DNA from: Limibacillus halophilus
GTDB taxonomy: Bacteria > Pseudomonadota > Alphaproteobacteria > Kiloniellales > CECT-8803
Assembly: GCF_014191775.1 (NCBI RefSeq)
Contig: NZ_JACHXA010000007.1
Coordinates: 1 to 64,000, forward strand
Direction of reading: 5' to 3'
Length of the DNA: 64,000 nt
The notes below the pieces were generated by a model. It worked only from the letters and a program-made list of their open reading frames with translations, was not told where the DNA came from and ran no database searches. This document shows positions 1-64,000 of this stretch, in pieces (the first letter of the stretch is position 1; each line of letters begins with the position of its first letter). The position numbers and the translations under genes were made by a program.

Positions 1-6
1 CTTCAT
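1..6 (-). CDS. Start of a gene running off the left edge
   Basis: Only the first two codons (ATG AAG, minus strand) lie in the window. A strong Shine-Dalgarno stretch, GGGAAGGAG, ends eight bases before the ATG on the minus strand, which makes a real start likely. The product cannot be read. A transposase remnant follows at 138-273, so an insertion-sequence gene is possible, but that is inference. Confidence 0.35.
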
Positions 7-137
7 GTGGATGGCTCCTTCCCTCTGTTGGTTCCAAACAGCACCAGCATGGCACATTGCGATGCCGTTCGGGTGGAGCCGTCCACACCATCAGATAAAC
101 GCGAACCAGTCTCGATAGAGCACGACTGAGCTATTTT

Positions 138-273
138 TCAAGCAGCGATGAGGCCGCGCCACTCGGCTAGAGCAGCAGCACGGCTTAGCTTGAAAGTGGC
201 TCGAGAGGAGAGGCTGCGTTCCCTTGTTGTAGAGGTTGTAGAAGGCGGCGTGGATGTCGGTAAACTTCTGCAA
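138..273 (-). pseudogene. IS6-type transposase, frameshifted C-terminal remnant
   Basis: Reading leftward, one frame gives LQKFTDIHAAFYNLYNK. A one-base shift at a GGG run then gives ERSLSSRATFKLSRAAALAE followed by WRGLIAA and a TGA at 138-140. Joined, this matches the usual end of IS6-family DDE transposases, which finish with an ERHL...R..AALAEWR-like stretch. An in-frame TGA and loss of similarity upstream show that the catalytic core is gone. It is a scar, not an active element. The family assignment is by recognition of the C-terminal pattern only. Confidence 0.65.
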
Positions 274-329
274 CTTTCACATTCGTCTGAAGCGGGCCAT
301 TGCTCTAGCTGCGGACAGAGTTCGGAGGG

Positions 330-1949
330 CTAAGCTGAGTAGATGACTTTGCCGTCCATCATCACGAGACGAACGTCGGTTCTCAGAAGAGCCCCCGGGC
401 CTTCGGCAAAGAAATCTCGATCAAGCACGACAATGTCCGCAGCCATTCCCGCTTTCAATGTGCCGGTGATGGTTTCAAGGTGTGCCGACCAGGCGGGTTC
501 ACGCGTGCCGTGGCGGATCGCCTCCTCCATAGGCAAAGCCCAATCGGGCCGATGCGGCTTGATCGCATCGTCACTAGGAGACTTGCGGGTCGACGCGATG
601 TACATGTTCGGTAACGCCTCGTACGGTGCCGTCGGCGTGTCCGTACCAAATGCCAGCGGCGCACCGGCCTTCAGGTATAGCGGCCACGCGAACCCGTTGG
701 CGCCTCGTTCAGGGCCCAACTTCTCTAACCAGTTGTCTAGGTAAGCCGGGTCGACATGAACCGGCTGCATCGACGCGGTGATGCCCAGCCTGCCGATCCT
801 CACAATCTGGTCTTCCCGAGCGTACTCCAGGTGTTCGATCCGGTGGCGTCGACCGGACGTTCCGTTGACCTTCGCTGCGTTCTCGATCGCATTGATGGCA
901 TCGTCGATCGTCGCATCGCCGATGGCGTGGATGGCAACTTGCAATCCTTCTTTGTCGGCTGCCGCGACCATCGACGTCAGAGCCTTGGCAGGCCAGATTG
1001 CTTCGCAGTTGGTGCCGTCGGTATAGGGTTGGCTCAGCGCTGCCGTGCAGCCGTCGATGGTTCCGTCGCCAATGAACTTGATGCCGGTGACCCGCAGTAT
1101 GTCTCCCTGGTGCTGCCCGGCGAGTTCCGCAGCACGCGCTACCTGCGCCAGCTCCTCGTCCAAGTTCCCAGTCCGCCACATGATGATATGGCCGATGACC
1201 CGTGCCGAAAGTTTGCCCGCCGCCTGCAACCGGGCCACGGATTCAAGCACCTGCTCTTCGAGGGCCATCTCGACAATTGAAGTGATTCCAGCCCGCGCGA
1301 ACGCGCTGAGAGCTTCCAATACCTGCTGGTCGAGTTCATCTTCCGACACGGTGTTCAGGAGCGGCCAAACCATGTTCGACGTCACCGTCTCCTGCAGCCA
1401 GCCGGTAGCCTCGCCGGTTTCGGGATCGCGCACGATCTCGCCGCCGACAGGATTGGGCGTCTCGTCATTGATGCCGAGTTCCTCAAGCGCCGCCGAATTC
1501 ACCCAAGTCGAGTGGAAGTCAAACGCGTCTAGGTATACCGGCCGATCCGGGACAATATCGTCGAGCATTGTCTTGTCAGGCCGACCGTTTGGCACATCGC
1601 CATGAACCCAGGCGGTGCCAAGAACTCTTGGCGCATCGGGGTTCTCGTAGGCCCATTGGCGTACTCGACGGCGAATCTCTTCAAGGCTTCCCGCGCCACG
1701 CAGCTGCGCCTTGCGCATCGCCGCGCCGGTCATCGCGAGATGAGCATGGCCATCCACGAACCCCGGTAAAATCAGACCGCCCGCTGCATCGATCCGTTTG
1801 CTATCGACCCCTGCCGCCGAAGTCGCCCCGTCCGAATCGCCTACATAGACGATCTTGCCGTCCTGGATCACGACCGCTTCCGCCCAAGGCTTTTCCGAGT
1901 CCGCTGTAAACACCCGGCCGCCCGCGATCAGAACACTCATTCCCGGCAT
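330..1949 (-). CDS. Amidohydrolase 3 (YtcJ-like) family metal-dependent hydrolase
   Basis: A 539-residue enzyme of the amidohydrolase superfamily, amidohydrolase 3/YtcJ branch, probably a cytosolic hydrolase of an N-acyl or cyclic amide. The N terminus carries the typical beta-sandwich opening (LIAGGRVFTADSEKPWAEAV). It is followed by LPGFVDGHAHL, whose HxH pair binds metal. Later motifs are AIHAIGDATID, RRHRIEHLEY, MQPVHVD and FGTDTP, and the C terminus closes with the AADIVVLD strand. The ATG at 1949 is preferred because GAGGTGG precedes it; ATG 1940 and TTG 1976 are alternatives. It is too long and of the wrong subfamily for imidazolonepropionase (HutI), so I do not place it in histidine breakdown. 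It sits alone between two transposase remnants and is the last gene of the leftward block. The substrate is unknown. Confidence 0.85.
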   Translation of the reverse strand: MPGMSVLIAGGRVFTADSEKPWAEAVVIQDGKIVYVGDSDGATSAAGVDSKRIDAAGGLILPGFVDGHAHLAMTGAAMRKAQLRGAGSLEEIRRRVRQWAYENPDAPRVLGTAWVHGDVPNGRPDKTMLDDIVPDRPVYLDAFDFHSTWVNSAALEELGINDETPNPVGGEIVRDPETGEATGWLQETVTSNMVWPLLNTVSEDELDQQVLEALSAFARAGITSIVEMALEEQVLESVARLQAAGKLSARVIGHIIMWRTGNLDEELAQVARAAELAGQHQGDILRVTGIKFIGDGTIDGCTAALSQPYTDGTNCEAIWPAKALTSMVAAADKEGLQVAIHAIGDATIDDAINAIENAAKVNGTSGRRHRIEHLEYAREDQIVRIGRLGITASMQPVHVDPAYLDNWLEKLGPERGANGFAWPLYLKAGAPLAFGTDTPTAPYEALPNMYIASTRKSPSDDAIKPHRPDWALPMEEAIRHGTREPAWSAHLETITGTLKAGMAADIVVLDRDFFAEGPGALLRTDVRLVMMDGKVIYSA

Positions 1950-2265
1950 GACCACCTCGTCCCCTTCAGTTCCCAAGCCTCTAGACAGATACGCTATCGG
2001 CGCAGGTAAGATTGTTCAATTGTCCGACTGGTGGAGGGTCCATCACGACCACGGGGAGAAATAGGCTAGGGGCCATCTGCCGATGTTCGCGGCGAGACGG
2101 CGAATCGCCGCTCCGAATTGGATTGCGGGGATCGAATTCGAGAGCCAAGCGCGGAACGTCCGCATTCCCTGCAATCACAAGTCAGTTCCCTGCTCGCGCA
2201 AAATTTCCCTGGTGTCAGGGCAAACTTGCTTGAGCCGAGGTGAGGTGGGTTTGTAGCCTTAGCGG
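1950..2265. other. Intergenic stretch without a supported gene
   Basis: About 316 bases between the amidohydrolase start and a transposase remnant. The short frames here lack ribosome binding sites and family resemblance. It must hold the amidohydrolase promoter unless that gene is read from the upstream leftward block; no promoter boxes stand out. Confidence 0.5.
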
Positions 2266-2445
2266 ATGAAAAATCCGTTCCGCTCTTTCAACTCATCGCC
2301 GGAAGTGATCCGCCTGACGGTTATGCTGTATATCCGCTATCGCTCCGCCAGGTGGAGGATATCCAGTTCGACCGTCACATTCCCTCCCGCGAAACCTTCA
2401 AGCAGGACCGCTCGGCCGCTTTGGCGGCGTTCTGGCGGATGTTTA
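2266..2445 (+). pseudogene. IS6-type transposase remnant with internal deletion
   Basis: The frame opens with ATG and MKNPFRSFNSSPEVIRLTVM followed by LYIRY, a typical N terminus of one IS6-like transposase group. After IRY the sequence shifts frame, consistent with loss of a few bases, and continues LRQVEDIQFDRHIPSRETFK and then QDRSAALAAFWRMF, which resembles the C-terminal end of the same kind of protein. The start and end of the gene are thus joined and the DDE core is missing. It runs right up to the stop codon of the convergent aconitase-X gene (TAA at 2443-2445). It lies on the opposite strand to the remnant at 138-273. Confidence 0.65.
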
Positions 2446-4119
2446 CTCCAGCCAAGTCGGCAGGTTGGCTGGCGCCTTGCCGTTTTGGGCTGCACGGGCG
2501 CAGTCCGCAAGGCTGCCAAAGCGCACCTCGCGACCGCAGAGGCCTGGAGCGTAATGAGCGTACTTGCCGGAGTTGGTCATCAAGACGCGCGCTTGCGGCG
2601 GAAAAACGGGTTCAGAGATGGAACACCAGCAAATGTCGGGGATCAATTGAACGCCTGCCTTCTCCAACCGGGCGGCAAGACCTTGATCTCGTGCCGTAGC
2701 AAGGGTCTCCCGACCTAGGGTTATGATCACCGAAACTGCGGGGTGGCGCCGACGGCCCTCCATAAGCGCGGCGAACTTGCGAGTCTCGGCCAAAGAAAAA
2801 TGAGGGCTTCCCAAAGACACGAGATCGACGTCTCCACCACCGGCATTAAATCCCTTCCAGGCGCGGGCGAGATCGGCGCGGGTAATGCGAACACAATCGG
2901 CATCGTCCGTTGCGGGCCGGTTACCCTCGGGAGTGATTCCCGCCACATGAAGCATCGGCGCCGCCGAGGTGGTGCCGAATGCCGCGCAAAGGGCTCTCAG
3001 GTCATCTTCCGACGGCGCGGTGGTTTCCAGGCCCTTCAGGACCGGAATCCTATCGGGTGATAGCTGTCCGGCCAGCCATCCCAGCAGCGGCCACAAGGCA
3101 TCATCGTATCCTGCGGGCAGTTCAACCTCGATCTTGCGGTGCGCTGCCCTGTTCGCTTCCAGATAGACACCGGCGTGCGGCGCCCGCCCGGTCAGAGCGA
3201 TACAGAGGTCCAGGAAATCCGGGTGCTTTGCCGTCCGCGCGCCGAGGACGCTGTTGGCATAGATTACCGCATTCGATTCCGACCAACCGATGGCCTCGCC
3301 TTCCAACGGCCTGTCATCCAAATGGTAGGGTGCGCAGGTGAAGCTCGGCCGTGCGCCCATCTGCACATAAGCGTCGGCCAGCTGACTGGCCGGCAACCCG
3401 AACTCGGGCGGCACCTTCTGGCTCCGCCAATTGACGTAGTCCACCGAGATCGCGTTCATAGTCGTTGGTACGACGACCTTTGCGTTCATCTCCGCCATTG
3501 CGGCGGCGAAACGCAGGTTGGCGGGACTGGCATAAATGCAGCCGTCGATGTGGACACGGGTCACGTCAATCAACCGATCAGCACCCTGCAAGGCAGCCAT
3601 GGCGCACAGTGTCTCCATGGCGAACTTCGCTGCCGGGCCGCGTGCGCCACTCAGGAGGGAGCGATCGCCGGCTGTCAGGTTCAGGTCTGACGCGGACAGA
3701 GGCGCGAGCGGCAAGGATAAACCATCGCCCTCGACGGCGGTTTCGGTAATGCGAAGGTATGGAACCTTGGATAGCGCCTCGTACTCCCGCTCGGGGACTC
3801 GTAAGACCGCCAGGGGGCGCTCGAACATTCTCCCGGCAATCATCGCCCCCAGGGTGAGGATGTCCTCATCCTCCTTGAAGACCAGCGCCGCAGGCGCATT
3901 GCCGTTCAGGGCGAGCTCCAGCAGGACGCCGCTGCCCGTACAGGAGCCGCGGCTGGTAGGCATCAGGACGACACACCCGGTTAGAAGTTGACCGTGTTGG
4001 TCGTGGTGGGCATCGATAACACGGCCTGTTTCCGGATCGACTCCACCCCAGAAACTCAGTCCATCGGAGCAGGTCAAAACCGGGCCTTCGACCGCAGCGG
4101 GAACGATCAGCTGTGCCAT
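2443..4119 (-). CDS. Aconitase X, probable cis-3-hydroxy-L-proline dehydratase
   Basis: A 558-residue fused aconitase-X protein. Residues 1 to about 135 are the swivelling small domain (DUF126), with the signature TSRGSCTGSG at about 55-64. From about 145 onward is the large catalytic domain (DUF521), with HIDGCIYA near 190, FTCAPY near 260, ESNAVIYANSVLGART near 281 and a C-terminal MTNSGKYAHYAPGL stretch. Characterised bacterial members use an Fe-S centre to dehydrate cis-3-hydroxy-L-proline to pyrroline-2-carboxylate; other substrates are possible. The start at 4119 keeps the domain whole and leaves an 88-base gap to the upstream dapA-like gene; the longer frame from 4227 would overlap that gene and adds only non-homologous residues. 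A transposase remnant ends at its stop codon, but the C terminus looks intact. Confidence 0.85.
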   Translation of the reverse strand: MAQLIVPAAVEGPVLTCSDGLSFWGGVDPETGRVIDAHHDQHGQLLTGCVVLMPTSRGSCTGSGVLLELALNGNAPAALVFKEDEDILTLGAMIAGRMFERPLAVLRVPEREYEALSKVPYLRITETAVEGDGLSLPLAPLSASDLNLTAGDRSLLSGARGPAAKFAMETLCAMAALQGADRLIDVTRVHIDGCIYASPANLRFAAAMAEMNAKVVVPTTMNAISVDYVNWRSQKVPPEFGLPASQLADAYVQMGARPSFTCAPYHLDDRPLEGEAIGWSESNAVIYANSVLGARTAKHPDFLDLCIALTGRAPHAGVYLEANRAAHRKIEVELPAGYDDALWPLLGWLAGQLSPDRIPVLKGLETTAPSEDDLRALCAAFGTTSAAPMLHVAGITPEGNRPATDDADCVRITRADLARAWKGFNAGGGDVDLVSLGSPHFSLAETRKFAALMEGRRRHPAVSVIITLGRETLATARDQGLAARLEKAGVQLIPDICWCSISEPVFPPQARVLMTNSGKYAHYAPGLCGREVRFGSLADCARAAQNGKAPANLPTWLE

Positions 4120-4207
4120 GTGGAGTGCCTTGCTTGTCGTCCGCAAGCCAGGTGCGAGCGGGTCGGGTTGGACGCGGACGGGGCTATGACGCCGCCATCG
4201 TGTTTTT

Positions 4208-5140
4208 TCATCTGGCCCAGGCCGCATACCAATCTCTGAACAGGCGGTGCTGCTGCTCCAGATACTTGCGCTGGCTGTCGCTCAGCGCGTCGGTCTCGTT
4301 GAAGTGCGTTGCATAGTTCGCATGACCCTCCAGAACCATGAGGTGCTTATAATAAAGTACCAGATCCGGGCCTTCGTCGAAGGTGGAGAGAACATGCAGT
4401 GCATCGTCCAGTTGACGCGCCTTGACGCGAGCCTCCGGGTCGCCCGCCGCGGCTTTCTCGCTAAGCGCCACCAGGTGCAACACCTCTTTCGGCAAGGCGT
4501 TCCCGACCCCGGTAATCGCGCCCTTTGCGCCGCAATTCACGAAGCCGTGGTAAACCTGGGTATCAACGCCGATCATCAGGATAAGATCGTCGTCCTTCGA
4601 CGTGATGTTCTCGGCCGCGTAGCGCATATCTGCAGCGCCGCCGAATTCCTTGAAGCCCACCATGTTCGAATGTTTGGCGCGCAATTCGAAGAACAGATCG
4701 GCACGCGTAGCAAACCCGTAGTAGGGGCTATTATAAATGATCGCCGGAATCTCCGGGGCCGCGTTCAGGATGCTCTCGAAGTGCGCCCGCTGAGCCGCTA
4801 CCGAGGAGCCCCGCGAGAGGACACGCGGAATCACCATCAGGCCTTGAGCGCCGACACGCGCGGCATGCGCGGCATGAGCCGTGGCGCTGGCCGTGTTGAC
4901 TGCTCCGGTGCCGACGATCGTCGGAATCCCTGCTTCGACGAGGCGGGTCACGCCTTCTTGGCGCTGACTGTCGGTCAGCAGCGGCCAGTCGCCCATCGAC
5001 CCGCAATAGACCACCGCAGACATGCCCTCGGCGATCAGCTCCCGTCCCCGTTGGACAAGGGCGTCAAAATCGGGGCTGCGATCTGCGTTGCAGGGGGTCA
5101 TCAACGCTGGAATGCAGCCCGTGAAAATCTTGTTGTCCAT
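4208..5140 (-). CDS. DapA/NanA-type (dihydrodipicolinate synthase family) lyase
   Basis: A 310-residue class I aldolase-fold protein of the DHDPS/N-acetylneuraminate lyase family. The catalytic tyrosine lies in IIYNSPYYG (about 136) and the Schiff-base lysine in VGFKEFGG (about 164). The usual GTTGE phosphate-loop region reads GSMGD, so it is unlikely to be housekeeping DapA. The ATG at 5140 has AGAGGA upstream; a GTG lies one codon earlier. It reads leftward just ahead of aconitase X. Some family members deaminate 1-pyrroline-4-hydroxy-2-carboxylate in hydroxyproline catabolism, which would fit the neighbour, but that is inference; a keto-acid aldolase role is equally possible. Confidence 0.8.
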   Translation of the reverse strand: MDNKIFTGCIPALMTPCNADRSPDFDALVQRGRELIAEGMSAVVYCGSMGDWPLLTDSQRQEGVTRLVEAGIPTIVGTGAVNTASATAHAAHAARVGAQGLMVIPRVLSRGSSVAAQRAHFESILNAAPEIPAIIYNSPYYGFATRADLFFELRAKHSNMVGFKEFGGAADMRYAAENITSKDDDLILMIGVDTQVYHGFVNCGAKGAITGVGNALPKEVLHLVALSEKAAAGDPEARVKARQLDDALHVLSTFDEGPDLVLYYKHLMVLEGHANYATHFNETDALSDSQRKYLEQQHRLFRDWYAAWAR

Positions 5141-5236
5141 CACGTAGTCCTCTTTTGCTAACTTTGTTTTCAGCGATACGCGCCGCTGCCATTAATCTGC
5201 CTGCTGCCCGCAAGCCCGAGGTGTCGCGCGGGCGTT

Positions 5237-5866
5237 CTAACGAATCTTGGACAGGAATCTCCTTGTATGCTCTGACTGAGCATCGCTGAAGATCTGTTGA
5301 GGTGGCCCAATCTCTTCCATGATTCCTTCATGGAAGTAGGCAACGCGGTCGGAAACGTCCCTTGCGAAGCCCATTTCGTGGGTGACGCAAATCATCGTCA
5401 TGCCCTCTTCAGCGAGCAAACGCATAGTATCGAGCACCTCACCCACCAACTCCGGATCGAGGGCTGAGGTAGCCTCGTCGAAAAGCATATAGTCCGGCTC
5501 CATTGCCAGCGCCCTGGCGATCGCCAAACGCTGTTGCTGTCCGCCGGAGAGGGCACCCGGATAACTATGAATTTTATGGCTAAGCCCGACGTGGTCAAGT
5601 TGTTTGAGGGCCAGATCGCGGGCATCCTTCTTGGATAACCCCCTGACAATCCTTGGCGAAACGGCGACGTTCTCGAGCGTTGTCAGATGCGGAAAGCTGT
5701 TCCATTGCTGGAACACCATACCGAGCTTTTGGCGCAATTTATTCAGGTTGGTGTTTTTTGCGTGTACTTTGACGCCGTCGACTCTGATCGAGCTGCTCTG
5801 GATCGGCTCTAGACCGTTGATGCAGTAAAGCAGGGTGGATTTTCCCGATCCGGACTTTCCCGCCTT
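5237..5866 (-). pseudogene. Decayed polar-amino-acid ABC transporter ATPase (GlnQ/HisP type)
   Basis: The open frame begins right after an in-frame TGA (5867-5869) and holds most of an ABC ATPase: Walker A as GKSGSGKST, then LLYCINGLEP, Q-loop MVFQQWNSFPHLTTLENV, signature LSGGQQQRLAIARAL, Walker B YMLFDEATSALDPELV and the H-loop VTHEMGFA. The first 30 or so residues (A-loop and first strands) are absent or out of frame, and there is no good start codon before Walker A. Only about 209 codons remain against about 240-260 in the family. It lies 26 bases after hutU, with no permease or binding-protein gene beside it. It looks like the leftover of a lost histidine or amino-acid importer. A sequencing error is the alternative explanation. 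Confidence 0.7.
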
Positions 5867-5892
5867 TCACGGACAAGTGCGCAATCTCACCA

Positions 5893-7590
5893 TCACTTCA
5901 GGATCGCTGGCAGGTTCAACTTGTGCTCACGCGCGCAATCGATGGCGATGTCATAACCTGCGTCGGCATGGCGCATGACCCCAGTGGCGGGGTCGTTCCA
6001 CAAAACGTTGCCGATGCGCCGGTCGGCGTCCTCGCTGCCGTCGCAACAGATCACCATGCCCGAGTGTTGGCTAAATCCCATGCCGACGCCGCCGCCATGA
6101 TGCAGGCTGACCCAGGTCGCGCCGCTTGCGCAGTTGAGAAGAGCGTTGAGCAGCGGCCAGTCCGAAACCGCATCGGAGCCGTCCTTCATGGCTTCGGTTT
6201 CTCGGTTGGGCGAGGCCACGGAACCCGAATCCAGATGGTCGCGGCCGATTACGACAGGTGCCTTCAGTTCGCCCTTGCGCACCATTTCGTTGAAGGCCAG
6301 TCCGGCGCGGTGCCGGTCGCCGAGCCCAATCCAACAGATGCGCGCCGGCAGGCCTTGGAAGGCAATCCTTTCGCGCGCCATGTCGAGCCAGTTGTGCAGG
6401 TGGCCGTTGTCGGGAAACAGCTCCTTCATCTTCGCATCGGTTTTGTAAATGTCCTCGGGGTCGCCGGAAAGCGCACACCAGCGGAAGGGCCCGATGCCTT
6501 TGCAAAACAAAGGCCGGATGTAAGCCGGGACAAACCCCGGGAAGGCAAAGGCATTCTCCAAGCCTTCTTCCTTGGCCACCTGACGGATGTTGTTGCCGTA
6601 GTCGAGTGTCGGCACGCCGGCGCTCCAGAAATCCACCATTGCAGCGACGTGCGCCTTCATGCTGGCGCGGGCGGCCTTCTCAACACTCTTGGGGTCGCTT
6701 TCCTGCTTGGCGCGCCATTCCGAAACGCTCCAACCCAAAGGCAGGTATCCATGGACCGGGTCGTGGGCGCTGGTTTGATCGGTGACGATATCTGGGCGTC
6801 CATTGGGGACCGAAGCATCGCCTGTCTTCATGCGGCGGACGAGTTCCGGAAAGATCTCGGCGGCGTTTCCAATGAGGGCCACCGACTTCGCCTCGCCTTT
6901 GGCAGTCCAGTCCGCGATCATCGACAGGGCTGCGTCGAGGTCTTGCGCCTTGGCGTCGCAGTAGCGGGTGCGGATGCGGAAATCGGCCCGTGTTTCGTCA
7001 CACTCGACGGCCAGACAGCAAGCCCCTGCCATGACCGCGGCCAGGGGTTGCGCTCCCCCCATGCCGCCAAGGCCCGCAGTCAGAATCCATTTGCCTGTCA
7101 GGTCACCGTCGTAGTGCTGACGACCAGCTTCGGCGAAGGTCTCGTAAGTGCCCTGCACGATACCTTGGGTGCCGATGTAGATCCACGATCCGGCGGTCAT
7201 CTGGCCGTACATGGCCAGTCCCTTCTTATCCAACTCGTTGAAATGCTCCCAGGTTGCCCAATGCGGGACCAGGTTCGAGTTGGCGATCAACACGCGCGGC
7301 GCATCCTTGTGCGTGCGGAACACGCCGACAGGCTTGCCCGACTGCACGAGCAGGGTCTCGGTATCCTCCAGGTCCCGCAAGCAAGCGACGATCTGGTCGA
7401 AGTCGTCCCATGTGCGCGCCGCACGGCCGATGCCGCCGTAGACCACCAGCTCGTGCGGATTCTCCGCAACATCGGGATGTAGGTTGTTCATCAGCATCCG
7501 AAGGGGCGCTTCCGTCAGCCAACTTTTTGCGGTGATCTCGGTTCCGGTTGCGGGAAAGATGTCGCGGACGTTGTGGCGAGGGTTGGTCAT
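5893..7590 (-). CDS. hutU: Urocanate hydratase
   Basis: A 565-residue cytosolic NAD-dependent urocanase, the second step of histidine breakdown (urocanate to imidazolone-propionate). The length and motifs match the family throughout: [48 protein letters not shown], the dinucleotide-binding [28 protein letters not shown] with the active-site cysteine region, and [17 protein letters not shown] near the end. The ATG is preceded by CGGAGGACAGC. It follows hutH by 85 bases on the same strand, so the two are very probably co-transcribed and under HutC control. It is intact, unlike the ABC ATPase remnant after it. Confidence 0.97.
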
Positions 7591-7675
7591 GCTGTCCTCC
7601 GATCAGGCTCGTTCTAGCCGACGCTGCGGTTGTGATGGTTTGTTGAGTTTGCTGCAAAGAGGTAAACCGACATGC

Positions 7676-9205
7676 TCATCCCCCAAGCTCCGGCAAACTG
7701 AGGTCGTGGGTGAGGCGACCGTCGGCGATCATCGCCGCAGCGCTGGCGATATCATCGGCCAAGTAGCGGTCTTCGGTAACGCGAGGCGCTTCGCTGCGCA
7801 GTCGCCCCATCACGCCCTGGAGCGTGGTGCTGGTGTTCAGCGGCGCGCGAAACTCGATGCCTTGAGCGGCGCACATGGCCTCCACGCCAAGAATGACGTT
7901 CAGGTTGGCGTTCATCCGGTGCAGCCGCCGGGCGGCATGGGCGGCCATGCTGACGTGATCTTCCTGGTTGGCCGAGGTCGGGGTGGAATCGGTGGAGCAG
8001 GCGTGGGCTAGGTGCTTGTTCTCGCTCATCAGCGCCGCCGTCGTCACTTCGGCAATCATCAGACCCGAGTTGAGCCCCGGATCGGGTGTTAGAAACGGCG
8101 GCAGGTCGAAGCTGAGCGTCGGGTCCACCATCAAGGCGACGCGGCGCTGCGCAATAGCACCGATCTCGGCCACCGCCAGCGCGATCTGGTCGGCCGCGAA
8201 AGCGACGGGTTCGGCATGAAAATTGCCGCCGGAGACGATCAGCCCTTCCTCAACGAGGACCAGTGGATTGTCGGTCACGGCATTGGCCTCGACCTCCAGC
8301 GTCCGGCCTGCGAAACGCAATAGGTCGATCGCAGCACCCGTTACCTGCGGTTGGCAGCGGATGCAGTAGGGGTCCTGGACCCGGGTATCGCCTTCCCGGT
8401 GGCTTTCGCGAATCTCACTACCCGCCATCAAGGCCGTTTGCGCGCGGGCCACGTCGATCTGGCCCGGATGACCTCGTAACGTGTGGATCGCATCCACCAA
8501 CGGAGCGGTGGAGCCCATGATGGCGTCGGTGGATAGAGCCGCCGTGACGACTGAGGCGCGGGCGTTGGCCCAGGCGCCGAACAGGCCAACGAGCGCGCAG
8601 GCCGTCGAAAACTGGGTGCCGTTGATAAGTGCCAAACCTTCCTTCGGTCCGAGCACGATAGGCGACAGTCCGGCGCGCTTCAGGGCCTCTGCGGCCAGGA
8701 GCTCCTCGCCGTCATGGGTTGCCCGGCCTTCACCCAGCATGGCCGCAGCCATGTGCGCCAGCGGCGCCAGATCGCCGGAGGCGCCAACCGAACCTTGATC
8801 GGGGACAACGGGCATGACCCCTGCGGCCAGCATATCCTCCAGCAAGCGAACCGTCTCCCAAGCCACGCCCGAAGCGCCGCGTCCCAGGCTGAGGAGCTTC
8901 AGCGCCATCATCAGCCGTGTCGTCGCCTGGTCGAGCGCTTGGCCCACACCGCAGCAGTGACTGAGAATCAAATTGCGTTGCAGCTTCGCCGTGTCCTTTG
9001 CCGCGATCTTGACGCTGGCAAGCTTGCCGAAGCCGGTGTTCACGCCATAGATAGCGGCATCGCCTGCCGCCGCGTCACGGACCAACTTGGCAGCGGCCTC
9101 AATGCCTGCGCGGGCCGATTCATCGAGCCGTATGGGGCCTGTCCCACGCCAGATCGCCTCCAGCGTCTCCAGTGTCGCCTGACCGGGCACGAGCGTGAGC
9201 GTCAT
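7676..9205 (-). CDS. hutH: Histidine ammonia-lyase (canonical copy)
   Basis: A 509-residue cytosolic lyase that deaminates L-histidine to urocanate. Numbering from ATG 9205 (GGAGG seven bases upstream) gives Tyr53 in [10 protein letters not shown], His83 in LSHCCGVG and the MIO-forming Ala142-Ser143-Gly144 in [14 protein letters not shown], the same positions as in the Pseudomonas enzyme. The C-terminal half holds [14 protein letters not shown] and [10 protein letters not shown], typical of true HAL. It lies downstream of hutC and upstream of hutU. A second lyase of the same family lies at 11262-12785 with a different MIO triad; this copy is the orthodox one. Confidence 0.96.
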
Positions 9206-9382
9206 GTGGTTCCTCCAAAACACGGGCTATGGAGCAGGTCGTGTTAACCAGGTTCCATAGCGCTGGTCACAGCGCAGACCGAAGATGCGGTTCGTGGTCA
9301 AAGTGACTGAGGCATTCCTCAGCCGATCTTAGCCTTTGCTCGGCGAAAGAAAACAAGGCCATATTATTTGATCTTTTGTGTT

Positions 9383-9398
9383 TTATGTCTGCACATAA
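9383..9398. promoter_or_regulatory. Palindrome upstream of hutH, candidate HutC operator
   Basis: TTATGT-CTGC-ACATAA is a perfect inverted repeat with 6-base arms in the AT-rich gap between hutC and hutH, 178 bases before the hutH start. The nine-base half TTATGTCTG recurs inverted at 10265-10273, in the hutC-hutD promoter gap. The size and position suit a GntR/HutC operator; binding is inferred. Confidence 0.5.
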
Positions 9399-9459
9399 TA
9401 ATTTGTCAACACAGAATTGATTGACCTTCCCTTTGGCGTTGTCTGTCCCGGGACCGGTA

Positions 9460-10152
9460 TCAGTAGCGGGTGGTCATGCGATATCCGCGCTGATGGACAA
9501 GCCGTACGTAGGTAACCGCGCTTTCCCTCCACCAGGTCGAGCGCTCGACCTGCATCAGAGGATCCCCGATCGCACAGCCAAGGTTGTCGGCTAGCGCAGT
9601 GTCTGCAGCCGTGGCCGAGAAACTTATCTCGACGTCCGAAAAAGGAATCGTGGCAACCAGCCACTCGTTTGGCCCGACTTTGGAGAAATCGACCGTGCGT
9701 GCTTGGGGCAAGGCGGAGAGATTGATCCAGCGATCCTCGACTTGGTAGGGATTGCCGTCAGCGAAGTGCAAACAAACCAGGTGCCGGACCTTTGCCTTTG
9801 GGTCGAGCCGCATCCGCGCACGCAACCAGTCTGCCGCGGCAACAACCTCGGACTGGACGAGGGCATAGCGGTAGGTTGAGCCCTGCTCTTCGATCTGCTG
9901 TCGTACAATCGGGATATCGAACTTCGCTTGCCGCAGAGGCGACAATCGAACCCGGGTGCCAGCCTTGCGTTTACGCTCGATCAGACCGTCCTCGGCCAGT
10001 TCACGCATGGCTCGGTTCACCGTGGCGCGCGCCGCGCCGTAGTGTTCCGCCAAATCCGACTCGTTGGGAACCAGGCTTCCCGGCTTCCATTCGCCTTGCG
10101 TGATTCGACGCAGAATATCGGCCTTTATTTCGCGATAGGTCCCTGCCGTCAT
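9460..10152 (-). CDS. hutC: Histidine utilization repressor, GntR family HutC
   Basis: A 230-residue regulator with an N-terminal GntR winged helix (YREIKADILRRITQGEWKPG, LAEHYGAARATVNRAMRELA, GLIERKRKAGTRV, about residues 5-70). A C-terminal UTRA ligand domain follows (VCLHFADGNPYQVEDRWINL, ending LVHQRGYRMTTRY). HutC proteins repress hut genes and are released by urocanate. The ATG at 10152 is preferred for its GGAG six to nine bases upstream; a longer frame from 10191 adds 13 residues without a better site. It is divergent from hutD and first of the leftward hut genes. Confidence 0.9.
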   Translation of the reverse strand: MTAGTYREIKADILRRITQGEWKPGSLVPNESDLAEHYGAARATVNRAMRELAEDGLIERKRKAGTRVRLSPLRQAKFDIPIVRQQIEEQGSTYRYALVQSEVVAAADWLRARMRLDPKAKVRHLVCLHFADGNPYQVEDRWINLSALPQARTVDFSKVGPNEWLVATIPFSDVEISFSATAADTALADNLGCAIGDPLMQVERSTWWRESAVTYVRLVHQRGYRMTTRY

Positions 10153-10264
10153 CCGTCTCTCCACCTTGGTCACAGACAGTGAAACAGCCAAGTTTTTCTT
10201 CTCGCTTTCGGTCTGCCTCTACGGTTCGGCCCATATGTTGAGTGACAGCCTTACACGATAAAAT

Positions 10265-10273
10265 CAGACATAA
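10265..10273. promoter_or_regulatory. Half-site in the hutC-hutD gap
   Basis: CAGACATAA is the reverse complement of TTATGTCTG at 9383-9391. It lies in the 214-base gap between divergent hutC and hutD, where an autoregulated repressor would bind. No perfect second arm is visible, so this is weaker than the upstream palindrome. Confidence 0.3.
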
Positions 10274-10366
10274 GCTAAGCTAAGTCCAGACAATACAAAC
10301 CGTGTGGACGTTTCCCCGCCGCTTATGGCCTAATCGGTGCGTTAATTGGCGTACAGGGGCGCAAGC

Positions 10367-10933
10367 ATGCAACTTCTCCGGTTTGCGAGCTATCGCAGGA
10401 TGCCTTGGAAAAACGGTGGTGGCATAACGCGTGAGATAGCAGCCTTTCCAGAGGGTGCCGACCTAGCCGATTTCGAATGGCGGATCAGCATGGCGGACGT
10501 AGCCAGTGACGGACCTTTCTCGCGCTTCGAGGGAGTGGATCGGACCTTATGTGTTCTTGAAGGTTCGATTGAGTTGACCCTTCAAGGCGGCAAGGCCGTG
10601 GTGCTTGATCCAAACTCCGCCCCGCTTGGCTTCCCGGCGGATGAGGATGTCGTCGCTCGGCTTCCAGGCGGCCCCGTCAGGGACTTCAATGTCATGACGA
10701 GGCGCAAGGCTGCTAAACACCGGGTCGAGTCCTTGGAGATTAATGGTAAAACCGTGCTGAACCGGGAAGCAAAGACATTAGCGATTGTCTGTGCATCCGG
10801 AACCGTTGCGCTGAGCGGCAGTGGTGGAGAAGCAAATCTGGAGGCGTTGGATTGCCTGCTGTTTGATCGCGATAGCGTAGATTCAGTTCATGCCGAAGGG
10901 CGCGGTAAACTCATTGTAGCCAGGATTCTATAG
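10367..10933 (+). CDS. hutD: HutD/Ves family protein
   Basis: A 188-residue cupin-fold protein of the HutD family. The family opening is clear: MQLLRFASYRRMPWKNGGGI, then TREIAAFPEG and the SMADVASDGPFSRFEGVDRT core. HutD is thought to moderate hut expression in Pseudomonas; no catalysis is established. The ATG at 10367 has AGGGGC upstream; the frame could open seven codons earlier at a TTG without a reason to do so. It is divergent from hutC. Confidence 0.88.
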   Translation: MQLLRFASYRRMPWKNGGGITREIAAFPEGADLADFEWRISMADVASDGPFSRFEGVDRTLCVLEGSIELTLQGGKAVVLDPNSAPLGFPADEDVVARLPGGPVRDFNVMTRRKAAKHRVESLEINGKTVLNREAKTLAIVCASGTVALSGSGGEANLEALDCLLFDRDSVDSVHAEGRGKLIVARIL

Positions 10934-11070
10934 AACCATACCTTCATGACATCGAACCGCTTGTTCCAAAACAGGGCAGCAGGGTAGCTATGCCGGGATG
11001 GGCCGCGACGACGGAAGGACCGGCCTAAATCACTACAATGTTCCAGCCGTCGGCATTGGGAGGGTGGCTC

Positions 11071-11223
11071 ATGTCACGGTTCTTGCGTCAAACATGCGGT
11101 TCGGTAGAGCTTGCAGCCGCTAGAACGATCATTCGGTCGCCGGTCATCTACGTACGGAATATTCTTAAGTACTATGTAACCTACAGACTCTATCAGGACC
11201 GCATTGAGGGCCTGCGGCAATGA
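11071..11223 (+). CDS. Possible small basic protein, 50 residues
   Basis: An ATG with GGGAGGG six bases upstream opens a 50-codon frame starting MSRFLRQTCGS and ending LYQDRIEGLRQ, rich in Arg and Tyr. I recognise no family. It is the only plausible gene in the 328 bases between hutD and the second ammonia-lyase; the rest of that gap shows nothing else. The strong ribosome binding site is the main support, and the frame could be chance. Confidence 0.3.
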   Translation: MSRFLRQTCGSVELAAARTIIRSPVIYVRNILKYYVTYRLYQDRIEGLRQ

Positions 11224-11261
11224 TTGCCGCGCTTCGGTGAAATTGTTTTGGGGGCAAAGTC

Positions 11262-12785
11262 ATGATCGTGCTGGACGGTGAGCATCTAACAATTGGCGAT
11301 GTGGTCGCCATCGCTCGGAAAGGGGACCAATTGGCCCTAGCCGCAAGCGCGGCGGAGAAGGTCCGCGCGGGCGCCGACTATTTGACCGATCTGGTCGCCC
11401 AGGGACATCCCATCTACGGTCTGACGACCGGCTTTGGGGCGCTTGACGGCTTTGCCGTCGGGCCGGACAAGGTGCGTAACCTTCAGCACAATCTATTGCG
11501 CAGCCATGCCGCCGGCGTTGGGCGGCCGATGGAGCCCGAGGCGGTTCGCGCAATGATGGCAATCCGGGTCAATGTTTTGGGAACCGGTTTGACCGGAATC
11601 TCCCCTGAAACCCTGGATGCTCTGATAGCGATGGTGAACGCCGGTATCGTGCCGTTGGTGCCCGAGCGTGGCTCGGTCGGCGCCTGCGGCGATCTTGCAC
11701 CGCTTGCGCATATGGCTCTGCCGCTGATTGGCGAGGGGCGGGCGCGTCTTGGTAGCGGCGACTTCGAGGCGGCCAAGGGCGTGATGGCGCGGGCGGGCAT
11801 CCCTTTACCGACGGTCGCTGGCCGCGACGGCATCGCGTTGATCAACGGCACGGAGCAGACGACGGGCATTGGTTGCTTGGCCGCCTATGACGCTGGACGG
11901 CTGATCCAAGTAGCGGAAGCCGTTGCGGCGCTCTCGTTGGAAGCGTTAGGGGCGGTTGCCGATAGCTTTGACGAGCGGGTTGCCTTGGCCAAGCCCCACC
12001 CGGGCCAGATTGCCACTTCAAGCCGTTTACGTGCGTTGACGGACGGTTCCAAAGCGGTCCTGCCGCCGCGCCCCGAACGGATGCGCGATGCGCTGAGTCT
12101 GCGCTGCATCCCTCAAGTCCTTGGCGCGACACGGGATGCGCTCGCCCATTGCTGGCGGACGCTTGAAATCGAGATCAATGCCGCCAATGACAACCCGCTG
12201 TTTGGGGTGGCCGATGGCTTCGTCACCTCCAACTCCGGGAACTTCCATGGCCAGGCGGCGGCGGAGGTGCTCGACTATTTGGCCAATGCGGTAACGTCCG
12301 CCGCGGCGATTTCGGAACGTCGTGCCGCGCGGCTTGTCGATCCGCACCACAATGGCGGCCTTCCGGCCTTTCTGATTCATCCAGACTCAGCGCCGGGCGA
12401 AAACTCTGGGTTCATGATCGCCCAATACACGGCGGCATCGCTGATTGCTGAGATGAGGATGCGAGCCGTACCCGCGGCAATTCAGACCATCCCGACGTGC
12501 GCAAACACCGAGGACCATGTGCCGATGGCGCCGCTTGCGGCGCGCCGGGTTGCCTTTGTGGTTTCCACGGCATTCGACGTGGTGGCGATCGAAGCATTGC
12601 TGGCGGCGCAGGCCTGCGATATCCGTGGCTTGAAGCCCGCGCCTCTGTTGCAACCGCTTTACCAGGCAGTTCGCGATGTGGTGCCGACAATGCTTCGCGA
12701 CCGTCTCATGGCCGAGGATATAACTGCGGTACGAAAAGCCCTGCGTGATAGCGGCGTTGCCGGTCCAGATTGGACGTCACACTGA
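11262..12785 (+). CDS. Aromatic amino acid/histidine ammonia-lyase paralogue with Ala-Cys-Gly triad
   Basis: A 507-residue member of the MIO lyase family. Aligned with HAL it keeps Tyr52 (IYGLTTGFG), His82 (LLRSHAAGVG) and the long helical bundle. The residues that cyclise to the MIO cofactor read Ala141-Cys142-Gly143 ([14 protein letters not shown]; codon TGC at 11685-11687) instead of Ala-Ser-Gly. The HAL stretch SENK is replaced by AEMRMRA, while ANTEDHVPM keeps the Glu-Asp-His core. The product is probably an alpha,beta-unsaturated acid plus ammonia, but the amino acid substrate cannot be read. It is followed after 120 bases by a TRAP transporter on the same strand, which may import its substrate. 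Confidence 0.88.
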   Translation: MIVLDGEHLTIGDVVAIARKGDQLALAASAAEKVRAGADYLTDLVAQGHPIYGLTTGFGALDGFAVGPDKVRNLQHNLLRSHAAGVGRPMEPEAVRAMMAIRVNVLGTGLTGISPETLDALIAMVNAGIVPLVPERGSVGACGDLAPLAHMALPLIGEGRARLGSGDFEAAKGVMARAGIPLPTVAGRDGIALINGTEQTTGIGCLAAYDAGRLIQVAEAVAALSLEALGAVADSFDERVALAKPHPGQIATSSRLRALTDGSKAVLPPRPERMRDALSLRCIPQVLGATRDALAHCWRTLEIEINAANDNPLFGVADGFVTSNSGNFHGQAAAEVLDYLANAVTSAAAISERRAARLVDPHHNGGLPAFLIHPDSAPGENSGFMIAQYTAASLIAEMRMRAVPAAIQTIPTCANTEDHVPMAPLAARRVAFVVSTAFDVVAIEALLAAQACDIRGLKPAPLLQPLYQAVRDVVPTMLRDRLMAEDITAVRKALRDSGVAGPDWTSH

Positions 12786-12905
12786 AGGCGGCGAGGCGGC
12801 GTTATGGCTGGCCGCGTTGAATCGGCGCTCTTGCCAGCGGAAAGTGGCCGTTGATAATGCCGAGGGTAACAGGGTGCACCAAGATCAAAAGAAAGGGAGA
12901 GTGTG

Positions 12906-14006
12906 ATGACGACGACAAGACGTAAGTTTCTGGCTGGCGCCGGTGTTGCCGGTGCTGCGGCAGCATCGGCAACCTTCCCCATGCCTGCGATCGCGCAAGG
13001 CAAGATGCAGTGGAAAATGGTAACGGCTTGGCCGAAGAACCTGCCGGGTCCAGGTGTTGCCGCCCAAATGCTTGCTGATCGCATCACCACGCTTTCCAGC
13101 GGGCGTATCGAGGTTAAGCTTTTCGCCGCCGGAGAACTGGTCCCGGGGCGGGGTGTCTTTGACGCCGTCTCCGAAGGGACCGCTGAGCTTTATCACGCGG
13201 TTCCTGCTTACTGGGGGTCTAAGTCCAAGGGTATTGAGCTTTTCGGATCCCAACCCTTCGGTCTGCGCGCCGACGAGCAGTTTGGTTGGATGGCCCACGG
13301 CGGCGGGCAGGCGCTTTACGACGAGATGTACGCACGCTTCAACCTCAAGCCGTTCCTTTGCGGCAATTCCGGACCGCAGTGGCAGGGTTGGTTCCGCAAG
13401 GAGATCAACTCGGTCGATGACCTGAAGGGCTTGAAGTTCCGTACGGCCGGTCTGGCTTCAGACATGTATGCCAGAATCGGCATGGCGGTGCAGGCCATGG
13501 GCGGCCGCGACATGTTCCAGGCTCTGCAGTCGGGCGCGCTGGATGCCGGCGAGTTCATTGGGCCTTGGTCGGATAGCGCACTCGGTTTCTATCAGATCGC
13601 CAAATACTACTATTGGCCGGGCGTCGGCGAGCCGTCTTCGGCGGAGGAATGCGGCATCAACATGAAGGTTTACAATGATTTGCCGGATGATCTGAAGGGT
13701 GCGGTCGGCTTTGCCTGTGAAAGCCTCTACAACCCGGTTTGGACCGAGTACACGACGAAGCACGCTTTGGCGCTTCAGCAGCTTGTCGCCGAGCAGGGCG
13801 TGCAGGTTCGTAAACTGCCGGATGACGTCATTGTCGCGTTGGGCAATGCCGCAGGCGAAGTGATGGCGGAACTGCGAGAGGACAATGACGAGCTGGTTAA
13901 GCGCATCATGGAAAGCTTCCTCGCTTATCGCGCATCGATCAGCGAGTACATGACCTATGCCGACAATGGGCAGATGAACGCCCGTGCGTTGAACTACAAG
14001 TACTAA
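12906..14006 (+). CDS. dctP: TRAP transporter solute-binding protein, DctP/TakP type
   Basis: A 366-residue periplasmic binding protein. It opens with a twin-arginine type signal (TTTRRKFLAGAGVAG... PAIAQ, cleaved near residue 30). The mature start KMQWKMVTAWPKNLPGPG is typical of the TakP (2-oxo acid binding) branch. The later LKGLKFRTAGLASDMYARIG holds the Arg that usually grips the ligand carboxylate. GTG 12903 precedes ATG 12906; AGGGAG upstream favours the ATG. With dctQ and dctM it forms a complete secondary uptake system driven by a sodium or proton gradient. The upstream ammonia-lyase suggests an amino acid, urocanate-like or oxo-acid ligand; this is inference. Confidence 0.93.
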   Translation: MTTTRRKFLAGAGVAGAAAASATFPMPAIAQGKMQWKMVTAWPKNLPGPGVAAQMLADRITTLSSGRIEVKLFAAGELVPGRGVFDAVSEGTAELYHAVPAYWGSKSKGIELFGSQPFGLRADEQFGWMAHGGGQALYDEMYARFNLKPFLCGNSGPQWQGWFRKEINSVDDLKGLKFRTAGLASDMYARIGMAVQAMGGRDMFQALQSGALDAGEFIGPWSDSALGFYQIAKYYYWPGVGEPSSAEECGINMKVYNDLPDDLKGAVGFACESLYNPVWTEYTTKHALALQQLVAEQGVQVRKLPDDVIVALGNAAGEVMAELREDNDELVKRIMESFLAYRASISEYMTYADNGQMNARALNYKY

Positions 14007-14025
14007 GGTGTAGAGTGCCGGAGGG

Positions 14026-14052
14026 GCCAGCGCGGTGGGAATCCGCGCTGGC
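14026..14052 (+). terminator. Strong stem-loop between dctP and dctQ
   Basis: GCCAGCGCGG and CCGCGCTGGC form a perfect 10-base-pair stem around a 7-base loop, 20 bases after the dctP stop. There is no T-tract, so it is more likely an mRNA-stabilising or partial-termination hairpin that lets the binding protein outnumber the membrane subunits. Confidence 0.7.
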
Positions 14053-14081
14053 ACGCCGGACTTGCGCGTAGGGGAGGGGCT

Positions 14082-14585
14082 GTGAACAGAACCGCAGACA
14101 GGCTCGACATGGTCAATCGCCTCGTTGGCAGCATCGTCCGATGGGCAGCCCTTATCATGGTGCTGACGCAGTTTGCGATCGTGCTGCTACGTTATGTTTT
14201 CAGCATCAGTTTTGTCGCGGTCAACGAGAGCGTGCTTTACCTGCATTCCGCGTTGTTCATGTTGGGTGCGGGATATACCTTGCTGGTCGATGGGCATGTC
14301 AGAGTCGACATTTTTTACGCCAAAGCAAACGCACGCTGGCAAGCGGCGATCGATCTGTTCGGGCACGTCTTTCTCCTGATACCGTCGATGTCGTTGCTGC
14401 TCTACTGGTCCTGGCCGTCGGTGCGCAATGCCTGGGCGATCCTGGAGGGTCCAATTTCGGTTGGGGGTATACCGGCTTCCTTCTTGTTGAAATCACTGAT
14501 ACCGGCTTTTTGCGTACTCCTGTTAATCCAGTCACTGGCCTGTCTGATGCGCAATATAGCGCGTCTGCAAGAGAGACAATCTTGA
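14082..14585 (+). CDS. dctQ: TRAP transporter small membrane subunit
   Basis: A 167-residue inner-membrane protein with four predicted helices (ALIMVLTQFAIVLLRYVF, NESVLYLHSALFMLGAGYTL, LFGHVFLLIPSMSLLLYW, LKSLIPAFCVLLLIQSLACL). VDGHVRVDIFYAK between helices two and three is the DctQ family signature. The GTG at 14082 has a GGGGAGGGG run just before it. Its TGA overlaps the TTG start of dctM by three bases (TTGA), so the two are translationally coupled. Confidence 0.9.
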   Translation: MNRTADRLDMVNRLVGSIVRWAALIMVLTQFAIVLLRYVFSISFVAVNESVLYLHSALFMLGAGYTLLVDGHVRVDIFYAKANARWQAAIDLFGHVFLLIPSMSLLLYWSWPSVRNAWAILEGPISVGGIPASFLLKSLIPAFCVLLLIQSLACLMRNIARLQERQS

Positions 14586-16132
14586 CCCTACCTCTTGATC
14601 TCATGATGTTTGCGGCGCTGATCGCCTGCATACTTCTCGGCTTTCCGGTTTCTTTCAGCATAGCGGGGGTGGCAACGCTCTTCGCTGTTCTCGGCTGGGT
14701 TTTCGGGGTAATGGACATCTCCTTGCTAGGCGCTTTGGGTCAGCGCGTCTTCGGATTGCTTACCAACACAGTTTTGATCGCCATACCGCTATTTGTTCTG
14801 ATGGGCGTGATCCTCCAACAAAGCCATATAGCCGAGGATCTCTTGGAGACCATGGGCCGGTTGTTCGGCCGACTGCGCGGCGGGCTGGGCGTGTCCGTGG
14901 TGCTCGTCGGGGCCTTGTTGGCAGCGTCTACAGGGATCGTGGGAGCGACCGTCATTGCAATGGGGATGATTGCGTTGCCAACCATGCTGCGCAATCGCTA
15001 CAACCCGGAGCTGGCGTCTGGCATCGTTTGCACGGCGGGTACCCTTGGCCAGATCATCCCGCCGTCAACGCTTCTGATCATCTTGTCCGACGTGATGTCC
15101 AATGCCTACCAGCAGGCGCAGTTCGCACAAGGTAAGTTCACTGTCGAGACCATTTCGGTAGGGCAGATTTTCGCCGGTGCTTTGCTGCCTGGCTTGACCC
15201 TTGTGGTGATCTACATTCTCTACGTTTTAGGGCGCGCATGGCTTTTGCCCAACGATGCGCCGGCGGCGGTGCAACTGGATGACAAGCCATCGGCTTTGGA
15301 GGTCGCTATCGCCGTCCTGCCGCCGGTACTGCTGATTGTTGCAGTGCTAGGCGCGATTCTTGGTGGCGTGGCGACGCCCACCGAGGCCGCTTCGGTCGGG
15401 GCTATCGGAGCACTTTTAATGGCCGGACATAGGCTGGGCGCCAAACCTTGGTTGATATTGGCGGGGGCAGGAAGCTTATTGTTACTGGGCATTGTGTCGG
15501 GTCTGGCGCCCGTACATCTGCAGCGAAGCGATGCAGGGACCTCGGATTGGGTGCAAGGCGGCCTCTATGCAATGTTGGCTCTGCTTGGGATGGTGGCCAT
15601 CGTGGCGGCCTTGAAGCGCGCCTGGACCGCCGACATTCTTAAGCCTGCTCTGACATCGACGATGACCGTTACCTCGATGATCTTTGCAACCATTCTGACC
15701 GCCAGCATGTTCTCGCTGGTCTTTGTCGGATTAGGGGGCGAGGCGCGCATCGAGCAAATTTTGACCGCCATGCCGGGCGGCGCCACCGGCGCCCTGATTT
15801 TTTGCATGGCCCTTATTTTCGTCCTGGGCTTCTTCTTGGATTTTGTTGAGATCACGGTCATCGTGCTGCCGCTGATTGCACCGATGCTGATTCTGATGGG
15901 GCATGACCCCATATGGTTGGCGATCCTGATCGCGATCAATTTGCAGACATCGTTCCTGACGCCGCCCTTTGGCTTCTCGCTCTTCTATCTTCGAGGCGCG
16001 GCCCCGCCGGAGATAACGACAGGGCAGATCTATGCGGGGGTCGCGCCGTTTATTCTGCTGCAAATCGTTGGTGTCGCCATTATTTGGATGATTCCGGCCA
16101 TCCCCACCTGGCTCCCTTCTATCGTGTTCTGA
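14582..16132 (+). CDS. dctM: TRAP transporter large membrane subunit
   Basis: A 516-residue membrane protein that carries the transport path. It is longer than the usual ~430-residue DctM because of an extra hydrophobic block of about 80 residues in the middle (from MAGHRLGAKPWLILAGAGS to ADILKPALTSTMTV), as in the TakM/DctM_2 subgroup. The family motifs GQIIPPSTLLIIL and ATPTEAASVGAIGALL are present, and it ends NLQTSFLTPPFGFSLFYLRG. The start is taken as the TTG overlapping the dctQ stop; ATG 14603, seven codons in, is the alternative. The frame is open further left but only as a shadow of dctQ. Confidence 0.92.
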   Translation: MTLPLDLMMFAALIACILLGFPVSFSIAGVATLFAVLGWVFGVMDISLLGALGQRVFGLLTNTVLIAIPLFVLMGVILQQSHIAEDLLETMGRLFGRLRGGLGVSVVLVGALLAASTGIVGATVIAMGMIALPTMLRNRYNPELASGIVCTAGTLGQIIPPSTLLIILSDVMSNAYQQAQFAQGKFTVETISVGQIFAGALLPGLTLVVIYILYVLGRAWLLPNDAPAAVQLDDKPSALEVAIAVLPPVLLIVAVLGAILGGVATPTEAASVGAIGALLMAGHRLGAKPWLILAGAGSLLLLGIVSGLAPVHLQRSDAGTSDWVQGGLYAMLALLGMVAIVAALKRAWTADILKPALTSTMTVTSMIFATILTASMFSLVFVGLGGEARIEQILTAMPGGATGALIFCMALIFVLGFFLDFVEITVIVLPLIAPMLILMGHDPIWLAILIAINLQTSFLTPPFGFSLFYLRGAAPPEITTGQIYAGVAPFILLQIVGVAIIWMIPAIPTWLPSIVF

Positions 16133-16239
16133 GTCGCAACCTTTTGCCACTGCCGGGGTGCTGCAGCGGATAAAAGCCTTTGACAGGCTGTAGTGGCCCG
16201 CTAGCGTTCGTTTGGTTTACTCGCTTGGAGGTCTATTCG

Positions 16240-17868
16240 GTGCCTCAGCACACTTCACCCCTGACGCTGTTCCGGAACCAGACGTTCCGGATGCTTTGGA
16301 TCGCTGCGCTTGCATCGAATTTCGGAGGACTGGTGCAGGCGGTGGGTGCAGCCTGGATGATGACGACCCTTTCTGATTCCCCCAGCATGGTGGCGCTGGT
16401 GCAGGGCTCGATCACCCTGCCTATTATGATCTTCTCGCTGTTGGCCGGTGTTTTCGCCGATAACTTTGACCGGCGGAGGGTCATGCTGATCGCTCAGTGC
16501 TTTATGCTGGGTGTGTCTATCATGTTGGCGCTGATGGCCTTTGAAGGTTGGCTTTCGCCGTGGCTGCTTCTTGCCTTCACCTTCCTGATTGGTTGCGGCA
16601 CCGCGCTGCATAACCCGTCGTGGCAAGCCTCGATGGGGGATATCGTGTCGCGGGAGGATTTGCCGTCAGCGGTGGCCTTGAACAGCATGGGATTCAATCT
16701 GATGCGCAGCGTTGGGCCTGCGGTTGGCGGCGCCATCGTGGCCATCGCAGGCGCCGCAACCGCCTTCGCGGTAAATGCGCTTAGTTATGTTGCCATTATC
16801 GCCGCACTGTTCCGCTGGAGGCCGCCGCCGCCCAAACGGCACCTGCCACGCGAGCCTTTCGGTAGCGCCTTTTCGGCAGGATTGCGTTATGTCGCAATGT
16901 CGCCAAACCTGATTCGTGTGATTGTTCGAGGTTTCGTCTTCGGCCTCTCGGCAATCGTCGTTTTGGCGCTGTTACCACTGGTGGTGCGCGATATTCTACT
17001 GGGTAAGGCGTTTATTTACGGCGTCATGTTGGGTTGTTTTGGCGTTGGTGCTGTCGGCGGTGCCTTGCTGAACGCGCGCTTGCGGGAACGCTTCGCCAAC
17101 GAAAAGATAGCGCGTGGCGCATTTCTGGCGTTCGCCGCCAGCAGCGTATTGCTCGCATTCAGTTCAAATTATGTCGTGAGTGGAGCCGCCTTGTTTGTGG
17201 CCGGGGCATGCTGGGTCGTCGCCCTTTCGATGTTCAACGTCACAATCCAGCTTTCAACGCCGCGCTGGGTGGTGGGCCGGGCACTCGCGCTCTATCAGAC
17301 CGGGACCTTCGGCGGCATGGCGGCCGGCAGTTGGATTTGGGGGGCGGTTGCCGAGAACTTCGGCGCCGATCAATCCCTGCTGGTTTCGGCCATAGTGCTT
17401 GTGTTTGGTGCGTTAATCGGCTTGCGGTTACCCTTGCCGGAGTTCGGGATGCTCAATCTCGACCCGCTCAACCAGTTTCGCGAGCCGGCCCTGCGATTGG
17501 ACCTGACGCAGCGGAGCGGTCCGATCATGATCATGGTCGATTATGTGATCGACCAAGAGGATGTGCCGGAGTTTCTGTCAGCGATGAGCCTTCGGCGCAG
17601 AATCCGTATTCGTGACGGCGCCCAGCAATGGGCGCTCCTGCGCGATCTGGAGAATCCCGATATCTGGACGGAAAGTTATCACGTGCCGACTTGGGTTGAG
17701 TACGTGCGTCACAACGAACGTAGGACACAGGCCGACGAAGAGGCCTATGCGCGCATTCGCGCCCTACACAGAGGCCCGGAGAAACCCAGGGTGCACCGCA
17801 TGATTGAACGGCAAACCGTGCCGCAGCATGATGATACGCCGCTTAAGCCGGAGAGCGGAGGCAGATAG
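16240..17868 (+). CDS. MFS transporter with C-terminal monooxygenase-like domain (MFS_3/DUF894)
   Basis: A 542-residue fusion. Residues about 10-405 are a 12-helix major facilitator of the EntS/MFS_3 type (FRNQTFRMLWIAALASNFGG opening, FADNFDRRRVMLIAQ between helices 2 and 3). From about 425 a soluble tail begins (IMIMVDYVIDQEDVPEFLSA ... RRIRIRDGAQQWALLRDLEN) that resembles the dimeric alpha-beta barrel found in this subgroup. The GTG at 16240 has a perfect GGAGGT seven bases upstream, so the longer frame is rejected. It follows dctM by 107 bases on the same strand and faces a TetR gene. Export of a small organic molecule is likely; the substrate is unknown. Confidence 0.85.
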   Translation: MPQHTSPLTLFRNQTFRMLWIAALASNFGGLVQAVGAAWMMTTLSDSPSMVALVQGSITLPIMIFSLLAGVFADNFDRRRVMLIAQCFMLGVSIMLALMAFEGWLSPWLLLAFTFLIGCGTALHNPSWQASMGDIVSREDLPSAVALNSMGFNLMRSVGPAVGGAIVAIAGAATAFAVNALSYVAIIAALFRWRPPPPKRHLPREPFGSAFSAGLRYVAMSPNLIRVIVRGFVFGLSAIVVLALLPLVVRDILLGKAFIYGVMLGCFGVGAVGGALLNARLRERFANEKIARGAFLAFAASSVLLAFSSNYVVSGAALFVAGACWVVALSMFNVTIQLSTPRWVVGRALALYQTGTFGGMAAGSWIWGAVAENFGADQSLLVSAIVLVFGALIGLRLPLPEFGMLNLDPLNQFREPALRLDLTQRSGPIMIMVDYVIDQEDVPEFLSAMSLRRRIRIRDGAQQWALLRDLENPDIWTESYHVPTWVEYVRHNERRTQADEEAYARIRALHRGPEKPRVHRMIERQTVPQHDDTPLKPESGGR

Positions 17869-17912
17869 TTTCCGATCGGTCCACGGACTCTGCCGGTCCG
17901 AAGAATCAACCG

Positions 17913-18593
17913 CTAGACAGAATTCTGCCGGAGGGTGCGTTTTTCGACGTCGTATCCTAGATGAAGCCATAGGGTTTTCTTGAACTCGGCCACGGTCCCG
18001 GTCATGTCGAAATCGTCAAGGATGAGTGATCGTGCCAAAACGCCGTCCAGGCTGGCTGAAATCATCGTGGCCACCGCGGCGGGCTCGACTTTTCTGAAGA
18101 TGCCCTTCTCGATTCCCTCGCGTATGAACTTCTCGAGGATTTCTCCCTCGTGCCGGTAGAATCGCTCCACCGGCTCGTTGGCATCGGGCAAAATTTCCAT
18201 CAAACCCTTCAGGTCGAGACTGATTTTCACCACATTGCGCAAGCGCTTATGCAGAACAACGTGAACATCAAACCACGCGCCAATCGCATCGGCGGCGTTG
18301 TCATAGTTCTTGCTGTCGCTATGGCTGCTGAAAAGCTCGAAGGCTTCGTCGATGGCATTCTCGATAGCAGCACGGAAGAGCTGCTCTTTACTTTCGTAAT
18401 AGTAATAGATCATCGCGCTGTTGATGCCCGCAGCGCGACTGATATCCCGAATGGTCACGGACGCAAAATGGCGCTCTGCGAAAAGGTCCAGTGCAATGCG
18501 AGCAAGGTCGTTGGCTCCGGGGCTGGCTTGATCAGCGCTCCTTCTGCCAAGCCTGGGCTCGGTCTTTCTCTTTTCTTTCGTGCTTCGAACCAT
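17913..18593 (-). CDS. TetR family transcriptional regulator
   Basis: A 226-residue repressor-type protein. The N-terminal helix-turn-helix is standard: ARIALDLFAERHFASVTIRD followed by ISRAAGINSAMIYYYYESKEQLF, about residues 28-75. The C-terminal ligand domain has no recognisable subtype. ATG 18593 has GGAAG upstream; a GTG two codons earlier is possible. It is convergent with the MFS gene and 745 bases from the folate-linked genes on its other side, so its target is not obvious. Confidence 0.88.
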   Translation of the reverse strand: MVRSTKEKRKTEPRLGRRSADQASPGANDLARIALDLFAERHFASVTIRDISRAAGINSAMIYYYYESKEQLFRAAIENAIDEAFELFSSHSDSKNYDNAADAIGAWFDVHVVLHKRLRNVVKISLDLKGLMEILPDANEPVERFYRHEGEILEKFIREGIEKGIFRKVEPAAVATMISASLDGVLARSLILDDFDMTGTVAEFKKTLWLHLGYDVEKRTLRQNSV

Positions 18594-19344
18594 TCTCACT
18601 TAGCTTCCGAAATAGAAATTGACTACCATCATGACCCTTGGAGACTGGCGGTTCGTGGGGCCCTGGCCCAACCGCCCACTTATCCAGAGTCAGTATAGGT
18701 CTTTGTCTCCGAAATTACCGGGTTGTTAAAAACGATCATTGTGAACACGCCAAGCGCGAACCGCACTCCGACTTTTTGCTTATGATTGCCAAGCGGTCAA
18801 CCCGGATTGTTGGTGTGGGAGTCATCGTCCTTTCTCAGCCGCCTTTCAATCGGTCAGAATCGAGAAGGTCGTGACGCCGGTATCATCCACTCCAAGTCGG
18901 CGCCAAGGCCTTCATTTCGAGCTGCGGGTGCGTTGGAAACCGGCTTAGCCGCAAGCAAGTATCGCTGCTTGCCCCTGCCGGGCGACGTCCGTCGCTATTA
19001 CCTTCCTTGCCATTTTCTCGATCAGGATTGAGAGCTTTCGGCCTCTTCGGTTGCGATCAATTGCCGCTATCGGGAGGGGAATATGACGTGGGCGCGCGGG
19101 CTGACCATCAAGAGCAAAAGCGGAGGGGTGAAATTTTTATCGAAGTTAAATAACTGATTGATTAAATCATAATTGAAGCTAGTCTGATTGTCGGTGGCTC
19201 GAACGGGGCCGCTCCGAAGGGGGAAAATTCAATGCGGAATGGGCGCCGCTCGACACGATTGGGGATGCCAGTGTGTCCGGGCAAGAAAGAGAAGCGAACA
19301 GCGCAGCGCTCGAACTGCATAAGTAAGATCCAGGAGGACATTTG
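18594..19344. other. Long intergenic region before the formimidoyltransferase
   Basis: About 750 bases without a supported gene, spanning the tetR promoter and the ftcD promoter. The last 270 bases contain an AT-rich patch with the near-palindrome TGATTAAATCA at 19159-19169, about 175 bases upstream of ftcD, a plausible regulator site. A 24-codon frame at 19083-19157 has a good ribosome binding site but no other support. Confidence 0.5.
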
Positions 19345-20286
19345 ATGGCTCAGTACATCCTTTCAGACCCAAATTTCAGCGATGGCACCCGCAAGGAAGT
19401 CATCGAACAGATTGTCAATCCGTTTCGCGACCGCAAGGGCGTCAAGCTCATCGGTTATGAGCCGGACGCAGATTTTGATCGCCTGCCCGTCGAGGTTTTG
19501 GGCCGTCCCGAGGCCGTTCGAGAGGCATTGCTGGAGTCCGCGGCGAAGGCCTACGAACTCATTGACATGGAACAGCAGCACGGCCGCCACCCACGTATCG
19601 GAGCCGTCGACACGATTGAGATTTATCCGGCAAAAGACATCACGGTAGAAGAGTGTCGGGACTTTGCCGAGGAGCTTGGTAAAGAACTATTCAAGCGCCA
19701 CGGCGTTCCTATTTACTTCACCGGCAAGAATGCCCGTAAGCCGGAGAATGAAGGCCTGACCTTCATCCGCAAGGGCAACTACGAAGGTCTTCGGGATGTT
19801 GTCGAAACGGACCCGAACAGGGCACCCGACCTTGGGCCGGCGAAGCTGCATCCGACGGCCGGAGCCACCATTGTTGGCGCATTGGACGAACATGACGCTT
19901 ACTTCAACGTGGTGCTCGATACGACGGACCTGGCGATCGCCAAGAAGCTGGCCAGCTACGTGCGTGGCAGGACCGGTGGCTTCACAAATATCCAGGGCGT
20001 TATTGGCTTGCCGCAGACACACCGTCGAACTGGAAAGGCTTGCACGATTGTTTCCTGCGAGGTCAGCAATCCGCTCAAGACACCTCTGCACCGCATTTAC
20101 AATCTGCTCAAGTCGGAAGCCGCGCGATACGGCGTCAATGTGATAGCGGGCCAAGTTTGCGGAACCATCGCAGCCGAAGTTCTTGTGCAGACTGCGGAAT
20201 GGTATCTGCAGCTCGAAGCCATCAATGGGCCCTGGGATTACAAATCCCAGATCCTGGAAAACCACCTTCTCGAGCTGGAGGGCTGA
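19345..20286 (+). CDS. ftcD: Glutamate formimidoyltransferase
   Basis: A 313-residue stand-alone version of the N-terminal half of mammalian FTCD, which moves the formimino group of N-formimino-L-glutamate to tetrahydrofolate. Recognisable stretches are the N-terminal CDPNFS-like LSDPNFSDGTRKEV, HGRHPRIGAVDTIEIYP with the catalytic-site His, PIYFTGKNARKPEN, GPAKLHPTAGATIVGA and SCEVSNPLKTPLHR. AGGAGG precedes the ATG, making the adjacent TTG at 19342 unlikely. It forms a pathway pair with the cyclodeaminase at 22115, the two genes flanking a permease. This explains how FIGLU from the hut pathway could be processed without HutG or HutF. Confidence 0.93.
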   Translation: MAQYILSDPNFSDGTRKEVIEQIVNPFRDRKGVKLIGYEPDADFDRLPVEVLGRPEAVREALLESAAKAYELIDMEQQHGRHPRIGAVDTIEIYPAKDITVEECRDFAEELGKELFKRHGVPIYFTGKNARKPENEGLTFIRKGNYEGLRDVVETDPNRAPDLGPAKLHPTAGATIVGALDEHDAYFNVVLDTTDLAIAKKLASYVRGRTGGFTNIQGVIGLPQTHRRTGKACTIVSCEVSNPLKTPLHRIYNLLKSEAARYGVNVIAGQVCGTIAAEVLVQTAEWYLQLEAINGPWDYKSQILENHLLELEG

Positions 20287-20414
20287 CCACCCGCTTGGGC
20301 TCGACTCTATCCATTAACCCGTGACTCAGACAGCTCCCGAGAAAAATAAGAGCTTCAACGCCGAGAATCCGGGGCTGTCTGGTTACAATCATCGGGACTG
20401 GGGAGGACCGAAAA

Positions 20415-22025
20415 ATGGAAACCGTACTACCACAGCAGGGCGGGGTCGCTCGGCAGGAAGCCGAGTCTGGCCCCCAAATGAGGCGTGACGTCAATTGGTG
20501 GCAAGTCGTGTTTATTGCAGCAGGCTCACCGGCGTTGGTTATGTTCAGTCTTGGCGGCATCTCGGCCGTTACAGGCACAATCTCACCATTAGTTTGGTTC
20601 GTTTCGGTCATGATCGGCTTCGTGGCGATTTTCACCTACGCGGAAATTGCCGGGATGCACCCCAATAAATCAGGGGGTACAGCGGTTTACGGCGCGACGG
20701 CCTGGGTTCGATACAGCAAGATCATTGCGCCCATGTCCATTTGGTCAAATTGGTTGGCCTGGAGCCCGATCCTGGCAATTGGATCGGGTTTGGGCTCAGG
20801 ATACCTGTTATCCATCTTTCTGCCGGCCGACCACGCGCTGAATACCTGGCAACTGACACTCATCGATCTCGGATTCTTGAAGAATGATCTCTCGATCCGA
20901 ATCAATACGCAGTTCATCGTCGGTACGGTCTTGATGGTGATTGTCTGGAGTATCCAGCACGCTGGTATTTCCAGAACAGCCCGTGTTCAGATCATCTTGA
21001 CCCTAGGTGGGATCATTCCCCTGATGTTTGTCACGATCATTCCGCTGATCGTCGGCAAGGTCGAGATGAGCAACTTCACGCCTTTCGTACCGCTCAATGG
21101 CGAGTGGAATCTTGATGGCTGGGGCTTGATGTTGGGCGGCATGTTCCTGGCTGCCTGGTCTGCTTATGCGGCTGAGAATGCCGTTTGCTACATGAGCGAA
21201 ATGAAGGACCCCAGACGTGAGGGCGCTAAAGCCATTATCTGGTCCGGCGTGCTTTGCGTCGTGCTCTATTCGCTCGTCCCATTTGTGTTCCAAGGGGTTC
21301 TTGGCACTGAGTACATGCTTTCTCCGGGGATTGTGACCGGTGAGGGCGTCGGCGTAGCGCTGGCCAGTATGATCGGCGGCGGCACGATTATCGGAAAAAT
21401 CGTCGTCGTTATGCTGACCTTCACACTATTCCTGGCGATCATGACGGCAATGGCTGGGTCTTCCCGGACTCTCTACCAGGGCGGACATGATGGTTGGATG
21501 CCCAAATTCCTCGACAATCTGAATGAGAATGGGGTGCCGACGCGCGCGATGTGGACGGACCTTGCGTTCAACGCATTGCTTCTCTTGATGTCCGACTATC
21601 TATTCGTCCTGGCGGTCTCGGCCGTCAATTACGTTCTGTTCCACTACCTGAATCTGAACGCGGGGTGGATTCATCGGATCGACAATGCACGTGCAACACG
21701 GCCTTATCGGGCACCATTCCTGCTGTTCGTGGGAGGCATCGCCCTGGCCTATGTGAATGCCTTCCTGATTGGTGCGGGTGCCAATCTGTGGGGCAACTCG
21801 ATCCTGTTCATCGGACTCGTCGCCGCCTTCATTTCCACGCCTTTGTTCTGGTATCGGCACCATGTCGTGGACAAGGGCAAGTTTCCAGAACACATGCTTG
21901 CCGACTTGATTCCGGAGGGGGAAGACGACGTGGGGCCGACAAAGGCCGGGAATCTCCCGTACCTGGCCTTAGCCGGCGGCGTTGTGGCGATGATGGCCGG
22001 TTATGTCACCTTCTGGCTGGTTTAG
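20415..22025 (+). CDS. APC superfamily amino acid permease
   Basis: A 536-residue inner-membrane protein with about twelve helices. An N-terminal VNWWQVVFIAAGSPALVMFS is followed by GGISAVTGTISPLVW, and FTYAEIAGMHPNKSGGTAVY and SAYAAENAVCYMSEMKDPRR are typical of the APC fold. GGGAGGACC lies seven bases before the ATG. It sits between the two folate-linked formimino enzymes, so histidine, urocanate or formiminoglutamate are sensible substrate guesses, but none can be read from the sequence. Confidence 0.88.
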   Translation: METVLPQQGGVARQEAESGPQMRRDVNWWQVVFIAAGSPALVMFSLGGISAVTGTISPLVWFVSVMIGFVAIFTYAEIAGMHPNKSGGTAVYGATAWVRYSKIIAPMSIWSNWLAWSPILAIGSGLGSGYLLSIFLPADHALNTWQLTLIDLGFLKNDLSIRINTQFIVGTVLMVIVWSIQHAGISRTARVQIILTLGGIIPLMFVTIIPLIVGKVEMSNFTPFVPLNGEWNLDGWGLMLGGMFLAAWSAYAAENAVCYMSEMKDPRREGAKAIIWSGVLCVVLYSLVPFVFQGVLGTEYMLSPGIVTGEGVGVALASMIGGGTIIGKIVVVMLTFTLFLAIMTAMAGSSRTLYQGGHDGWMPKFLDNLNENGVPTRAMWTDLAFNALLLLMSDYLFVLAVSAVNYVLFHYLNLNAGWIHRIDNARATRPYRAPFLLFVGGIALAYVNAFLIGAGANLWGNSILFIGLVAAFISTPLFWYRHHVVDKGKFPEHMLADLIPEGEDDVGPTKAGNLPYLALAGGVVAMMAGYVTFWLV

Positions 22026-22114
22026 TTAGGAAATGACTGTTGGTCTCGGTTTTGGAGGCGCCCGAAAGAGCGCCTCCATCACCACAGGTAATCAAACAAA
22101 CTAGAGGCTTTAAA

Positions 22115-22741
22115 ATGCTCGTGAAACATACCGTTGAAGAATTCAGTAGGGTATTGGCTTCGGACGCTCCGGCGCCTGGCGGCGGAAGTGTTGCAGCCTT
22201 ATCTGGTGCGCTGGGCGCCGATTTGGTCACTATGGTTTGCAATCTGAGTATCGGGCGCGAGAACTTTGAAGCGCACAGCGACGAGTTGAAGCGTTCTTTG
22301 GCAAAAGCCCAGGCACTTTCAGCCAGTCTTCTCCAACGTGTCGATCTTGATACCGAAGCTTTCACCGGTGTTATGAAGGCTTTCAAGATGCCAAAAGCAA
22401 CGGATGAGGAGAAGCTTGCCCGCAGTTCTGCGATACAGGCAGGGTACCAGGATGCAATTCAATCGCCGCTCGGGATTGCCCGCGAGTGTGTTGCGGTTCT
22501 GGAACTTGCAGAAGGCCTGTTGGGGCGCTCCAATCCCAACGCCCTGAGCGACTTGGGGGTGGCTGCGCAACAGGCTTATGCCGGCCTTGAAGGGGCAATC
22601 ATGAACGTCAGGATCAATATCCCGAGTATCAAAGACGCGGCCTTTGTTCAGGCGGCATCATCAGAGGTTGAAGAGCTTCTCGGCAAGGGTTCGGCAATTT
22701 CTGAGCGTGTGCACGGCTACGTCACCGCGAACCTGACTTGA
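22115..22741 (+). CDS. fchA: Formimidoyltetrahydrofolate cyclodeaminase
   Basis: A 208-residue protein equal to the C-terminal half of mammalian FTCD. It converts 5-formimino-THF to 5,10-methenyl-THF and releases ammonia. The diagnostic APAPGGGSVAALSGALGADL lies at about 17-36, followed by MVCNLSIGRENF, and the rest is helical as expected, with AYAGLEGAIMNVRINIPSI near the end. AGAGG precedes ATG 22115; the frame open from 22040 adds only unrelated residues. It is third in the ftcD-permease-fchA row. Confidence 0.92.
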   Translation: MLVKHTVEEFSRVLASDAPAPGGGSVAALSGALGADLVTMVCNLSIGRENFEAHSDELKRSLAKAQALSASLLQRVDLDTEAFTGVMKAFKMPKATDEEKLARSSAIQAGYQDAIQSPLGIARECVAVLELAEGLLGRSNPNALSDLGVAAQQAYAGLEGAIMNVRINIPSIKDAAFVQAASSEVEELLGKGSAISERVHGYVTANLT

Positions 22742-22755
22742 GGATTTAGTTCTTG

Positions 22756-22782
22756 TTGCCCCGGCCCCAGGGTCGGGGGCAA
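22756..22782 (+). terminator. Stem-loop after the cyclodeaminase
   Basis: TTGCCCC-GGCCC pairs with GGGTC-GGGGGCAA with one bulge and a G-T pair, 14 bases after the stop. No T-tract follows, so termination would be weak or Rho-assisted. It lies where the ftcD transcript should end before the next promoter. Confidence 0.45.
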
Positions 22783-22885
22783 GTCATTCGCCATCAAGCA
22801 CGCACCAATACCTTTCTCTAATGCATCGCCTGACATCGCAGTGTGACCGCGCTATCTTCGGTTTGATTTTGAGGGGACCGATTGA

Positions 22886-23467
22886 ATGAGCGATCCATTG
22901 GGTGATGCCGCCGATTCCTTTGCGCTTAATATCGGCAAGCGCATTCGTTATTTTCGAGGGCTCCGAGGCCTGTCGCTTTCAGAACTGTCGAGACAGTCGA
23001 GTATCGCCAAGGGCACCCTGTCCCGCCTCGAATCGGGCCAGGGAAACCCTACGATTATGACCCTTGCATCCTTGGCTTTGGTTCTCGATGTCACGCCGAG
23101 CGATTTCATCCAATCTATGCCTGGATCATCAACTTCGGACGCCCGCTCACTCGCGGGTCCCGGACTGCAAATGCTGTTCATACATCGCACGGTATCGAAC
23201 GCTGTGTGGGAACTGTACGAAACAACAATACCGGCACTAAAGGAGCCAATCGTCTCTAAGACACACAGAGGCGTTGAGCACCTGTTGATGTTGGACGGCG
23301 AGGCGGAGGTTGGGCCGATCAATGGACCTGTGTGGATTAAGAGCGGTCAGCACACGTCCTTCGCCGGGGATGTGCCGCATCTCTATTGGTCACCCAAAGG
23401 CCCGTCGCGCCTTTACTTAATGATGGAGTATCCCCTATCGGAATCCTCGCAAGACGATAAACCGTAA
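22886..23467 (+). CDS. XRE family regulator with C-terminal cupin domain
   Basis: A 193-residue regulator. Residues about 15-70 are a Cro/C1-type helix-turn-helix (GKRIRYFRGLRGLSLSELSR followed by QSSIAKGTLSRLESGQGNPT). From about 115 a single cupin domain follows (HRGVEHLLMLDGEAEVG ... GQHTSFAGDVPHLYWS), which usually senses a small ligand. GAGGGGACC precedes the ATG. It is convergent with the SDR gene, only 7 bases between stop codons. Regulators of this build often control amino acid or amine transport and catabolism nearby; the adc-putP-SDR operon is a candidate target. Confidence 0.88.
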   Translation: MSDPLGDAADSFALNIGKRIRYFRGLRGLSLSELSRQSSIAKGTLSRLESGQGNPTIMTLASLALVLDVTPSDFIQSMPGSSTSDARSLAGPGLQMLFIHRTVSNAVWELYETTIPALKEPIVSKTHRGVEHLLMLDGEAEVGPINGPVWIKSGQHTSFAGDVPHLYWSPKGPSRLYLMMEYPLSESSQDDKP

Positions 23468-23474
23468 AGTGCGG

Positions 23475-24242
23475 TTACCAGATTACCCAACCACCATCCA
23501 CATTGAGAGTATGGCCGGTAATATATGATGCGGCGGCAGAGGCTAAGAACACCACGGCGCCAGCAATTTCGTCAGGCTGACCAACCCGCTTCATTGGAAT
23601 TTTTGCAGTAGTCAGATGCTCGAAGTAGGTGGGGTCGGTCAAGTAGCGGCGCGTCATTTCGGTGTCAATGTACCCTGGGGCAATGGCATTGACGCGGATG
23701 CCCGCCCCGGCCATCTCAACAGCGAAGTTCTTGGTGATTTGAATAACTGCAGCCTTGGTGCCGTCATAAGCCGAGGAGATGGGGCCATCCACCACCATGC
23801 CGCCGATGGACGCGATGTTGACGATTGCGCCGCCCATTGACCGTTTGATCATTGACCGGCAGACGTGCTGACTCATTTCATAGACAGCGCGAAAGTTAAC
23901 CTGAACAGTGATGTCAAACTCTCGTAAGTCATAGTCAAGAGCTGCCCCCGGGCGGGATAGGCCTGCGTTGTTGACCAGGATATCTATGCCTTCGAAGTGT
24001 TGATCGCAGAACGCAACTGCGTCCCGGATAGAGTCGCTATCTGTTACATCCAAGCTCCTGACGATGATCTCGGTATCTACGCCGTCACGCGTTGTGGGGA
24101 CCTGTTCCATCGTGTCGATATTCAGGTCCGTTGCGATCACACGCGCACCAGCCTCGGCTAACGCCACCACTTGAGCGCGGCCAAGCCCCCCACCCGCGCC
24201 AGTTACGAGGGCGGTTTTGCCCTCCAAGCTGAAAGCCTTCAT
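23475..24242 (-). CDS. Short-chain dehydrogenase/reductase
   Basis: A 255-residue classical [14 protein letters not shown] nucleotide loop (about 12-22), NNAG (about 91), catalytic Ser in NIASIGG, YDGTK for Tyr-xxx-Lys, and a C-terminal NVDGGWVIW. The start at 24242 follows GAAAGG; six more codons upstream are unlikely to be used. It is the last gene of a leftward group behind a PutP-type symporter and an acetoacetate-decarboxylase-like gene, so a small keto or hydroxy acid substrate is plausible. The specific reaction is unknown. Confidence 0.9.
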
Positions 24243-24319
24243 TTTAAGCCTTTCTCGCATTGCGATGTTTGGCGGCCCTTACTCAGACAGACCGCCAAAC
24301 ATCGTTTGATATAGGTAAT

Positions 24320-25834
24320 CTACGACGCACGAACCGCGTCCGACGAGCCAACATGGGTAATGGCTTGTTCGGACGGTAGCGATGCCTTCGTAATTTTGCT
24401 AACTGCGAAAACCAGGATCCCGCTCAAGAAGAAGGCAGGCACCATTTCATAAAGGCCAAAGGGCGTGCCCATTTGCTTCCAAGCCACAACGGCGATAGCG
24501 CCGGAAAGCATCCCGACCAACGCACCGTTCCTGGTTACTCCCTTCCAGTAGAGCGAAATAAGGATCAGGGGTCCGAATGCGGCTCCAAAACCGGCCCAAG
24601 CATAGCCGACCAATCCCAAGACGCTGCCGCCTTGCAACGCTAGGATGAATGCGATGAGCGCAACGACAACTATCAAAGCCCGGCCGATCCATACCAGCTG
24701 GTTCTGTGATGCATTACGATTGAGCAGCGCGCGATAGATATCCTCGGTGAGCGCCGACGACGTAACCAGCAACTGAGAATCCGCAGTGGACATGATCGCC
24801 GCGAGTACGGCTGCCAGCATGATGCCGCCGATCCAAGGGTTCATGACCGCCCCTGTAAGGGCTAGGAACACTTTTTCGGGGTCATCTAGTGGCGTTTCAA
24901 AGTAAACGATACCAGCCAATCCAACAAGCAAGGCACCGAACATGGAAACCAGGACCCAAGTCATGCCGATTCGGCGGGCTGCCGGAATCTGCTCAGGGGA
25001 TCGAATGCCCATGAAGCGAGCAAGGATGTGCGGTTGACCAAAATAACCCAGTCCCCAGGCCATGCTGGAGACGATAGCAATCAATCCGAAAGTCCCGCCA
25101 GCGCTCCAAGTACCGCTCACGGCGTCGAAAGAAGTTTGGCTGCCAAGTGCTAGCAACGTCGGTTCGCGGGCTTCAATGCCTTCGACAAGGTTACTGAATC
25201 CACCAACAGCGAACACGGCAATCAAGGGGACGACGACTAGCGCAAAAACCATCAACAATCCCTGCACCACGTCAGTGTAACTTACGGCGAGAAAGCCACC
25301 AATGAAGGTATAGACGACGACAACGGCAACGCTGAGCGCCACGGCCGTTGTGAACTCGACGCCAAAAACCTCACCGAATAGGAGGCCACCGGCAACAAGG
25401 CCGGAAGAAACATAAAGCGTGTAGAAAATAAGAATAATAATGGCTGAAAAAATACGTAGCACCCGTGTCCTATCTTCAAAGCGGTACTCAAAAAATGCGG
25501 AGATGGTCAGGGCATCATTTGCTTGCTCGGTGTAAACCCGCAGTCGCGCAGCCAGAAATTTCCAAGACAGATAGATGCCTACAGCAAGGCCGAATATCAT
25601 CCAGACGGCGTCGAGTCCCGCAGCATAGGCCCAGCCTGGAAGACCGAGGAGCAACCACCCGCTACTGTCGCTCGCATGAGCACTCAATGCCGCTGTCGTG
25701 CTGTTCAGTCGGCGTCCGCCCAGAATGAAGTCGCCAAGCGTGTTTGTACTCCGGTAGCAGTAAATGCCAATGAACACCATCAACGCCAGATAGGCGCCAA
25801 AGGTGATGAGTGCAGGAAATGACATTCCAGACAT
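24320..25834 (-). CDS. putP: Sodium/solute symporter, PutP (proline) type
   Basis: A 504-residue SSS family transporter with about 13 helices. The family features are ALSAHASDSSGWLLLGLPGW in helix 2 (sodium site region), YTEQANDALTISAFFEYRFE, DVVQGLLMVFALVVVP and the Ser-rich AAVLAAIMSTADSQLLVTSS near helix 8, all as in PutP sodium:proline symporters. GGGGAGGT before ATG 25834 decides the start. Its neighbours, an SDR and an Adc-like enzyme, are not proline genes, so the true substrate may be another small acid or amino acid. Confidence 0.88.
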   Translation of the reverse strand: MSGMSFPALITFGAYLALMVFIGIYCYRSTNTLGDFILGGRRLNSTTAALSAHASDSSGWLLLGLPGWAYAAGLDAVWMIFGLAVGIYLSWKFLAARLRVYTEQANDALTISAFFEYRFEDRTRVLRIFSAIIILIFYTLYVSSGLVAGGLLFGEVFGVEFTTAVALSVAVVVVYTFIGGFLAVSYTDVVQGLLMVFALVVVPLIAVFAVGGFSNLVEGIEAREPTLLALGSQTSFDAVSGTWSAGGTFGLIAIVSSMAWGLGYFGQPHILARFMGIRSPEQIPAARRIGMTWVLVSMFGALLVGLAGIVYFETPLDDPEKVFLALTGAVMNPWIGGIMLAAVLAAIMSTADSQLLVTSSALTEDIYRALLNRNASQNQLVWIGRALIVVVALIAFILALQGGSVLGLVGYAWAGFGAAFGPLILISLYWKGVTRNGALVGMLSGAIAVVAWKQMGTPFGLYEMVPAFFLSGILVFAVSKITKASLPSEQAITHVGSSDAVRAS

Positions 25835-25879
25835 GTGTAACCTCCCCATTCACATGATGACTATGCGGAACCCGTGGCT

Positions 25880-26581
25880 TTAGTTATTCAGGTCCGCAAC
25901 GATTGAGCCGTTGCCCAACAGGAAATCGACAACCGTGATCTCGGCGCCGACGATGGCCTTGACGCCAATTTTGGGCAAAGGGTCGTCGTCGTTGCCGCCG
26001 AGCGTCAGCGTGGCAGAACCCGGGATTGTCTCTTTGAGTTTGATGTCGCCAAGGTCGTTTCGAATGACTTGGTAATAGTCGAACCCAGAACCATCCGCGG
26101 CGGCAAAGGTTTTGATCTGCAAGCGTGGATGCATGACTGGCTTTTCGAAGGCAACATCGCTGGGCGTGAAGGTCACATCGATCAGCGTTGCCCCGCGACG
26201 CACGACTTTGCCGGTGGTGCCGTCTCGGCCTAATGTGACCTCTGCAATCTTCTTGGGATAACCCCAAATTTCCCGACCCGCCGCCAAGGAGTCGTCCGAC
26301 GAGACGTATTCTAGCGCTACATGCGCGCCTACGATGCTGTCATACCGCGCCGGAATGACCAGGCCGGCTTCCGTGTAACTTCCGAGGGGGCCAGCGTCTG
26401 GAGCGTCCATAACGAAGACCTCGCAAGTGTCGCCAACCAATTCAAACTCATCGGGCAAAAACCGGGTTAGCGCTGCCGGGTCGCATTGGCAAAAGACGCT
26501 AATCTTGCGGACGTTCCTGTAGTGATAGGGTAGTTCGGCGTAAAGCGGCGCGATGTGTGGCGTAGAAAAGGGTCTTTGCAT
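25880..26581 (-). CDS. Acetoacetate decarboxylase family protein
   Basis: A 233-residue Adc-fold protein. The Schiff-base lysine lies in AAGREIWGYPKKIAEV, matching the GRExxGxPKK signature of acetoacetate decarboxylase, and the N terminus (AELPYHYRNVRKISVFCQCD) and TEAGLVIPARYD also fit. Some homologues catalyse aldol or dehydration chemistry instead, so decarboxylation is probable, not certain. ATG 26581 is preferred; the GGAG is 11 bases upstream, and TTG 26602 is an alternative. It is first of the adc-putP-SDR operon and lies 26 bases downstream of a perfect palindrome. Confidence 0.85.
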   Translation of the reverse strand: MQRPFSTPHIAPLYAELPYHYRNVRKISVFCQCDPAALTRFLPDEFELVGDTCEVFVMDAPDAGPLGSYTEAGLVIPARYDSIVGAHVALEYVSSDDSLAAGREIWGYPKKIAEVTLGRDGTTGKVVRRGATLIDVTFTPSDVAFEKPVMHPRLQIKTFAAADGSGFDYYQVIRNDLGDIKLKETIPGSATLTLGGNDDDPLPKIGVKAIVGAEITVVDFLLGNGSIVADLNN

Positions 26582-26606
26582 ATCGGGACGAACTCCGGTC
26601 AATAGA

Positions 26607-26628
26607 ATCGTTCATTAAAATGAACGAT
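26607..26628. promoter_or_regulatory. Perfect 22-base palindrome upstream of the adc operon
   Basis: ATCGTTCATT and AATGAACGAT are exact inverted copies separated by AA. The site lies 26 bases upstream of the adc start codon, where a bound repressor would block transcription. Arms of this length and AT-rich centre are typical of TetR- or MarR-type operators; the cognate regulator is not clear. Confidence 0.65.
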
Positions 26629-26713
26629 AACCGAAGCTGACGTCAAGCGATTCCGAAAAAACGGAATGCGAGCGTTTACCAGGCAACCCCTTACGGTCTA
26701 AACGAACTCTCGA

Positions 26714-26866
26714 CTAAGGGTCTTTCTTACTCATCTTCCAGCCTACCAGACTTATTCCTACCATCAAACCGTGATGGCCGAAAATGATCGCCCAGTCATG
26801 CGTATGGGCCGATAGGATGTTCAGAGACGAACCGCTAGCCCTTGGATACTTGGCAGCCGTCGTCAT
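26714..26866 (-). CDS. Possible 50-residue membrane protein overlapping the redoxin gene
   Basis: An ATG inside the last codons of the redoxin gene, in another frame, opens 50 codons starting MTTAAKYPRASG and continuing HDWAIIFGHHGLMVGISLVG then WKMSKKDP. The middle is one hydrophobic helix with a positive tail, as in small single-span proteins. No clear ribosome binding site is visible, so it would depend on coupling with the redoxin gene. I know no family. Confidence 0.35.
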   Translation of the reverse strand: MTTAAKYPRASGSSLNILSAHTHDWAIIFGHHGLMVGISLVGWKMSKKDP

Positions 26867-27386
26867 CGCATAGAGCGTCGTGAGAGTCCTTGGAGCTGCT
26901 TGGCACGAAATCCCGTTGGGTCTCGGCCATCAGCGTAGCGATTTCCGCACCGATGCGCAGCTCGGATACCTGGCCAAAGTAATGCGCCCTCAAGGAACCG
27001 GCAGGGTCTATCAACAGCAGACTGGGGGTGCCGCGCATTTGGTAGGATTGCATGGTTTTGGGCATGCCGGCCTCGCCCGCCTGATCGACACCGACGGGAA
27101 AGGTTAATCGATACTCATACAGGAATGCTTCGAGGGAGACAGGAGTCATCGCTGCGTGATGTTCGAAGACGCTGTGTAGGCCAATGACAGAAACTTTGTC
27201 TTTCGGAAAGGTGTCATGGATTGCCTGGGCCAGCGGCAATCCATGGCTCACACAACCGGGACAAAGCATCTGAAAGGCTTCGATGACCACCACTTTGCCC
27301 AGGAGAGCGGCCAAGTCGAGGTCTTTGTCCGTGTTGAACCAACGTGAAACTTGAAGGGCTGGGGCTTGCGGGCTGGACGCAGGCAT
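26835..27386 (-). CDS. Redoxin/AhpC-TSA-like thioredoxin-fold protein
   Basis: A 183-residue thioredoxin-fold protein. The key stretch VVVIEAFQMLCPGCVSHGLP has a CxxC pair (CPGC) at the usual redox position. The fold's cis-proline follows in MRGTPSLLLIDPAG. There is no signal peptide, so it is cytosolic. A second Cys pair lies in the tail (DALCDDDGCQVSKG). ATG 27386 has AGAGGA before it; an earlier frame would overlap the upstream gene. It lies 20 bases after a secreted-protein gene in a MarR-divergent unit, which suggests a response to oxidants or thiol stress. Confidence 0.82.
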   Translation of the reverse strand: MPASSPQAPALQVSRWFNTDKDLDLAALLGKVVVIEAFQMLCPGCVSHGLPLAQAIHDTFPKDKVSVIGLHSVFEHHAAMTPVSLEAFLYEYRLTFPVGVDQAGEAGMPKTMQSYQMRGTPSLLLIDPAGSLRAHYFGQVSELRIGAEIATLMAETQRDFVPSSSKDSHDALCDDDGCQVSKG

Positions 27387-27406
27387 GGGGTCATCCTCTA
27401 AAGCAG

Positions 27407-28156
27407 TCAATCGATCTTGCCGGGCAAGCTAAGGTCATTGGAGGCAATATCAAAGATATCAACGACGCAGAGCAAGGGCGCATGGACGTTGGCGTTCACA
27501 CGCAGGGCCGCCGTTACCCCGTCGTAGGCGGCGCCGGTTATCAGATCTGGCTCGGCGAAAGCCACTGTGACCGTGATTTCCGGACCATCGAACAGGGGTG
27601 TGAAACCCGGGCTATCTATGAAGATCGGCAAGCCGGGCCAAGTTGCTGGCATTCGGGGTGTCTCGCCGGCAGGGATGTCACGCACAGCCAAGGCACCGGG
27701 GCCGCAGGCCTCGGTTGGTGTAAGGACGACCCAGTGGCTGTGCCATTTTGTGCCATCGTTCGTCGGGTCGCCGTCGCCGTCTTCGTCGTAAAGTGGCGTG
27801 TCGTCGAAATCTGGATGGCTTGTTGCCGCCAAGGCGAGGATGCCGGTTTTCCCTTCGAAGCCGACCGTCGCGGGGTCTAGCGACGTAGGCCAGACGTAGG
27901 ACAGTACCGCGGCGCCACCCAACGCACCGGCGGGTGTAGGTATTTCTGATCCGGCAAGGCCATTCGTTGTCATGCGGAAAGTTACCATCCGGCCATCCTG
28001 ATGGGCGTGGGCGGCGAGGATATCGAAGGCCATCGGCTTGGACGAATCCGCCGCGGACGTCACCGCGTCAGGCTTATCTATGGCATGGCTGCCATCGGCC
28101 ATGGCCGGAGTTGCGACCAACACTACGGCGAGGGCACTCAAGGGTAGGCTCTTCAT
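27407..28156 (-). CDS. Exported protein of unknown function
   Basis: A 249-residue protein with a clean signal peptide (MKSLPLSALAVVLVATPAMA). I do not recognise the mature domain. Visible features are an acidic Asp-rich loop, YDEDGDGDPTND, that could bind calcium, the stretch GTKWHSHWVVLTPTEACG with two His near it, and beta-rich character throughout. It is first in a leftward unit with a redoxin, and divergent from a MarR regulator with a long inverted repeat between them, so it is probably the main MarR target. Confidence 0.75.
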   Translation of the reverse strand: MKSLPLSALAVVLVATPAMADGSHAIDKPDAVTSAADSSKPMAFDILAAHAHQDGRMVTFRMTTNGLAGSEIPTPAGALGGAAVLSYVWPTSLDPATVGFEGKTGILALAATSHPDFDDTPLYDEDGDGDPTNDGTKWHSHWVVLTPTEACGPGALAVRDIPAGETPRMPATWPGLPIFIDSPGFTPLFDGPEITVTVAFAEPDLITGAAYDGVTAALRVNANVHAPLLCVVDIFDIASNDLSLPGKID

Positions 28157-28196
28157 GTCTGGCTCCTAAAGGATTCAATCGGTTCAGCATTAATAG

Positions 28197-28237
28197 TAGC
28201 GAGTCGATATTATTGCAAATGAAATTTCGACTCGCTA
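28197..28237. promoter_or_regulatory. Long inverted repeat between marR and the exported-protein gene
   Basis: TAGCGAGTCGA and TCGACTCGCTA are exact 11-base inverted copies separated by 19 bases, ending 10 bases before the MarR start and 41 bases from the divergent gene. It is a strong candidate autoregulatory operator. Confidence 0.65.
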
Positions 28238-28247
28238 TAAATTTGTC

Positions 28248-28811
28248 ATGGCAAACGATTCACCTGCGCAGATACGCTCTTTGATCGATCGTCTCGCTCG
28301 TCTCGATGCCGCCGAGGCCTGGTTAGGCGATCTCAATCCGGCGCAGGTTGCCGCCTTGAGCTACCTTTCGCGAGCAAACAGGTTCTCCCGCTCCCCGTCC
28401 CAGGTCGCCGACTATCTTGGAGCAACGCGCGGCACCACGTCTCAAACGCTCAAGGTGCTGCAGCGAAAAGGGTACTTGGTGGAGCAGCGGTCGCTTTCCG
28501 ACCGCCGCAGCATTTCCTATTCGGTCTCGCGTGAGGGTCAGGCCCTCGTGGGTGACGAAGCGCCGATCGAAGCGGTCTTGCGGTGTCTGGATGGCGCTCA
28601 GGCCGCCGCGATTGAACACACTTTACGTGAGATACTTCAGGCCTTGCTGGACAAGCGGGGCGGGCGCGCTTTCGGCGTTTGCCGAACCTGCCGCTATCAC
28701 CAGAAACGCGGCGCGGGCGGGTTTTGCACCTTGCTTTCAGAGCCGCTGAAGGAAGAGGAGACCACACAAATCTGTTTTGAACACAAAGCGCCTCAACCTG
28801 CCCATAATTGA
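28248..28811 (+). CDS. MarR family regulator with C-terminal Cys4 motif
   Basis: A 187-residue winged-helix regulator. Residues about 20-110 hold the MarR fold (LNPAQVAALSYLSRANRF, SQVADYLGATRGTTSQTLKV, wing RSLSDRRSISYSVSREG). The last 45 residues carry C-x2-C-x11-C-x15-C (from CRTC to QICFEH), unusual for MarR. Such an arrangement could hold zinc or an Fe-S cluster or act as a thiol switch; this is inference. No strong ribosome binding site precedes the ATG, and the message may start very close to it. It is divergent from the exported-protein and redoxin genes. Confidence 0.88.
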   Translation: MANDSPAQIRSLIDRLARLDAAEAWLGDLNPAQVAALSYLSRANRFSRSPSQVADYLGATRGTTSQTLKVLQRKGYLVEQRSLSDRRSISYSVSREGQALVGDEAPIEAVLRCLDGAQAAAIEHTLREILQALLDKRGGRAFGVCRTCRYHQKRGAGGFCTLLSEPLKEEETTQICFEHKAPQPAHN

Positions 28812-28951
28812 TAGCGCACGAACATCTTCCTTCCGACGTTACGCTGATCGCCAGAAAACTTCGGGGATTCCTAAGCCGGGGTGGCAAGCAGGCGGGACTA
28901 GCCGACCCCGGTGCTGGAATAGCCCGAAGGGGCCGGACAGACCCTATAGTC

Positions 28952-30811
28952 TCAGTTTCGCCGTAAGAGCTCGTAAACCCGCAACTCTTCGAGCTTTCCT
29001 TTGACTCGCTGCATCCCTTTGTCTTCAAGGCTGAAATCCGCGGTCAGGGAATCGGCGATGTTTTCGCTGACAAGCACAATGGATTCGGCTTGGGGGTTAA
29101 CAATCTTTCCCAAGCCTTCCAGCCTTTGCGTGGTGTTAACCGCATCGCCGACGATCGTGTAGTTTATGCGCTCCGGGGCGCCGATATCACCGACGACGAC
29201 CGGACCTGCGTGAATGCCGATTCTTATGCGGACCGGCCTCAAGCCCTGTTTGATGCGGTGCTGATTGTCGGCGGCAATCGCTTTTCGGATCTCCAAAGCA
29301 GCCCGTGCGGCTGAAACAGCAGGGTTGTCCACGTGACCCGGCGCGCCCCAGAAAGCCATGACGGCATCCCCGATATACTTATCGATTGTACCGCCTTCAC
29401 GCTCTATGCAAGCGGATACCAGCGTGAGGTGCTGATTGATGAAATCGGCAACCTCGTTCGCCGACAGGCTTTCACAGGTTTCCGTGAAGCTGGCGATATC
29501 GGTGAACATGATCGCCAGTTCCTTTTCCTCGGTGCCTGCACCGACCCGCCCTTCCTTGATCAGCACGTTCACAAGGCTATGCGGCACGTATCGGCCGAAG
29601 GCCATTAACCCTTCCAGCATGGCGTTGAACGAACGGGATAGCTCGTTGACCTCGCGAAACGAGGTAATGGGGAGTTGGTTCACTTCGCCGAAATCGAGGC
29701 GGCCTATTTTGGCTGCTTCAACGGCGGCGCGCCGGATTGGGCGCGAGACATAGGCTCCAAGGATGGCTGCAGCCACCAGGGAAAGGGCAAGAACGACCAA
29801 CGCCGCGCCCATTGCCCAGTAGAAGATGCGCAAGGGCGCATCCACGGCGCTCTTCAAGCTGTAAGCTCCTACCGTCAACGGCAGATTATTGAAACCGGCA
29901 ACCTCTCGCGAAACGATCAGGTACGGCTTTCGTCCGACCATTGTTTCGCGCGCCACGGCGCCGGGGGGCGGCGTGATCAGGAAGGCACCGCTGGCTTCGG
30001 GTATATCATTGTAGTCAGTGATGACCCCATCGGAGAACTCGTTGAGCAACGGCAGCGGCACGTCTGGAGTCTGTCCGCCAAACCCATTGATCAGGAAGGG
30101 GTGTGCCAGGACATAGTCGTGATCATAAAGGATAAACGCCGTATAGCGCGGCGGATCGCTGAGCCTCGCGGTAAGCCTGGAAAGTGAACCGGTTGAAACC
30201 GTGGCGATGACGACACCGATCAGGTCTTCACGCACCCAAACGGGCACGCGATAGGTCAAGAATGTCGTGTTGGCTTCTGGTATGAACACCGGTCTGCCCC
30301 AATGGGGGCGAACGAAAGCGTCGACGTCGGCCAGCACGGAAGAAAAAGCAGGGTCGTGGGAAAGGTCCAGCGTGTTGACTGCGACGGATCCGCCGCCGTC
30401 ATCCCGGACAGCCCGCAGTGCATGTCCTTCCGGGTCCGAAATCAAAAGCGCGGTAATCTGAGGCGCTGCGGCGAAGGCGCCAGCGGCGAAATCCTGCAGC
30501 GCCGGATCGGAAATTTCATAGCGTTTATCACTGAGCGCACTGGCTACATACTTTGCTTGAAAAATAGCGGCGTTCAGATGATCGCGTAACTCGGCTTCCT
30601 CGGTTGCCAGCGCCCGCTCGATCAAACGGCTTGCAAACTCCCTGATGATGCCGCGTCCGGTATACCACTGTAACGCTTGTACGGCACTGACAGCGACCAA
30701 TACGAAGATACCAAAGCTCAAGATCAAGGCTGGCATTAGCGGCATTCCGCGAAGCCGTTCCGCGCCATTGGTCTTGCCGGAAACTGAAGGCTGTTTTCTC
30801 GCCTTGGTCAC
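28952..30811 (-). CDS. Class III adenylate/guanylate cyclase with extracytoplasmic sensor and HAMP
   Basis: A 619-residue membrane sensor enzyme. Order: helix at about 27-48, periplasmic sensor region of about 290 residues (dCache-like), second helix at about 340-362, HAMP (YVSRPIRRAAVEAAKIGRLD, about 362-410), then the cyclase domain from about 440. Metal-binding Asp residues lie in ELAIMFTDIASFT and IDKYIGDAVMAFWG; the end of the core is RINYTIVGDAVNTTQRLE. It makes cAMP or cGMP in response to an external cue. The start is GTG with GGGAG eleven bases upstream. It stands alone between MarR and the GS-like gene. Confidence 0.9.
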   Translation of the reverse strand: MTKARKQPSVSGKTNGAERLRGMPLMPALILSFGIFVLVAVSAVQALQWYTGRGIIREFASRLIERALATEEAELRDHLNAAIFQAKYVASALSDKRYEISDPALQDFAAGAFAAAPQITALLISDPEGHALRAVRDDGGGSVAVNTLDLSHDPAFSSVLADVDAFVRPHWGRPVFIPEANTTFLTYRVPVWVREDLIGVVIATVSTGSLSRLTARLSDPPRYTAFILYDHDYVLAHPFLINGFGGQTPDVPLPLLNEFSDGVITDYNDIPEASGAFLITPPPGAVARETMVGRKPYLIVSREVAGFNNLPLTVGAYSLKSAVDAPLRIFYWAMGAALVVLALSLVAAAILGAYVSRPIRRAAVEAAKIGRLDFGEVNQLPITSFREVNELSRSFNAMLEGLMAFGRYVPHSLVNVLIKEGRVGAGTEEKELAIMFTDIASFTETCESLSANEVADFINQHLTLVSACIEREGGTIDKYIGDAVMAFWGAPGHVDNPAVSAARAALEIRKAIAADNQHRIKQGLRPVRIRIGIHAGPVVVGDIGAPERINYTIVGDAVNTTQRLEGLGKIVNPQAESIVLVSENIADSLTADFSLEDKGMQRVKGKLEELRVYELLRRN

Positions 30812-30902
30812 TTTGTATCGGCTCCCTTGCCCGTCTGTCCGGCTTACACCTCACCGGACACCCCCTCCGTCTGGTGCCTTTAACGGGACTCCCAACCCGC
30901 CA

Positions 30903-32216
30903 TCAATAGACTTCTTCATAGGCTGCGCAAACCGCCGATTGATCACGGTCGGCAAGAAAAGCGATTTCCCCCTTCTTATGCTGAAGATAGAGATCGGCAA
31001 AACCCTTGGGGAACCAACCTTTAACCACCGAATTGGCGTAGAACCGCTCGAGGGCCTCGGGAAGAGATTGCGGCAGACGGGTGTAGCCGCGCACCGCCAG
31101 CGCGGCCGCGTCCAGCAAGGATAGGTCCTCTTCCGTCGCTTCGGGAACTTCCAGGCCTTCCTCAATGCCTTGGACGCCTGCATGCACGATGGCGGCAAGC
31201 TGAAGATGGGGGCTGGCTGCGGCGTCAGCGGCGCGAAACTCGAAATTGAACTGTGCAGCCCTGTCGATGTCGCTCATGTCGGAAACCGGGCAGATTCGAA
31301 CCGACGCCTCTCGATCCCGGAAGCCCAGGTTGTTGAAAGCCGCACTCCAGCGATGCGGCGTCAAACGCAGGTAGGAAACGACACTGGGTGCGGTGATTGC
31401 CAGGATACTGTCGAGATACTTGAGCACCCCGGCAACAAACTGCCCCGCCGGCCGGGTCAGGCCATGCTTGCCCTCGGGGTCGTAGGTGGCATGTTTGCCG
31501 TTCCGGTCAAAAAAGCTCATGTGGATATGAACGCCGTTGCCAACACTGGCCGGATCGCGGATCGGCGTGAAGGTTACCTCGCGATCCAGGCGCTGTGCGG
31601 TGGCGCGTGTCAACTCGCGCAGGATCGTCGATTGATCGGCAATGGCCAAGCCGTGTTGGGGCCCCATCGTGACCTCATACTGGCCTGGCCCATACTCCTT
31701 CATGAAGGTGTCCGGTTCGATACCGGTCTTGGCGAGGGCAGCCACCAGTAGTTCAGCGAACTCGCGCTCGGCGCGGAACCCGGACAGCGTATAGGCGTCT
31801 CCCAGCGGGTGATTCTGCCCTTTGAACTGAAACTCATGCTCGAAGGCACCATAAAGCGACAAGCCGCCGACGTCCTTCAGGCGCGCCAAAGCGGTGCGGA
31901 GCATCGCACGCGTGCAGAACTCCCAGGGGTCGCCGTTTGTATGTCTTATGTCACCCAAGGCAAAATGCTCGACGGGCCCACCGTCTTCGAAATCCACCCG
32001 TACGCGTGCATCCGGATCCGGGATGAGTACAAGATCGCCAAGCGATCCGAACGGACTGGATGCCAAGAGATCGAAGCAAGTGATTTGAATGTTGGTCGGT
32101 GTCCAGCCGACGCCACGGCGTAACCGTTTATCGAACTGGCTGGCCGGAAATCCCTTGCCGCGAACCTTGCCGGCGATATCGGTACAGCAAGCAACGATCA
32201 TTTCTTCAGGCGTCAT
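30903..32216 (-). CDS. Glutamine synthetase-like ligase
   Basis: A 437-residue member of the GS superfamily, type of the gamma-glutamyl-amine ligases and other non-housekeeping GS-like proteins. The GS core is visible: YGAFEHEFQFKG and FMKEYGPGQYEVTMGPQHGL supply metal Glu residues, NGVHIHMSFFDRNGKH is the ATP/glutamate loop, and SYLRLTPHRWSAAFNNLGFR then REASVRICP gives the Arg triad. It lacks the adenylylation site region and the N-terminal length of GlnA. GAGGACAAG precedes the ATG. It is 15 bases downstream of the RpiR gene on the same strand, so a joint transcript is likely. It may glutamylate an amine handled by the divergent catabolic operon. Confidence 0.85.
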   Translation of the reverse strand: MTPEEMIVACCTDIAGKVRGKGFPASQFDKRLRRGVGWTPTNIQITCFDLLASSPFGSLGDLVLIPDPDARVRVDFEDGGPVEHFALGDIRHTNGDPWEFCTRAMLRTALARLKDVGGLSLYGAFEHEFQFKGQNHPLGDAYTLSGFRAEREFAELLVAALAKTGIEPDTFMKEYGPGQYEVTMGPQHGLAIADQSTILRELTRATAQRLDREVTFTPIRDPASVGNGVHIHMSFFDRNGKHATYDPEGKHGLTRPAGQFVAGVLKYLDSILAITAPSVVSYLRLTPHRWSAAFNNLGFRDREASVRICPVSDMSDIDRAAQFNFEFRAADAAASPHLQLAAIVHAGVQGIEEGLEVPEATEEDLSLLDAAALAVRGYTRLPQSLPEALERFYANSVVKGWFPKGFADLYLQHKKGEIAFLADRDQSAVCAAYEEVY

Positions 32217-32231
32217 CTTGTCCTCGTATGG

Positions 32232-33089
32232 TTATTCTTGGCTGCCGCTGGGCGGCGATAATCTCAGGCTGTCCCAGGCTTCGATCCGCTTACGGGTCTC
32301 GGGCCAATTGACTTCCGATACTTTGACGATCAAGGCTTCGACAAAGGCGATGGCGCAAGCAACGGTATCCCATGCGGTGCCGCTTTCGATGGGTAAGGCA
32401 ACCACAAGATCGCTGTGTCTTGCGATCGGCGACATCCACTTGTCGGTAATCAGAATTATCGTTGGGTTGCGTCGAGATGCGACGGTCGCCGCAAGGCGCT
32501 CAAGATCGGGTTGATAACGCCGGAAATCAAACAAAATGAAAACGTCACGCTTGCGCATGCGCAGAATGTCGTCCGGCCAGCGCTCTTGATTGCCAGCCAA
32601 GTGATAAATATTCGGGCGAATCTGGCGCAAGTGGACTGACAGGAAGGTCGCGATACTGTCGCTTATGCGTCCGCCAAGCAAAAATACGCTTCGCGACGGG
32701 TCCGCGAGCAGCCGCAAGATTGAGTTGAACTGGTCCTGCGGAACACTGCTGGCCATTTCCGCGACCTGCTCGGCAATACGTTTGGCGTAGTCGCCCAGGA
32801 AGGACTCGTCCTGGCCACTGTGCTCGCTTGCCATCAGATCCAGTGGGGAGCGTTGTCCTTCACGCAGTTCGCCGATCAACTGGCGCTGAAATTCCTGATA
32901 GCCGCCAAACCCGACTTTGCTGACGAAGCGTGTGATCGACGGTGCGCTGACGCCCGTTTGCGCGGCGAGTTCCTGAATTGTCTGCAATCCGGCAAAGGGG
33001 TAATCGGCAAGAATTGCGCTCGCGATCTTCCGTTCGCTGGCGGTAAGCTTTGTGCCATCTCGTCGAACGATGTCACGAACCGTCGCCAT
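32232..33089 (-). CDS. RpiR/MurR family transcriptional regulator
   Basis: A 285-residue regulator with the N-terminal HTH_6 domain (LTASERKIASAILADYPFAG ... ELAAQTGVSAPSITRFVSKV, about residues 15-77). A C-terminal SIS sugar-phosphate-type domain follows (SVFLLGGRISDSIATFLSVH, FILFDFRRYQPDLERL, ILITDKWMSP). GGGAGGAA precedes the ATG. It is divergent from the N-formylglutamate-amidohydrolase operon, and direct repeats lie in the gap. It probably controls both that operon and its own, with the GS-like gene. Confidence 0.9.
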   Translation of the reverse strand: MATVRDIVRRDGTKLTASERKIASAILADYPFAGLQTIQELAAQTGVSAPSITRFVSKVGFGGYQEFQRQLIGELREGQRSPLDLMASEHSGQDESFLGDYAKRIAEQVAEMASSVPQDQFNSILRLLADPSRSVFLLGGRISDSIATFLSVHLRQIRPNIYHLAGNQERWPDDILRMRKRDVFILFDFRRYQPDLERLAATVASRRNPTIILITDKWMSPIARHSDLVVALPIESGTAWDTVACAIAFVEALIVKVSEVNWPETRKRIEAWDSLRLSPPSGSQE

Positions 33090-33137
33090 TTCCTCCCGAT
33101 CCCCATCCGGTATGCTTTCTGACCCGCTTTAAGGTTG

Positions 33138-33165
33138 AATTATCAATCATGAAAATTATCAGTCA
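33138..33165. promoter_or_regulatory. Direct repeats in the RpiR divergent promoter
   Basis: AATTATCAATCA (33138-33149) and AATTATCAGTCA (33154-33165) are 12-base copies differing at one base and spaced 16 bases apart. They lie between rpiR and the divergent catabolic operon. A 13-base exact copy of the first (with one more T) recurs at 48261. Candidate RpiR binding sites. Confidence 0.5.
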
Positions 33166-33271
33166 ATTTAAAAAACATCGTTGACTATGAGCGGAAAATT
33201 TCTTCCACTTCCTTCTGTTGTCTTGGCGCTCAGGCCATATCTGTGAATCTCTTAAGCAGGCACCGATAGCC

Positions 33272-34066
33272 ATGTTGCAAACAGTTCAGGCAGAAGCTTT
33301 GTTTTTGACAGCGGACGACCCTGATCCTGTTGGCACGATCAATGCCGAAGGTGGCTCTCCGTTTTTTCTGACCTGCGAGCACGCCGGTCGTCTCGTGCCG
33401 GCGCGGCTTGGTGATCTGGGCGTGGCGACGGCGGAGATGGAGCGCCATATCGCTTACGACCTCGGTGCCCTGGCATTGGCCGAGCGGCTTTCCGTGATAT
33501 TGGACGCTTCCCTGATAGTACAGCGCTACAGCAGGCTGGTGGTCGATTGTAACCGGCCTTTCGAAGCGCCTGGCTGCATCCCCACCGTCAGTGACGGAAC
33601 GGAAGTACCGCGAAATCAGAACATCTCAGCGCAGGAGCGCCGTCAGCGCTATGCGGAGATTCACCAACCTTTCCACAACGCCATTCGCGATGCGCTGGAT
33701 GAACGTAATCGGCGGGGTGTGCCGGGTGTTCTCGTATCCGTGCATAGCTTTACTCCCTGCCTGTCGGTCAGCGGCAGCCCGCGCCCTTGGCATCTTGGCG
33801 CGCTGTCCAATCGCGACAACCGATTCGCGCGGGCATTTCTCAACGCTTTTCAGCAAGACAATCCTGAGATCGTCTGTGCGCACAATGAACCCTACAAGGT
33901 CTCCGATCAGACCGACTTTACAATTCCGGTACATGGCGAACGCCGTGGTCTGCCACATATCCTGTTGGAAGTGCGCAACGATTTGATCGTCGACCCGCAG
34001 GATCAGGCCGACTGGGCCGAGCGGATCGCCAAGGCTTTGGGCACTGCAAAACAATCGCAGCTTTGA
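33272..34066 (+). CDS. N-formylglutamate amidohydrolase family protein
   Basis: A 264-residue hydrolase of the FGase (HutG-type) family. The family pattern is clear: FFLTCEHAGRLVPARLGDL, HIAYDLGALALAERLS, YSRLVVDCNRPFEAPGCIPT, VLVSVHSFTP and LPHILLEVRNDLI. The metal-binding Glu and His are in CEHAG and SVHSF. It frees formate from N-formyl-glutamate or hydrolyses a related amide. ATG 33272 is the best start; the ribosome site (AGCAGG) is weak. It leads the catabolic/ABC operon and not the hut locus 10 kb away, so its substrate may not be formylglutamate. Confidence 0.85.
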   Translation: MLQTVQAEALFLTADDPDPVGTINAEGGSPFFLTCEHAGRLVPARLGDLGVATAEMERHIAYDLGALALAERLSVILDASLIVQRYSRLVVDCNRPFEAPGCIPTVSDGTEVPRNQNISAQERRQRYAEIHQPFHNAIRDALDERNRRGVPGVLVSVHSFTPCLSVSGSPRPWHLGALSNRDNRFARAFLNAFQQDNPEIVCAHNEPYKVSDQTDFTIPVHGERRGLPHILLEVRNDLIVDPQDQADWAERIAKALGTAKQSQL

Positions 34067-34069
34067 AAG

Positions 34070-34732
34070 ATGACGAGAATGGCCGCTGAATTTCCGACGA
34101 CCCGCGATATAGCACTCGACCCCAAGGCTTCAGGTATCTTGTTTATCGATGTGCAGAATTTTTCCTCAGGACCGGAAGGCGGCGAATTCAAGGACGTGCC
34201 ACCTGACGAGGTGACCAAGACGTACGGTTACTTTTTCGACCAGGCCAAGACCGTCGCCATTCCAAATATGCAAAAGCTCCAAGCGGCTTGCCGAAAGGCG
34301 GGGGTCGAGGTTCTTTATACGACCATCGAAAGCCTGACAAAGGACGGCCGCGACCGCAGCCTTGATTACAAGATCACCGGTTTCAATGTGCCGAAGGGTT
34401 CTTGGGATGGTAAGGTCATCGACGAGATTGCGCCCACAGATGACGAGATAGTTCTGCCGAAGTCGTCCTCTAGCGTCTTTATCTCGACCAACATCGATTA
34501 CCTATTGAGAAATCTGGGCATACGGCAGCTTGTTCTTTGCGGTTTTCTAACGGATCAATGTGTTGAATCCGCTGTGCGCGATGCGTGTGATTTAGGATAC
34601 CTGGTAACCTTGGTGCCGGATGCTTGTGCCACGATCACACCGGAGCGGCAGGAAATGTCACTGCGGGCGATCAAGGGCTATTGCAGGCAGGTAAGTACCG
34701 ACGCCTTGATAAGGGAGATTGAAGGCCGATAG
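34070..34732 (+). CDS. Isochorismatase-family cysteine hydrolase A
   Basis: A 220-residue alpha/beta hydrolase of the isochorismatase-like family (nicotinamidase, ureidoacrylate and N-carbamoyl amidases). The triad is visible as Asp in GILFIDVQNF, Lys in VLPKSSSSVF and Cys in CGFLTDQCVESAVRDA. GRDRSLDYKITGFNVPKGSW is shared almost word for word with the second copy at 39455. It begins three bases after the FGase stop; ATG 34079 is an alternative start. An amide or carbamoyl bond is the likely target. Confidence 0.87.
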   Translation: MTRMAAEFPTTRDIALDPKASGILFIDVQNFSSGPEGGEFKDVPPDEVTKTYGYFFDQAKTVAIPNMQKLQAACRKAGVEVLYTTIESLTKDGRDRSLDYKITGFNVPKGSWDGKVIDEIAPTDDEIVLPKSSSSVFISTNIDYLLRNLGIRQLVLCGFLTDQCVESAVRDACDLGYLVTLVPDACATITPERQEMSLRAIKGYCRQVSTDALIREIEGR

Positions 34733-34866
34733 AGGCCGGACGACCGAAAGCGCCACGGGATTTGTGAAACGCTTTCGATAGAGTGGGTTGAATGCGCCAG
34801 AACGAGAAGAGAGGCTCGGCGTTGCAGCCCGGTGGTGAAGCCAATGGATAGGACAGGGAGAGTCAT

Positions 34867-36039
34867 ATGAGAAACAAAGCAACATGGTTCGTAGCATCGG
34901 CAGCCGCGCTGTTGATAGCGACCACGTCTCAAGCGGCCGAGGATAAGATCATTATCGGCGGTGCGCTTTCGCTGACCGGTGTTCAGGCACCCCTAGACAC
35001 GCCGGGCCTGCAGGGCGCGGAAGTGGCAGTGAAATACCTGAACGACAACGGCGGCCTGCTGGGTAAGCAGATCGAGTTTATCAACATCGACGGCAAATCC
35101 GATCCTGTGACGGTCGGCAACGTTGCGGTCGAATTGATCGATAAGGGTGCCGAATTGATCGTAGCGCCTTGCGATTTCGACTTCGGCGGTCCGGCCAGCC
35201 GCGAGGCTCAGGCCTCCGGGTTAGTCGGTATCTCGACCTGCGCATCGGATCCGCTCTATAGCTCTTGGTCGCTGGGCGACAAGCAGTTCACCCTCTCCAT
35301 GTGGAATACCACGATGGGCGCGGTGGCGGCCGATTACGCCTTTAAGGAGCGGGGCTGGAAGACGGCCTATGTCGTGACCGACCAGTTCATCGCCTACACC
35401 AAATCCCTATCGAAGTATTTTGTCGCGCAGTTCGAGGCGAACGGCGGTGAGATCATCTTGGAAGACACCTACACAAACGGCGATAACAACTTCTCGGCGC
35501 AACTCGCCCGCCTGCAGGCGCTCGGCAAAAAGCCGGACGTGATTTTCCTTTCCTCCTATGGACAGGACATCGGCGCCATTATCCGCGCGTTACGTGAAGT
35601 GGGTTACGACGCCCCTGTTCTGGGCGGTGACGCCTATGACGACCCGGCCATGCACGAGGCTTTGGGCGATAAACTCGGAAACGATGTCTACTTCGTAACC
35701 CACACGTGGATGGGCCCCGAAGCGCATCCCGACATGCCCAAGTTCATCGATCTCTTCACCCAGATGTACGGCAACGCACCCGATACGTCTTTTGTGTCGA
35801 CCGGGTGGGACACGATTATGCTGTTGGCGGCCGCCGTCGAAGCGGCGGGCACAACGGATGGCGACGCCGTGGCCAAGGCGCTGGAAGAGGGTGAGTTCGA
35901 TCTTCTGACAGGCAAGCTTGATTACGGGACCGCAGAGGAAGGTCACGTACCGAACAAGGCCGCCGTTTTGGTTGAGCTAAAGGGCGGTAAGCCGACTTTC
36001 GTTGGTTGGCGCAAGCCGGAAAGCATTCCTGCACCTTGA
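34867..36039 (+). CDS. Branched-chain-type ABC importer, periplasmic binding protein
   Basis: A 390-residue Leu/Ile/Val-binding-type protein (Peripla_BP_6) with a Sec signal peptide (FVASAAALLIATTSQAA). The mature protein begins EDKIIIGGALSLTGVQAPLD, the classical strand and Ser/Thr ligand loop; GYDAPVLGGDAYDDP and YGNAPDTSFVSTGWDTIMLL are typical. GGGAGAGTCAT leads the ATG. A terminator-like hairpin follows directly, then the two ATPases and two permeases. The true ligand is more likely an amide or amine processed by the flanking enzymes than a branched-chain amino acid. Confidence 0.92.
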   Translation: MRNKATWFVASAAALLIATTSQAAEDKIIIGGALSLTGVQAPLDTPGLQGAEVAVKYLNDNGGLLGKQIEFINIDGKSDPVTVGNVAVELIDKGAELIVAPCDFDFGGPASREAQASGLVGISTCASDPLYSSWSLGDKQFTLSMWNTTMGAVAADYAFKERGWKTAYVVTDQFIAYTKSLSKYFVAQFEANGGEIILEDTYTNGDNNFSAQLARLQALGKKPDVIFLSSYGQDIGAIIRALREVGYDAPVLGGDAYDDPAMHEALGDKLGNDVYFVTHTWMGPEAHPDMPKFIDLFTQMYGNAPDTSFVSTGWDTIMLLAAAVEAAGTTDGDAVAKALEEGEFDLLTGKLDYGTAEEGHVPNKAAVLVELKGGKPTFVGWRKPESIPAP

Positions 36040-36047
36040 CGAGGGAT

Positions 36048-36081
36048 GACGCCGGGAGCTTCGTGTTCCCGGCGTCTTTTT
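36048..36081 (+). terminator. Intrinsic terminator/attenuator after the binding protein
   Basis: GACGCCGGGA and TCCCGGCGTC form a perfect 10-pair stem with a 9-base loop, followed by TTTTT. It has the full shape of a Rho-independent terminator, yet the ATPase gene starts 11 bases later in the same direction. It therefore probably gives partial read-through and excess binding protein. Confidence 0.8.
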
Positions 36082-36092
36082 CCGGGGACTAA

Positions 36093-36827
36093 ATGTCGAA
36101 TTCTACTTTGATCGCTGAGGATGTTTCGGTGGAGTTTTCCGGCCTGCGTGCGCTGGACGGCGTGACATTGAAACTCGATCCTGGCGAAATCGTCGGTCTG
36201 ATCGGCCCAAACGGATCGGGCAAGACTACCCTGATCAATGCCATCACCGGACAGGTACCGTTGGCCGGCGGCGAAGTGCGGTTGGGCGAAGCGAAGTTGT
36301 CGGGACTATCGCCACGGAGTATCGCATTAAAGGGGATTGCCCGTTCATTCCAGATCGTGCGGCTTTTCAATAATCTGACGGTTATCGAGAACATCGAGAG
36401 CGCGGCGCTGGCGCACGGTGATGGGCTCCGCAAGGCGCGTCAAAAAGCGGCGGGATTGCTGGAGGAGTTTGGCCTAACGGCCCTGTCCGACGCTCTGGCT
36501 GTGGGATTAAGTTACGGCGACAAACGCCGCGTGGAGATCGCGCGCGCTTTGGCTGCCGAACCGGGGTTCTTGCTGCTCGATGAACCGGCAGCGGGTATGA
36601 ACGAGGCGGAAACGGAAAAACTGCTCCACACATTACAAGGACTGCCGCGCGAGCGCGGTCTGGGGCTGCTGATCATCGATCATGACATGAGCTTGATGAT
36701 GCGCTTGTGTGACAGGCTGCATGTCCTGGCCTCCGGCGGCACGATCGCCACGGGAACCGCTGAGGAAGTGCGGCGAAACCCGGCCGTGATCGAAGCCTAT
36801 CTGGGATCGGAGGCGGTCGATGCTTGA
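36093..36827 (+). CDS. ABC importer ATPase 1 (LivG type)
   Basis: A 244-residue ATPase of the HAAT system: Walker A GPNGSGKT (about 37-44), LivG hallmark ARSFQIVRLFNNLTVIENI, signature LSYGDKRRVEIARAL, Walker B FLLLDEPAAGMNEAE and IDHDMSLMM. GGGGACTAA precedes the ATG. Its stop lies inside the next gene (8-base overlap ATGCTTGA), so the two ATPases are coupled. Confidence 0.93.
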   Translation: MSNSTLIAEDVSVEFSGLRALDGVTLKLDPGEIVGLIGPNGSGKTTLINAITGQVPLAGGEVRLGEAKLSGLSPRSIALKGIARSFQIVRLFNNLTVIENIESAALAHGDGLRKARQKAAGLLEEFGLTALSDALAVGLSYGDKRRVEIARALAAEPGFLLLDEPAAGMNEAETEKLLHTLQGLPRERGLGLLIIDHDMSLMMRLCDRLHVLASGGTIATGTAEEVRRNPAVIEAYLGSEAVDA

Positions 36828-37527
36828 GGTCCGTGATTTACAGGTGCGCTACGGCGCGATCCGCGCTGTCCATGGCGTTTCGCTGGAAGCCGCCGACGGC
36901 GAGTTGGTGGCTTTATTGGGCGCCAACGGCGCGGGCAAGTCCTCGACTCTGATGTGTATCGCCGGGGCGTTGAAGGCCGCGGGCGGCTCGATCCGTTTGG
37001 GCGCGGAGGACGTCACGGGCGCCAGCCCGGAGGCGAAGGTACGCAAAGGCGTGGCAACCGTTCCGGAAACCCGCGATGTCTTTCCAGACTTGACGGTCGA
37101 GGAGAATTTGACCTTGGGCGCCTATATCCGGCGCGCAGACACCAACGGCGTGCGTGAAGACCGAGAGAAGATGCTGACGCTGTTCCCTCGCTTGGCGGAA
37201 CGTTCGGCGCAACCTGCTGGTACCTTGTCCGGTGGTGAGCAGCAGATGCTTGTGATCGCGCGCGCGATGATGTCACGCCCGAAGTTGCTCTTGCTTGACG
37301 AACCCTCGCTGGGACTGGCGCCGGTTGTCGTCGACCAGATTTTCGAGATGATCGCAGCATTGAAGCAATCCGGACTGACCATTCTTTTGGTCGAGCAGAA
37401 CGTCGCCAAGGCTCTGTCGGTAGCCGACAGAGCCTATGTGATGCGGTTGGGTGCGATAGCAGCCTCTGGCAGTGCTGCCGAGATCGGCGCTGCCACCGAC
37501 CTCAGTGCACTCTATCTGGGAGGTTGA
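36820..37527 (+). CDS. ABC importer ATPase 2 (LivF type)
   Basis: A 235-residue ATPase paired with the previous one: Walker A GANGAGKSS, VPETRDVFPDLTVEENLTLG (LivF-type Q-loop region), signature LSGGEQQMLVIARAM, Walker B LLLLDEPSLGLAPVVV and VEQNVAKAL. Its start overlaps the end of ATPase 1. The permease GTG follows four bases after its stop. Confidence 0.93.
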   Translation: MLEVRDLQVRYGAIRAVHGVSLEAADGELVALLGANGAGKSSTLMCIAGALKAAGGSIRLGAEDVTGASPEAKVRKGVATVPETRDVFPDLTVEENLTLGAYIRRADTNGVREDREKMLTLFPRLAERSAQPAGTLSGGEQQMLVIARAMMSRPKLLLLDEPSLGLAPVVVDQIFEMIAALKQSGLTILLVEQNVAKALSVADRAYVMRLGAIAASGSAAEIGAATDLSALYLGG

Positions 37528-37531
37528 GCGC

Positions 37532-38422
37532 GTGACCTTCACCATCCAGTTCATTATCGATGTTCTGAGCCTGGGCGGGGCTTATGCGCTGATGGCTTTG
37601 GGGCTGGTCATCGTATATGGCATCTTGCGTCTCGTGAACTTTGCCTATGGCGAGTTGATCATGGTCGCCGGCTATACGATGTATATGGTTGGCGGCACCG
37701 GCTTGCCTTGGTTGGTCATGGCTTTGATCGCGGTGATTATGGCGATTACTGCCGGCATCGCGACGGACTACGTGGCCTTTCGACCGGTCAGGGATAAATC
37801 CGTGACGGCCGTTCTCATCACCTCTTTTGCCTTTTCGGCCTTGCTGCAGAACGCGGCGTTGTTGTTCATCTCGCCCCGACCGCGGACGGTTCCGCTGCCG
37901 GAAATTTTCTCGCAGACCGTTCAGATTGCAGGCGTCATCACGCCCCTCCGCAATCTGATTACAATAGCGGCTTCGGTTATATTGCTGGCGCTCTTCGCAT
38001 TCCTCATGCGCCGGACCGTGTTGGGCATTGCCATGCGGGCGGCGGCAACGAATTTCACTATGGCCCGGATGCTGGGAGTCCCCGCGAATCTCATCATCAC
38101 TTCTGCCTTTGCGATCAGCGGTTTCCTGGCCGGCGTGGTCGGACTGTTGTGGATCGGCCGGATTGGCACGGTGGTGCCGGGGATCGGTCTGGGTCCGCTT
38201 CTTGTTGCTTTCATAGCTACGGTGATTGGCGGCATGCGCAGTCTTCCGGGTGCGGTCATCGGCGGTTTTCTGCTGGCGATGATCGACACAACGCTCAACT
38301 ACACCTTGCCGCAGGATCTCCTGAAGTTTCGAGACGCCTTCACCTTCAGTCTGGTCATCATGATCCTGCTGTGGCGTCCCGAAGGTTTGATGAAGGGCCC
38401 GGCGTCGGGTCAACGAACATGA
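37532..38422 (+). CDS. ABC importer permease (LivH type)
   Basis: A 296-residue permease with about eight helices. GGAYALMALGLVIVYGILRL followed by VNFAYGELIMVAGY is the LivH opening. The EAA-like loop is GIAMRAAATNFTMARMLGVP, and GGMRSLPGAVIGGFLLAMID lies near the end. The GTG at 37532 has GGGAGG eight bases upstream; the longer frame would sit inside ATPase 2. Confidence 0.92.
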   Translation: MTFTIQFIIDVLSLGGAYALMALGLVIVYGILRLVNFAYGELIMVAGYTMYMVGGTGLPWLVMALIAVIMAITAGIATDYVAFRPVRDKSVTAVLITSFAFSALLQNAALLFISPRPRTVPLPEIFSQTVQIAGVITPLRNLITIAASVILLALFAFLMRRTVLGIAMRAAATNFTMARMLGVPANLIITSAFAISGFLAGVVGLLWIGRIGTVVPGIGLGPLLVAFIATVIGGMRSLPGAVIGGFLLAMIDTTLNYTLPQDLLKFRDAFTFSLVIMILLWRPEGLMKGPASGQRT

Positions 38423-38429
38423 GGGCCTC

Positions 38430-39458
38430 ATGAACCGCAACCTGCTGACATTGCTGATACTCAGCAGCCTGATCGGCCTGACGGTGCTGGCCAGCGAAGC
38501 GGTGGGAATCCGGCTCTACGACCGTGTCGCTACCAATCTTTGCATATCGTTGGTTTTGGTGCTGGGGTTGCAGGTCTTCATGGGCAACTCGGGCATTCTT
38601 TCCTTCGCGCACATAGGCTTTATGGGAATCGGCGCATACACGTCTGCGGTTCTGACCATTCCGGCCCAGATGAAAGGCATGGCGTTACCCGATCTCTATC
38701 CATTCCTGCAAGGCGTGGCCCTGTCACCCTACATCGCCATTGCCATCGGCGGCGCGGTGGCCGCGTTTGTCGCCGCAGCCATCTCCTATCCTCTGATGCG
38801 CCTTTCCGACGCGGCTGCGGTCATCACGTCGTTCGCCCTATTGGTCGTTCTCTATACGGTCATGACGCACTGGAGTCAGGTAACAAACGGACCGCGGACT
38901 CTGTTTGGCTTGCCTAAGGCAACGGACCTCAATCTGGCGGCGCTCGTTGCCGTACTTGCGTTGGGCGGGGCTCTGGCCTTCAAGGAATCAGCCACCGGAA
39001 AACTCCTGAGGGCAAGCCGGGACGATGAAACCGCGGCGGCCGCCGTCGGCGCTCACATTCCACACCTTCGCTGGCGCGCCTTTATCTTGGCGGCTTTCTT
39101 CGCTGGCGTTGGCGGCGCCTTATGGGGCCACTTCATTACCTCATTCTCGCCGAAAGCTTTTTACCTGAAAGAAACTTTCCTGATTCTTTCGATGCTGGTG
39201 ATCGGGGGCGCAAACACGGTCACCGGTGCGGTGGTTGGCGCTTTCATCGTGACTGGCGCCTATGAAAGCCTGCGTGGGATGGAAAGCATGATGAACGACG
39301 CCAAAGTCATGGACGAGCCGGTCGTGGGTCTGACGGAAATAGTCCTGGCCATCGCCATGATAGCGATCCTCGCTTTGCGCCCGGGCGGGTTGTTCCCGAC
39401 CCGTGAGATCGGCGCGTTGTTGTTCCGGAAGAAGACGAAAACGGAGAAAACCTCATGA
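38430..39458 (+). CDS. ABC importer permease (LivM type)
   Basis: A 342-residue partner permease. LCISLVLVLGLQVFMGNSGI then LSFAHIGFMGIGAYTSAVL is the LivM opening; the coupling loop is GKLLRASRDDETAAAAVGAH, and the end has VIGGANTVTGAVVGAFI. GAGGG precedes the ATG. Its stop overlaps the next start by four bases (ATGA), tying a soluble hydrolase into the transport operon. Confidence 0.92.
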   Translation: MNRNLLTLLILSSLIGLTVLASEAVGIRLYDRVATNLCISLVLVLGLQVFMGNSGILSFAHIGFMGIGAYTSAVLTIPAQMKGMALPDLYPFLQGVALSPYIAIAIGGAVAAFVAAAISYPLMRLSDAAAVITSFALLVVLYTVMTHWSQVTNGPRTLFGLPKATDLNLAALVAVLALGGALAFKESATGKLLRASRDDETAAAAVGAHIPHLRWRAFILAAFFAGVGGALWGHFITSFSPKAFYLKETFLILSMLVIGGANTVTGAVVGAFIVTGAYESLRGMESMMNDAKVMDEPVVGLTEIVLAIAMIAILALRPGGLFPTREIGALLFRKKTKTEKTS

Positions 39459-40123
39459 GTTGGAAAACTGCCCATCGCTCGTTCTACTACGCCAACGCGG
39501 AGGAACCGGAGGACATTCGGCTCGATCCGAAGACCACGGCGCTGCTGGTGATCGACCTCCAGGAAACCTATATGGAGGACAAGGATACGCCGGAGGAAAC
39601 GGCGCGCTGGCAGCCTTTCTACGACCGTATGCGCAAGACGGTGATCCCCAATAACGCGCGACTGATCGCAGAGTGCCGGGCACGGGGCGTGGAGGTAATT
39701 TTCGCGCGGATCGCCTGCATGAAATTGGACGGCCGTGACCGTTCCCTCAGTCAGAAGAAACCGGGCTTTAACTATCTGTTGCTGCCGAAGGATCGACCCG
39801 ACGGTCAGGTGATCAAGGAGATCGCTCCCCAAGACGACGAGATCACCATCATCAAGACCACCGATAGCGCGCTGACCGGCACCAACCTGCGTTTGGTCCT
39901 GCACAACATGGGGATCAAGGATGTTATCTGCTCCGGTATTTTCACCGATCAGTGTGTCGCATCGACGGTGCGGAGTTTGGCTGATGAGAGCTTTGGCGTG
40001 GTGGTGGTCGAGGACTGTTGTGCCGCCGCTACGATGGAACTGCACAACCATGAACTCGATATCATCAACATGATTTATTGCCACGTCGTCCATCTCGATG
40101 AAGTTCTCGAGTTCTTCGATTGA
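39455..40123 (+). CDS. Isochorismatase-family cysteine hydrolase B
   Basis: A 222-residue paralogue of the hydrolase at 34070. Asp lies in ALLVIDLQETY, Lys in ITIIKTTDSALTGTN and Cys in GIFTDQCVASTVR. GRDRSLSQKKPGFN and the IAPQDDEI segment align closely with the first copy, while the lysine loop and N terminus differ, so the two probably act on related but different amides or form mixed oligomers. Translationally coupled to LivM by ATGA, with GGAG upstream. Confidence 0.87.
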   Translation: MSWKTAHRSFYYANAEEPEDIRLDPKTTALLVIDLQETYMEDKDTPEETARWQPFYDRMRKTVIPNNARLIAECRARGVEVIFARIACMKLDGRDRSLSQKKPGFNYLLLPKDRPDGQVIKEIAPQDDEITIIKTTDSALTGTNLRLVLHNMGIKDVICSGIFTDQCVASTVRSLADESFGVVVVEDCCAAATMELHNHELDIINMIYCHVVHLDEVLEFFD

Positions 40124-40148
40124 CGCTACTTGCATCGGGAGGTGCAGC

Positions 40149-41465
40149 GTGACGGGTTTGTACGAGCGGGATAAGCGATCTCTTTCGACCCTGTCCAACC
40201 TGCGGTTCTTCCCGCAGTCGATTACGGGTGGCAAAGGCAGTTATCTGATCGCGGAGGACGGCCGGCGGCTGCTCGACTTCTCGGCTTCCTGGGGGGCGGC
40301 CAGTCTCGGCCATTCCCATCCCGCCCTGGCGGCGGCGGTTGCGGGGGCCTTGAAGGATCAAGCGGGTGCCAGTCACCTTTCCACCGCTAACCTTCCGGCT
40401 GTCGAGCTGGCTGAAAAGCTGCTTGCTTTGGTGCCGGATCGGGCCGCGGGCAGGGTTTGGCTGGGCCATTCCGGCTCCGACGCAAATGAAACGGTGGCGC
40501 GTGCCGTGCTGGCCGCGACGGGACGCTCACGTATTCTTTCCTTTAAGGGCGCATACCACGGTGGCACCAGCGGATCGATGGCCGTGTCCGGGCACCCGGT
40601 GCAACAAGGTGTTCCCAAAGCGGCCGGCCTCAGCCTGATACCCTTCCCCGACGGGTATCGGGATGGTGGTGAGGCAGCAGCGGCGCAGGCAGCGCTCGAT
40701 CATCTCCGAGCGCTTCTGGATGGCCCCGTTCCGCCAAATGAAGTTGCCGCGCTTTTCCTTGAGCCGATCCAATCGGATGGCGGCATGATTGTTCCGCCGG
40801 ATGGTTATTTCCAAGAGGTTGAAGCGCTTTGTCGTCGGCACGGCATTTTGATCGTGGCCGACGAAGTCAAGGTAGGGTTGGGCCGGAGCGGGCGGTTCCA
40901 TGCCTTTGAGCACCTTGGGATTCAGCCTGACATCGTTGTCTTCGGCAAGGGGCTGGGGGGTGGTCTTCCGGTTTCCGCCGCTGTGGGCCCTGAAGCGATC
41001 ATGAATCACAGCGCGGCCTTCTCTTTCCAGACAGTCCATGGAAACCCGGTTTGTGCAGCGGCCGCCAAGGCAGTGCTGGAAACCATCGAGCGGGACTCGC
41101 TGGTTGAGCAGGCGGCAGAGGTTGGGCTGCACCTCAAGGGACTTCTGGAACGATTGCAGGAAAAGCACGCTTTAGTGGGTGACGTTCGAGGGCGTGGCCT
41201 GGCGCTTGGCGTCGAACTGGTGACAGACCGTCAAACCAAGGAGGCGGCAAAGACGGCAACCGCGTTGACCGTTTATCGCGCGTTCGAACTTGGCCTTATT
41301 CTGTATTATGTCGGGGTCAGTTCAAATGTGTTGGAGTTCACGCCCCCGCTGACGCTGACCAAGGAAGAGGCGACGGCTGGAGTCGCCCTGCTGGATCAGG
41401 CTCTAAGCGACGTAGCGGCAGGCCGCGTCGATCAAAAGAAGGTCGCCGCCTTCGCAGGTTGGTGA
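40149..41465 (+). CDS. Class III PLP-dependent aminotransferase
   Basis: A 438-residue aminotransferase of the class III fold (GSA aminomutase, GABA and omega-amino acid transaminases). Features: LDFSASWGAASLGHSHPALA, WLGHSGSDANETVARAV, SFKGAYHGGTSGSMAVSGHP (aromatic stacking on PLP), LIVADEVKVGLGRSGRFHAF with the PLP Asp, and the Schiff-base Lys in DIVVFGKGLGGGLPVSA. A GTG start at 40149 is chosen because GGGAGG stands six bases upstream. The longer frame overlaps the hydrolase. It probably removes an amino group from the product of the hydrolases. Confidence 0.9.
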   Translation: MTGLYERDKRSLSTLSNLRFFPQSITGGKGSYLIAEDGRRLLDFSASWGAASLGHSHPALAAAVAGALKDQAGASHLSTANLPAVELAEKLLALVPDRAAGRVWLGHSGSDANETVARAVLAATGRSRILSFKGAYHGGTSGSMAVSGHPVQQGVPKAAGLSLIPFPDGYRDGGEAAAAQAALDHLRALLDGPVPPNEVAALFLEPIQSDGGMIVPPDGYFQEVEALCRRHGILIVADEVKVGLGRSGRFHAFEHLGIQPDIVVFGKGLGGGLPVSAAVGPEAIMNHSAAFSFQTVHGNPVCAAAAKAVLETIERDSLVEQAAEVGLHLKGLLERLQEKHALVGDVRGRGLALGVELVTDRQTKEAAKTATALTVYRAFELGLILYYVGVSSNVLEFTPPLTLTKEEATAGVALLDQALSDVAAGRVDQKKVAAFAGW

Positions 41466-41487
41466 TGGCGTTGTTCCCCGGAGATTC

Positions 41488-42588
41488 TCAGGCAAAACAA
41501 ACGCCGTAGATCGGCGGCAAGGTATTAGTCACCGCGCGCCAGCTATCGCCTTGGTCTTCACTGACCCAAAGGCCCCCGGTCGTTGAGCCGAATGCCAGGC
41601 GATCTCCGCTGCTATCGATGGCAAGGGCGTGCCGGTAAACCAGATCGTACGCATGGACCTGGGGCAAACCCTTTGTCAGGGCCTCGAAGCTTTTGCCGCC
41701 GTCGCGCGTGCGGGTCACTACCAACTTCCCGCCCTTTGGAATGCGCTTCTCGTCCTTGATCTCCGGTACGAACCAGGCTGTATCCGGGTCTTGCGGGTGG
41801 ACCACGACCGGGAACCCGAATGTGGAAGGCTCGACGTTGGTGATCTCCGTGAAATTCTGACCCTCGTCGGACGATACGAAGATTCCGTTGTGGTGCTGTA
41901 CCCACATGCGCCATGGGGCTGCCGGGCAGAGCACGAGGCGATGAACATCTTGGGCGATAGGATCATGGGTCAATTTCGGTGGCACGTACTCCGCGCGCAT
42001 GCCATGGCCACGTTGCGACCAGTTTTTGCCTGCGTCCTCGGTGAACCATATGCCTCCGGTCGACACGGCAACCCAGAGCCGTTTTGAATCCGTGGGATCG
42101 AGACAGATGGAATGAATGCCGGGCAGGTCTGCGCCGCCACCGGCCCATTGCTTGCGCAAGGGATGATCCCAGAGCGGCCGCACAAGATCCCAACTATCTC
42201 CATGATCCGGGCTATGAAACAGGCCGCCGGGAAGTGTGCCGCACCAAAGGACGCCCGGTTCATCCGCACCACCGCTTTCGAGCGCCCAGATACGGTTTGT
42301 GCTCCATTCCAAAGGACGGCCCCACATGTCGAATTCTTCGTGGCCGTCGGGCTTCGGCGGATAGGTGGGCACAGCAATTTCGGCCCAACGATCCTTGGCC
42401 CGGCGGTGGAGCTTGACCCCGAAGTGGCCGTGGTCGAGCGCGGCGTAACAGCAACCATCCCGCGGGTCGACGAGGGCCAGCGAAACGTTGTCGCCCAGAA
42501 AATCGACGTCGCTTACCGCCCAAACGCCTGCATCGCGTTTAACCGTAAAAAGACCCTTCCGGGTCGACAGAAGAAGTTTGTCGCTCAT
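41488..42588 (-). CDS. BNR/sortilin-type beta-propeller protein
   Basis: A 366-residue cytosolic propeller of the exo-alpha-sialidase/WD40-like superfamily with repeated SxDxGxxW-type blades: FHSPDHGDSWDLV, WFTEDAGKNWSQ, FVSSDEGQNFTEI, TRTRDGGKSFEAL, WVSEDQGDSWRAV. There is no signal peptide, so a secreted sialidase role is unlikely. GGGAGG lies within the end of the preceding MoaD/ThiS-like gene, whose stop is two bases before this ATG, so the two are translationally coupled. The function is unknown. Confidence 0.82.
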   Translation of the reverse strand: MSDKLLLSTRKGLFTVKRDAGVWAVSDVDFLGDNVSLALVDPRDGCCYAALDHGHFGVKLHRRAKDRWAEIAVPTYPPKPDGHEEFDMWGRPLEWSTNRIWALESGGADEPGVLWCGTLPGGLFHSPDHGDSWDLVRPLWDHPLRKQWAGGGADLPGIHSICLDPTDSKRLWVAVSTGGIWFTEDAGKNWSQRGHGMRAEYVPPKLTHDPIAQDVHRLVLCPAAPWRMWVQHHNGIFVSSDEGQNFTEITNVEPSTFGFPVVVHPQDPDTAWFVPEIKDEKRIPKGGKLVVTRTRDGGKSFEALTKGLPQVHAYDLVYRHALAIDSSGDRLAFGSTTGGLWVSEDQGDSWRAVTNTLPPIYGVCFA

Positions 42589-42590
42589 GC

Positions 42591-42860
42591 TCAGCCTCCC
42601 GAGAGGGCTTGTATGACGTGAATCTGGCTGGTGGAATCCACCTTGTCGCTGAGGTGCACACGGTCGCGTATGGCCTGACCGTCGATAAAAATCGTCATAT
42701 GCTTCCGAAGGCACGATTGATCATCCAGGATATAGCTGCGCGCTGCCGGGTTCTCAGAAAAAACCCGTTCAAGAACTTCCCCAACCGTCGCGCCCTCGGC
42801 CACGCTGGTGGGGCAGGCTACATGCCTTTGAATGTTGGCTGTGAAGAATATCGTGGCCAT
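42591..42860 (-). CDS. MoaD/ThiS family ubiquitin-like protein ending in Gly-Gly
   Basis: An 89-residue beta-grasp protein: MATIFFTANIQRHVACP, ATVGEVLERVFSENP, MTIFIDGQAIRDRVHL, then IHVIQALSGG at the very end. The terminal Gly-Gly is the part that MoaD and ThiS use as an adenylated or thiocarboxylated sulfur carrier. GGGGGA is ten bases before ATG 42860; ATG 42869 is possible. No moa or thi genes are nearby; the only partner is the coupled propeller gene. Confidence 0.8.
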   Translation of the reverse strand: MATIFFTANIQRHVACPTSVAEGATVGEVLERVFSENPAARSYILDDQSCLRKHMTIFIDGQAIRDRVHLSDKVDSTSQIHVIQALSGG

Positions 42861-42971
42861 CGTTCGCATTCCCCCGCAGCTCTGGCCTTCCTGGGTCCTG
42901 GATGCCGAAAGCAAGCTATCATGGTAAAGTCGCGGTCATGAGTGCGCGGTTTTCTCTACCAGTGAAACGCT

Positions 42972-43310
42972 ATGGACTCCCAGCACGCACGTTTGATCAA
43001 GAAAATTCGCCGGATTTTTCCGGAAAGGAGCAGCGAAACCATCTTTGCAGCACTGCGGAGCTATGGCGTGGAGCCGCATGAGCGAGAGCCCTATCGCGTG
43101 TATCTGGCGATCCTAAAGCTTAGCGAGGAAGATCATCTTTCGGACGTCTCGTTCTATCTGAAAGTGGCAAAGCAGGACCATCGCGACGTTCTGGCTTGGG
43201 CAGAGTATCCGAATCAAACCAAGCTTGGACCTAATGCAGATTCCGAGGAGAGAGCGGAAAGCGTGCGAAAGGATGAAGCGCAATATCAAGCGTGGCTCGA
43301 AAAAACCTAA
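42972..43310 (+). CDS. Small conserved-looking protein of unknown function
   Basis: A 112-residue soluble, charged, mostly helical protein (MDSQHARLIKKIRRIFPE ... PYRVYLAILKLSEEDHLSDV ... VLAWAEYPNQTKLG). I recognise no domain. It is divergent from the MoaD-like gene, 111 bases between starts, and its stop overlaps the convergent kinase stop by three bases. Even codon use and a well-placed frame suggest a real gene. Confidence 0.65.
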   Translation: MDSQHARLIKKIRRIFPERSSETIFAALRSYGVEPHEREPYRVYLAILKLSEEDHLSDVSFYLKVAKQDHRDVLAWAEYPNQTKLGPNADSEERAESVRKDEAQYQAWLEKT

Positions 43311-45976
43311 GTGTCGGCAAGAGCCAAGCTCACCCGAAAAAAAGTGCTGTCGTCGGCAAGAAACTCAATCGTCAGGTCGCCGCCCATCGTACGCATGATC
43401 GCTCGACTTATGGGCAACCCCAGCCCAGCGCCTTGATCTCGTTCCGCGCGGCGGCCGCGGGTAAACTTCTCGAACATGGCCACTGCTTCATCGCGACCGA
43501 CCCCACCGCCGTTGTCGATGACATCGATATTCAAGCGGCCAGCGACAACCTGAGGTTTGAGCTTGATCCAAGGATTGTCTGCGTCGTTGTACTTGACTGC
43601 ATTGGTCAAGAGGTTGATCAAAACCTGACAGAGACGATCTTCGTTGGCGCGGACGCGCACCTTTTCAGCAACCGGCTGTGATTCGACGGTCACACCGCTT
43701 TTGCGTGCGAAACCGGACACCGTGGCAATCGCCGTGTCGATGGCGTTGCCGGGATCGATCGGACTGAGCGCCAAGTCGAGCGTTCCAGCTTCAAGGCGGC
43801 TAATATCGAGAATCTCATCCAAAAGACGGGTCAAGCGCAGGCATTCTTCATGAATGATGGCGATGAAGCGCTGGCGCTCCGCCTCATCCACTGGTTCAGC
43901 ACTCAAAAGTATTTCGGAGAACGACCGGATCGAGGTCATGGGCGTGCGCAATTCATGGCTGACTTGGTTGAGAAACTCGTCCTTGCGCGCATCAAGGCTG
44001 CGCAACCGCTCGTTCGCATCCCTAAGTTGGCGCGCTGCGCGCTCCAGTTCGGTGGACTTCTCGGATAGCTGGCGCGAGGTTTCGATCAATCGTTGGGTCT
44101 CGTCGGCGATATTGATCAACTCGGTGATACCAATCATTTCCTGACCGGCTATGCGGCTGACCATGGCATGTGCCGAGGCCGCCCCCACCGAGCCTGACAA
44201 TTCACGCTCGAGTCGCGTTATAACCGCATCGTTGGGCGAGGGCAGTCCATCCACCGTGCCCTCGCTTCGGGCCATCTCGTCAAACAGTGCGCGGGCCGGT
44301 TCCGCACCAAGAATACGCTGCGCCAGTACGAAGAGATCCTCAGATGTCGCCTTACCGCCGACGAAACGCGGGGTTTCACCGCTGGCCGAGCGGAACACGT
44401 CGACGAAAAGTGCGCCCTGCAGGCGTTCAAGCGGTCGCATGTCCGACAGTCCTGAAACGATAAGAAAAAGGAGTGTGTTGGTCCCCAAGCTCCAAATAAG
44501 AGCATGGGTGAGCGGCTCGACATCCTGCAGCCCGAGCAGCGCTTCTGGGCGAAGCAGGTCGATACCCCAAGGTCCAACTTCGAGCATTGTTGCGATTTGA
44601 GGGAAATCGCCCCCGAAACTGGGTAGGAAAAGCGTATAGGCCCATAGGAAAAAGCCGAATCCGAGGCCGACGAGCGCGCCCATTCGCGTCGCACCACGCC
44701 AGAAAATCCCACCAACAAGACTCGGCAGAAACTGCGCGACACCGACGAAGGCGATCAAGCCAATGGCCGCCAGGGCGTCGGACCCGCCGCTGAACTGGAA
44801 GTAAAGAAATCCAAGACCCAAAACCAAGGCGATGCTGATACGGCGCGTCGTCAACAGCAGATTGCGCACATCACCGCTGACTTGATGCTGGGCCGAGAAG
44901 AAGTGCAGGGCAATGGGCATGACAACATGGTTGGATAGCATGGTCGATACGGCGATTGCCGCCACGATCACCATTGAAGCTGCTGAGGAGAAGCCGCCTA
45001 GAAAAGCCAGAAGCGCAAGGTCCTGCCGTCCGGATTGCAGTGGCAAAGTCAGCACGAACAGGTCCGGATTTGATCCACTTGGTAAGAATTTCAGACCGGC
45101 GATTGCGATCGGCATGATGAAAATGCTCATACCGAAGAGGTATAGAGGGAACAGCCACGACGCAGTTGCCAGATGCTTTTCCTCGACGTTCTCGACGACC
45201 GTGATCTGAAACTGACGAGGCAGGCATATTATGGCGCTGGCAGAAAGGAAAGTCAGGACGATCCAGCGCGACCCAAAAACACCCTCCTGACCATAAATAA
45301 CCTCGTCCGGGACATTGGCGAAAATCTCACGCCAGCCGCCGGCCAGGCCGTAAACCGCGTACACTCCGATCACAATCAAGGCGACCAGTTTGATTACGGC
45401 CTCCACTGCGATGGCCGCGACGACACCGTGGTGCCGTTCGTTTGCATCAAGGTTGCGAGTGCCGAACAGGATGGTGAAAAGCGCCATGCCTGCAGCGATC
45501 CAAAACGCGGTTGTGGTGCTATCCGCCCCGCCGGCAACAACCTGATAGCTTCGTGTGACGGACTGTAACTGCAGGGCGATGTATGGTGTGATCGCCATTA
45601 CCGAAATCACGGTAACCAGAACCGCCAGACTCGAACTTTTCCCATAACGCGACGAGATCAAGTCGGCGATCGAGGTGATACGATGGACTCGCCCGATCCG
45701 AACCAGTTTGCGCAGCAGCCACCACCAGCCGATAAAAACCAATGTTGGTCCCAGGTAGATGGTGACGAACTCCAACCCGTTTCGAGCCGCGGATCCCACC
45801 GCACCAAAAAACGTCCAGGAGGTGCAGTAAACGGAGATCGAGAGGGTGTAGATCAAAGGTGAGCGTAACCAGTGGAGCCGACCGCGCCGCGAACGTCGAT
45901 CGACGACGAACGCGAGGGCGAAGAGCAGGACGACATAGCCTAGGCAGATGATCAGGATGAGATCGACGGACAGCAT
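43307..45976 (-). CDS. SLC5-type symporter fused to a histidine kinase (CbrA-like)
   Basis: An 889-residue sensor kinase. Residues 1-510 are a sodium/solute symporter domain of about 13 helices. About 535-615 match the STAC linker (SEDLFVLAQRILGAEPARAL), a coiled coil follows, and HisKA has the phosphorylated His674 in NQVSHELRTPMTSIRSF. The HATPase domain shows an N box (INLLTNAVKYND), IDVIDNGGGVG and GAGLGLPISRAIMRTMGG. Like CbrA it probably senses a substrate as it passes or binds the transporter part. Its ATG overlaps the stop of the small membrane protein (TGATG), and the response regulator gene is just upstream, so all three form one operon. Confidence 0.92.
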   Translation of the reverse strand: MLSVDLILIICLGYVVLLFALAFVVDRRSRRGRLHWLRSPLIYTLSISVYCTSWTFFGAVGSAARNGLEFVTIYLGPTLVFIGWWWLLRKLVRIGRVHRITSIADLISSRYGKSSSLAVLVTVISVMAITPYIALQLQSVTRSYQVVAGGADSTTTAFWIAAGMALFTILFGTRNLDANERHHGVVAAIAVEAVIKLVALIVIGVYAVYGLAGGWREIFANVPDEVIYGQEGVFGSRWIVLTFLSASAIICLPRQFQITVVENVEEKHLATASWLFPLYLFGMSIFIMPIAIAGLKFLPSGSNPDLFVLTLPLQSGRQDLALLAFLGGFSSAASMVIVAAIAVSTMLSNHVVMPIALHFFSAQHQVSGDVRNLLLTTRRISIALVLGLGFLYFQFSGGSDALAAIGLIAFVGVAQFLPSLVGGIFWRGATRMGALVGLGFGFFLWAYTLFLPSFGGDFPQIATMLEVGPWGIDLLRPEALLGLQDVEPLTHALIWSLGTNTLLFLIVSGLSDMRPLERLQGALFVDVFRSASGETPRFVGGKATSEDLFVLAQRILGAEPARALFDEMARSEGTVDGLPSPNDAVITRLERELSGSVGAASAHAMVSRIAGQEMIGITELINIADETQRLIETSRQLSEKSTELERAARQLRDANERLRSLDARKDEFLNQVSHELRTPMTSIRSFSEILLSAEPVDEAERQRFIAIIHEECLRLTRLLDEILDISRLEAGTLDLALSPIDPGNAIDTAIATVSGFARKSGVTVESQPVAEKVRVRANEDRLCQVLINLLTNAVKYNDADNPWIKLKPQVVAGRLNIDVIDNGGGVGRDEAVAMFEKFTRGRRAERDQGAGLGLPISRAIMRTMGGDLTIEFLADDSTFFRVSLALADT

Positions 45977-46254
45977 CAGGCGGAGGTCTTCTGATTGTCC
46001 TGAAGGTCTTCGGCGGTCGCGCTGCCGTCATTTGGGTCACTCAAATTCCGAGACAGCAATGCGGCGACCGCGATCAAACCAGCCCATACCGCGAACACAT
46101 AGACCCAGACACCGGGCAGGCCGAATAGCGTCAAATCCAACGGGAATATCTTTGCTATTGGCGGGGTCAAGAGCAGTAGCCCGACGAACGGCAGGATTAA
46201 CGCCCGGTCCCGGGACTTGCTGTGCCTCAAAGTGCGATCTGGAATACGGGCCAT
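45976..46254 (-). CDS. Small two-helix membrane protein preceding the symporter-kinase
   Basis: A 92-residue protein with two hydrophobic segments (ALILPFVGLLLLTPPIAKIF and GVWVYVFAVWAGLIAVAALL) and a polar tail. Small proteins of this build (DUF485/DUF4212/DUF3311-like) often stand before SLC5 symporter genes and probably assist them; I cannot assign the exact family. It starts 20 bases after the response regulator stop and its TGA shares a base with the kinase ATG. A longer frame would enter the regulator gene. Confidence 0.75.
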   Translation of the reverse strand: MARIPDRTLRHSKSRDRALILPFVGLLLLTPPIAKIFPLDLTLFGLPGVWVYVFAVWAGLIAVAALLSRNLSDPNDGSATAEDLQDNQKTSA

Positions 46255-46274
46255 GTTTGCGACACCAGTCGGAT

Positions 46275-46652
46275 TTATTTGGAAACGGCGCCCGCGAGGC
46301 GCTCCACTGCGGCGATGACCTCCGCATTCGAGAAGGGTTTCGTGATGTATAGGTTGGCGCCACACTCGAAGGCCGTTTCACGATCTTCGCGCTGGCCTTT
46401 TGCCGTCAGCATAATCACCGGCAGGTGCTGGCCGCGCTTGTCCGCACGCAAACGGCGTAGAATTTCAAAACCGTCTAGTCCGGCAAGCATTACATCAAGA
46501 ATCATGACATCCGGCGAATCGGTCAGTGCCGCCTCCAGTGCGGCCTGACCATCCATCTCCGTGGTCACGATGAACCCTGCTCGCGCAAAAAGAAACGTCA
46601 GAGATTCAACAATATTCGGCTCGTCCTCGGCCAATAGAACACGTTTGGGCAT
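46275..46652 (-). CDS. Single-domain response regulator
   Basis: A 125-residue receiver domain without an output domain: acidic pair in VLLAEDEPNIVES, phospho-acceptor Asp in VMILDVMLAGLDGFE, Thr in VIMLTAKGQ and Lys in YITKPFSN. GGAGGAAGG precedes the ATG. It is first in the operon with the small membrane protein and the symporter-kinase, so it is the probable phosphorylation partner; without a DNA-binding part it must signal by protein contact. Confidence 0.92.
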   Translation of the reverse strand: MPKRVLLAEDEPNIVESLTFLFARAGFIVTTEMDGQAALEAALTDSPDVMILDVMLAGLDGFEILRRLRADKRGQHLPVIMLTAKGQREDRETAFECGANLYITKPFSNAEVIAAVERLAGAVSK

Positions 46653-46779
46653 CGTGCTGGCCTTCCTCCCATCTTAATGTTGCCCTAAATTTCTTGGGTT
46701 TTGATTTTGTATTCTGGGCAGGATGGTAGGCGATCATTTCGCCGATGTCTTCAATGGAAAGATCCAAACTGCTGAAGGA

Positions 46780-48171
46780 CTACCCTGCAAAGGGGTCTTC
46801 GACCCGATGCCCGCAATCTTTGCGTGGGCAGATTCGGCAGGCAGGCCCGACCTCTTCGACCGGTACCATGGGGCCAGGCGCATAGATCGTCTTGCGCGCA
46901 TCCGCTTCACTCATGACCAGCATATCGGTGACATAGTGTCGGGGTTTGCCAAAACCGGTCGGTCCGATATTGCGGGCCCTTGCAAGGAACACGAAACGGG
47001 CTCCCGTGGGAAAAAGCGCGCGCTGTCGAATGACGGCTTCCGGCGACTGTTGAGCTCGGTAGAGAACCCACAGAGGGCAGGCGGAGGCGTAGCGAGGTGC
47101 AACCAATCCGGCAAGGCTGCGCATTTCTAGAATCGTGCCGGCGGCATTTGCGCAGAGATAGCCGAATTGAGGAACCGTGTCCTCTCGCGGTAAGGCCGTT
47201 AGGCGCCGACAGACTGTTTCAATATCGAGCGAAAAGGAGTCAGCCAATGCCTCAATATCGTAACCAAGCAACTCTGCCGTCGGTTGGAAGGAATCTATTG
47301 GTGCAAGGATTGCAGCGACGGCGTAGTTAACGAGGAGTTCGCGTGCACGGTTGCGCGCCGTAAGGGTTTCCAGTTCGGGCTGACCGTCGACAATGCCCTC
47401 TATCAGATCGCAAAGTTTTTCTTCGGCCAAAACGCGGGCTTTCTCGTAGCGTGGCTTCGGCAGGGAGTCGCTGATGACGCCCAGGTTGCGTGCTGCGTCT
47501 TCAATCTCCTCGAAAAAGTTGTCGCGCGCATCAAAAAGCGCATCAACTTCGTCCAGGGGCGTCAGATTCCGGTCGGTCTCCTCGACTTTATCGAAATAGG
47601 CGGCAAGGGCCTCACCGATTGAAGAAAGGGTGCGGCTCTCATCATGGATCATGCTGAGAAAACGGTCCCGGTCCACAACGGAGATATCCGGGAAATCCTT
47701 CAAAATCTCTGCGGCCGACCGGATGGCGGCAATTCGGGTCAACATGCGATGAACGGTTTCACCAAGAAATGGGTCGTGAGTTAACCGGTCCGCGAGCGCA
47801 CGGGCGGCCTCCGTTGCCTCGTGTTCGGATCGGGATAGCGCCGCGATGGCGCGCGACCAACCGGGATAACGCCCGATCAACTCGTCTACACTTTCGGACT
47901 CGACCTCGATGCCCTGGAGTTCGGGCGCATAGGCGATTTCCTCAAGGGCTTCCAGCAATCGATACTCGGCTGCGCCGTCGAGTTGGTCCAACTCCAATCC
48001 TAAAGCTTCCGCCGCGCGGCGAAGCAAGCTTCCAGCAATGCCTCTTTTGTTATGTTCGATCAGGTTGAGGTAGGAGGGCGAGATGTCCAACTTTTGGGCC
48101 AACGCCACTTGCGTGATACCTAACGACCGGCGCCGCTCCCTAAGCCTCGTACCGACCATCACTTTTGGCAT
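46780..48171 (-). CDS. ScfR-type short-chain acyl-CoA-responsive regulator (XRE + DUF2083)
   Basis: A 463-residue regulator with an N-terminal Cro/C1-type helix-turn-helix (LRERRRSLGITQVALAQKLD followed by ISPSYLNLIEHNKRGI, about residues 9-44). The long C-terminal region of the short-chain fatty acyl regulator group (RamB/ScfR, DUF2083) ends in a cysteine-rich segment (CPLWVLYRAQQSPE ... CRICPRKDCGHR). Relatives sense acyl-CoAs and tune acetate, propionate or glyoxylate metabolism. A perfect inverted repeat lies 37 bases before its start. It is divergent from the second ABC importer. Confidence 0.85.
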   Translation of the reverse strand: MPKVMVGTRLRERRRSLGITQVALAQKLDISPSYLNLIEHNKRGIAGSLLRRAAEALGLELDQLDGAAEYRLLEALEEIAYAPELQGIEVESESVDELIGRYPGWSRAIAALSRSEHEATEAARALADRLTHDPFLGETVHRMLTRIAAIRSAAEILKDFPDISVVDRDRFLSMIHDESRTLSSIGEALAAYFDKVEETDRNLTPLDEVDALFDARDNFFEEIEDAARNLGVISDSLPKPRYEKARVLAEEKLCDLIEGIVDGQPELETLTARNRARELLVNYAVAAILAPIDSFQPTAELLGYDIEALADSFSLDIETVCRRLTALPREDTVPQFGYLCANAAGTILEMRSLAGLVAPRYASACPLWVLYRAQQSPEAVIRQRALFPTGARFVFLARARNIGPTGFGKPRHYVTDMLVMSEADARKTIYAPGPMVPVEEVGPACRICPRKDCGHRVEDPFAG

Positions 48172-48207
48172 CGCGCTTTCCCAGTATTCCCAGCGGTTTA
48201 GTTTGCT

Positions 48208-48229
48208 ATCTGTAAAAAAATTTACAGAT
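48208..48229. promoter_or_regulatory. Perfect inverted repeat upstream of the ScfR-type gene
   Basis: ATCTGTAAA and TTTACAGAT are exact 9-base inverted copies around AAAA. The site lies 37 bases before the regulator start, consistent with autoregulation. A smaller repeat, CTGTC...GACAG, follows at 48242-48259. Confidence 0.55.
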
Positions 48230-48260
48230 TAACGTTTTCTGCTGTCTAAATATTGACAGA

Positions 48261-48273
48261 AATTATCAATCAT
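48261..48273. promoter_or_regulatory. Copy of the RpiR-region 13-mer upstream of the second ABC importer
   Basis: AATTATCAATCAT here is identical to 33138-33150 in the RpiR/FGase promoter gap. It lies 133 bases upstream of the binding-protein start. If the repeats are RpiR sites, both importers share a regulator. Confidence 0.4.
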
Positions 48274-48405
48274 TTCAATTGGTTATTGTTGCATTGACAA
48301 AACAAGATCATCCTATCCTTGGCGCAGATAGCGCCCATTGAGTGGGGTCGGGCCCAAGAAGACGGCGCCACCAGCTAATTCAAACATAATCTTGGGAGGA
48401 TATTG

Positions 48406-49755
48406 ATGACTACGTTTTCCACGAGCCGACGTGGGCTGCTCAAGGGCGGTGCCGCGCTGGGATTGGGTTTTGCTGCGCCGACAATTCTGACGAGCAAAGC
48501 CTTTGCCGCCAGTTATACCAACGAGCCCAAAGGCTCCACGGTCACCTTCGGTTTCAACGTTCCGCAAACGGGTGCCTACGCCGACGAGGGCGCCGACGAA
48601 CTGCGCGCCTATGAATTGGCCGTAGAGCATCTGAATGGTGAGGGTGACGGTGGAATGATGGGTACTTTCTCGTCCAAAGCGCTGAAAGGCAATGGCGTGC
48701 TTGGAAAGAAGGTTGTGTATGTCACCGGTGATACGCAGACCAAGTCCGATGCCGCGCGCGCTTCCGCCAGGCGCATGATCGAAGCCGATGGCGCCATCAT
48801 GGTTACCGGTGGTTCCTCGTCCGGCGTTGCGGTTGCCGTTCAGGGCCTCTGTCAGGAAGTTGGCGTTATTTTCATGGCCGGTTTGACGCACTCCAACGAT
48901 ACGACGGGCAAAGACCGAAAAGCCAACGGCTTCCGCCATTTCTTCAATGCCTACATGTCCGGTGCCGCGCTGGCGCCTGTGTTGAAGTCAAACTACGGGA
49001 GCGACCGCAAAGCCTACCATCTGACGGCCGACTACACCTGGGGCTGGACGCAGGAAGAATCCATTGCCGCCGCCACCGAGGCGTTGGGTTGGGAGACCGT
49101 CAATAAGGTTCGCACGCCATTGGGAGCAGGTGATTTCTCGCAGTACATCACGCCCGTCCTGAACTCCGGTGCTGACGTCCTGATCCTCAATCACTATGGC
49201 CGTGATATGGTGAACTCGCTTACCCAGGCGGTTCAGTTTGGCCTGCGCGACAAACAGGTGAATGGCAAGAATTTTGAAATTGTCGTGCCGCTTTACTCGC
49301 GCCTGATGGCTCAAGGCGCAGGCAAGAACGTGAACGGCATCTTCGGGTCGACGAACTGGCACTGGTCGTTGCAGGACGAAGCCTCGCAGGCGTTCGTAAA
49401 GTCCTTCGGTCAGAAGTATGGCTTCCCGCCCAGCCAGGCGGCGCACACCTGCTATTCCCAGGCGATCCTTTATGCCGATGCTTGTGAGCGTGCGGGCACC
49501 TTCAACCCCTGCGGCGTTGTCGAGGCGTTAGAGGACTTTGAGTTCGATGGGCTTGGCAACGGTCCGACACTCTATCGCGGCGCTGATCACCAGTGCTTCA
49601 AGGACGTGTTGGTGGTGAAAGGTAAGGAAAACCCAAGCTCGCAGTTCGACCTGCTCGAAGTGGTCGAGGTTGTGCCTGTGGCAAATGTGACCTACGCCCC
49701 GGATCACCCAATGTTTGCGGGTGGCGACCTGGGTTCGTGCAACGCCGGCGTCTGA
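48406..49755 (+). CDS. Second ABC importer, periplasmic binding protein
   Basis: A 449-residue Peripla_BP_6 protein, longer than LivJ, with a twin-arginine signal (SRRGLLKGGAALGLGFAAPT ... AFA). The mature part opens TVTFGFNVPQTGAYADEGADE; MVTGGSSSGVAVAVQ and HLTADYTWGWTQEESI are typical of the larger amide/urea/aromatic-type binding proteins. GGGAGGATATTG leads ATG 48406. A hairpin follows, then two permeases and two ATPases. Export by Tat suggests folding, perhaps with a cofactor or metal, before crossing; the ligand is unknown. Confidence 0.9.
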   Translation: MTTFSTSRRGLLKGGAALGLGFAAPTILTSKAFAASYTNEPKGSTVTFGFNVPQTGAYADEGADELRAYELAVEHLNGEGDGGMMGTFSSKALKGNGVLGKKVVYVTGDTQTKSDAARASARRMIEADGAIMVTGGSSSGVAVAVQGLCQEVGVIFMAGLTHSNDTTGKDRKANGFRHFFNAYMSGAALAPVLKSNYGSDRKAYHLTADYTWGWTQEESIAAATEALGWETVNKVRTPLGAGDFSQYITPVLNSGADVLILNHYGRDMVNSLTQAVQFGLRDKQVNGKNFEIVVPLYSRLMAQGAGKNVNGIFGSTNWHWSLQDEASQAFVKSFGQKYGFPPSQAAHTCYSQAILYADACERAGTFNPCGVVEALEDFEFDGLGNGPTLYRGADHQCFKDVLVVKGKENPSSQFDLLEVVEVVPVANVTYAPDHPMFAGGDLGSCNAGV

Positions 49756-49774
49756 TTGTAAGAAGCCCAGTTGA

Positions 49775-49802
49775 GACCGGTCGCCCGATCGGGCGGCCGG
49801 TC
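49775..49802 (+). terminator. Stem-loop between binding protein and permease genes
   Basis: GACCGG-T-CGCCCGATCGGGCG-G-CCGGTC folds into a long, nearly perfect stem, 19 bases after the binding-protein stop. There is no T-tract; it is likely an RNA-stabilising or partial-termination element. Confidence 0.65.
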
Positions 49803-49826
49803 GTTCCCACGGCCGAGGTTTAAAAA

Positions 49827-50855
49827 ATGGATGCGATTCTTCTGCAGATCCTAAACGGCTTCGACAAGGGTAGTGCCTATGCGTTGATAGCCCTGGGCTT
49901 GACACTCATTTTCGGAACCTTGGGTGTCGTTAATTTTGCTCACGGCGCCTTGTTTATGCTCGGTGCGTTTTGCGCTGTAGCGGTAAACAAGCTTCTGTCG
50001 CTCGATATTGTCACCTTGAGCGAGACGCAGACGACAGCGTGGGGTACGCCGCTGGAAATCCGAACGCCTTATGCCGAGGTCTGGTTCGGCGAAATCGGTT
50101 CGGTCCTGGTCGATTACTCGGTGCCGCTTTCCATCCTTGTAGCGATACCGGTGATGTTGATCATCGGCGTGGTCATGGAGCGCGGCCTCATCAAGCATTT
50201 TTACAAGCGCCCCCACGCCGAGCAGATTTTGGTGACCTTCGGGCTGGCAATTGTGCTCCAGGAGATCATCAAGGCTTGGTTCGGCGCAAACCCAATCCCG
50301 CAACCCGCGCCAGGATCACTTAGAGGGATGATTGATTTCGGTGCGGCTGTCGGGTTTGAAGCGGGCAGCGTCGTTTATCCTTTGTGGCGGCTCGTTTACT
50401 TCCTTTTTGCCTTTGTCATCATTGGGGCAGTCTTTGCGTTCTTGCAGTTCACCACCCTCGGCATGGTAATTCGCGCCGGTATGGCAGATCGCGAAACGGT
50501 CGGGTTGCTGGGCATAGATATTGATAAGCGCTTTACGCTTGTGTTCGGAATCGCGGCCGTGGTCGCAGGCCTGGCAGGCGTCATGTACACACCGATTCTC
50601 AGTCCCGACTATCACCTTGGGATGGATTTCCTGGTTCTCAGTTTTGTGGTCGTCGTCGTTGGCGGCATGGGGTCGTTGTCGGGCGCGGTTCTGGCGGGCT
50701 TCTTGCTGGGTATTCTCCAGAGCTTCGCATCAATGAACGAGATTAAGCAGGTCATACCGGGTATCGATCAAATTATTATCTACCTTGTAGCCGTCGTTGT
50801 GCTCTTGGCCAGACCGCGTGGTCTTCTGGGGCGCAAGGGCGTGATGGAGAGCTAG
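49827..50855 (+). CDS. Second ABC importer permease (LivH type)
   Basis: A 342-residue permease with about eight helices and a longer loop after helix two than usual (SLDIVTLSETQTTAWGTPLE and onward). GSAYALIALGLTLIFGTLGV then VNFAHGALFMLGAF is the LivH opening; GMVIRAGMADRETVGLLGID is the coupling loop and GGMGSLSGAVLAGFLLGIL lies near the end. GAGGT precedes the ATG by seven bases. Confidence 0.92.
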   Translation: MDAILLQILNGFDKGSAYALIALGLTLIFGTLGVVNFAHGALFMLGAFCAVAVNKLLSLDIVTLSETQTTAWGTPLEIRTPYAEVWFGEIGSVLVDYSVPLSILVAIPVMLIIGVVMERGLIKHFYKRPHAEQILVTFGLAIVLQEIIKAWFGANPIPQPAPGSLRGMIDFGAAVGFEAGSVVYPLWRLVYFLFAFVIIGAVFAFLQFTTLGMVIRAGMADRETVGLLGIDIDKRFTLVFGIAAVVAGLAGVMYTPILSPDYHLGMDFLVLSFVVVVVGGMGSLSGAVLAGFLLGILQSFASMNEIKQVIPGIDQIIIYLVAVVVLLARPRGLLGRKGVMES

Positions 50856-50858
50856 AAC

Positions 50859-52037
50859 ATGATAGAAAAAACCTCTCCACGTGCGGACCGAATTCTCCTC
50901 CTGGCGTTTGTTGCAGCGGTTCTGCTCGGTCCGATTCTCCTTGCGCCCTTCGGCGCTGGTTACCCGGACCTTTTGCAGAAGTTTGCTATATTCGGCATCT
51001 TCGCAATCGGCTTTAACATCCTCTTCGGCCTCACCGGATATTTGTCATTCGGGCACGCTGCTTTCCTGGGCGTCGGCTCCTATGCGGCGGTTTGGTCCTT
51101 CAAGCTGTTGTCGATGAATGTCGTGCCCGCGGTGATCTTCGCGGTGATCGTGGCGGGTCTTTTCTCAGCCGTCATCGGCTATATCTCTCTGCGGCGATCC
51201 GGCATTTACTTTTCGATTCTGACGCTGGCCTTTGCACAGATGTCGTACAATCTAGCCTATTCGGTTCTGACACCGATCACCAACGGCGAGACCGGACTGC
51301 AGATCACGCTCGGCGATCCTCGAGTTCTTGACAGCGTTTCCAACGATGGTGGCCTGCCGGTCACCAATCTCTTCGGCTTGGCAATGAACCAGACCTGGGA
51401 GACAGCTTTGCTCGGGATGACCCTGCATTTCAACGCCGGGTTCTATTTCTGCGCGTTGTTGCTCATTGCCGCCTTTTATATCTCGATGCGGATTTTCCGA
51501 TCACCGTTCGGCATGATGCTGCGGGCGGTGAAATCGAATCAGAACCGTATGAGCTACACGGGGCTAAATATTCGTCCCTATATGCTGTCGGCCTTCATGA
51601 TTTCCGGCATGTATGCCGGCCTTGCAGGTGGGTTGTTGGCGGCGACGGACCCGCTGGCTGGTGCTGAACGGATGCAGTGGACCGCGTCGGGAGAGGTTGT
51701 GCTGATGACCATTCTAGGTGGCGCCGGCACCTTGATCGGTCCGGTGCTCGGTGCGGGAATCATCAAGTACGCGGAGAATGTCTTCTCTTCCTTCAACGAT
51801 CAGATACTCGCCGGTTTCTTTGACTTCCTACCTGATTCCCTGGCTTCGGCATTGGTTTGGGCTGCAAGCGCCTTCGTTGGCGATGGCTGGCAACTGACCT
51901 TGGGGATCATCTTCATGGTGATCGTCACCTTCCTTCCAGGCGGCTTGATGGAAGGCGTCAACCGGATTCGGAAGTGGCATGAACAGCGCCAAAGGGGCAA
52001 TGACTTGTCCTCTTGCAGCGCCAAACCGGCTGAGTGA
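50859..52037 (+). CDS. Second ABC importer permease (LivM type)
   Basis: A 392-residue permease. [20 protein letters not shown] then [18 protein letters not shown] is the LivM opening; the coupling loop reads [20 protein letters not shown], and the end has [20 protein letters not shown]. The start is three bases after the LivH-type stop, with GGAGAG inside the preceding gene. The polar tail is longer than usual. Confidence 0.92.
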
Positions 52038-52048
52038 GGAGACGAAGG

Positions 52049-52804
52049 ATGGCAATTCTCTCCGTACGCAACGTCAACAAGAACTTTGGCGGTTTGGCCG
52101 CGCTTGCCGACGTCAACCTGAAGGTTGAGGAAGGCATGGTCCATGCCATCATTGGTCCCAACGGCGCTGGCAAGTCGACATTGCTGAACTGTTTTGTCGG
52201 CCGGCTCGATCCGGATACCGGCTCAGTCGACTTCGACGGTACCTCGCTCCTCGGTCTCAAACCGCACGAGATCAATCAGGCCGGCATCAGCCGGGTCTTT
52301 CAGACACCTGAGATTTTCGGCGAGCTGACTTTGGTTGAAAACGTCATGATCTCCGCTTTCGCCAAACGTGACGGGGCCTTCAAGCTTAATGGTTGGCGGG
52401 AAGTGTGGCGCGCGCAAGACATACATGGGCTTGCCATGGAGACCCTCTCCGATCTTGGACTTGCGGGGTTTTCCCTCAATAACGCCGGACAGCTTTCGCG
52501 GGGCGACAAGCGTCGCCTGGAACTGGCCATGTGTCTGGTTCAAAAACCCAAATTGCTACTGCTGGATGAGCCGACTGCGGGCATGGCCCGCGCAGATACG
52601 AACCGTACCATCAGCCTGCTCAAGGAAATCGCCGGGCGGGGCATCACCATGATTGTCATCGAGCACGACATGCATGTGGTGTTCTCTCTCGCGGATCGGA
52701 TTTCAGTGCTATCACAGGGCACGATAATCGCCGAGGACCTGCCCGAGAAAATCAAGGGGAACCCGCGCGTGCAGGAGGCCTATCTCGGTGGGGCACATTT
52801 ATGA
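52049..52804 (+). CDS. Second ABC importer ATPase 1 (LivG type)
   Basis: A 251-residue ATPase: Walker A GPNGAGKST (about 36-44), LivG hallmark ISRVFQTPEIFGELTLVENV, signature LSRGDKRRLELAMCL (Arg in place of the usual Gly/Tyr), Walker B LLLLDEPTAGMARAD and IEHDMHVVF. ATG 52049 with GAGGAGACGAAGG is preferred; GTG 52034 overlaps the permease stop. Confidence 0.92.
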   Translation: MAILSVRNVNKNFGGLAALADVNLKVEEGMVHAIIGPNGAGKSTLLNCFVGRLDPDTGSVDFDGTSLLGLKPHEINQAGISRVFQTPEIFGELTLVENVMISAFAKRDGAFKLNGWREVWRAQDIHGLAMETLSDLGLAGFSLNNAGQLSRGDKRRLELAMCLVQKPKLLLLDEPTAGMARADTNRTISLLKEIAGRGITMIVIEHDMHVVFSLADRISVLSQGTIIAEDLPEKIKGNPRVQEAYLGGAHL

Positions 52805-52844
52805 GCACCACAAGATCGATGCAATGCCGGAAGGGAGGAACGCG

Positions 52845-53600
52845 ATGAGTCCGTCCGCAGCCAGCGCGACAATCGGGGCCAAAGAAGCCTCGGATCCCGC
52901 TTACGTCTCAGTGCGTGGCATTCACGCATACTATAACGAGAGTTACATCGTACAAGGTGTCAGCTTTGACATTCGCGAGGGTGAGATCGTGGCGCTTTTG
53001 GGGCGCAACGGTGCTGGAAAAACCTCCACCCTGCGGACTCTGGCAAGAGTCGACAATCCCGCTTTGCGGCAAGGAGAGATATGGCTCGACCAGAAACCTC
53101 TGCACCAGATGAAAGCCTTTGAGGCGGCGCAAAGCGGTATCGGATTGGTCCCAGAAGATCGCCGCATTATCTCGGGCCTGACGGTCGAGGAAAACCTGCA
53201 GCTTGCCCAGATTGCGCCGCCGAAAGGTTGGTCGATCGAACGGGTGTATGAACTCTTCCCTCGTTTGGCAGAGCGTCGGCGGCAGGATGGTGTCACGATG
53301 TCTGGCGGCGAGCAGCAAATGCTGGCGATCGCCCGCGCGTTGGTGCGTGACGTCAAGCTGCTCCTTCTTGACGAACCCTACGAGGGGCTGGCTCCGGTTA
53401 TCGTACAGGAGATCGAAAAGACTCTACAGCAGATCAAGGGTCTGAGCATGACGACTATCATCGTCGAGCAAAACGCGATTGCGGCGCTGAACCTGGCAGA
53501 CCGAGCTATTATTCTTGATATGGGCCAGATTGTTTTCGACGGCACTGCAACAGAGGTTCTCGAGAACGCCGAACTACGCCAGGAATACCTTGCGATCTGA
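52845..53600 (+). CDS. Second ABC importer ATPase 2 (LivF type)
   Basis: A 251-residue ATPase: Walker A GRNGAGKTS, VPEDRRIISGLTVEENLQLA, signature MSGGEQQMLAIARAL, Walker B LLLLDEPYEGLAPVIV and VEQNAIAAL. A leading segment of about 25 residues (MSPSAASATIGAKEASDPAY) is extra to the family. GGGAGG six bases before ATG 52845 decides the start over the frame open from 52788. It ends the operon; a bidirectional terminator follows. Confidence 0.92.
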   Translation: MSPSAASATIGAKEASDPAYVSVRGIHAYYNESYIVQGVSFDIREGEIVALLGRNGAGKTSTLRTLARVDNPALRQGEIWLDQKPLHQMKAFEAAQSGIGLVPEDRRIISGLTVEENLQLAQIAPPKGWSIERVYELFPRLAERRRQDGVTMSGGEQQMLAIARALVRDVKLLLLDEPYEGLAPVIVQEIEKTLQQIKGLSMTTIIVEQNAIAALNLADRAIILDMGQIVFDGTATEVLENAELRQEYLAI

Positions 53601-53725
53601 TCGAACCCGCGAACAATTGTTTCGTGATCCCAACGCACGGCCTTTGTCGAACAACAGAAGAAGCTTGCCCGAATCATCGGCGCGTGGGAACGCAATACTA
53701 GGGAGAAGGCTAAGAGGGTTCGAAA

Positions 53726-53760
53726 AGGGGCCGGCGTGAAAAACAGCCGGCCCCTCTTTT
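53726..53760. terminator. Bidirectional intrinsic terminator
   Basis: AGGGGCCGGC and GCCGGCCCCT form a perfect 10-pair stem around a 10-base loop, with AAAA before and CTTTT after. It lies between the convergent ABC operon and the DUF2189 gene and can serve both strands. Confidence 0.85.
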
Positions 53761-54633
53761 CTAGTGCCCGACGACCTTTCGATAGAGGTGCCAGGTCGCA
53801 TGCCCCAACAAGGGCATGACGATGATCAAACCCAAAAGGGCGGGCAGTGAGCCGAGGACCAAGCTACCGGCCACGATCATGCCCCACACCGCCATGGTTT
53901 TTGGGTTGGCGCGGACAGCACGAACCGAGGTTTCAATGGCTTTGTTTACGCCGACGTTCTTGTCTAGCAGCAGAGGAAAGGACACGACGCTGATCGTCAG
54001 AACGAGAAGCGCAAAAAGGAACCCGATGCCAAACCCGAAGATGATCATTGCCCAACCAGCGGAGGTCGTGAAGACATCCTGTATGAAGGCGCCAATTGCA
54101 ACGGGTGGCTCCGGCCCCAAAGTCGCCGCGTAGACCGCATAGGCAGCGCCCAGCCAAACCAGAAAAATACCAAGCAGAACGAGACCTAGGGCGATAATGG
54201 AGGTGAAAGCCGGTGCGCGAATTACACCAAAAGCATCGAGCCAGGTGACCTTGTCGCCTCGTTCCCGACGGCGGCTGATTTCATAGAGCCCCACCGCCGC
54301 CACCGGCCCAATCAAAGCAAACCCTGAAAGTAGCGGGAAAAGGAGCGGCAGCATGTCGTAGCCGAACAGCAACCGCGATAGCACCAGACCGGCTACCGGA
54401 TAAATGATGCATACGAAGATGATATCCGTTCGGTAAGCACCCAGGTCGGCGAACCCTTTGACCAGTGCGTCCTTCAAATCGACGATTTCGATACGCCTGA
54501 TTGTTAATTCGGATTGTTTGGCTTCGTCGGGGTGGCGCAAATTGTGATCGGCTTTTTCGATCACGCCACCTACGGCTTTGACTTCATCCATGACCCACTC
54601 GATTGGATTGCGGATGTGGTCTTTCGAGTCCAT
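53761..54633 (-). CDS. DUF2189 integral membrane protein
   Basis: A 290-residue inner-membrane protein with about six helices. The DUF2189 signature is clear as LLSGFALIGPVAAVGLYEIS then RRRERGDKVTWLDAF, and the C-terminal part matches the family (SFPLLLDKNVGVNKAIETSV followed by RAVRANPKTMAVW). The start at 54633 follows GGGAGGAG. Family function is unknown; members often lie near respiratory oxidase genes, as here, next to the cox operon. Confidence 0.88.
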   Translation of the reverse strand: MDSKDHIRNPIEWVMDEVKAVGGVIEKADHNLRHPDEAKQSELTIRRIEIVDLKDALVKGFADLGAYRTDIIFVCIIYPVAGLVLSRLLFGYDMLPLLFPLLSGFALIGPVAAVGLYEISRRRERGDKVTWLDAFGVIRAPAFTSIIALGLVLLGIFLVWLGAAYAVYAATLGPEPPVAIGAFIQDVFTTSAGWAMIIFGFGIGFLFALLVLTISVVSFPLLLDKNVGVNKAIETSVRAVRANPKTMAVWGMIVAGSLVLGSLPALLGLIIVMPLLGHATWHLYRKVVGH

Positions 54634-54821
54634 ATCGCTCCTCCCGAACTTTCTGGTTGGTGACCTTTGTCGGACCGCTGATCGAACAGAACCATTTTTG
54701 TCGATCCTGGCGGCGGCGAAGCCCACCTTGTCTTGAAGCTTACCTCAATTCTCGACCGTCGTCCTCAGCTATCCGGTTTCCATAAGTCAGCCATGCCGAG
54801 CGGCTTGGGTTTGCTGGTGTT

Positions 54822-54929
54822 TCAATAGGGTAAGCCAAAGACATGCAAGACCCAAAGACTCCAGCTAAGGGCAGCGGCACCGCCCATCGTTGCCGCCACC
54901 GCCATGCCGACGATACTGCGATCCTTCAC
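54822..54929 (-). CDS. Possible 35-residue membrane peptide at the end of the cox operon
   Basis: A GTG opens VKDRSIVGMAVAATMGGAAA then LSWSLWVLHVFGLPY, a single hydrophobic helix with a charged front. It is in the same frame as the COX4-like gene, with that gene's TGA 17 codons upstream, so it is either a separate tiny subunit or an accidental extension. No strong ribosome binding site. Small single-span subunits are common in heme-copper oxidase operons. Confidence 0.35.
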   Translation of the reverse strand: MKDRSIVGMAVAATMGGAAALSWSLWVLHVFGLPY

Positions 54930-54980
54930 TGCTAATTCTCGCGCTGGCTCAACGGAGCACGCGGTCGGTCCTTCAAAAGA

Positions 54981-55346
54981 TCAACCTCCTGCGCCAAAGA
55001 ACAGATGGCGCGTGAACAGAGTGTGCTCCGATTCAATCGCCATGATGCCGACAAAAACCAACACCGCCAGCGGTGGCACGAGGATCGCATAGATCAGCGC
55101 CAGCCGCTCCCAGACCATATGCATGAAGACCGCGACGATAAGACCTGCTTTTAGCATCATGAAAATCAGGATGAGCGTCCATCGCAGATACCCTTCGAAC
55201 TGGAAGTAATCGACCATGTAGGAAAGAGCGCTGAGGACGAAGAGCCAGCCCCAGACCACAAAGTAAACCTTTAGCGGGTGATGCTGGCCATGATCCGGAG
55301 CCGCTTGGTTCGCGGTTCCCGGCGAAGAATGTGCGGCTTGTGTCAT
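54981..55346 (-). CDS. Cytochrome c oxidase subunit IV-like protein (COX4_pro/CyoD type)
   Basis: A 121-residue membrane protein with three helices: HPLKVYFVVWGWLFVLSALS, LRWTLILIFMMLKAGLIVAV followed by FMHMVWE, and ALIYAILVPPLAVLVFVGIM. The FMHM segment and topology match the bacterial subunit IV/CyoD family, which supports assembly of the oxidase. AGGGGGG precedes ATG 55346; it starts 11 bases after coxC. Confidence 0.85.
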   Translation of the reverse strand: MTQAAHSSPGTANQAAPDHGQHHPLKVYFVVWGWLFVLSALSYMVDYFQFEGYLRWTLILIFMMLKAGLIVAVFMHMVWERLALIYAILVPPLAVLVFVGIMAIESEHTLFTRHLFFGAGG

Positions 55347-55357
55347 ATCATCCCCCC

Positions 55358-56083
55358 TCACCAAAGATAAAAGAATGCAAAAATAAACACCCAAACCAGA
55401 TCGACGAAGTGCCAGTAGAGGCCCATAACCTCGACGGACTCGTAGTTGCCTTTCCGGCTGGTGAAAAATCCCTTTTTCTCTTCGTCGTATTCGCCGCGCC
55501 ACACCTTGCGCGCGACGATCAACAAGAAGATCACGCCGATGGTCACGTGAGTCCCGTGAAAGCCGGTGACCATGAAGAAGATCGATCCGAACTGCGGTGC
55601 GCCCCAGGGATTGCCCCAAGGACGCACGCCCTCATGGATAAGCTTAGTCCACTCGAAGGCCTGCATGCCGACGAAGGTGGCTCCAAGCCCTGCGGTGACC
55701 AGCAGCAATATCAGGGTCGCGCGCCTGTTCTTGCGATAGCCGTAGTTGACCGCCAGCGCCATGGTGCCGCTGCTGCTGATCAGGACGAAGGTCATGATGG
55801 CGATCAGGATCAGAGGGATGGACTCGCCGGCGATGGTGAGGGCGAACACCTCGCTCGTATTGGGCCAGGGCTCGACCGTCGACATGCGCACTGTCATGTA
55901 GGCGATCAGGAAGCAACTGAAGATGAAGGTATCGCTCAGTAGGAAGATCCACATCATGGCCTTGTGCCATGACGCCGTCTTGAAGGATCGCTGATCCGCA
56001 GACCAGTCAGCTACGAAGCCTCGTCCACCAGGTTGTAGCGCCGCGGAGGCCGCGGCATGAGGTGTCGAAGAGGATTCTGCCAT
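55358..56083 (-). CDS. coxC: Cytochrome c oxidase subunit III
   Basis: A 241-residue subunit III with seven predicted helices. KAMMWIFLLSDTFIFSCFLI, the SSGTMALAVNYG region, FEWTKLIHEGVRPWGNPWGA, MVTGFHGTHVTIGVIFLL and GLYWHFVDLVWVFIF are classical family motifs; the glutamate near helix three that is usual in family A is placed in QAFEWTKL. It lies 15 bases after a second, divergent subunit III gene. Confidence 0.92.
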   Translation of the reverse strand: MAESSSTPHAAASAALQPGGRGFVADWSADQRSFKTASWHKAMMWIFLLSDTFIFSCFLIAYMTVRMSTVEPWPNTSEVFALTIAGESIPLILIAIMTFVLISSSGTMALAVNYGYRKNRRATLILLLVTAGLGATFVGMQAFEWTKLIHEGVRPWGNPWGAPQFGSIFFMVTGFHGTHVTIGVIFLLIVARKVWRGEYDEEKKGFFTSRKGNYESVEVMGLYWHFVDLVWVFIFAFFYLW

Positions 56084-56098
56084 GTCAGGTCTCCCAGT

Positions 56099-56752
56099 CT
56101 ATCTAAGTCCACAAAGGACGAGCAGAGCGTTCAGGTTGTCGTTGTCCGAGAACAGCAAGCCAAAGAGGATCAACCAAATGATGAGAAGGAAATGCCAGTA
56201 AGTCGCGCACAGGCGGATTCGAAGGGCCATGTCCTGCGTGTTCGGGCTCCGCCAAAGCACTTTGGCGGTTCGCCTCCAGGCTACCAGCCCACCCATCATG
56301 TGCAGCGCATGCAGTGCGGTGATGAGATAGAAGAATGCGACCGCAGGGTTGGTGATATCGAATTCAACAGAGGCGATCATCTGTCTCCAGGCTAGGAGTT
56401 GCCCAATCAGGAAGGCGACGGCGAAGAGCCCGGCCACAAGCATACCAACCTTCGCATTGTCCACGCGATCGCGGCGAATGCTGAACAGAGACCACTGAAA
56501 AGCAATGCTGCTTTGGATCAACAGCCCCGTATTGAACCACAGAATCCACTGGGATGGCGTCGGGCGCCAATCCTCGAAGAGCATGCGGTCTGCGTAGGTG
56601 ATGACCAGGAGCGCGAACAAAACCGAAGCAATACAGAGGAACATCCGAAGCCCGACCGTGGCAGCCGACAAATCAAAGCTCCGCCCCCCGTCAATCGCGG
56701 GGTTATCGGATCCTACCCATGGCTTTTCCACAAGTTGGTGGAAGATGTTCAT
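56099..56752 (-). CDS. Second, divergent subunit III-type protein
   Basis: A 217-residue heme-copper oxidase subunit III homologue with six to seven helices. It keeps the late motifs ALHALHMMGGLVAWRR and CATYWHFLLIIWLILFGLLF, but lacks the Glu and Gly-rich features of the main copy. AAGGAG precedes the ATG. Tandem subunit III genes occur where one supplies the short and one the regulatory form, or where each joins a different complex; here both lie after coxA in one operon. Confidence 0.85.
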   Translation of the reverse strand: MNIFHQLVEKPWVGSDNPAIDGGRSFDLSAATVGLRMFLCIASVLFALLVITYADRMLFEDWRPTPSQWILWFNTGLLIQSSIAFQWSLFSIRRDRVDNAKVGMLVAGLFAVAFLIGQLLAWRQMIASVEFDITNPAVAFFYLITALHALHMMGGLVAWRRTAKVLWRSPNTQDMALRIRLCATYWHFLLIIWLILFGLLFSDNDNLNALLVLCGLR

Positions 56753-56823
56753 GTTGCCTGCTCCTTGGTTATGCCACTCCTGGGGTTATGCCACTTCCGG
56801 CTTACGCCTAATCTTGAGCATCG

Positions 56824-58605
56824 CTACTCCGCCGCACCCCCTCGAACCGCGCTGGGCGGCATGTTCTGGGGCAGGAAGTCGTCCTTGGCTCCGGGCACGC
56901 TGTAGTCGTATGGCCAGCGATAAACGACCGGCAACTCATCGCCCCAGTTGCCGTGTCCAGGGGGCGTTTCCGGCGTCTGCCATTCTAGCGAGGCTGCATT
57001 CCAAGGATTGCCGCCAGCCGGTTTACCTTTGCGCAAGCTCCATACCAGATTGAACAGGAACATGATCTGCACGGCACCGACGATGAAGGCGGCAATGCTG
57101 ACGAACTCGTTAATGGTCACGACGGAATGGGAGATGAAAGGCATGTCGCCCAGCTCATGATAGCGGCGCGGAACACCCATCAACCCGAGGTAATGCAACG
57201 GCAGGAAGATCGCGTAGGCACCCAGGAACGTCACCCAGAAATGTATCTGGCCCATCGTCTCGTCGAGCATCCTTCCAGTGATCTTCGGATACCAGTGATA
57301 AATGGCGCCGAAGATAACCAAAATGGGCGCGACACCCATGACCATGTGGAAATGGGCAACCACGAACATGGTATCGGAAAGTGGGACATCCACCACGGCG
57401 TTGCCCAAGAACAGGCCCGTCATGCCGCCATTCACGAAGGAGATGACGAAACCCAGCGCAAACAGCATCGGCACTGAGAAATGGATGTTTCCGCGCCACA
57501 GCGTCAGAACCCAGTTGTATACCTTCAGAGCCGTCGGAACCGCGATGATCAGGGTCGTCGTGGCGAAGAAGAACCCGAAATAGGGGTCCATGCCGCTGAC
57601 GTACATGTGGTGTGCCCAGACGATGAAGCTGAGACCGCCGATGATGACAATCGCCCAGACCATCATGCGATAGCCGAAGATGTTCCGTCGGGCATGAACG
57701 CTGATCAAGTCGGATACAATTCCAAAAGCAGGGAGGGCGACGATGTAGACCTCCGGATGCCCGAAGAACCAGAAGAGGTGCTGGAACAGGATCGGGCTGC
57801 CCCCTTGGTAGTCCAGCGCTTGCCCCATCTCAACGATGGCCGGGACGAAGAAGCTTGTGCCGAGGATACGATCAAACAGCAGCATGACCGCGCCGACGAA
57901 GAGAGCCGGGAAGGCCAGCAAGGCCAGCACGCTGGCGGTGAAGATGCCCCAAACGGTCAGTGGCATGCGCATTAGTGTCATTCCGCGCGCGCGCGCCTGA
58001 AGCACCGTTACGACATAGTTCAGGCCACCCATCGTAAAGCCGATGATAAAGATAATCAGCGAAACCAGCATCAGGATGATGCCCGCGCCGCTTCCCGGCG
58101 TCCCGGACAGGATGGATTGCGGCGGATAGAGCGTCCAACCTGCGCCAGTTGGGCCGCCCGGCACAAAGAAGCTGATGACCAGGACGATGACCGCCAGCAA
58201 ATAGAGCCAATAGCTGAGCATGTTTACATAGGGGAATACCATGTCCCGAGCGCCCACCATGAGCGGAATCAGGTAGTTACCGAATCCCCCCAGAAACAGC
58301 GCCGTGAGCAGATAGATCACCATGATCATGCCGTGCATGGTGATGTACTGGTAATACTGCTCTGCATCGATGATCGATAATTCAGGAAAGCCCAACTGCA
58401 GACGCATCAGCCATGACAGCACAAGCGCCACTAAACCGATGGCGATTGCCGTGCTGGAATACTGGATCGCAATCACCTTGGCGTCTTGGCTAAAGACGTA
58501 CTTCGTCAGCCAGCTTTTGGCGTGATAGAGCTCTACTTCAGGAACTTCCAGGGGGGGTACTGCGTCCGAGGCGCCACCCGGCATGTTGTGCGTTGTATCG
58601 ACCAT
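56824..58605 (-). CDS. coxA: Cytochrome c oxidase subunit I (type A1)
   Basis: A 593-residue catalytic subunit with twelve helices holding heme a and the heme a3-CuB centre. The A1-type proton path is intact: GNYLIPLMVGARDMVFPYVN has the D-channel Asp and Asn residues, and FFGHPEVYIVALP has CuB His, the Glu at the end of the D-channel and the Tyr cross-linked to His. VWAHHMYVSGM gives two more CuB His, and FVVAHFHMVMG the heme ligands. GAGGAG lies inside the short ORF that precedes it, nine bases before the ATG, and the start shares TGATG with that ORF's stop. Confidence 0.96.
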   Translation of the reverse strand: MVDTTHNMPGGASDAVPPLEVPEVELYHAKSWLTKYVFSQDAKVIAIQYSSTAIAIGLVALVLSWLMRLQLGFPELSIIDAEQYYQYITMHGMIMVIYLLTALFLGGFGNYLIPLMVGARDMVFPYVNMLSYWLYLLAVIVLVISFFVPGGPTGAGWTLYPPQSILSGTPGSGAGIILMLVSLIIFIIGFTMGGLNYVVTVLQARARGMTLMRMPLTVWGIFTASVLALLAFPALFVGAVMLLFDRILGTSFFVPAIVEMGQALDYQGGSPILFQHLFWFFGHPEVYIVALPAFGIVSDLISVHARRNIFGYRMMVWAIVIIGGLSFIVWAHHMYVSGMDPYFGFFFATTTLIIAVPTALKVYNWVLTLWRGNIHFSVPMLFALGFVISFVNGGMTGLFLGNAVVDVPLSDTMFVVAHFHMVMGVAPILVIFGAIYHWYPKITGRMLDETMGQIHFWVTFLGAYAIFLPLHYLGLMGVPRRYHELGDMPFISHSVVTINEFVSIAAFIVGAVQIMFLFNLVWSLRKGKPAGGNPWNAASLEWQTPETPPGHGNWGDELPVVYRWPYDYSVPGAKDDFLPQNMPPSAVRGGAAE

Positions 58606-58697
58606 CAGGCGACTCTCCTCGATCCAATCAATTGGCGCCGCAGATGCCGGGCAGCCAATCCGTGCGTTCCTGTCGTCACAGCGGGTCTCATCGTCAT
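58605..58697 (-). CDS. 30-residue ORF coupled between coxB and coxA
   Basis: The frame MTMRPAVTTGTHGLAARHLR then RQLIGSRRVA starts at an ATG overlapping the coxB stop (ATGA) and stops in TGATG shared with the coxA start. GGGGGAGG stands seven bases before its ATG. The peptide is Arg-rich, without a membrane helix or known family. It may be a leader-like coupler that carries ribosomes from coxB to coxA, or a genuine tiny protein. Confidence 0.5.
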   Translation of the reverse strand: MTMRPAVTTGTHGLAARHLRRQLIGSRRVA

Positions 58698-59740
58698 GGC
58701 TTAGCCTCCCCCTGGTTTTGTGTCAGGCTTGAAACCCGGCTTTCGCGGGCTGCCGCGGCTAACTGTGCGAAGGTCTTTTGTTCCTGCAGCCAAGCGAGAT
58801 ATTCGGCTTCCTCATCCACCACGACTTCGCCGCGCATCAGGGCATGGGCGACGCCACAGAGCTCTGCGCAGAGAACTTGGAAGGTTCCGGTGCGAGACGG
58901 TGTCAGCCAAAGGAAAGTGACCATACCCGGCACCATATCCATCTTGGTGCGGAACTCCGGCACGTAGAAGCTGTGCAGGACGTCTATGGAGCGCATCAGG
59001 ACTTTGACGGGCTTGTCCAAAGGCAAGTGCAAAGCGCCACCCTGAACGACGATATCATCCTGACCGTTGGGATCGTCGGGATTGATGCCCAGCGGATTGT
59101 CAGGGCCAATGTGCTTGATGTTGGACGTACCGAGCTGGCCATCCTCGCCCGGTAGGCGATAGCTCCAGTTCCACTGCTGGCCGATTACCTCGATCTCAGT
59201 TGCCTCCGCTGGCGGTTCGACGAACTGGTTCCACACAAACAGGCCGGGAGCCAGCATCGCCGCAACCGCAACCGTTGTCAGAACGGTGAGGATAACCTCC
59301 AGTTTCTTGCTTTCGGGCTCGTACTCCGCACGGTTCCCTTTCTTGTGGCTGTAGCGGACAACGCAGTAGGCCATGAAAAGCAGAATGATCACGAACACTG
59401 CACCAGTCAGCAGAAAGGTAAGATTTATCGTGTCGTCGATGTACTGCCAGTTGGACGCGATCGGAGCCCACCACCAGGGGCTGAAAATATGAAACGCGAC
59501 AGTGCCGAGAGCCACACCGATCAACATGTGCGCTACATAGTTCGGTCGTTCCCGGACCAAACCTTCCGATTCGTCGAAAGCCGCGCGAATCAAGTTGAAG
59601 ACAACAAGGATGCCGGCGAGGAAGACGATCAGGCCGATCCAGTAGAAAATCCCGCTGCCCGCACGGCTTGCCAAAAATAATCCCAGCAGGCTGGCAAGGC
59701 CCATACATCCGCCGAGGTTCCATCTCGCACTTTTACTCAC
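58694..59740 (-). CDS. coxB: Cytochrome c oxidase subunit II, long N-terminal form
   Basis: A 348-residue subunit II. The CuA domain is complete: the first CuA His in DVLHSFYVPEFRTKMD, then CAELCGVAHALMRG (Cys-x3-Cys-x3-His-x2-Met), and the Trp-rich QQWNWSYRLPGEDG contact patch. There is no heme c domain. Besides the two usual anchor helices (TFLLTGAVFVIILLFMAYCV and LEVILTVLTTVAVAAMLAPG), the first 90 residues hold two or three extra hydrophobic helices. The start is GTG with GAGGG upstream. It heads the leftward cox operon. Confidence 0.92.
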   Translation of the reverse strand: MSKSARWNLGGCMGLASLLGLFLASRAGSGIFYWIGLIVFLAGILVVFNLIRAAFDESEGLVRERPNYVAHMLIGVALGTVAFHIFSPWWWAPIASNWQYIDDTINLTFLLTGAVFVIILLFMAYCVVRYSHKKGNRAEYEPESKKLEVILTVLTTVAVAAMLAPGLFVWNQFVEPPAEATEIEVIGQQWNWSYRLPGEDGQLGTSNIKHIGPDNPLGINPDDPNGQDDIVVQGGALHLPLDKPVKVLMRSIDVLHSFYVPEFRTKMDMVPGMVTFLWLTPSRTGTFQVLCAELCGVAHALMRGEVVVDEEAEYLAWLQEQKTFAQLAAAARESRVSSLTQNQGEAKP

Positions 59741-60380
59741 CGTTCCCTCACCTTCGTTTTATGGGTCCGGCGTGTTTGCGTACGCCGTCCCTTCATTGTT
59801 CCAGCGGTCAAGGTTGAAGTAGCGATATGCCGCTTGCGGTCGAGCCTCGGTTTCGCGGGTTGTGGCCCCGTGAATTCTGCCTCGTCCCGAAGCCAATTGA
59901 ATCGACTGAAAAACGCGTAAGGAATTCGCTCTGCGCCTGAATGTTTAGCGCAGCCTGCAAAAATCGCTGTCGTGCCGAAGCGAAGGGTAGGCGAATCGAC
60001 TTGCCACCCCTGGCGGTCGGCGATCGCGTACTGGTATGCCATATGCACACCTCCAGTCCCGCCGCGCCGGGCGGACGTAGTCGCGATAGGTCAATCTGTT
60101 CCCGGACTGGCCAGCGGAAGCAAGAAGCACGCCTTGGCCCTACCAGCCTCGCCGGATCTGTTGCCCGTCACGACTGTTAATCGATCTCCGGTGTCTCTGA
60201 CTCACTGCGTGATCGACGCAAAAATACTGCGCGACTTATATGCTGTGGTCAAGCGTAAGCCCTTTATTAGGCTTGTATATCTAAATCAGAATATGTTTTT
60301 TGCGATATGAGGTCCGGGGTTACGTGGGGCCTCTGGCCAGCAGCCTAGGGCCATCTCTAAAGCGGCTGAAAACTGCAAAA
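59741..60380. other. Promoter gap upstream of the cox operon
   Basis: About 640 bases between coxB and the next leftward cyclase gene. Short frames here have no ribosome binding sites or family resemblance. It must contain the cox operon promoter and the end of the cyclase transcript; no clear hairpin with a T-tract or long palindrome is visible. Confidence 0.5.
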
Positions 60381-62009
60381 TCAGTGGCGCAGTATAGCGT
60401 TCAGGGCAGAAGAAAGCGCCTTTTCGATCTCACGTCTTTCACCCTCGTCAATCGCGGAGAGGTTGAGATGCAGTTGCATTCTCTCGGACTTGACCTCGAT
60501 CACGTCCGAGGACAGATCCATGTGGTCACCGTAAATGTTTTCTATGACGTAAGGCACGATCTCCCTGCTGATACCCTTGAGCGTGATGGGTTCAAGCGCG
60601 CGCGCGGTGACATGATCCTGGACCAGGGCGTAAGTTTCATAGCTCATGACGATGCCGCCGGGCTGTGCGATGGACTCGAGCCTGGCCGCTAAATTGGCTT
60701 CGGCGCCGATGATGGTGTAGTCCATGCGGTCGTCGCTGCCGAAGTTTCCGACGTTGCAGTACCCGGTGCTGATGCCCATGCGGGCGCGCAATGGGTTCTC
60801 CAGGCCACGCCGCCGCCATTCGCCCCCCAGTTCCTCCAAGCGCCGTTGCATGGTGATGGCCATCTTCACGCAAGCCAAGGCGTCTTCCTTCGCACCTCTG
60901 GTTTCGGGATCGCCGAAGAATGCCAGTATCGCGTCGCCGATAAACTTATCGACCGTGGCGCCGTGTTCGTGGGCGATCTTCGCCATCTCGGTAAAGTATT
61001 CATTCAACAGTGCGGTCAGTTCTTCAGGCTGGAGGCGCTCGGTGGTGACGGTGAAATCCTTGATGTCCGAGAAAAAGATCGTGAGTTTCTTGCGCTCGGT
61101 CGCGATTACGGCGTCGCGCGCACCGCTGAAGATCGATTTGTAAACCTGCGGCGAAAGATACTTTGAAATCTTGATCGAGATGGCTGCCAGGAAGGAGTTC
61201 GCCTCCTCCAGCTCGCTGTTCATGCCTGCGAACTGTACCGCCAAACGCCATTGCACCGCCGCGAAGGCAAGACCGATGAATCCAGCAAACCCCAAATAGG
61301 TCAGCAGGTAGGTGAAGGAGAACAGATTTGCGGCAATGGGTTGGTCTATCCTGATGGATTGAATGCCACGCACGTCGCCGACCTTCCAGTCGCTTCGCGG
61401 GCTTTCAGGATGAGAGTTGTGGCAGGCAACGCAGGTCGTGCCCATGACGATCGGCACCGCCATCCGGATCTGCCGATTCAGAAGCGATCCGCCAACCTCG
61501 GTGACATTGCTGTCAGGGCGTCCGTCGGCGCGCAGCGTGTCAAGGGCTTGGATCTCGAATGGGTCCAGCACATGCGGGACGCGCCCCTTGAAGGTTTCAT
61601 CGGAGACGAAACGGTAGGTAATTCCCTCCGCCCGCTTGCCGATCACTTCGCCTAACTCGATAGACAAGGTCGCAGGGATCGGGATTCCACCCTCGATCTC
61701 CTCATAGTTATGGGCCAAGATCGCGTTGCCATCATTGTCAAGGACCCGGCGAACCACATTGCTTGAGTAGTATCCCCGGATCTCGGAAATCATCCCGTTG
61801 AGATCTCTGGCTTGCCGGGTCAGCGATTCGTTGGAGAGTTGGTGAAGATCGAGCCAAACGGCGACCGGCAACATAATCAAAGCCAACAGGACCACCGCTA
61901 CCACGCCGACCGGATGGGAAAGCGATCGCCGTCCGGCGGCATCCACCCGTGCGAGGATGCCATCGCCCTCGCCGCGTAGTGACGCACCCGCAGATTTTTG
62001 ACTGCTCAT
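60381..62009 (-). CDS. Class III cyclase with DUF3365 (heme-c type) sensor domain
   Basis: A 542-residue sensor cyclase. Helix at about 33-52, then a periplasmic Tll0287-like DUF3365 region with CVACHNSHPESPRSDW, a CxxCH heme c attachment motif, a second helix near 245-265, a short coiled segment, and the cyclase domain from about 305. Metal Asp residues are in LTIFFSDIKDFT and VDKFIGDAILAFFG; the end of the core reads YTIIGAEANLAARLE, where the usual GDAVN is changed to GAEAN. ATG 62009 has GGGGGAG upstream. It probably links redox or gas sensing to cAMP; it sits beside the oxidase genes. Confidence 0.9.
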   Translation of the reverse strand: MSSQKSAGASLRGEGDGILARVDAAGRRSLSHPVGVVAVVLLALIMLPVAVWLDLHQLSNESLTRQARDLNGMISEIRGYYSSNVVRRVLDNDGNAILAHNYEEIEGGIPIPATLSIELGEVIGKRAEGITYRFVSDETFKGRVPHVLDPFEIQALDTLRADGRPDSNVTEVGGSLLNRQIRMAVPIVMGTTCVACHNSHPESPRSDWKVGDVRGIQSIRIDQPIAANLFSFTYLLTYLGFAGFIGLAFAAVQWRLAVQFAGMNSELEEANSFLAAISIKISKYLSPQVYKSIFSGARDAVIATERKKLTIFFSDIKDFTVTTERLQPEELTALLNEYFTEMAKIAHEHGATVDKFIGDAILAFFGDPETRGAKEDALACVKMAITMQRRLEELGGEWRRRGLENPLRARMGISTGYCNVGNFGSDDRMDYTIIGAEANLAARLESIAQPGGIVMSYETYALVQDHVTARALEPITLKGISREIVPYVIENIYGDHMDLSSDVIEVKSERMQLHLNLSAIDEGERREIEKALSSALNAILRH

Positions 62010-62244
62010 TCCCACTCCCCCAGCGCCGCCAACGCCTCGGCCCAAATGCGCCTCACTTTGACGCCGCTTACGGCCAGCCTTTCCCCTTAGGCAGCTCTCG
62101 AGGATCAGGATATACCAACTTTCACCTTGGTCGCCGTTTTTCTGCTTCTGCCTAGGTGGGCGGTGGCAAAAGCGTTTGGGGTCTGCGGGATTTTCGCAAA
62201 GCAGGTTACACTGATGGAAGCCGACAACGATCAGGGGCGATGCT

Positions 62245-63588
62245 TTGGACCAGGAAGCAGACTTCATCCACTCCCTCGGTTTACTAGAATTGCCCGGCCA
62301 TTTGCACGACTGGCTTCAGGATAACTTTCTGCGCCTGGAGACCTTGACGCAGGCCGGGATAATCGTCGCCGCTCTATTGGTGGCCTGGCTGTTGCGAGGC
62401 AGTGTTAAAGGTGTCCTGGGGATACCGGCCAAGCGCACGCTTACATGGGACGCCAAGCTACACCGTGTTGCCGAAGCGCTCCCCGACCTCGCCTTTCCGA
62501 TCGCACTGTTGCTCTTGATCCTTGCGGGTCGGGCCGTAGCCGAAGCGGCGGAGCTTCCCAGCGGTCTGCTGGTGGTGGCGATCAGTCTGACGGCGGCCTG
62601 GATCGTGATCCGCTTGGGCGCTGCCGTTGTCCAAAGTCCGCAAACCTCCCGCATTCTGGCGGTTTCCGCCTGGGCGCTTGCGGCCCTCAATATCTTGGGT
62701 TGGTTGGACGATACCATCAGAATCCTGGATGGAACCGCACTTCCCTTCGCAGGGCAGCGCATTACGCTTCTTGTGGCCTTGAAGGCGGCAATCCTGCTGC
62801 TCCTGCTCCTGTGGCTTGCCCGCGTGCTGACGCGCTTTGCCCGTGGACGCATCGACCGTTCCAAGATGCTTACGCCTTCGATGAAGGTTTTGATCGAGAA
62901 GTCGCTCAAGATCGTCGTCTTCTCTTTAGTTTTCCTGGTGACCCTTGATTACCTCGGTGTCGATTTGACGGCCTTTGCGGTTTTTACGGGTGCGTTGGGC
63001 GTGGGCGTCGGCTTTGGCTTGCAGAAGGTCGTTTCGAATCTGGTTAGTGGTTTCATTCTCTTGATGGATCGCTCTATCAAACCCGGTGACGTGATCGAAC
63101 TGGACGAAACGTTCGGATGGGTGACATCTCTTGGCGCACGCTATGTCGCGCTCTCGACCCGTGATGGTAAGGAGTGGCTCATACCGAATGAGGATCTGAT
63201 TACCCAGCGGGTCGTGAACTGGTCCTATTCCAACAAACTCCTGCGCCTGCCGGTTCGTTTCGGTGTCGCTTATCATTCGGATGTGCGCAAAGCGATGGAA
63301 TTGGCGATACAGGCCGCGAAATCCGAGCCTCGCGTGTTAACGGACCCGGCACCGGTATGCCGCCTTGTCGAATTCGGCGACAACTCAGTCAACTTTGAGC
63401 TGCGGGTCTGGATTTACGATCCCGAAGGCGGTGTCATGAATGTACGCAGCAACATTCTTTTGGCTCTATGGGATCTCCTACGCCAAGAAGAGATTGAGAT
63501 ACCCTTCCCGCAGCGCGACCTCCACATCAAGGAAGGTTCACGGCTGGTCGTGAAGTTGGACAAGGATCAACCGGACGATCAAAAGTAG
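62245..63588 (+). CDS. MscS family mechanosensitive channel
   Basis: A 447-residue channel. Residues 1 to about 210 contain several helices; the pore helix and MscS core follow (TLDYLGVDLTAFAVFTGALG then VGVGFGLQKVVSNLVSGFIL), with the beta domain (LMDRSIKPGDVIELDETFGW, VALSTRDGKEWLIPNEDLIT) and C-terminal vestibule (RVWIYDPEGGVMNVRSNI). The G/A-packed pore and the QKVVSN motif are standard. The start is taken as a TTG with GGGG nearby because no ATG is in frame upstream. It relieves osmotic pressure. Confidence 0.92.
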   Translation: MDQEADFIHSLGLLELPGHLHDWLQDNFLRLETLTQAGIIVAALLVAWLLRGSVKGVLGIPAKRTLTWDAKLHRVAEALPDLAFPIALLLLILAGRAVAEAAELPSGLLVVAISLTAAWIVIRLGAAVVQSPQTSRILAVSAWALAALNILGWLDDTIRILDGTALPFAGQRITLLVALKAAILLLLLLWLARVLTRFARGRIDRSKMLTPSMKVLIEKSLKIVVFSLVFLVTLDYLGVDLTAFAVFTGALGVGVGFGLQKVVSNLVSGFILLMDRSIKPGDVIELDETFGWVTSLGARYVALSTRDGKEWLIPNEDLITQRVVNWSYSNKLLRLPVRFGVAYHSDVRKAMELAIQAAKSEPRVLTDPAPVCRLVEFGDNSVNFELRVWIYDPEGGVMNVRSNILLALWDLLRQEEIEIPFPQRDLHIKEGSRLVVKLDKDQPDDQK

Positions 63589-63628
63589 TGCGTGTCAGGA
63601 AATTTCATAGCGCCCGTCAACCCGACGG

Positions 63629-64000
63629 TCATTGCCGGATTTTGGCGACTCCTAGTGGGACCGCGTATTTCTTGCACCAGATGATGACTTCCGATGCCTC
63701 TTCGAGCGCGGCGGTTGCTGGCGCACTGTAGCTTTGTTCGCCGGTCCAGGATTCGAGCTTTTCGAGAATGCCGCCATCGGTTGGCTTTGATGCGTTACCC
63801 AATGCAACGTAGGCATCCGGGGCGCTATCGAGCGAGAAACTTTCATCTAGCTTGATCGTGATCGTGCCATTCTCGTTCGTAACGGAGACCGTCCCAGAGG
63901 TCTTGTGACCCGATGCGCCGGTGAAGGAGCCCTCGCCAGCAAAGGCCGGGGATGTGATGATCAAGACTGTCGCCACGGCTGCTAAAAAGGTCCGCTGGAA
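63629..64000 (-). CDS. DM13-domain protein, 5' end beyond the window
   Basis: At least 123 codons, with the start cut by the right edge. The visible N terminus is a signal-peptide core (FLAAVATVLIITSPAFAGEG). The rest is one DM13 domain: GSFTGASGHKTSGTVSV, FSLDSAPDAYVALGNASKP, EKLESWTGEQSYSAP and the closing VIIWCKKYAVPLGVAKI with its conserved Trp-Cys. DM13 domains are proposed to bind redox cofactors; the protein is secreted. Confidence 0.82.
   Translation of the reverse strand, partial: FQRTFLAAVATVLIITSPAFAGEGSFTGASGHKTSGTVSVTNENGTITIKLDESFSLDSAPDAYVALGNASKPTDGGILEKLESWTGEQSYSAPATAALEEASEVIIWCKKYAVPLGVAKIRQ

Follow-up and report, generated by a model that had tools for sequence, protein, structure and literature searches.

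Formation of the MIO cofactor has so far been treated as Ala-Ser-Gly chemistry, and a Ser143Cys mutant of Pseudomonas HAL is said to be still able to mature. In histidine ammonia-lyase (HAL, HutH, EC 4.3.1.3), where several subunits together form the active site, we take Tyr53 to be the base, His83 and Glu414 to lie on the ring side of the substrate, and Asn195 and Arg283 on its carboxylate side. For GkHAL, the variants Y52F, H82L, N194D and E411D are reported to be inactive, Q274N to have reduced activity and Y277F to have failed in expression or purification (PMC11432326). A second described relative is ergothionase, which works without MIO (PMC13405746) and has trimethylamine as its product (PMC13405746; PMC7653990). 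The terms ACG, ASG, Ala-Ser-Gly, cysteine, motif and 'ergothion' are all absent from a paper on MIO enzyme evolution (PMC9002059), and the titles and abstracts of the open full-text literature searched held nothing on a natural Ala-Cys-Gly triad. Nor did any title or abstract in the open literature, queried by names other than imidazolelactate, describe a lyase that turns hercynine or imidazolelactate into urocanate. Among TRAP receptors, TakP holds pyruvate and sodium via Arg177, Tyr100, Gln156, Glu214, Glu240 and the Trp215 carbonyl, and its authors expected TakP to be a poor binder of charged or polar ligands (PMC1839085).

A HAL-like gene with an Ala-Cys-Gly triad

The gene lies at positions 11262-12785 (plus strand) of the window, as we call the whole 64,000-nt stretch of Limibacillus halophilus DNA that was analyzed. 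Its reading frame is intact and encodes a 507-AA protein (P0001), whose match to PF00221 (538.8 bits vs. a gathering score of 27.3) makes it a member of that family. In the phmmer alignment, Cys142 falls on the MIO residue Ser143 of P. putida HAL (1gkj), with Ala141 on Ala142 and Gly143 on Gly144. The three residues are encoded by GCC TGC GGC at 11682-11690 (plus strand), the cysteine codon TGC occupying 11685-11687. The codons and the alignment thus bear out the initial annotation, in which an Ala-Cys-Gly triad had been described at these positions in a HAL paralogue; the neighboring hutH with Ala-Ser-Gly that it had noted is also there, at 7676-9223 on the minus strand and 2.0 kb away (TIGR01225, 659.5 bits, over the cut-off). 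By protein similarity, without use of the Cys motif, orthologues 63-72% identical to P0001 were found in 11 other genomes, drawn from 385 genomes of the class (which gave five others), 31 of the order of genome G373 and 18 of the order of G261. All 11 carry Ala-Cys-Gly, so the cysteine is no artifact of the pattern scan described below, and together with the intact frame they rule out a sequencing error or a pseudogene.

P0001 scored below the cut-off of the NCBIfam HAL equivalog TIGR01225 (531.5 vs. 539.15 bits) and above that of the subfamily model PRK09367.1 (543 vs. 524 bits). The second score favors, and the first disfavors, an ordinary HAL isozyme, i.e. an enzyme with L-histidine as substrate, a Cys that is converted to MIO, and other changes that merely tune activity. 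P0001 also missed the equivalog cut-offs of the tyrosine/phenylalanine lyase and aminomutase models (384.2 vs. 501, 340.8 vs. 800, 301.8 vs. 700 and 225.4 vs. 519.15 bits), which argues against a lyase or aminomutase whose substrate is some other aromatic or a beta amino acid and to which the hut neighborhood would be incidental. PF00221 does include TAL, PAL and aminomutases, and on the tyrosine aminomutase model, with its cut-off of 501, P0001 scored higher than the window HutH (384 vs. 326 bits); the retention of His83 and Glu414 and the recurrence of hut linkage across several genera nevertheless leave such an activity quite improbable.

The SENK stretch of HAL reads AEMR in P0001. Its absence, reported in the initial annotation as a difference in the substrate loops, is thus real, but SENK is not the site of the catalytic Glu: HAL Glu414, located in NQEDHV, is kept as Glu417. 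The view that a protein without SENK is not a histidine enzyme was dismissed, as the catalytic Glu is located elsewhere and retained. Of the residues by which HAL can be recognized, P0001 has Tyr53, His83 (the SH dyad), Asn195, Arg283, Phe329 and Glu414, and lacks the Ala-Ser-Gly triad, Tyr280 and Gln277. As a name we suggest 'HAL-like lyase, ACG-Arg-Leu clade', with its function regarded as putative.

Cysteine at the MIO position in other genomes

An exact back-translated 10-residue protein pattern was scanned over one genome per species (84,980 species) and gave 102 Ala-Cys-Gly loci, which, being selected by the Cys pattern, give no frequency of Ser. Cys at this position is therefore no rarity. 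Nineteen loci belong to the clade of the window protein, 77 keep HAL Tyr280 and six are cut fragments that were left unclassed; Tyr280 was the sole criterion for the 77, among which are about ten members of a second odd ACG group. Cys as a clade mark is thereby ruled out, the true mark being Arg277 with Leu280, and Ala-Cys-Gly alone does not exclude HAL. The other ACG-bearing PF00221 proteins (from Aliidiomarina, Planctomycetota, Bdellovibrionota and others) have the triad in common with the clade but keep Gln277 and Tyr280, and hut genes were found in 34 of their 77 blocks.

For a count of PF00221 genes, 24 of the 77 Tyr280-keeping loci were taken, 22 of which lay in searchable genomes, some of them draft MAGs. 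For 13 of these 22 genomes the Cys protein was the sole PF00221 match, and eight of the 13 carry HutU in the block (up to 8 kb) that holds it. Because the Cys protein is the only family member found in so many genomes, a natural Cys at this site probably allows both a working enzyme and histidine breakdown in nature. The Ser/Cys exchange also recurs in HutH-type proteins, a point in favor of an ordinary HAL isozyme: in these Cys-biased samples the fewest changes were six on a FastTree tree of all kept rows and seven among the HutH-type rows of a quick IQ-TREE tree (104 rows, triad masked).

The second ACG group (L018, L047, L048, L060, L072, L081, L011, L045 and L021, from Bacillota, Martelella and a Desulfobacteraceae MAG) has the loop YGFNTGVGKL and carries Pro (eight loci) or Gly (one) in place of HAL Met382. 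No hut genes were found in its blocks. The genome of L048 (G867, Dethiosulfatibacter aminovorans) has 14 PF00221 matches in 4 Mb, several of them fragmentary and on one contig.

Active-site residues of the clade and the comparison with ergothionase

The clade (20 non-redundant rows) forms one side of a branch with an SH-aLRT of 100 (quick IQ-TREE, LG+G4, 104 rows, triad masked), and its proteins are about 60-72% identical to the window protein. Its distribution is patchy. Among 61 genomes of the window's own order (E 1e-100) no orthologue was found beyond the window's own; a phylum-wide draw of 398 genomes gave, besides the window, only two matches, which are 41-44% identical and group with HutH; and none of the 700 matching records of a plasmid search reached 60% identity. 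No assays of clade members were found.

The 23 clade rows count the window gene twice and represent 22 distinct genes. In all 22, HAL positions 143, 277, 280 and 198 are occupied by Cys, Arg, Leu and Glu, respectively; Tyr53, His83, Asp145, Asn195, Arg283, Phe329 and Glu414 are retained, and A-C-G-D is intact. In P0001 the clade-specific Glu198 (HAL Gln198) is encoded at 11853-11855 and Arg275-Asp-Ala-Leu278 (HAL Gln277 to Tyr280, with Arg and Leu clade-specific) at 12084-12095, both on the plus strand. Further changes of the clade, seen against a HutH set selected for Gln277 and Tyr280, are Gln413 to Thr or Ser, Ser410 to Cys (22 of 23 rows), Ser418 to Pro and Asp405 to Gln. Among the comparison rows whose residue 143 is Ser or Cys, a set not selected in that way, Gln277 occurs in 100 of 100 and Tyr280 in 99 of 100. 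This set counts the window HutH twice (L002 and winHutH), comes mostly from the ACG-pattern loci and the clade genomes, and excludes two further rows unreadable at 277/280. The single exception at 280 is the crystal sequence 1gkj, a crystallized mutant with Phe; 1gkm, the same enzyme, has Tyr.

The clade thus resembles HAL in its PF00221 membership, in positions Tyr53, His83, Asn195, Arg283, Phe329 and Glu414 and in its hut company, but differs at positions 143 (Cys), 280 (Leu), 277 (Arg) and 198 (Glu). The loss of Tyr280 and the gain of Arg at 277 are more telling changes than the Cys itself. By analogy with HAL, the changed residues presumably sit around the C2 leaving group; the pocket would then be kept on its ring, carboxylate and base sides and rebuilt on the leaving-group side, by Ser143 to Cys, Tyr280 to Leu, Gln277 to Arg and Gln198 to Glu. 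The kept His83, Arg283 and Glu414 would also suit an ordinary HAL isozyme. As two residues important in HAL, according to the GkHAL study (PMC11432326), are lost, a catalytically dead or regulatory paralogue was also considered. It is very improbable, given that none of the 22 genes has lost Tyr53, His83, Asn195, Arg283, Glu414 or the triad, at about 60-72% identity.

Ergothionase of T. denticola (6s7j) is like the clade in belonging to PF00221, in its Leu at HAL 280 and in positions Tyr53, His83, Arg283 and Glu414; unlike the clade, it has a shortened triad, no MIO and Ser for Asn195, and keeps Gln277. The triad is of full length in P0001 and short in 6s7j and in L190-L193. In the phylum-wide draw, thiourocanate hydratase was found above the NCBIfam cut-off in five of 398 genomes, and in four of the five a PF00221 gene lies about 4-5 kb from it; all four of these have Leu280, and their triads lack one residue, while the stretch examined in the fifth genome gave no PF00221 match. 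Of four other ergothionase-like proteins of putative function, L162, L187 and L188 carry Leu at HAL 280 and L189 carries Ile, and the triad is short in every case. Elsewhere among the sequences compared, Leu280 occurs only in such MIO-less ergothionase-like proteins, which is a regularity of these sequences and no published definition. In every sequence compared, the crystal mutant apart, loss of Tyr280 accompanies a non-canonical triad, and the clade is the only Tyr280-lacking group among them with a full-length A-X-G-D. Two distant PF00221 proteins (L163:5557-6984 and L164:235-1716) have GGAGE in place of the MIO triad and Val at HAL 280, and L187:7989-10512, on plasmid CP081100.1, is a MIO-less PF00221 lyase beside an annotated ornithine cyclodeaminase family gene.

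Because A-C-G-D is intact in 22 genes, whereas the triad is lost in those ergothionase-like proteins that were examined, Cys142 probably still forms MIO; it is predicted to cyclize with loss of H2S where Ser loses water. Alternatively, Cys142 might act as a free catalytic thiol. As a thiolate leaves more easily than hydroxide, one may guess that the Cys helps MIO to mature where Tyr280 is missing.

The context of the two groups differs as well: the ergothionase homologues (four linked by context) lie near thiourocanate hydratase, and the clade near urocanate hydratase. Four of the HutU proteins next to the clade genes were scanned; by score, these and the one in the window are urocanate hydratases, and they fall short of the cut-offs for thiourocanate and S-methyl-thiourocanate hydratase, with 663 to 721 bits vs. 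the 930 bits set for the former. In the window genome no thiourocanate hydratase match was found at the set limit. Ergothioneine as substrate is disfavored by these HutU scores and by the intact triad.

An enzyme acting in the manner of ergothionase on a desulfurized substrate, either hercynine (Nalpha-trimethylhistidine) or mono- or dimethylhistidine, would give (tri)methylamine and urocanate. It would account for the Leu280 that the clade has in common with T. denticola ergothionase, with the four PF00221 genes near thiourocanate hydratase and, one Ile apart, with the four other ergothionase-like proteins, and the adjacent HutU would accept its urocanate. Flavoproteins of the OYE/FadH family, which also includes trimethylamine dehydrogenase, adjoin the gene in L155 and belong to its gene run in L142 and L147; the two scanned missed all NCBIfam cut-offs. 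A quaternary amine, however, needs no MIO, yet A-C-G-D is kept in 22 of 22 genes, whereas the triad is one residue short in the ergothionase-like proteins examined. The additional Arg at 277 would be odd for a trimethylammonium group, and the TakP-like receptor encoded downstream would be ill-suited to a betaine. We therefore consider this substrate class unlikely.

Gene neighborhood, transporter and candidate substrate

On the minus strand of the window, HutU is encoded at 5893-7590 (TIGR01228, 935.6 bits; the only match in the genome) and the HutC repressor at 9460-10191 (TIGR02018, 279.5 bits, over the cut-off), on either side of hutH. A Ves/HutD-like small protein is encoded at 10346-10933 on the plus strand (PRK11396, 71.5 bits, under the cut-off). 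The window HutH is duplicated: 7676-9239 is 98.1% identical at the nucleotide level over 1565 bases to a copy on contig C1 of the same genome assembly (G000; L178:7576-9139), which is accompanied by hutF, hutI and hutG, with no hutU within the 17 kb read. Adjoining the hut genes, 2443-5143 encodes a cis-3-hydroxy-L-proline dehydratase (NF051439, 917 bits, over the cut-off), next to which lies a DapA-like protein that does not reach its own cut-off.

Neighborhoods were compared in 21 loci, comprising 3.4-20 kb around the gene in 20 genomes plus the 64-kb window, with neighbor genes called by a home-made gene caller and several named by eye. HutU was found in 13 of the 21 and a TakP-like DctP in 10, at least one of the two being present in 18; L152, L158 and L160 have neither HutU nor a TakP-like TRAP system in the stretch. 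Three loci (L146, L156 and L157) show the gene run hutI-hutH-hutG-hutU-ACG-dctPQM-hutC. The sole HutU of six genomes (G207, G441, G429, G261, G443 and G445) lies at most 0.8 kb from the ACG gene, and their HutH lies elsewhere, with no HutU in its stretch. Across the 21 genomes, one complete HutU was counted in 17, two in G453 and split or partial genes in G442, G444 and G447. Between HutU and the ACG gene, L148 has a CoA-transferase and an acyl-CoA dehydrogenase, named by eye (L148:531-2787), perhaps another feeder into urocanate.

In L143 and L144 the ACG gene stands in an apparent operon with HutU and HutC, as an ordinary HAL isozyme might. Against such an isozyme stands the Ala-Ser-Gly HutH, with Gln277 and Tyr280, in 18 of the 20 clade genomes besides the window's. 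All 20 have a further PF00221 match, which is a contig-end piece in G454 and a distant MIO-less protein in G448, where no Ala-Ser-Gly HutH was found. Taking these counts with the profile scores, we regard plain histidine deamination by an isozyme as improbable.

Downstream of the gene, the plus strand of the window encodes the TRAP solute receptor DctP (12906-14006), the small permease DctQ (14082-14585), homologues of which lie beside DctP in other clade loci, and the large permease DctM (14582-16132, start uncertain; TIGR00786, 261.8 bits vs. a cut-off of 268.45). A search for other ACG members beside DctPQM, as the initial annotation had advised, found dct genes in 8 of 19 clade loci vs. 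0 of 77 other ACG loci (blocks up to 8 kb). Other transporters occur as well: L145 and L161 have genes resembling a branched-chain-type ABC system near the ACG gene, L142 and L147 a distant other TRAP system on the opposite strand (DctM 26% identical), and L160 an SsuA-type ABC receptor that scores below the cut-off.

Among proteins of solved structure, TakP is the nearest relative of DctP (2hzk, E 3.1e-67). Every side-chain contact of TakP to pyruvate and sodium is kept in the window DctP, and in the clade receptors Arg177, Tyr100, Gln156 and Glu214 are found in 10 of 10 and Glu240 in eight of nine readable (Ser in L148). The cavity, by contrast, is changed, with Tyr99 to Ala (9 of 10), Val245 to Glu (9 of 9), Pro243 to Ser (9 of 9) and Ile47 to Pro (10 of 10); the window DctP has all four, plus Thr153 to Ser. 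Phe215 and Trp40 (Phe40 in TakP) are present in 10 of 10 clade receptors and also in the keto-acid receptor 7ug8, and are thus no clade marks. These features suggest as ligand a 2-oxo or 2-hydroxy acid whose side chain is larger and either polar or cationic, e.g. imidazolelactate or imidazolepyruvate. Against this, the kept contacts may be family inheritance, and poor binding of polar ligands is what the authors of the TakP study expect of TakP itself.

The initial annotation had proposed a separate amino acid deamination route linked to the TRAP transporter. A distinct route tied to the TRAP system finds support, but a substrate that is simply another amino acid is unsupported, in view of the histidine-type residues, the HutU in 13 of 21 loci and the 2-oxo-acid site of DctP. 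From these same three observations we infer that a histidine relative feeds urocanate. We give a probability of roughly 40% to the following reading as a whole: the ACG lyase is a HutH paralogue and no replacement for HutH, and gives the hut pathway a second lyase that forms urocanate; its substrate would be an imported relative of histidine without a free alpha-ammonium group, most likely imidazolelactate. DctPQM would import the imidazole-bearing acid, the lyase would take off its C2 substituent and a C3 proton to give urocanate, and HutU with the remaining hut enzymes would carry this to glutamate. The broader claim, a urocanate-forming paralogue for a substrate other than plain L-histidine, seems rather probable. 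Imidazolelactate, from which water would be the leaving group, can be named as the specific substrate only tentatively; it is favored by the receptor, and its main rival, an Nalpha-methylated histidine, by the Leu280 common to ergothionase. Against the reading as a whole, TakP-like TRAP genes are missing from 11 of 21 loci, and a class-IV aminotransferase, named by eye beyond hutC on the opposite strand in L146, L156 and L157, would also permit a route through histidine.

A bolder form, a MIO-fold dehydratase that takes water off imported imidazolelactate to give urocanate, with Cys142 either a free thiol or the source of a MIO whose maturation would make up for the lost Tyr280, is speculative and on balance doubtful. 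We know of no member of the superfamily with a non-nitrogen leaving group, so such a dehydratase would be the first. Nor is a 2-hydroxy acid a known substrate of any enzyme with the MIO fold, which counts against imidazolelactate. If real, it would be a direct entry into the hut pathway that bypasses histidine.

In nature, the clade uncouples the MIO triad from Tyr280, its partner. With 102 natural Ala-Cys-Gly loci, some of them in genomes where no other PF00221 gene was found, the Ser/Cys question can be put to the test without recourse to mutants. The hut and TRAP neighborhood of the clade suggests a substrate other than histidine; since the NCBIfam subfamily model would label such proteins histidine ammonia-lyase, that name may hide a pathway step.
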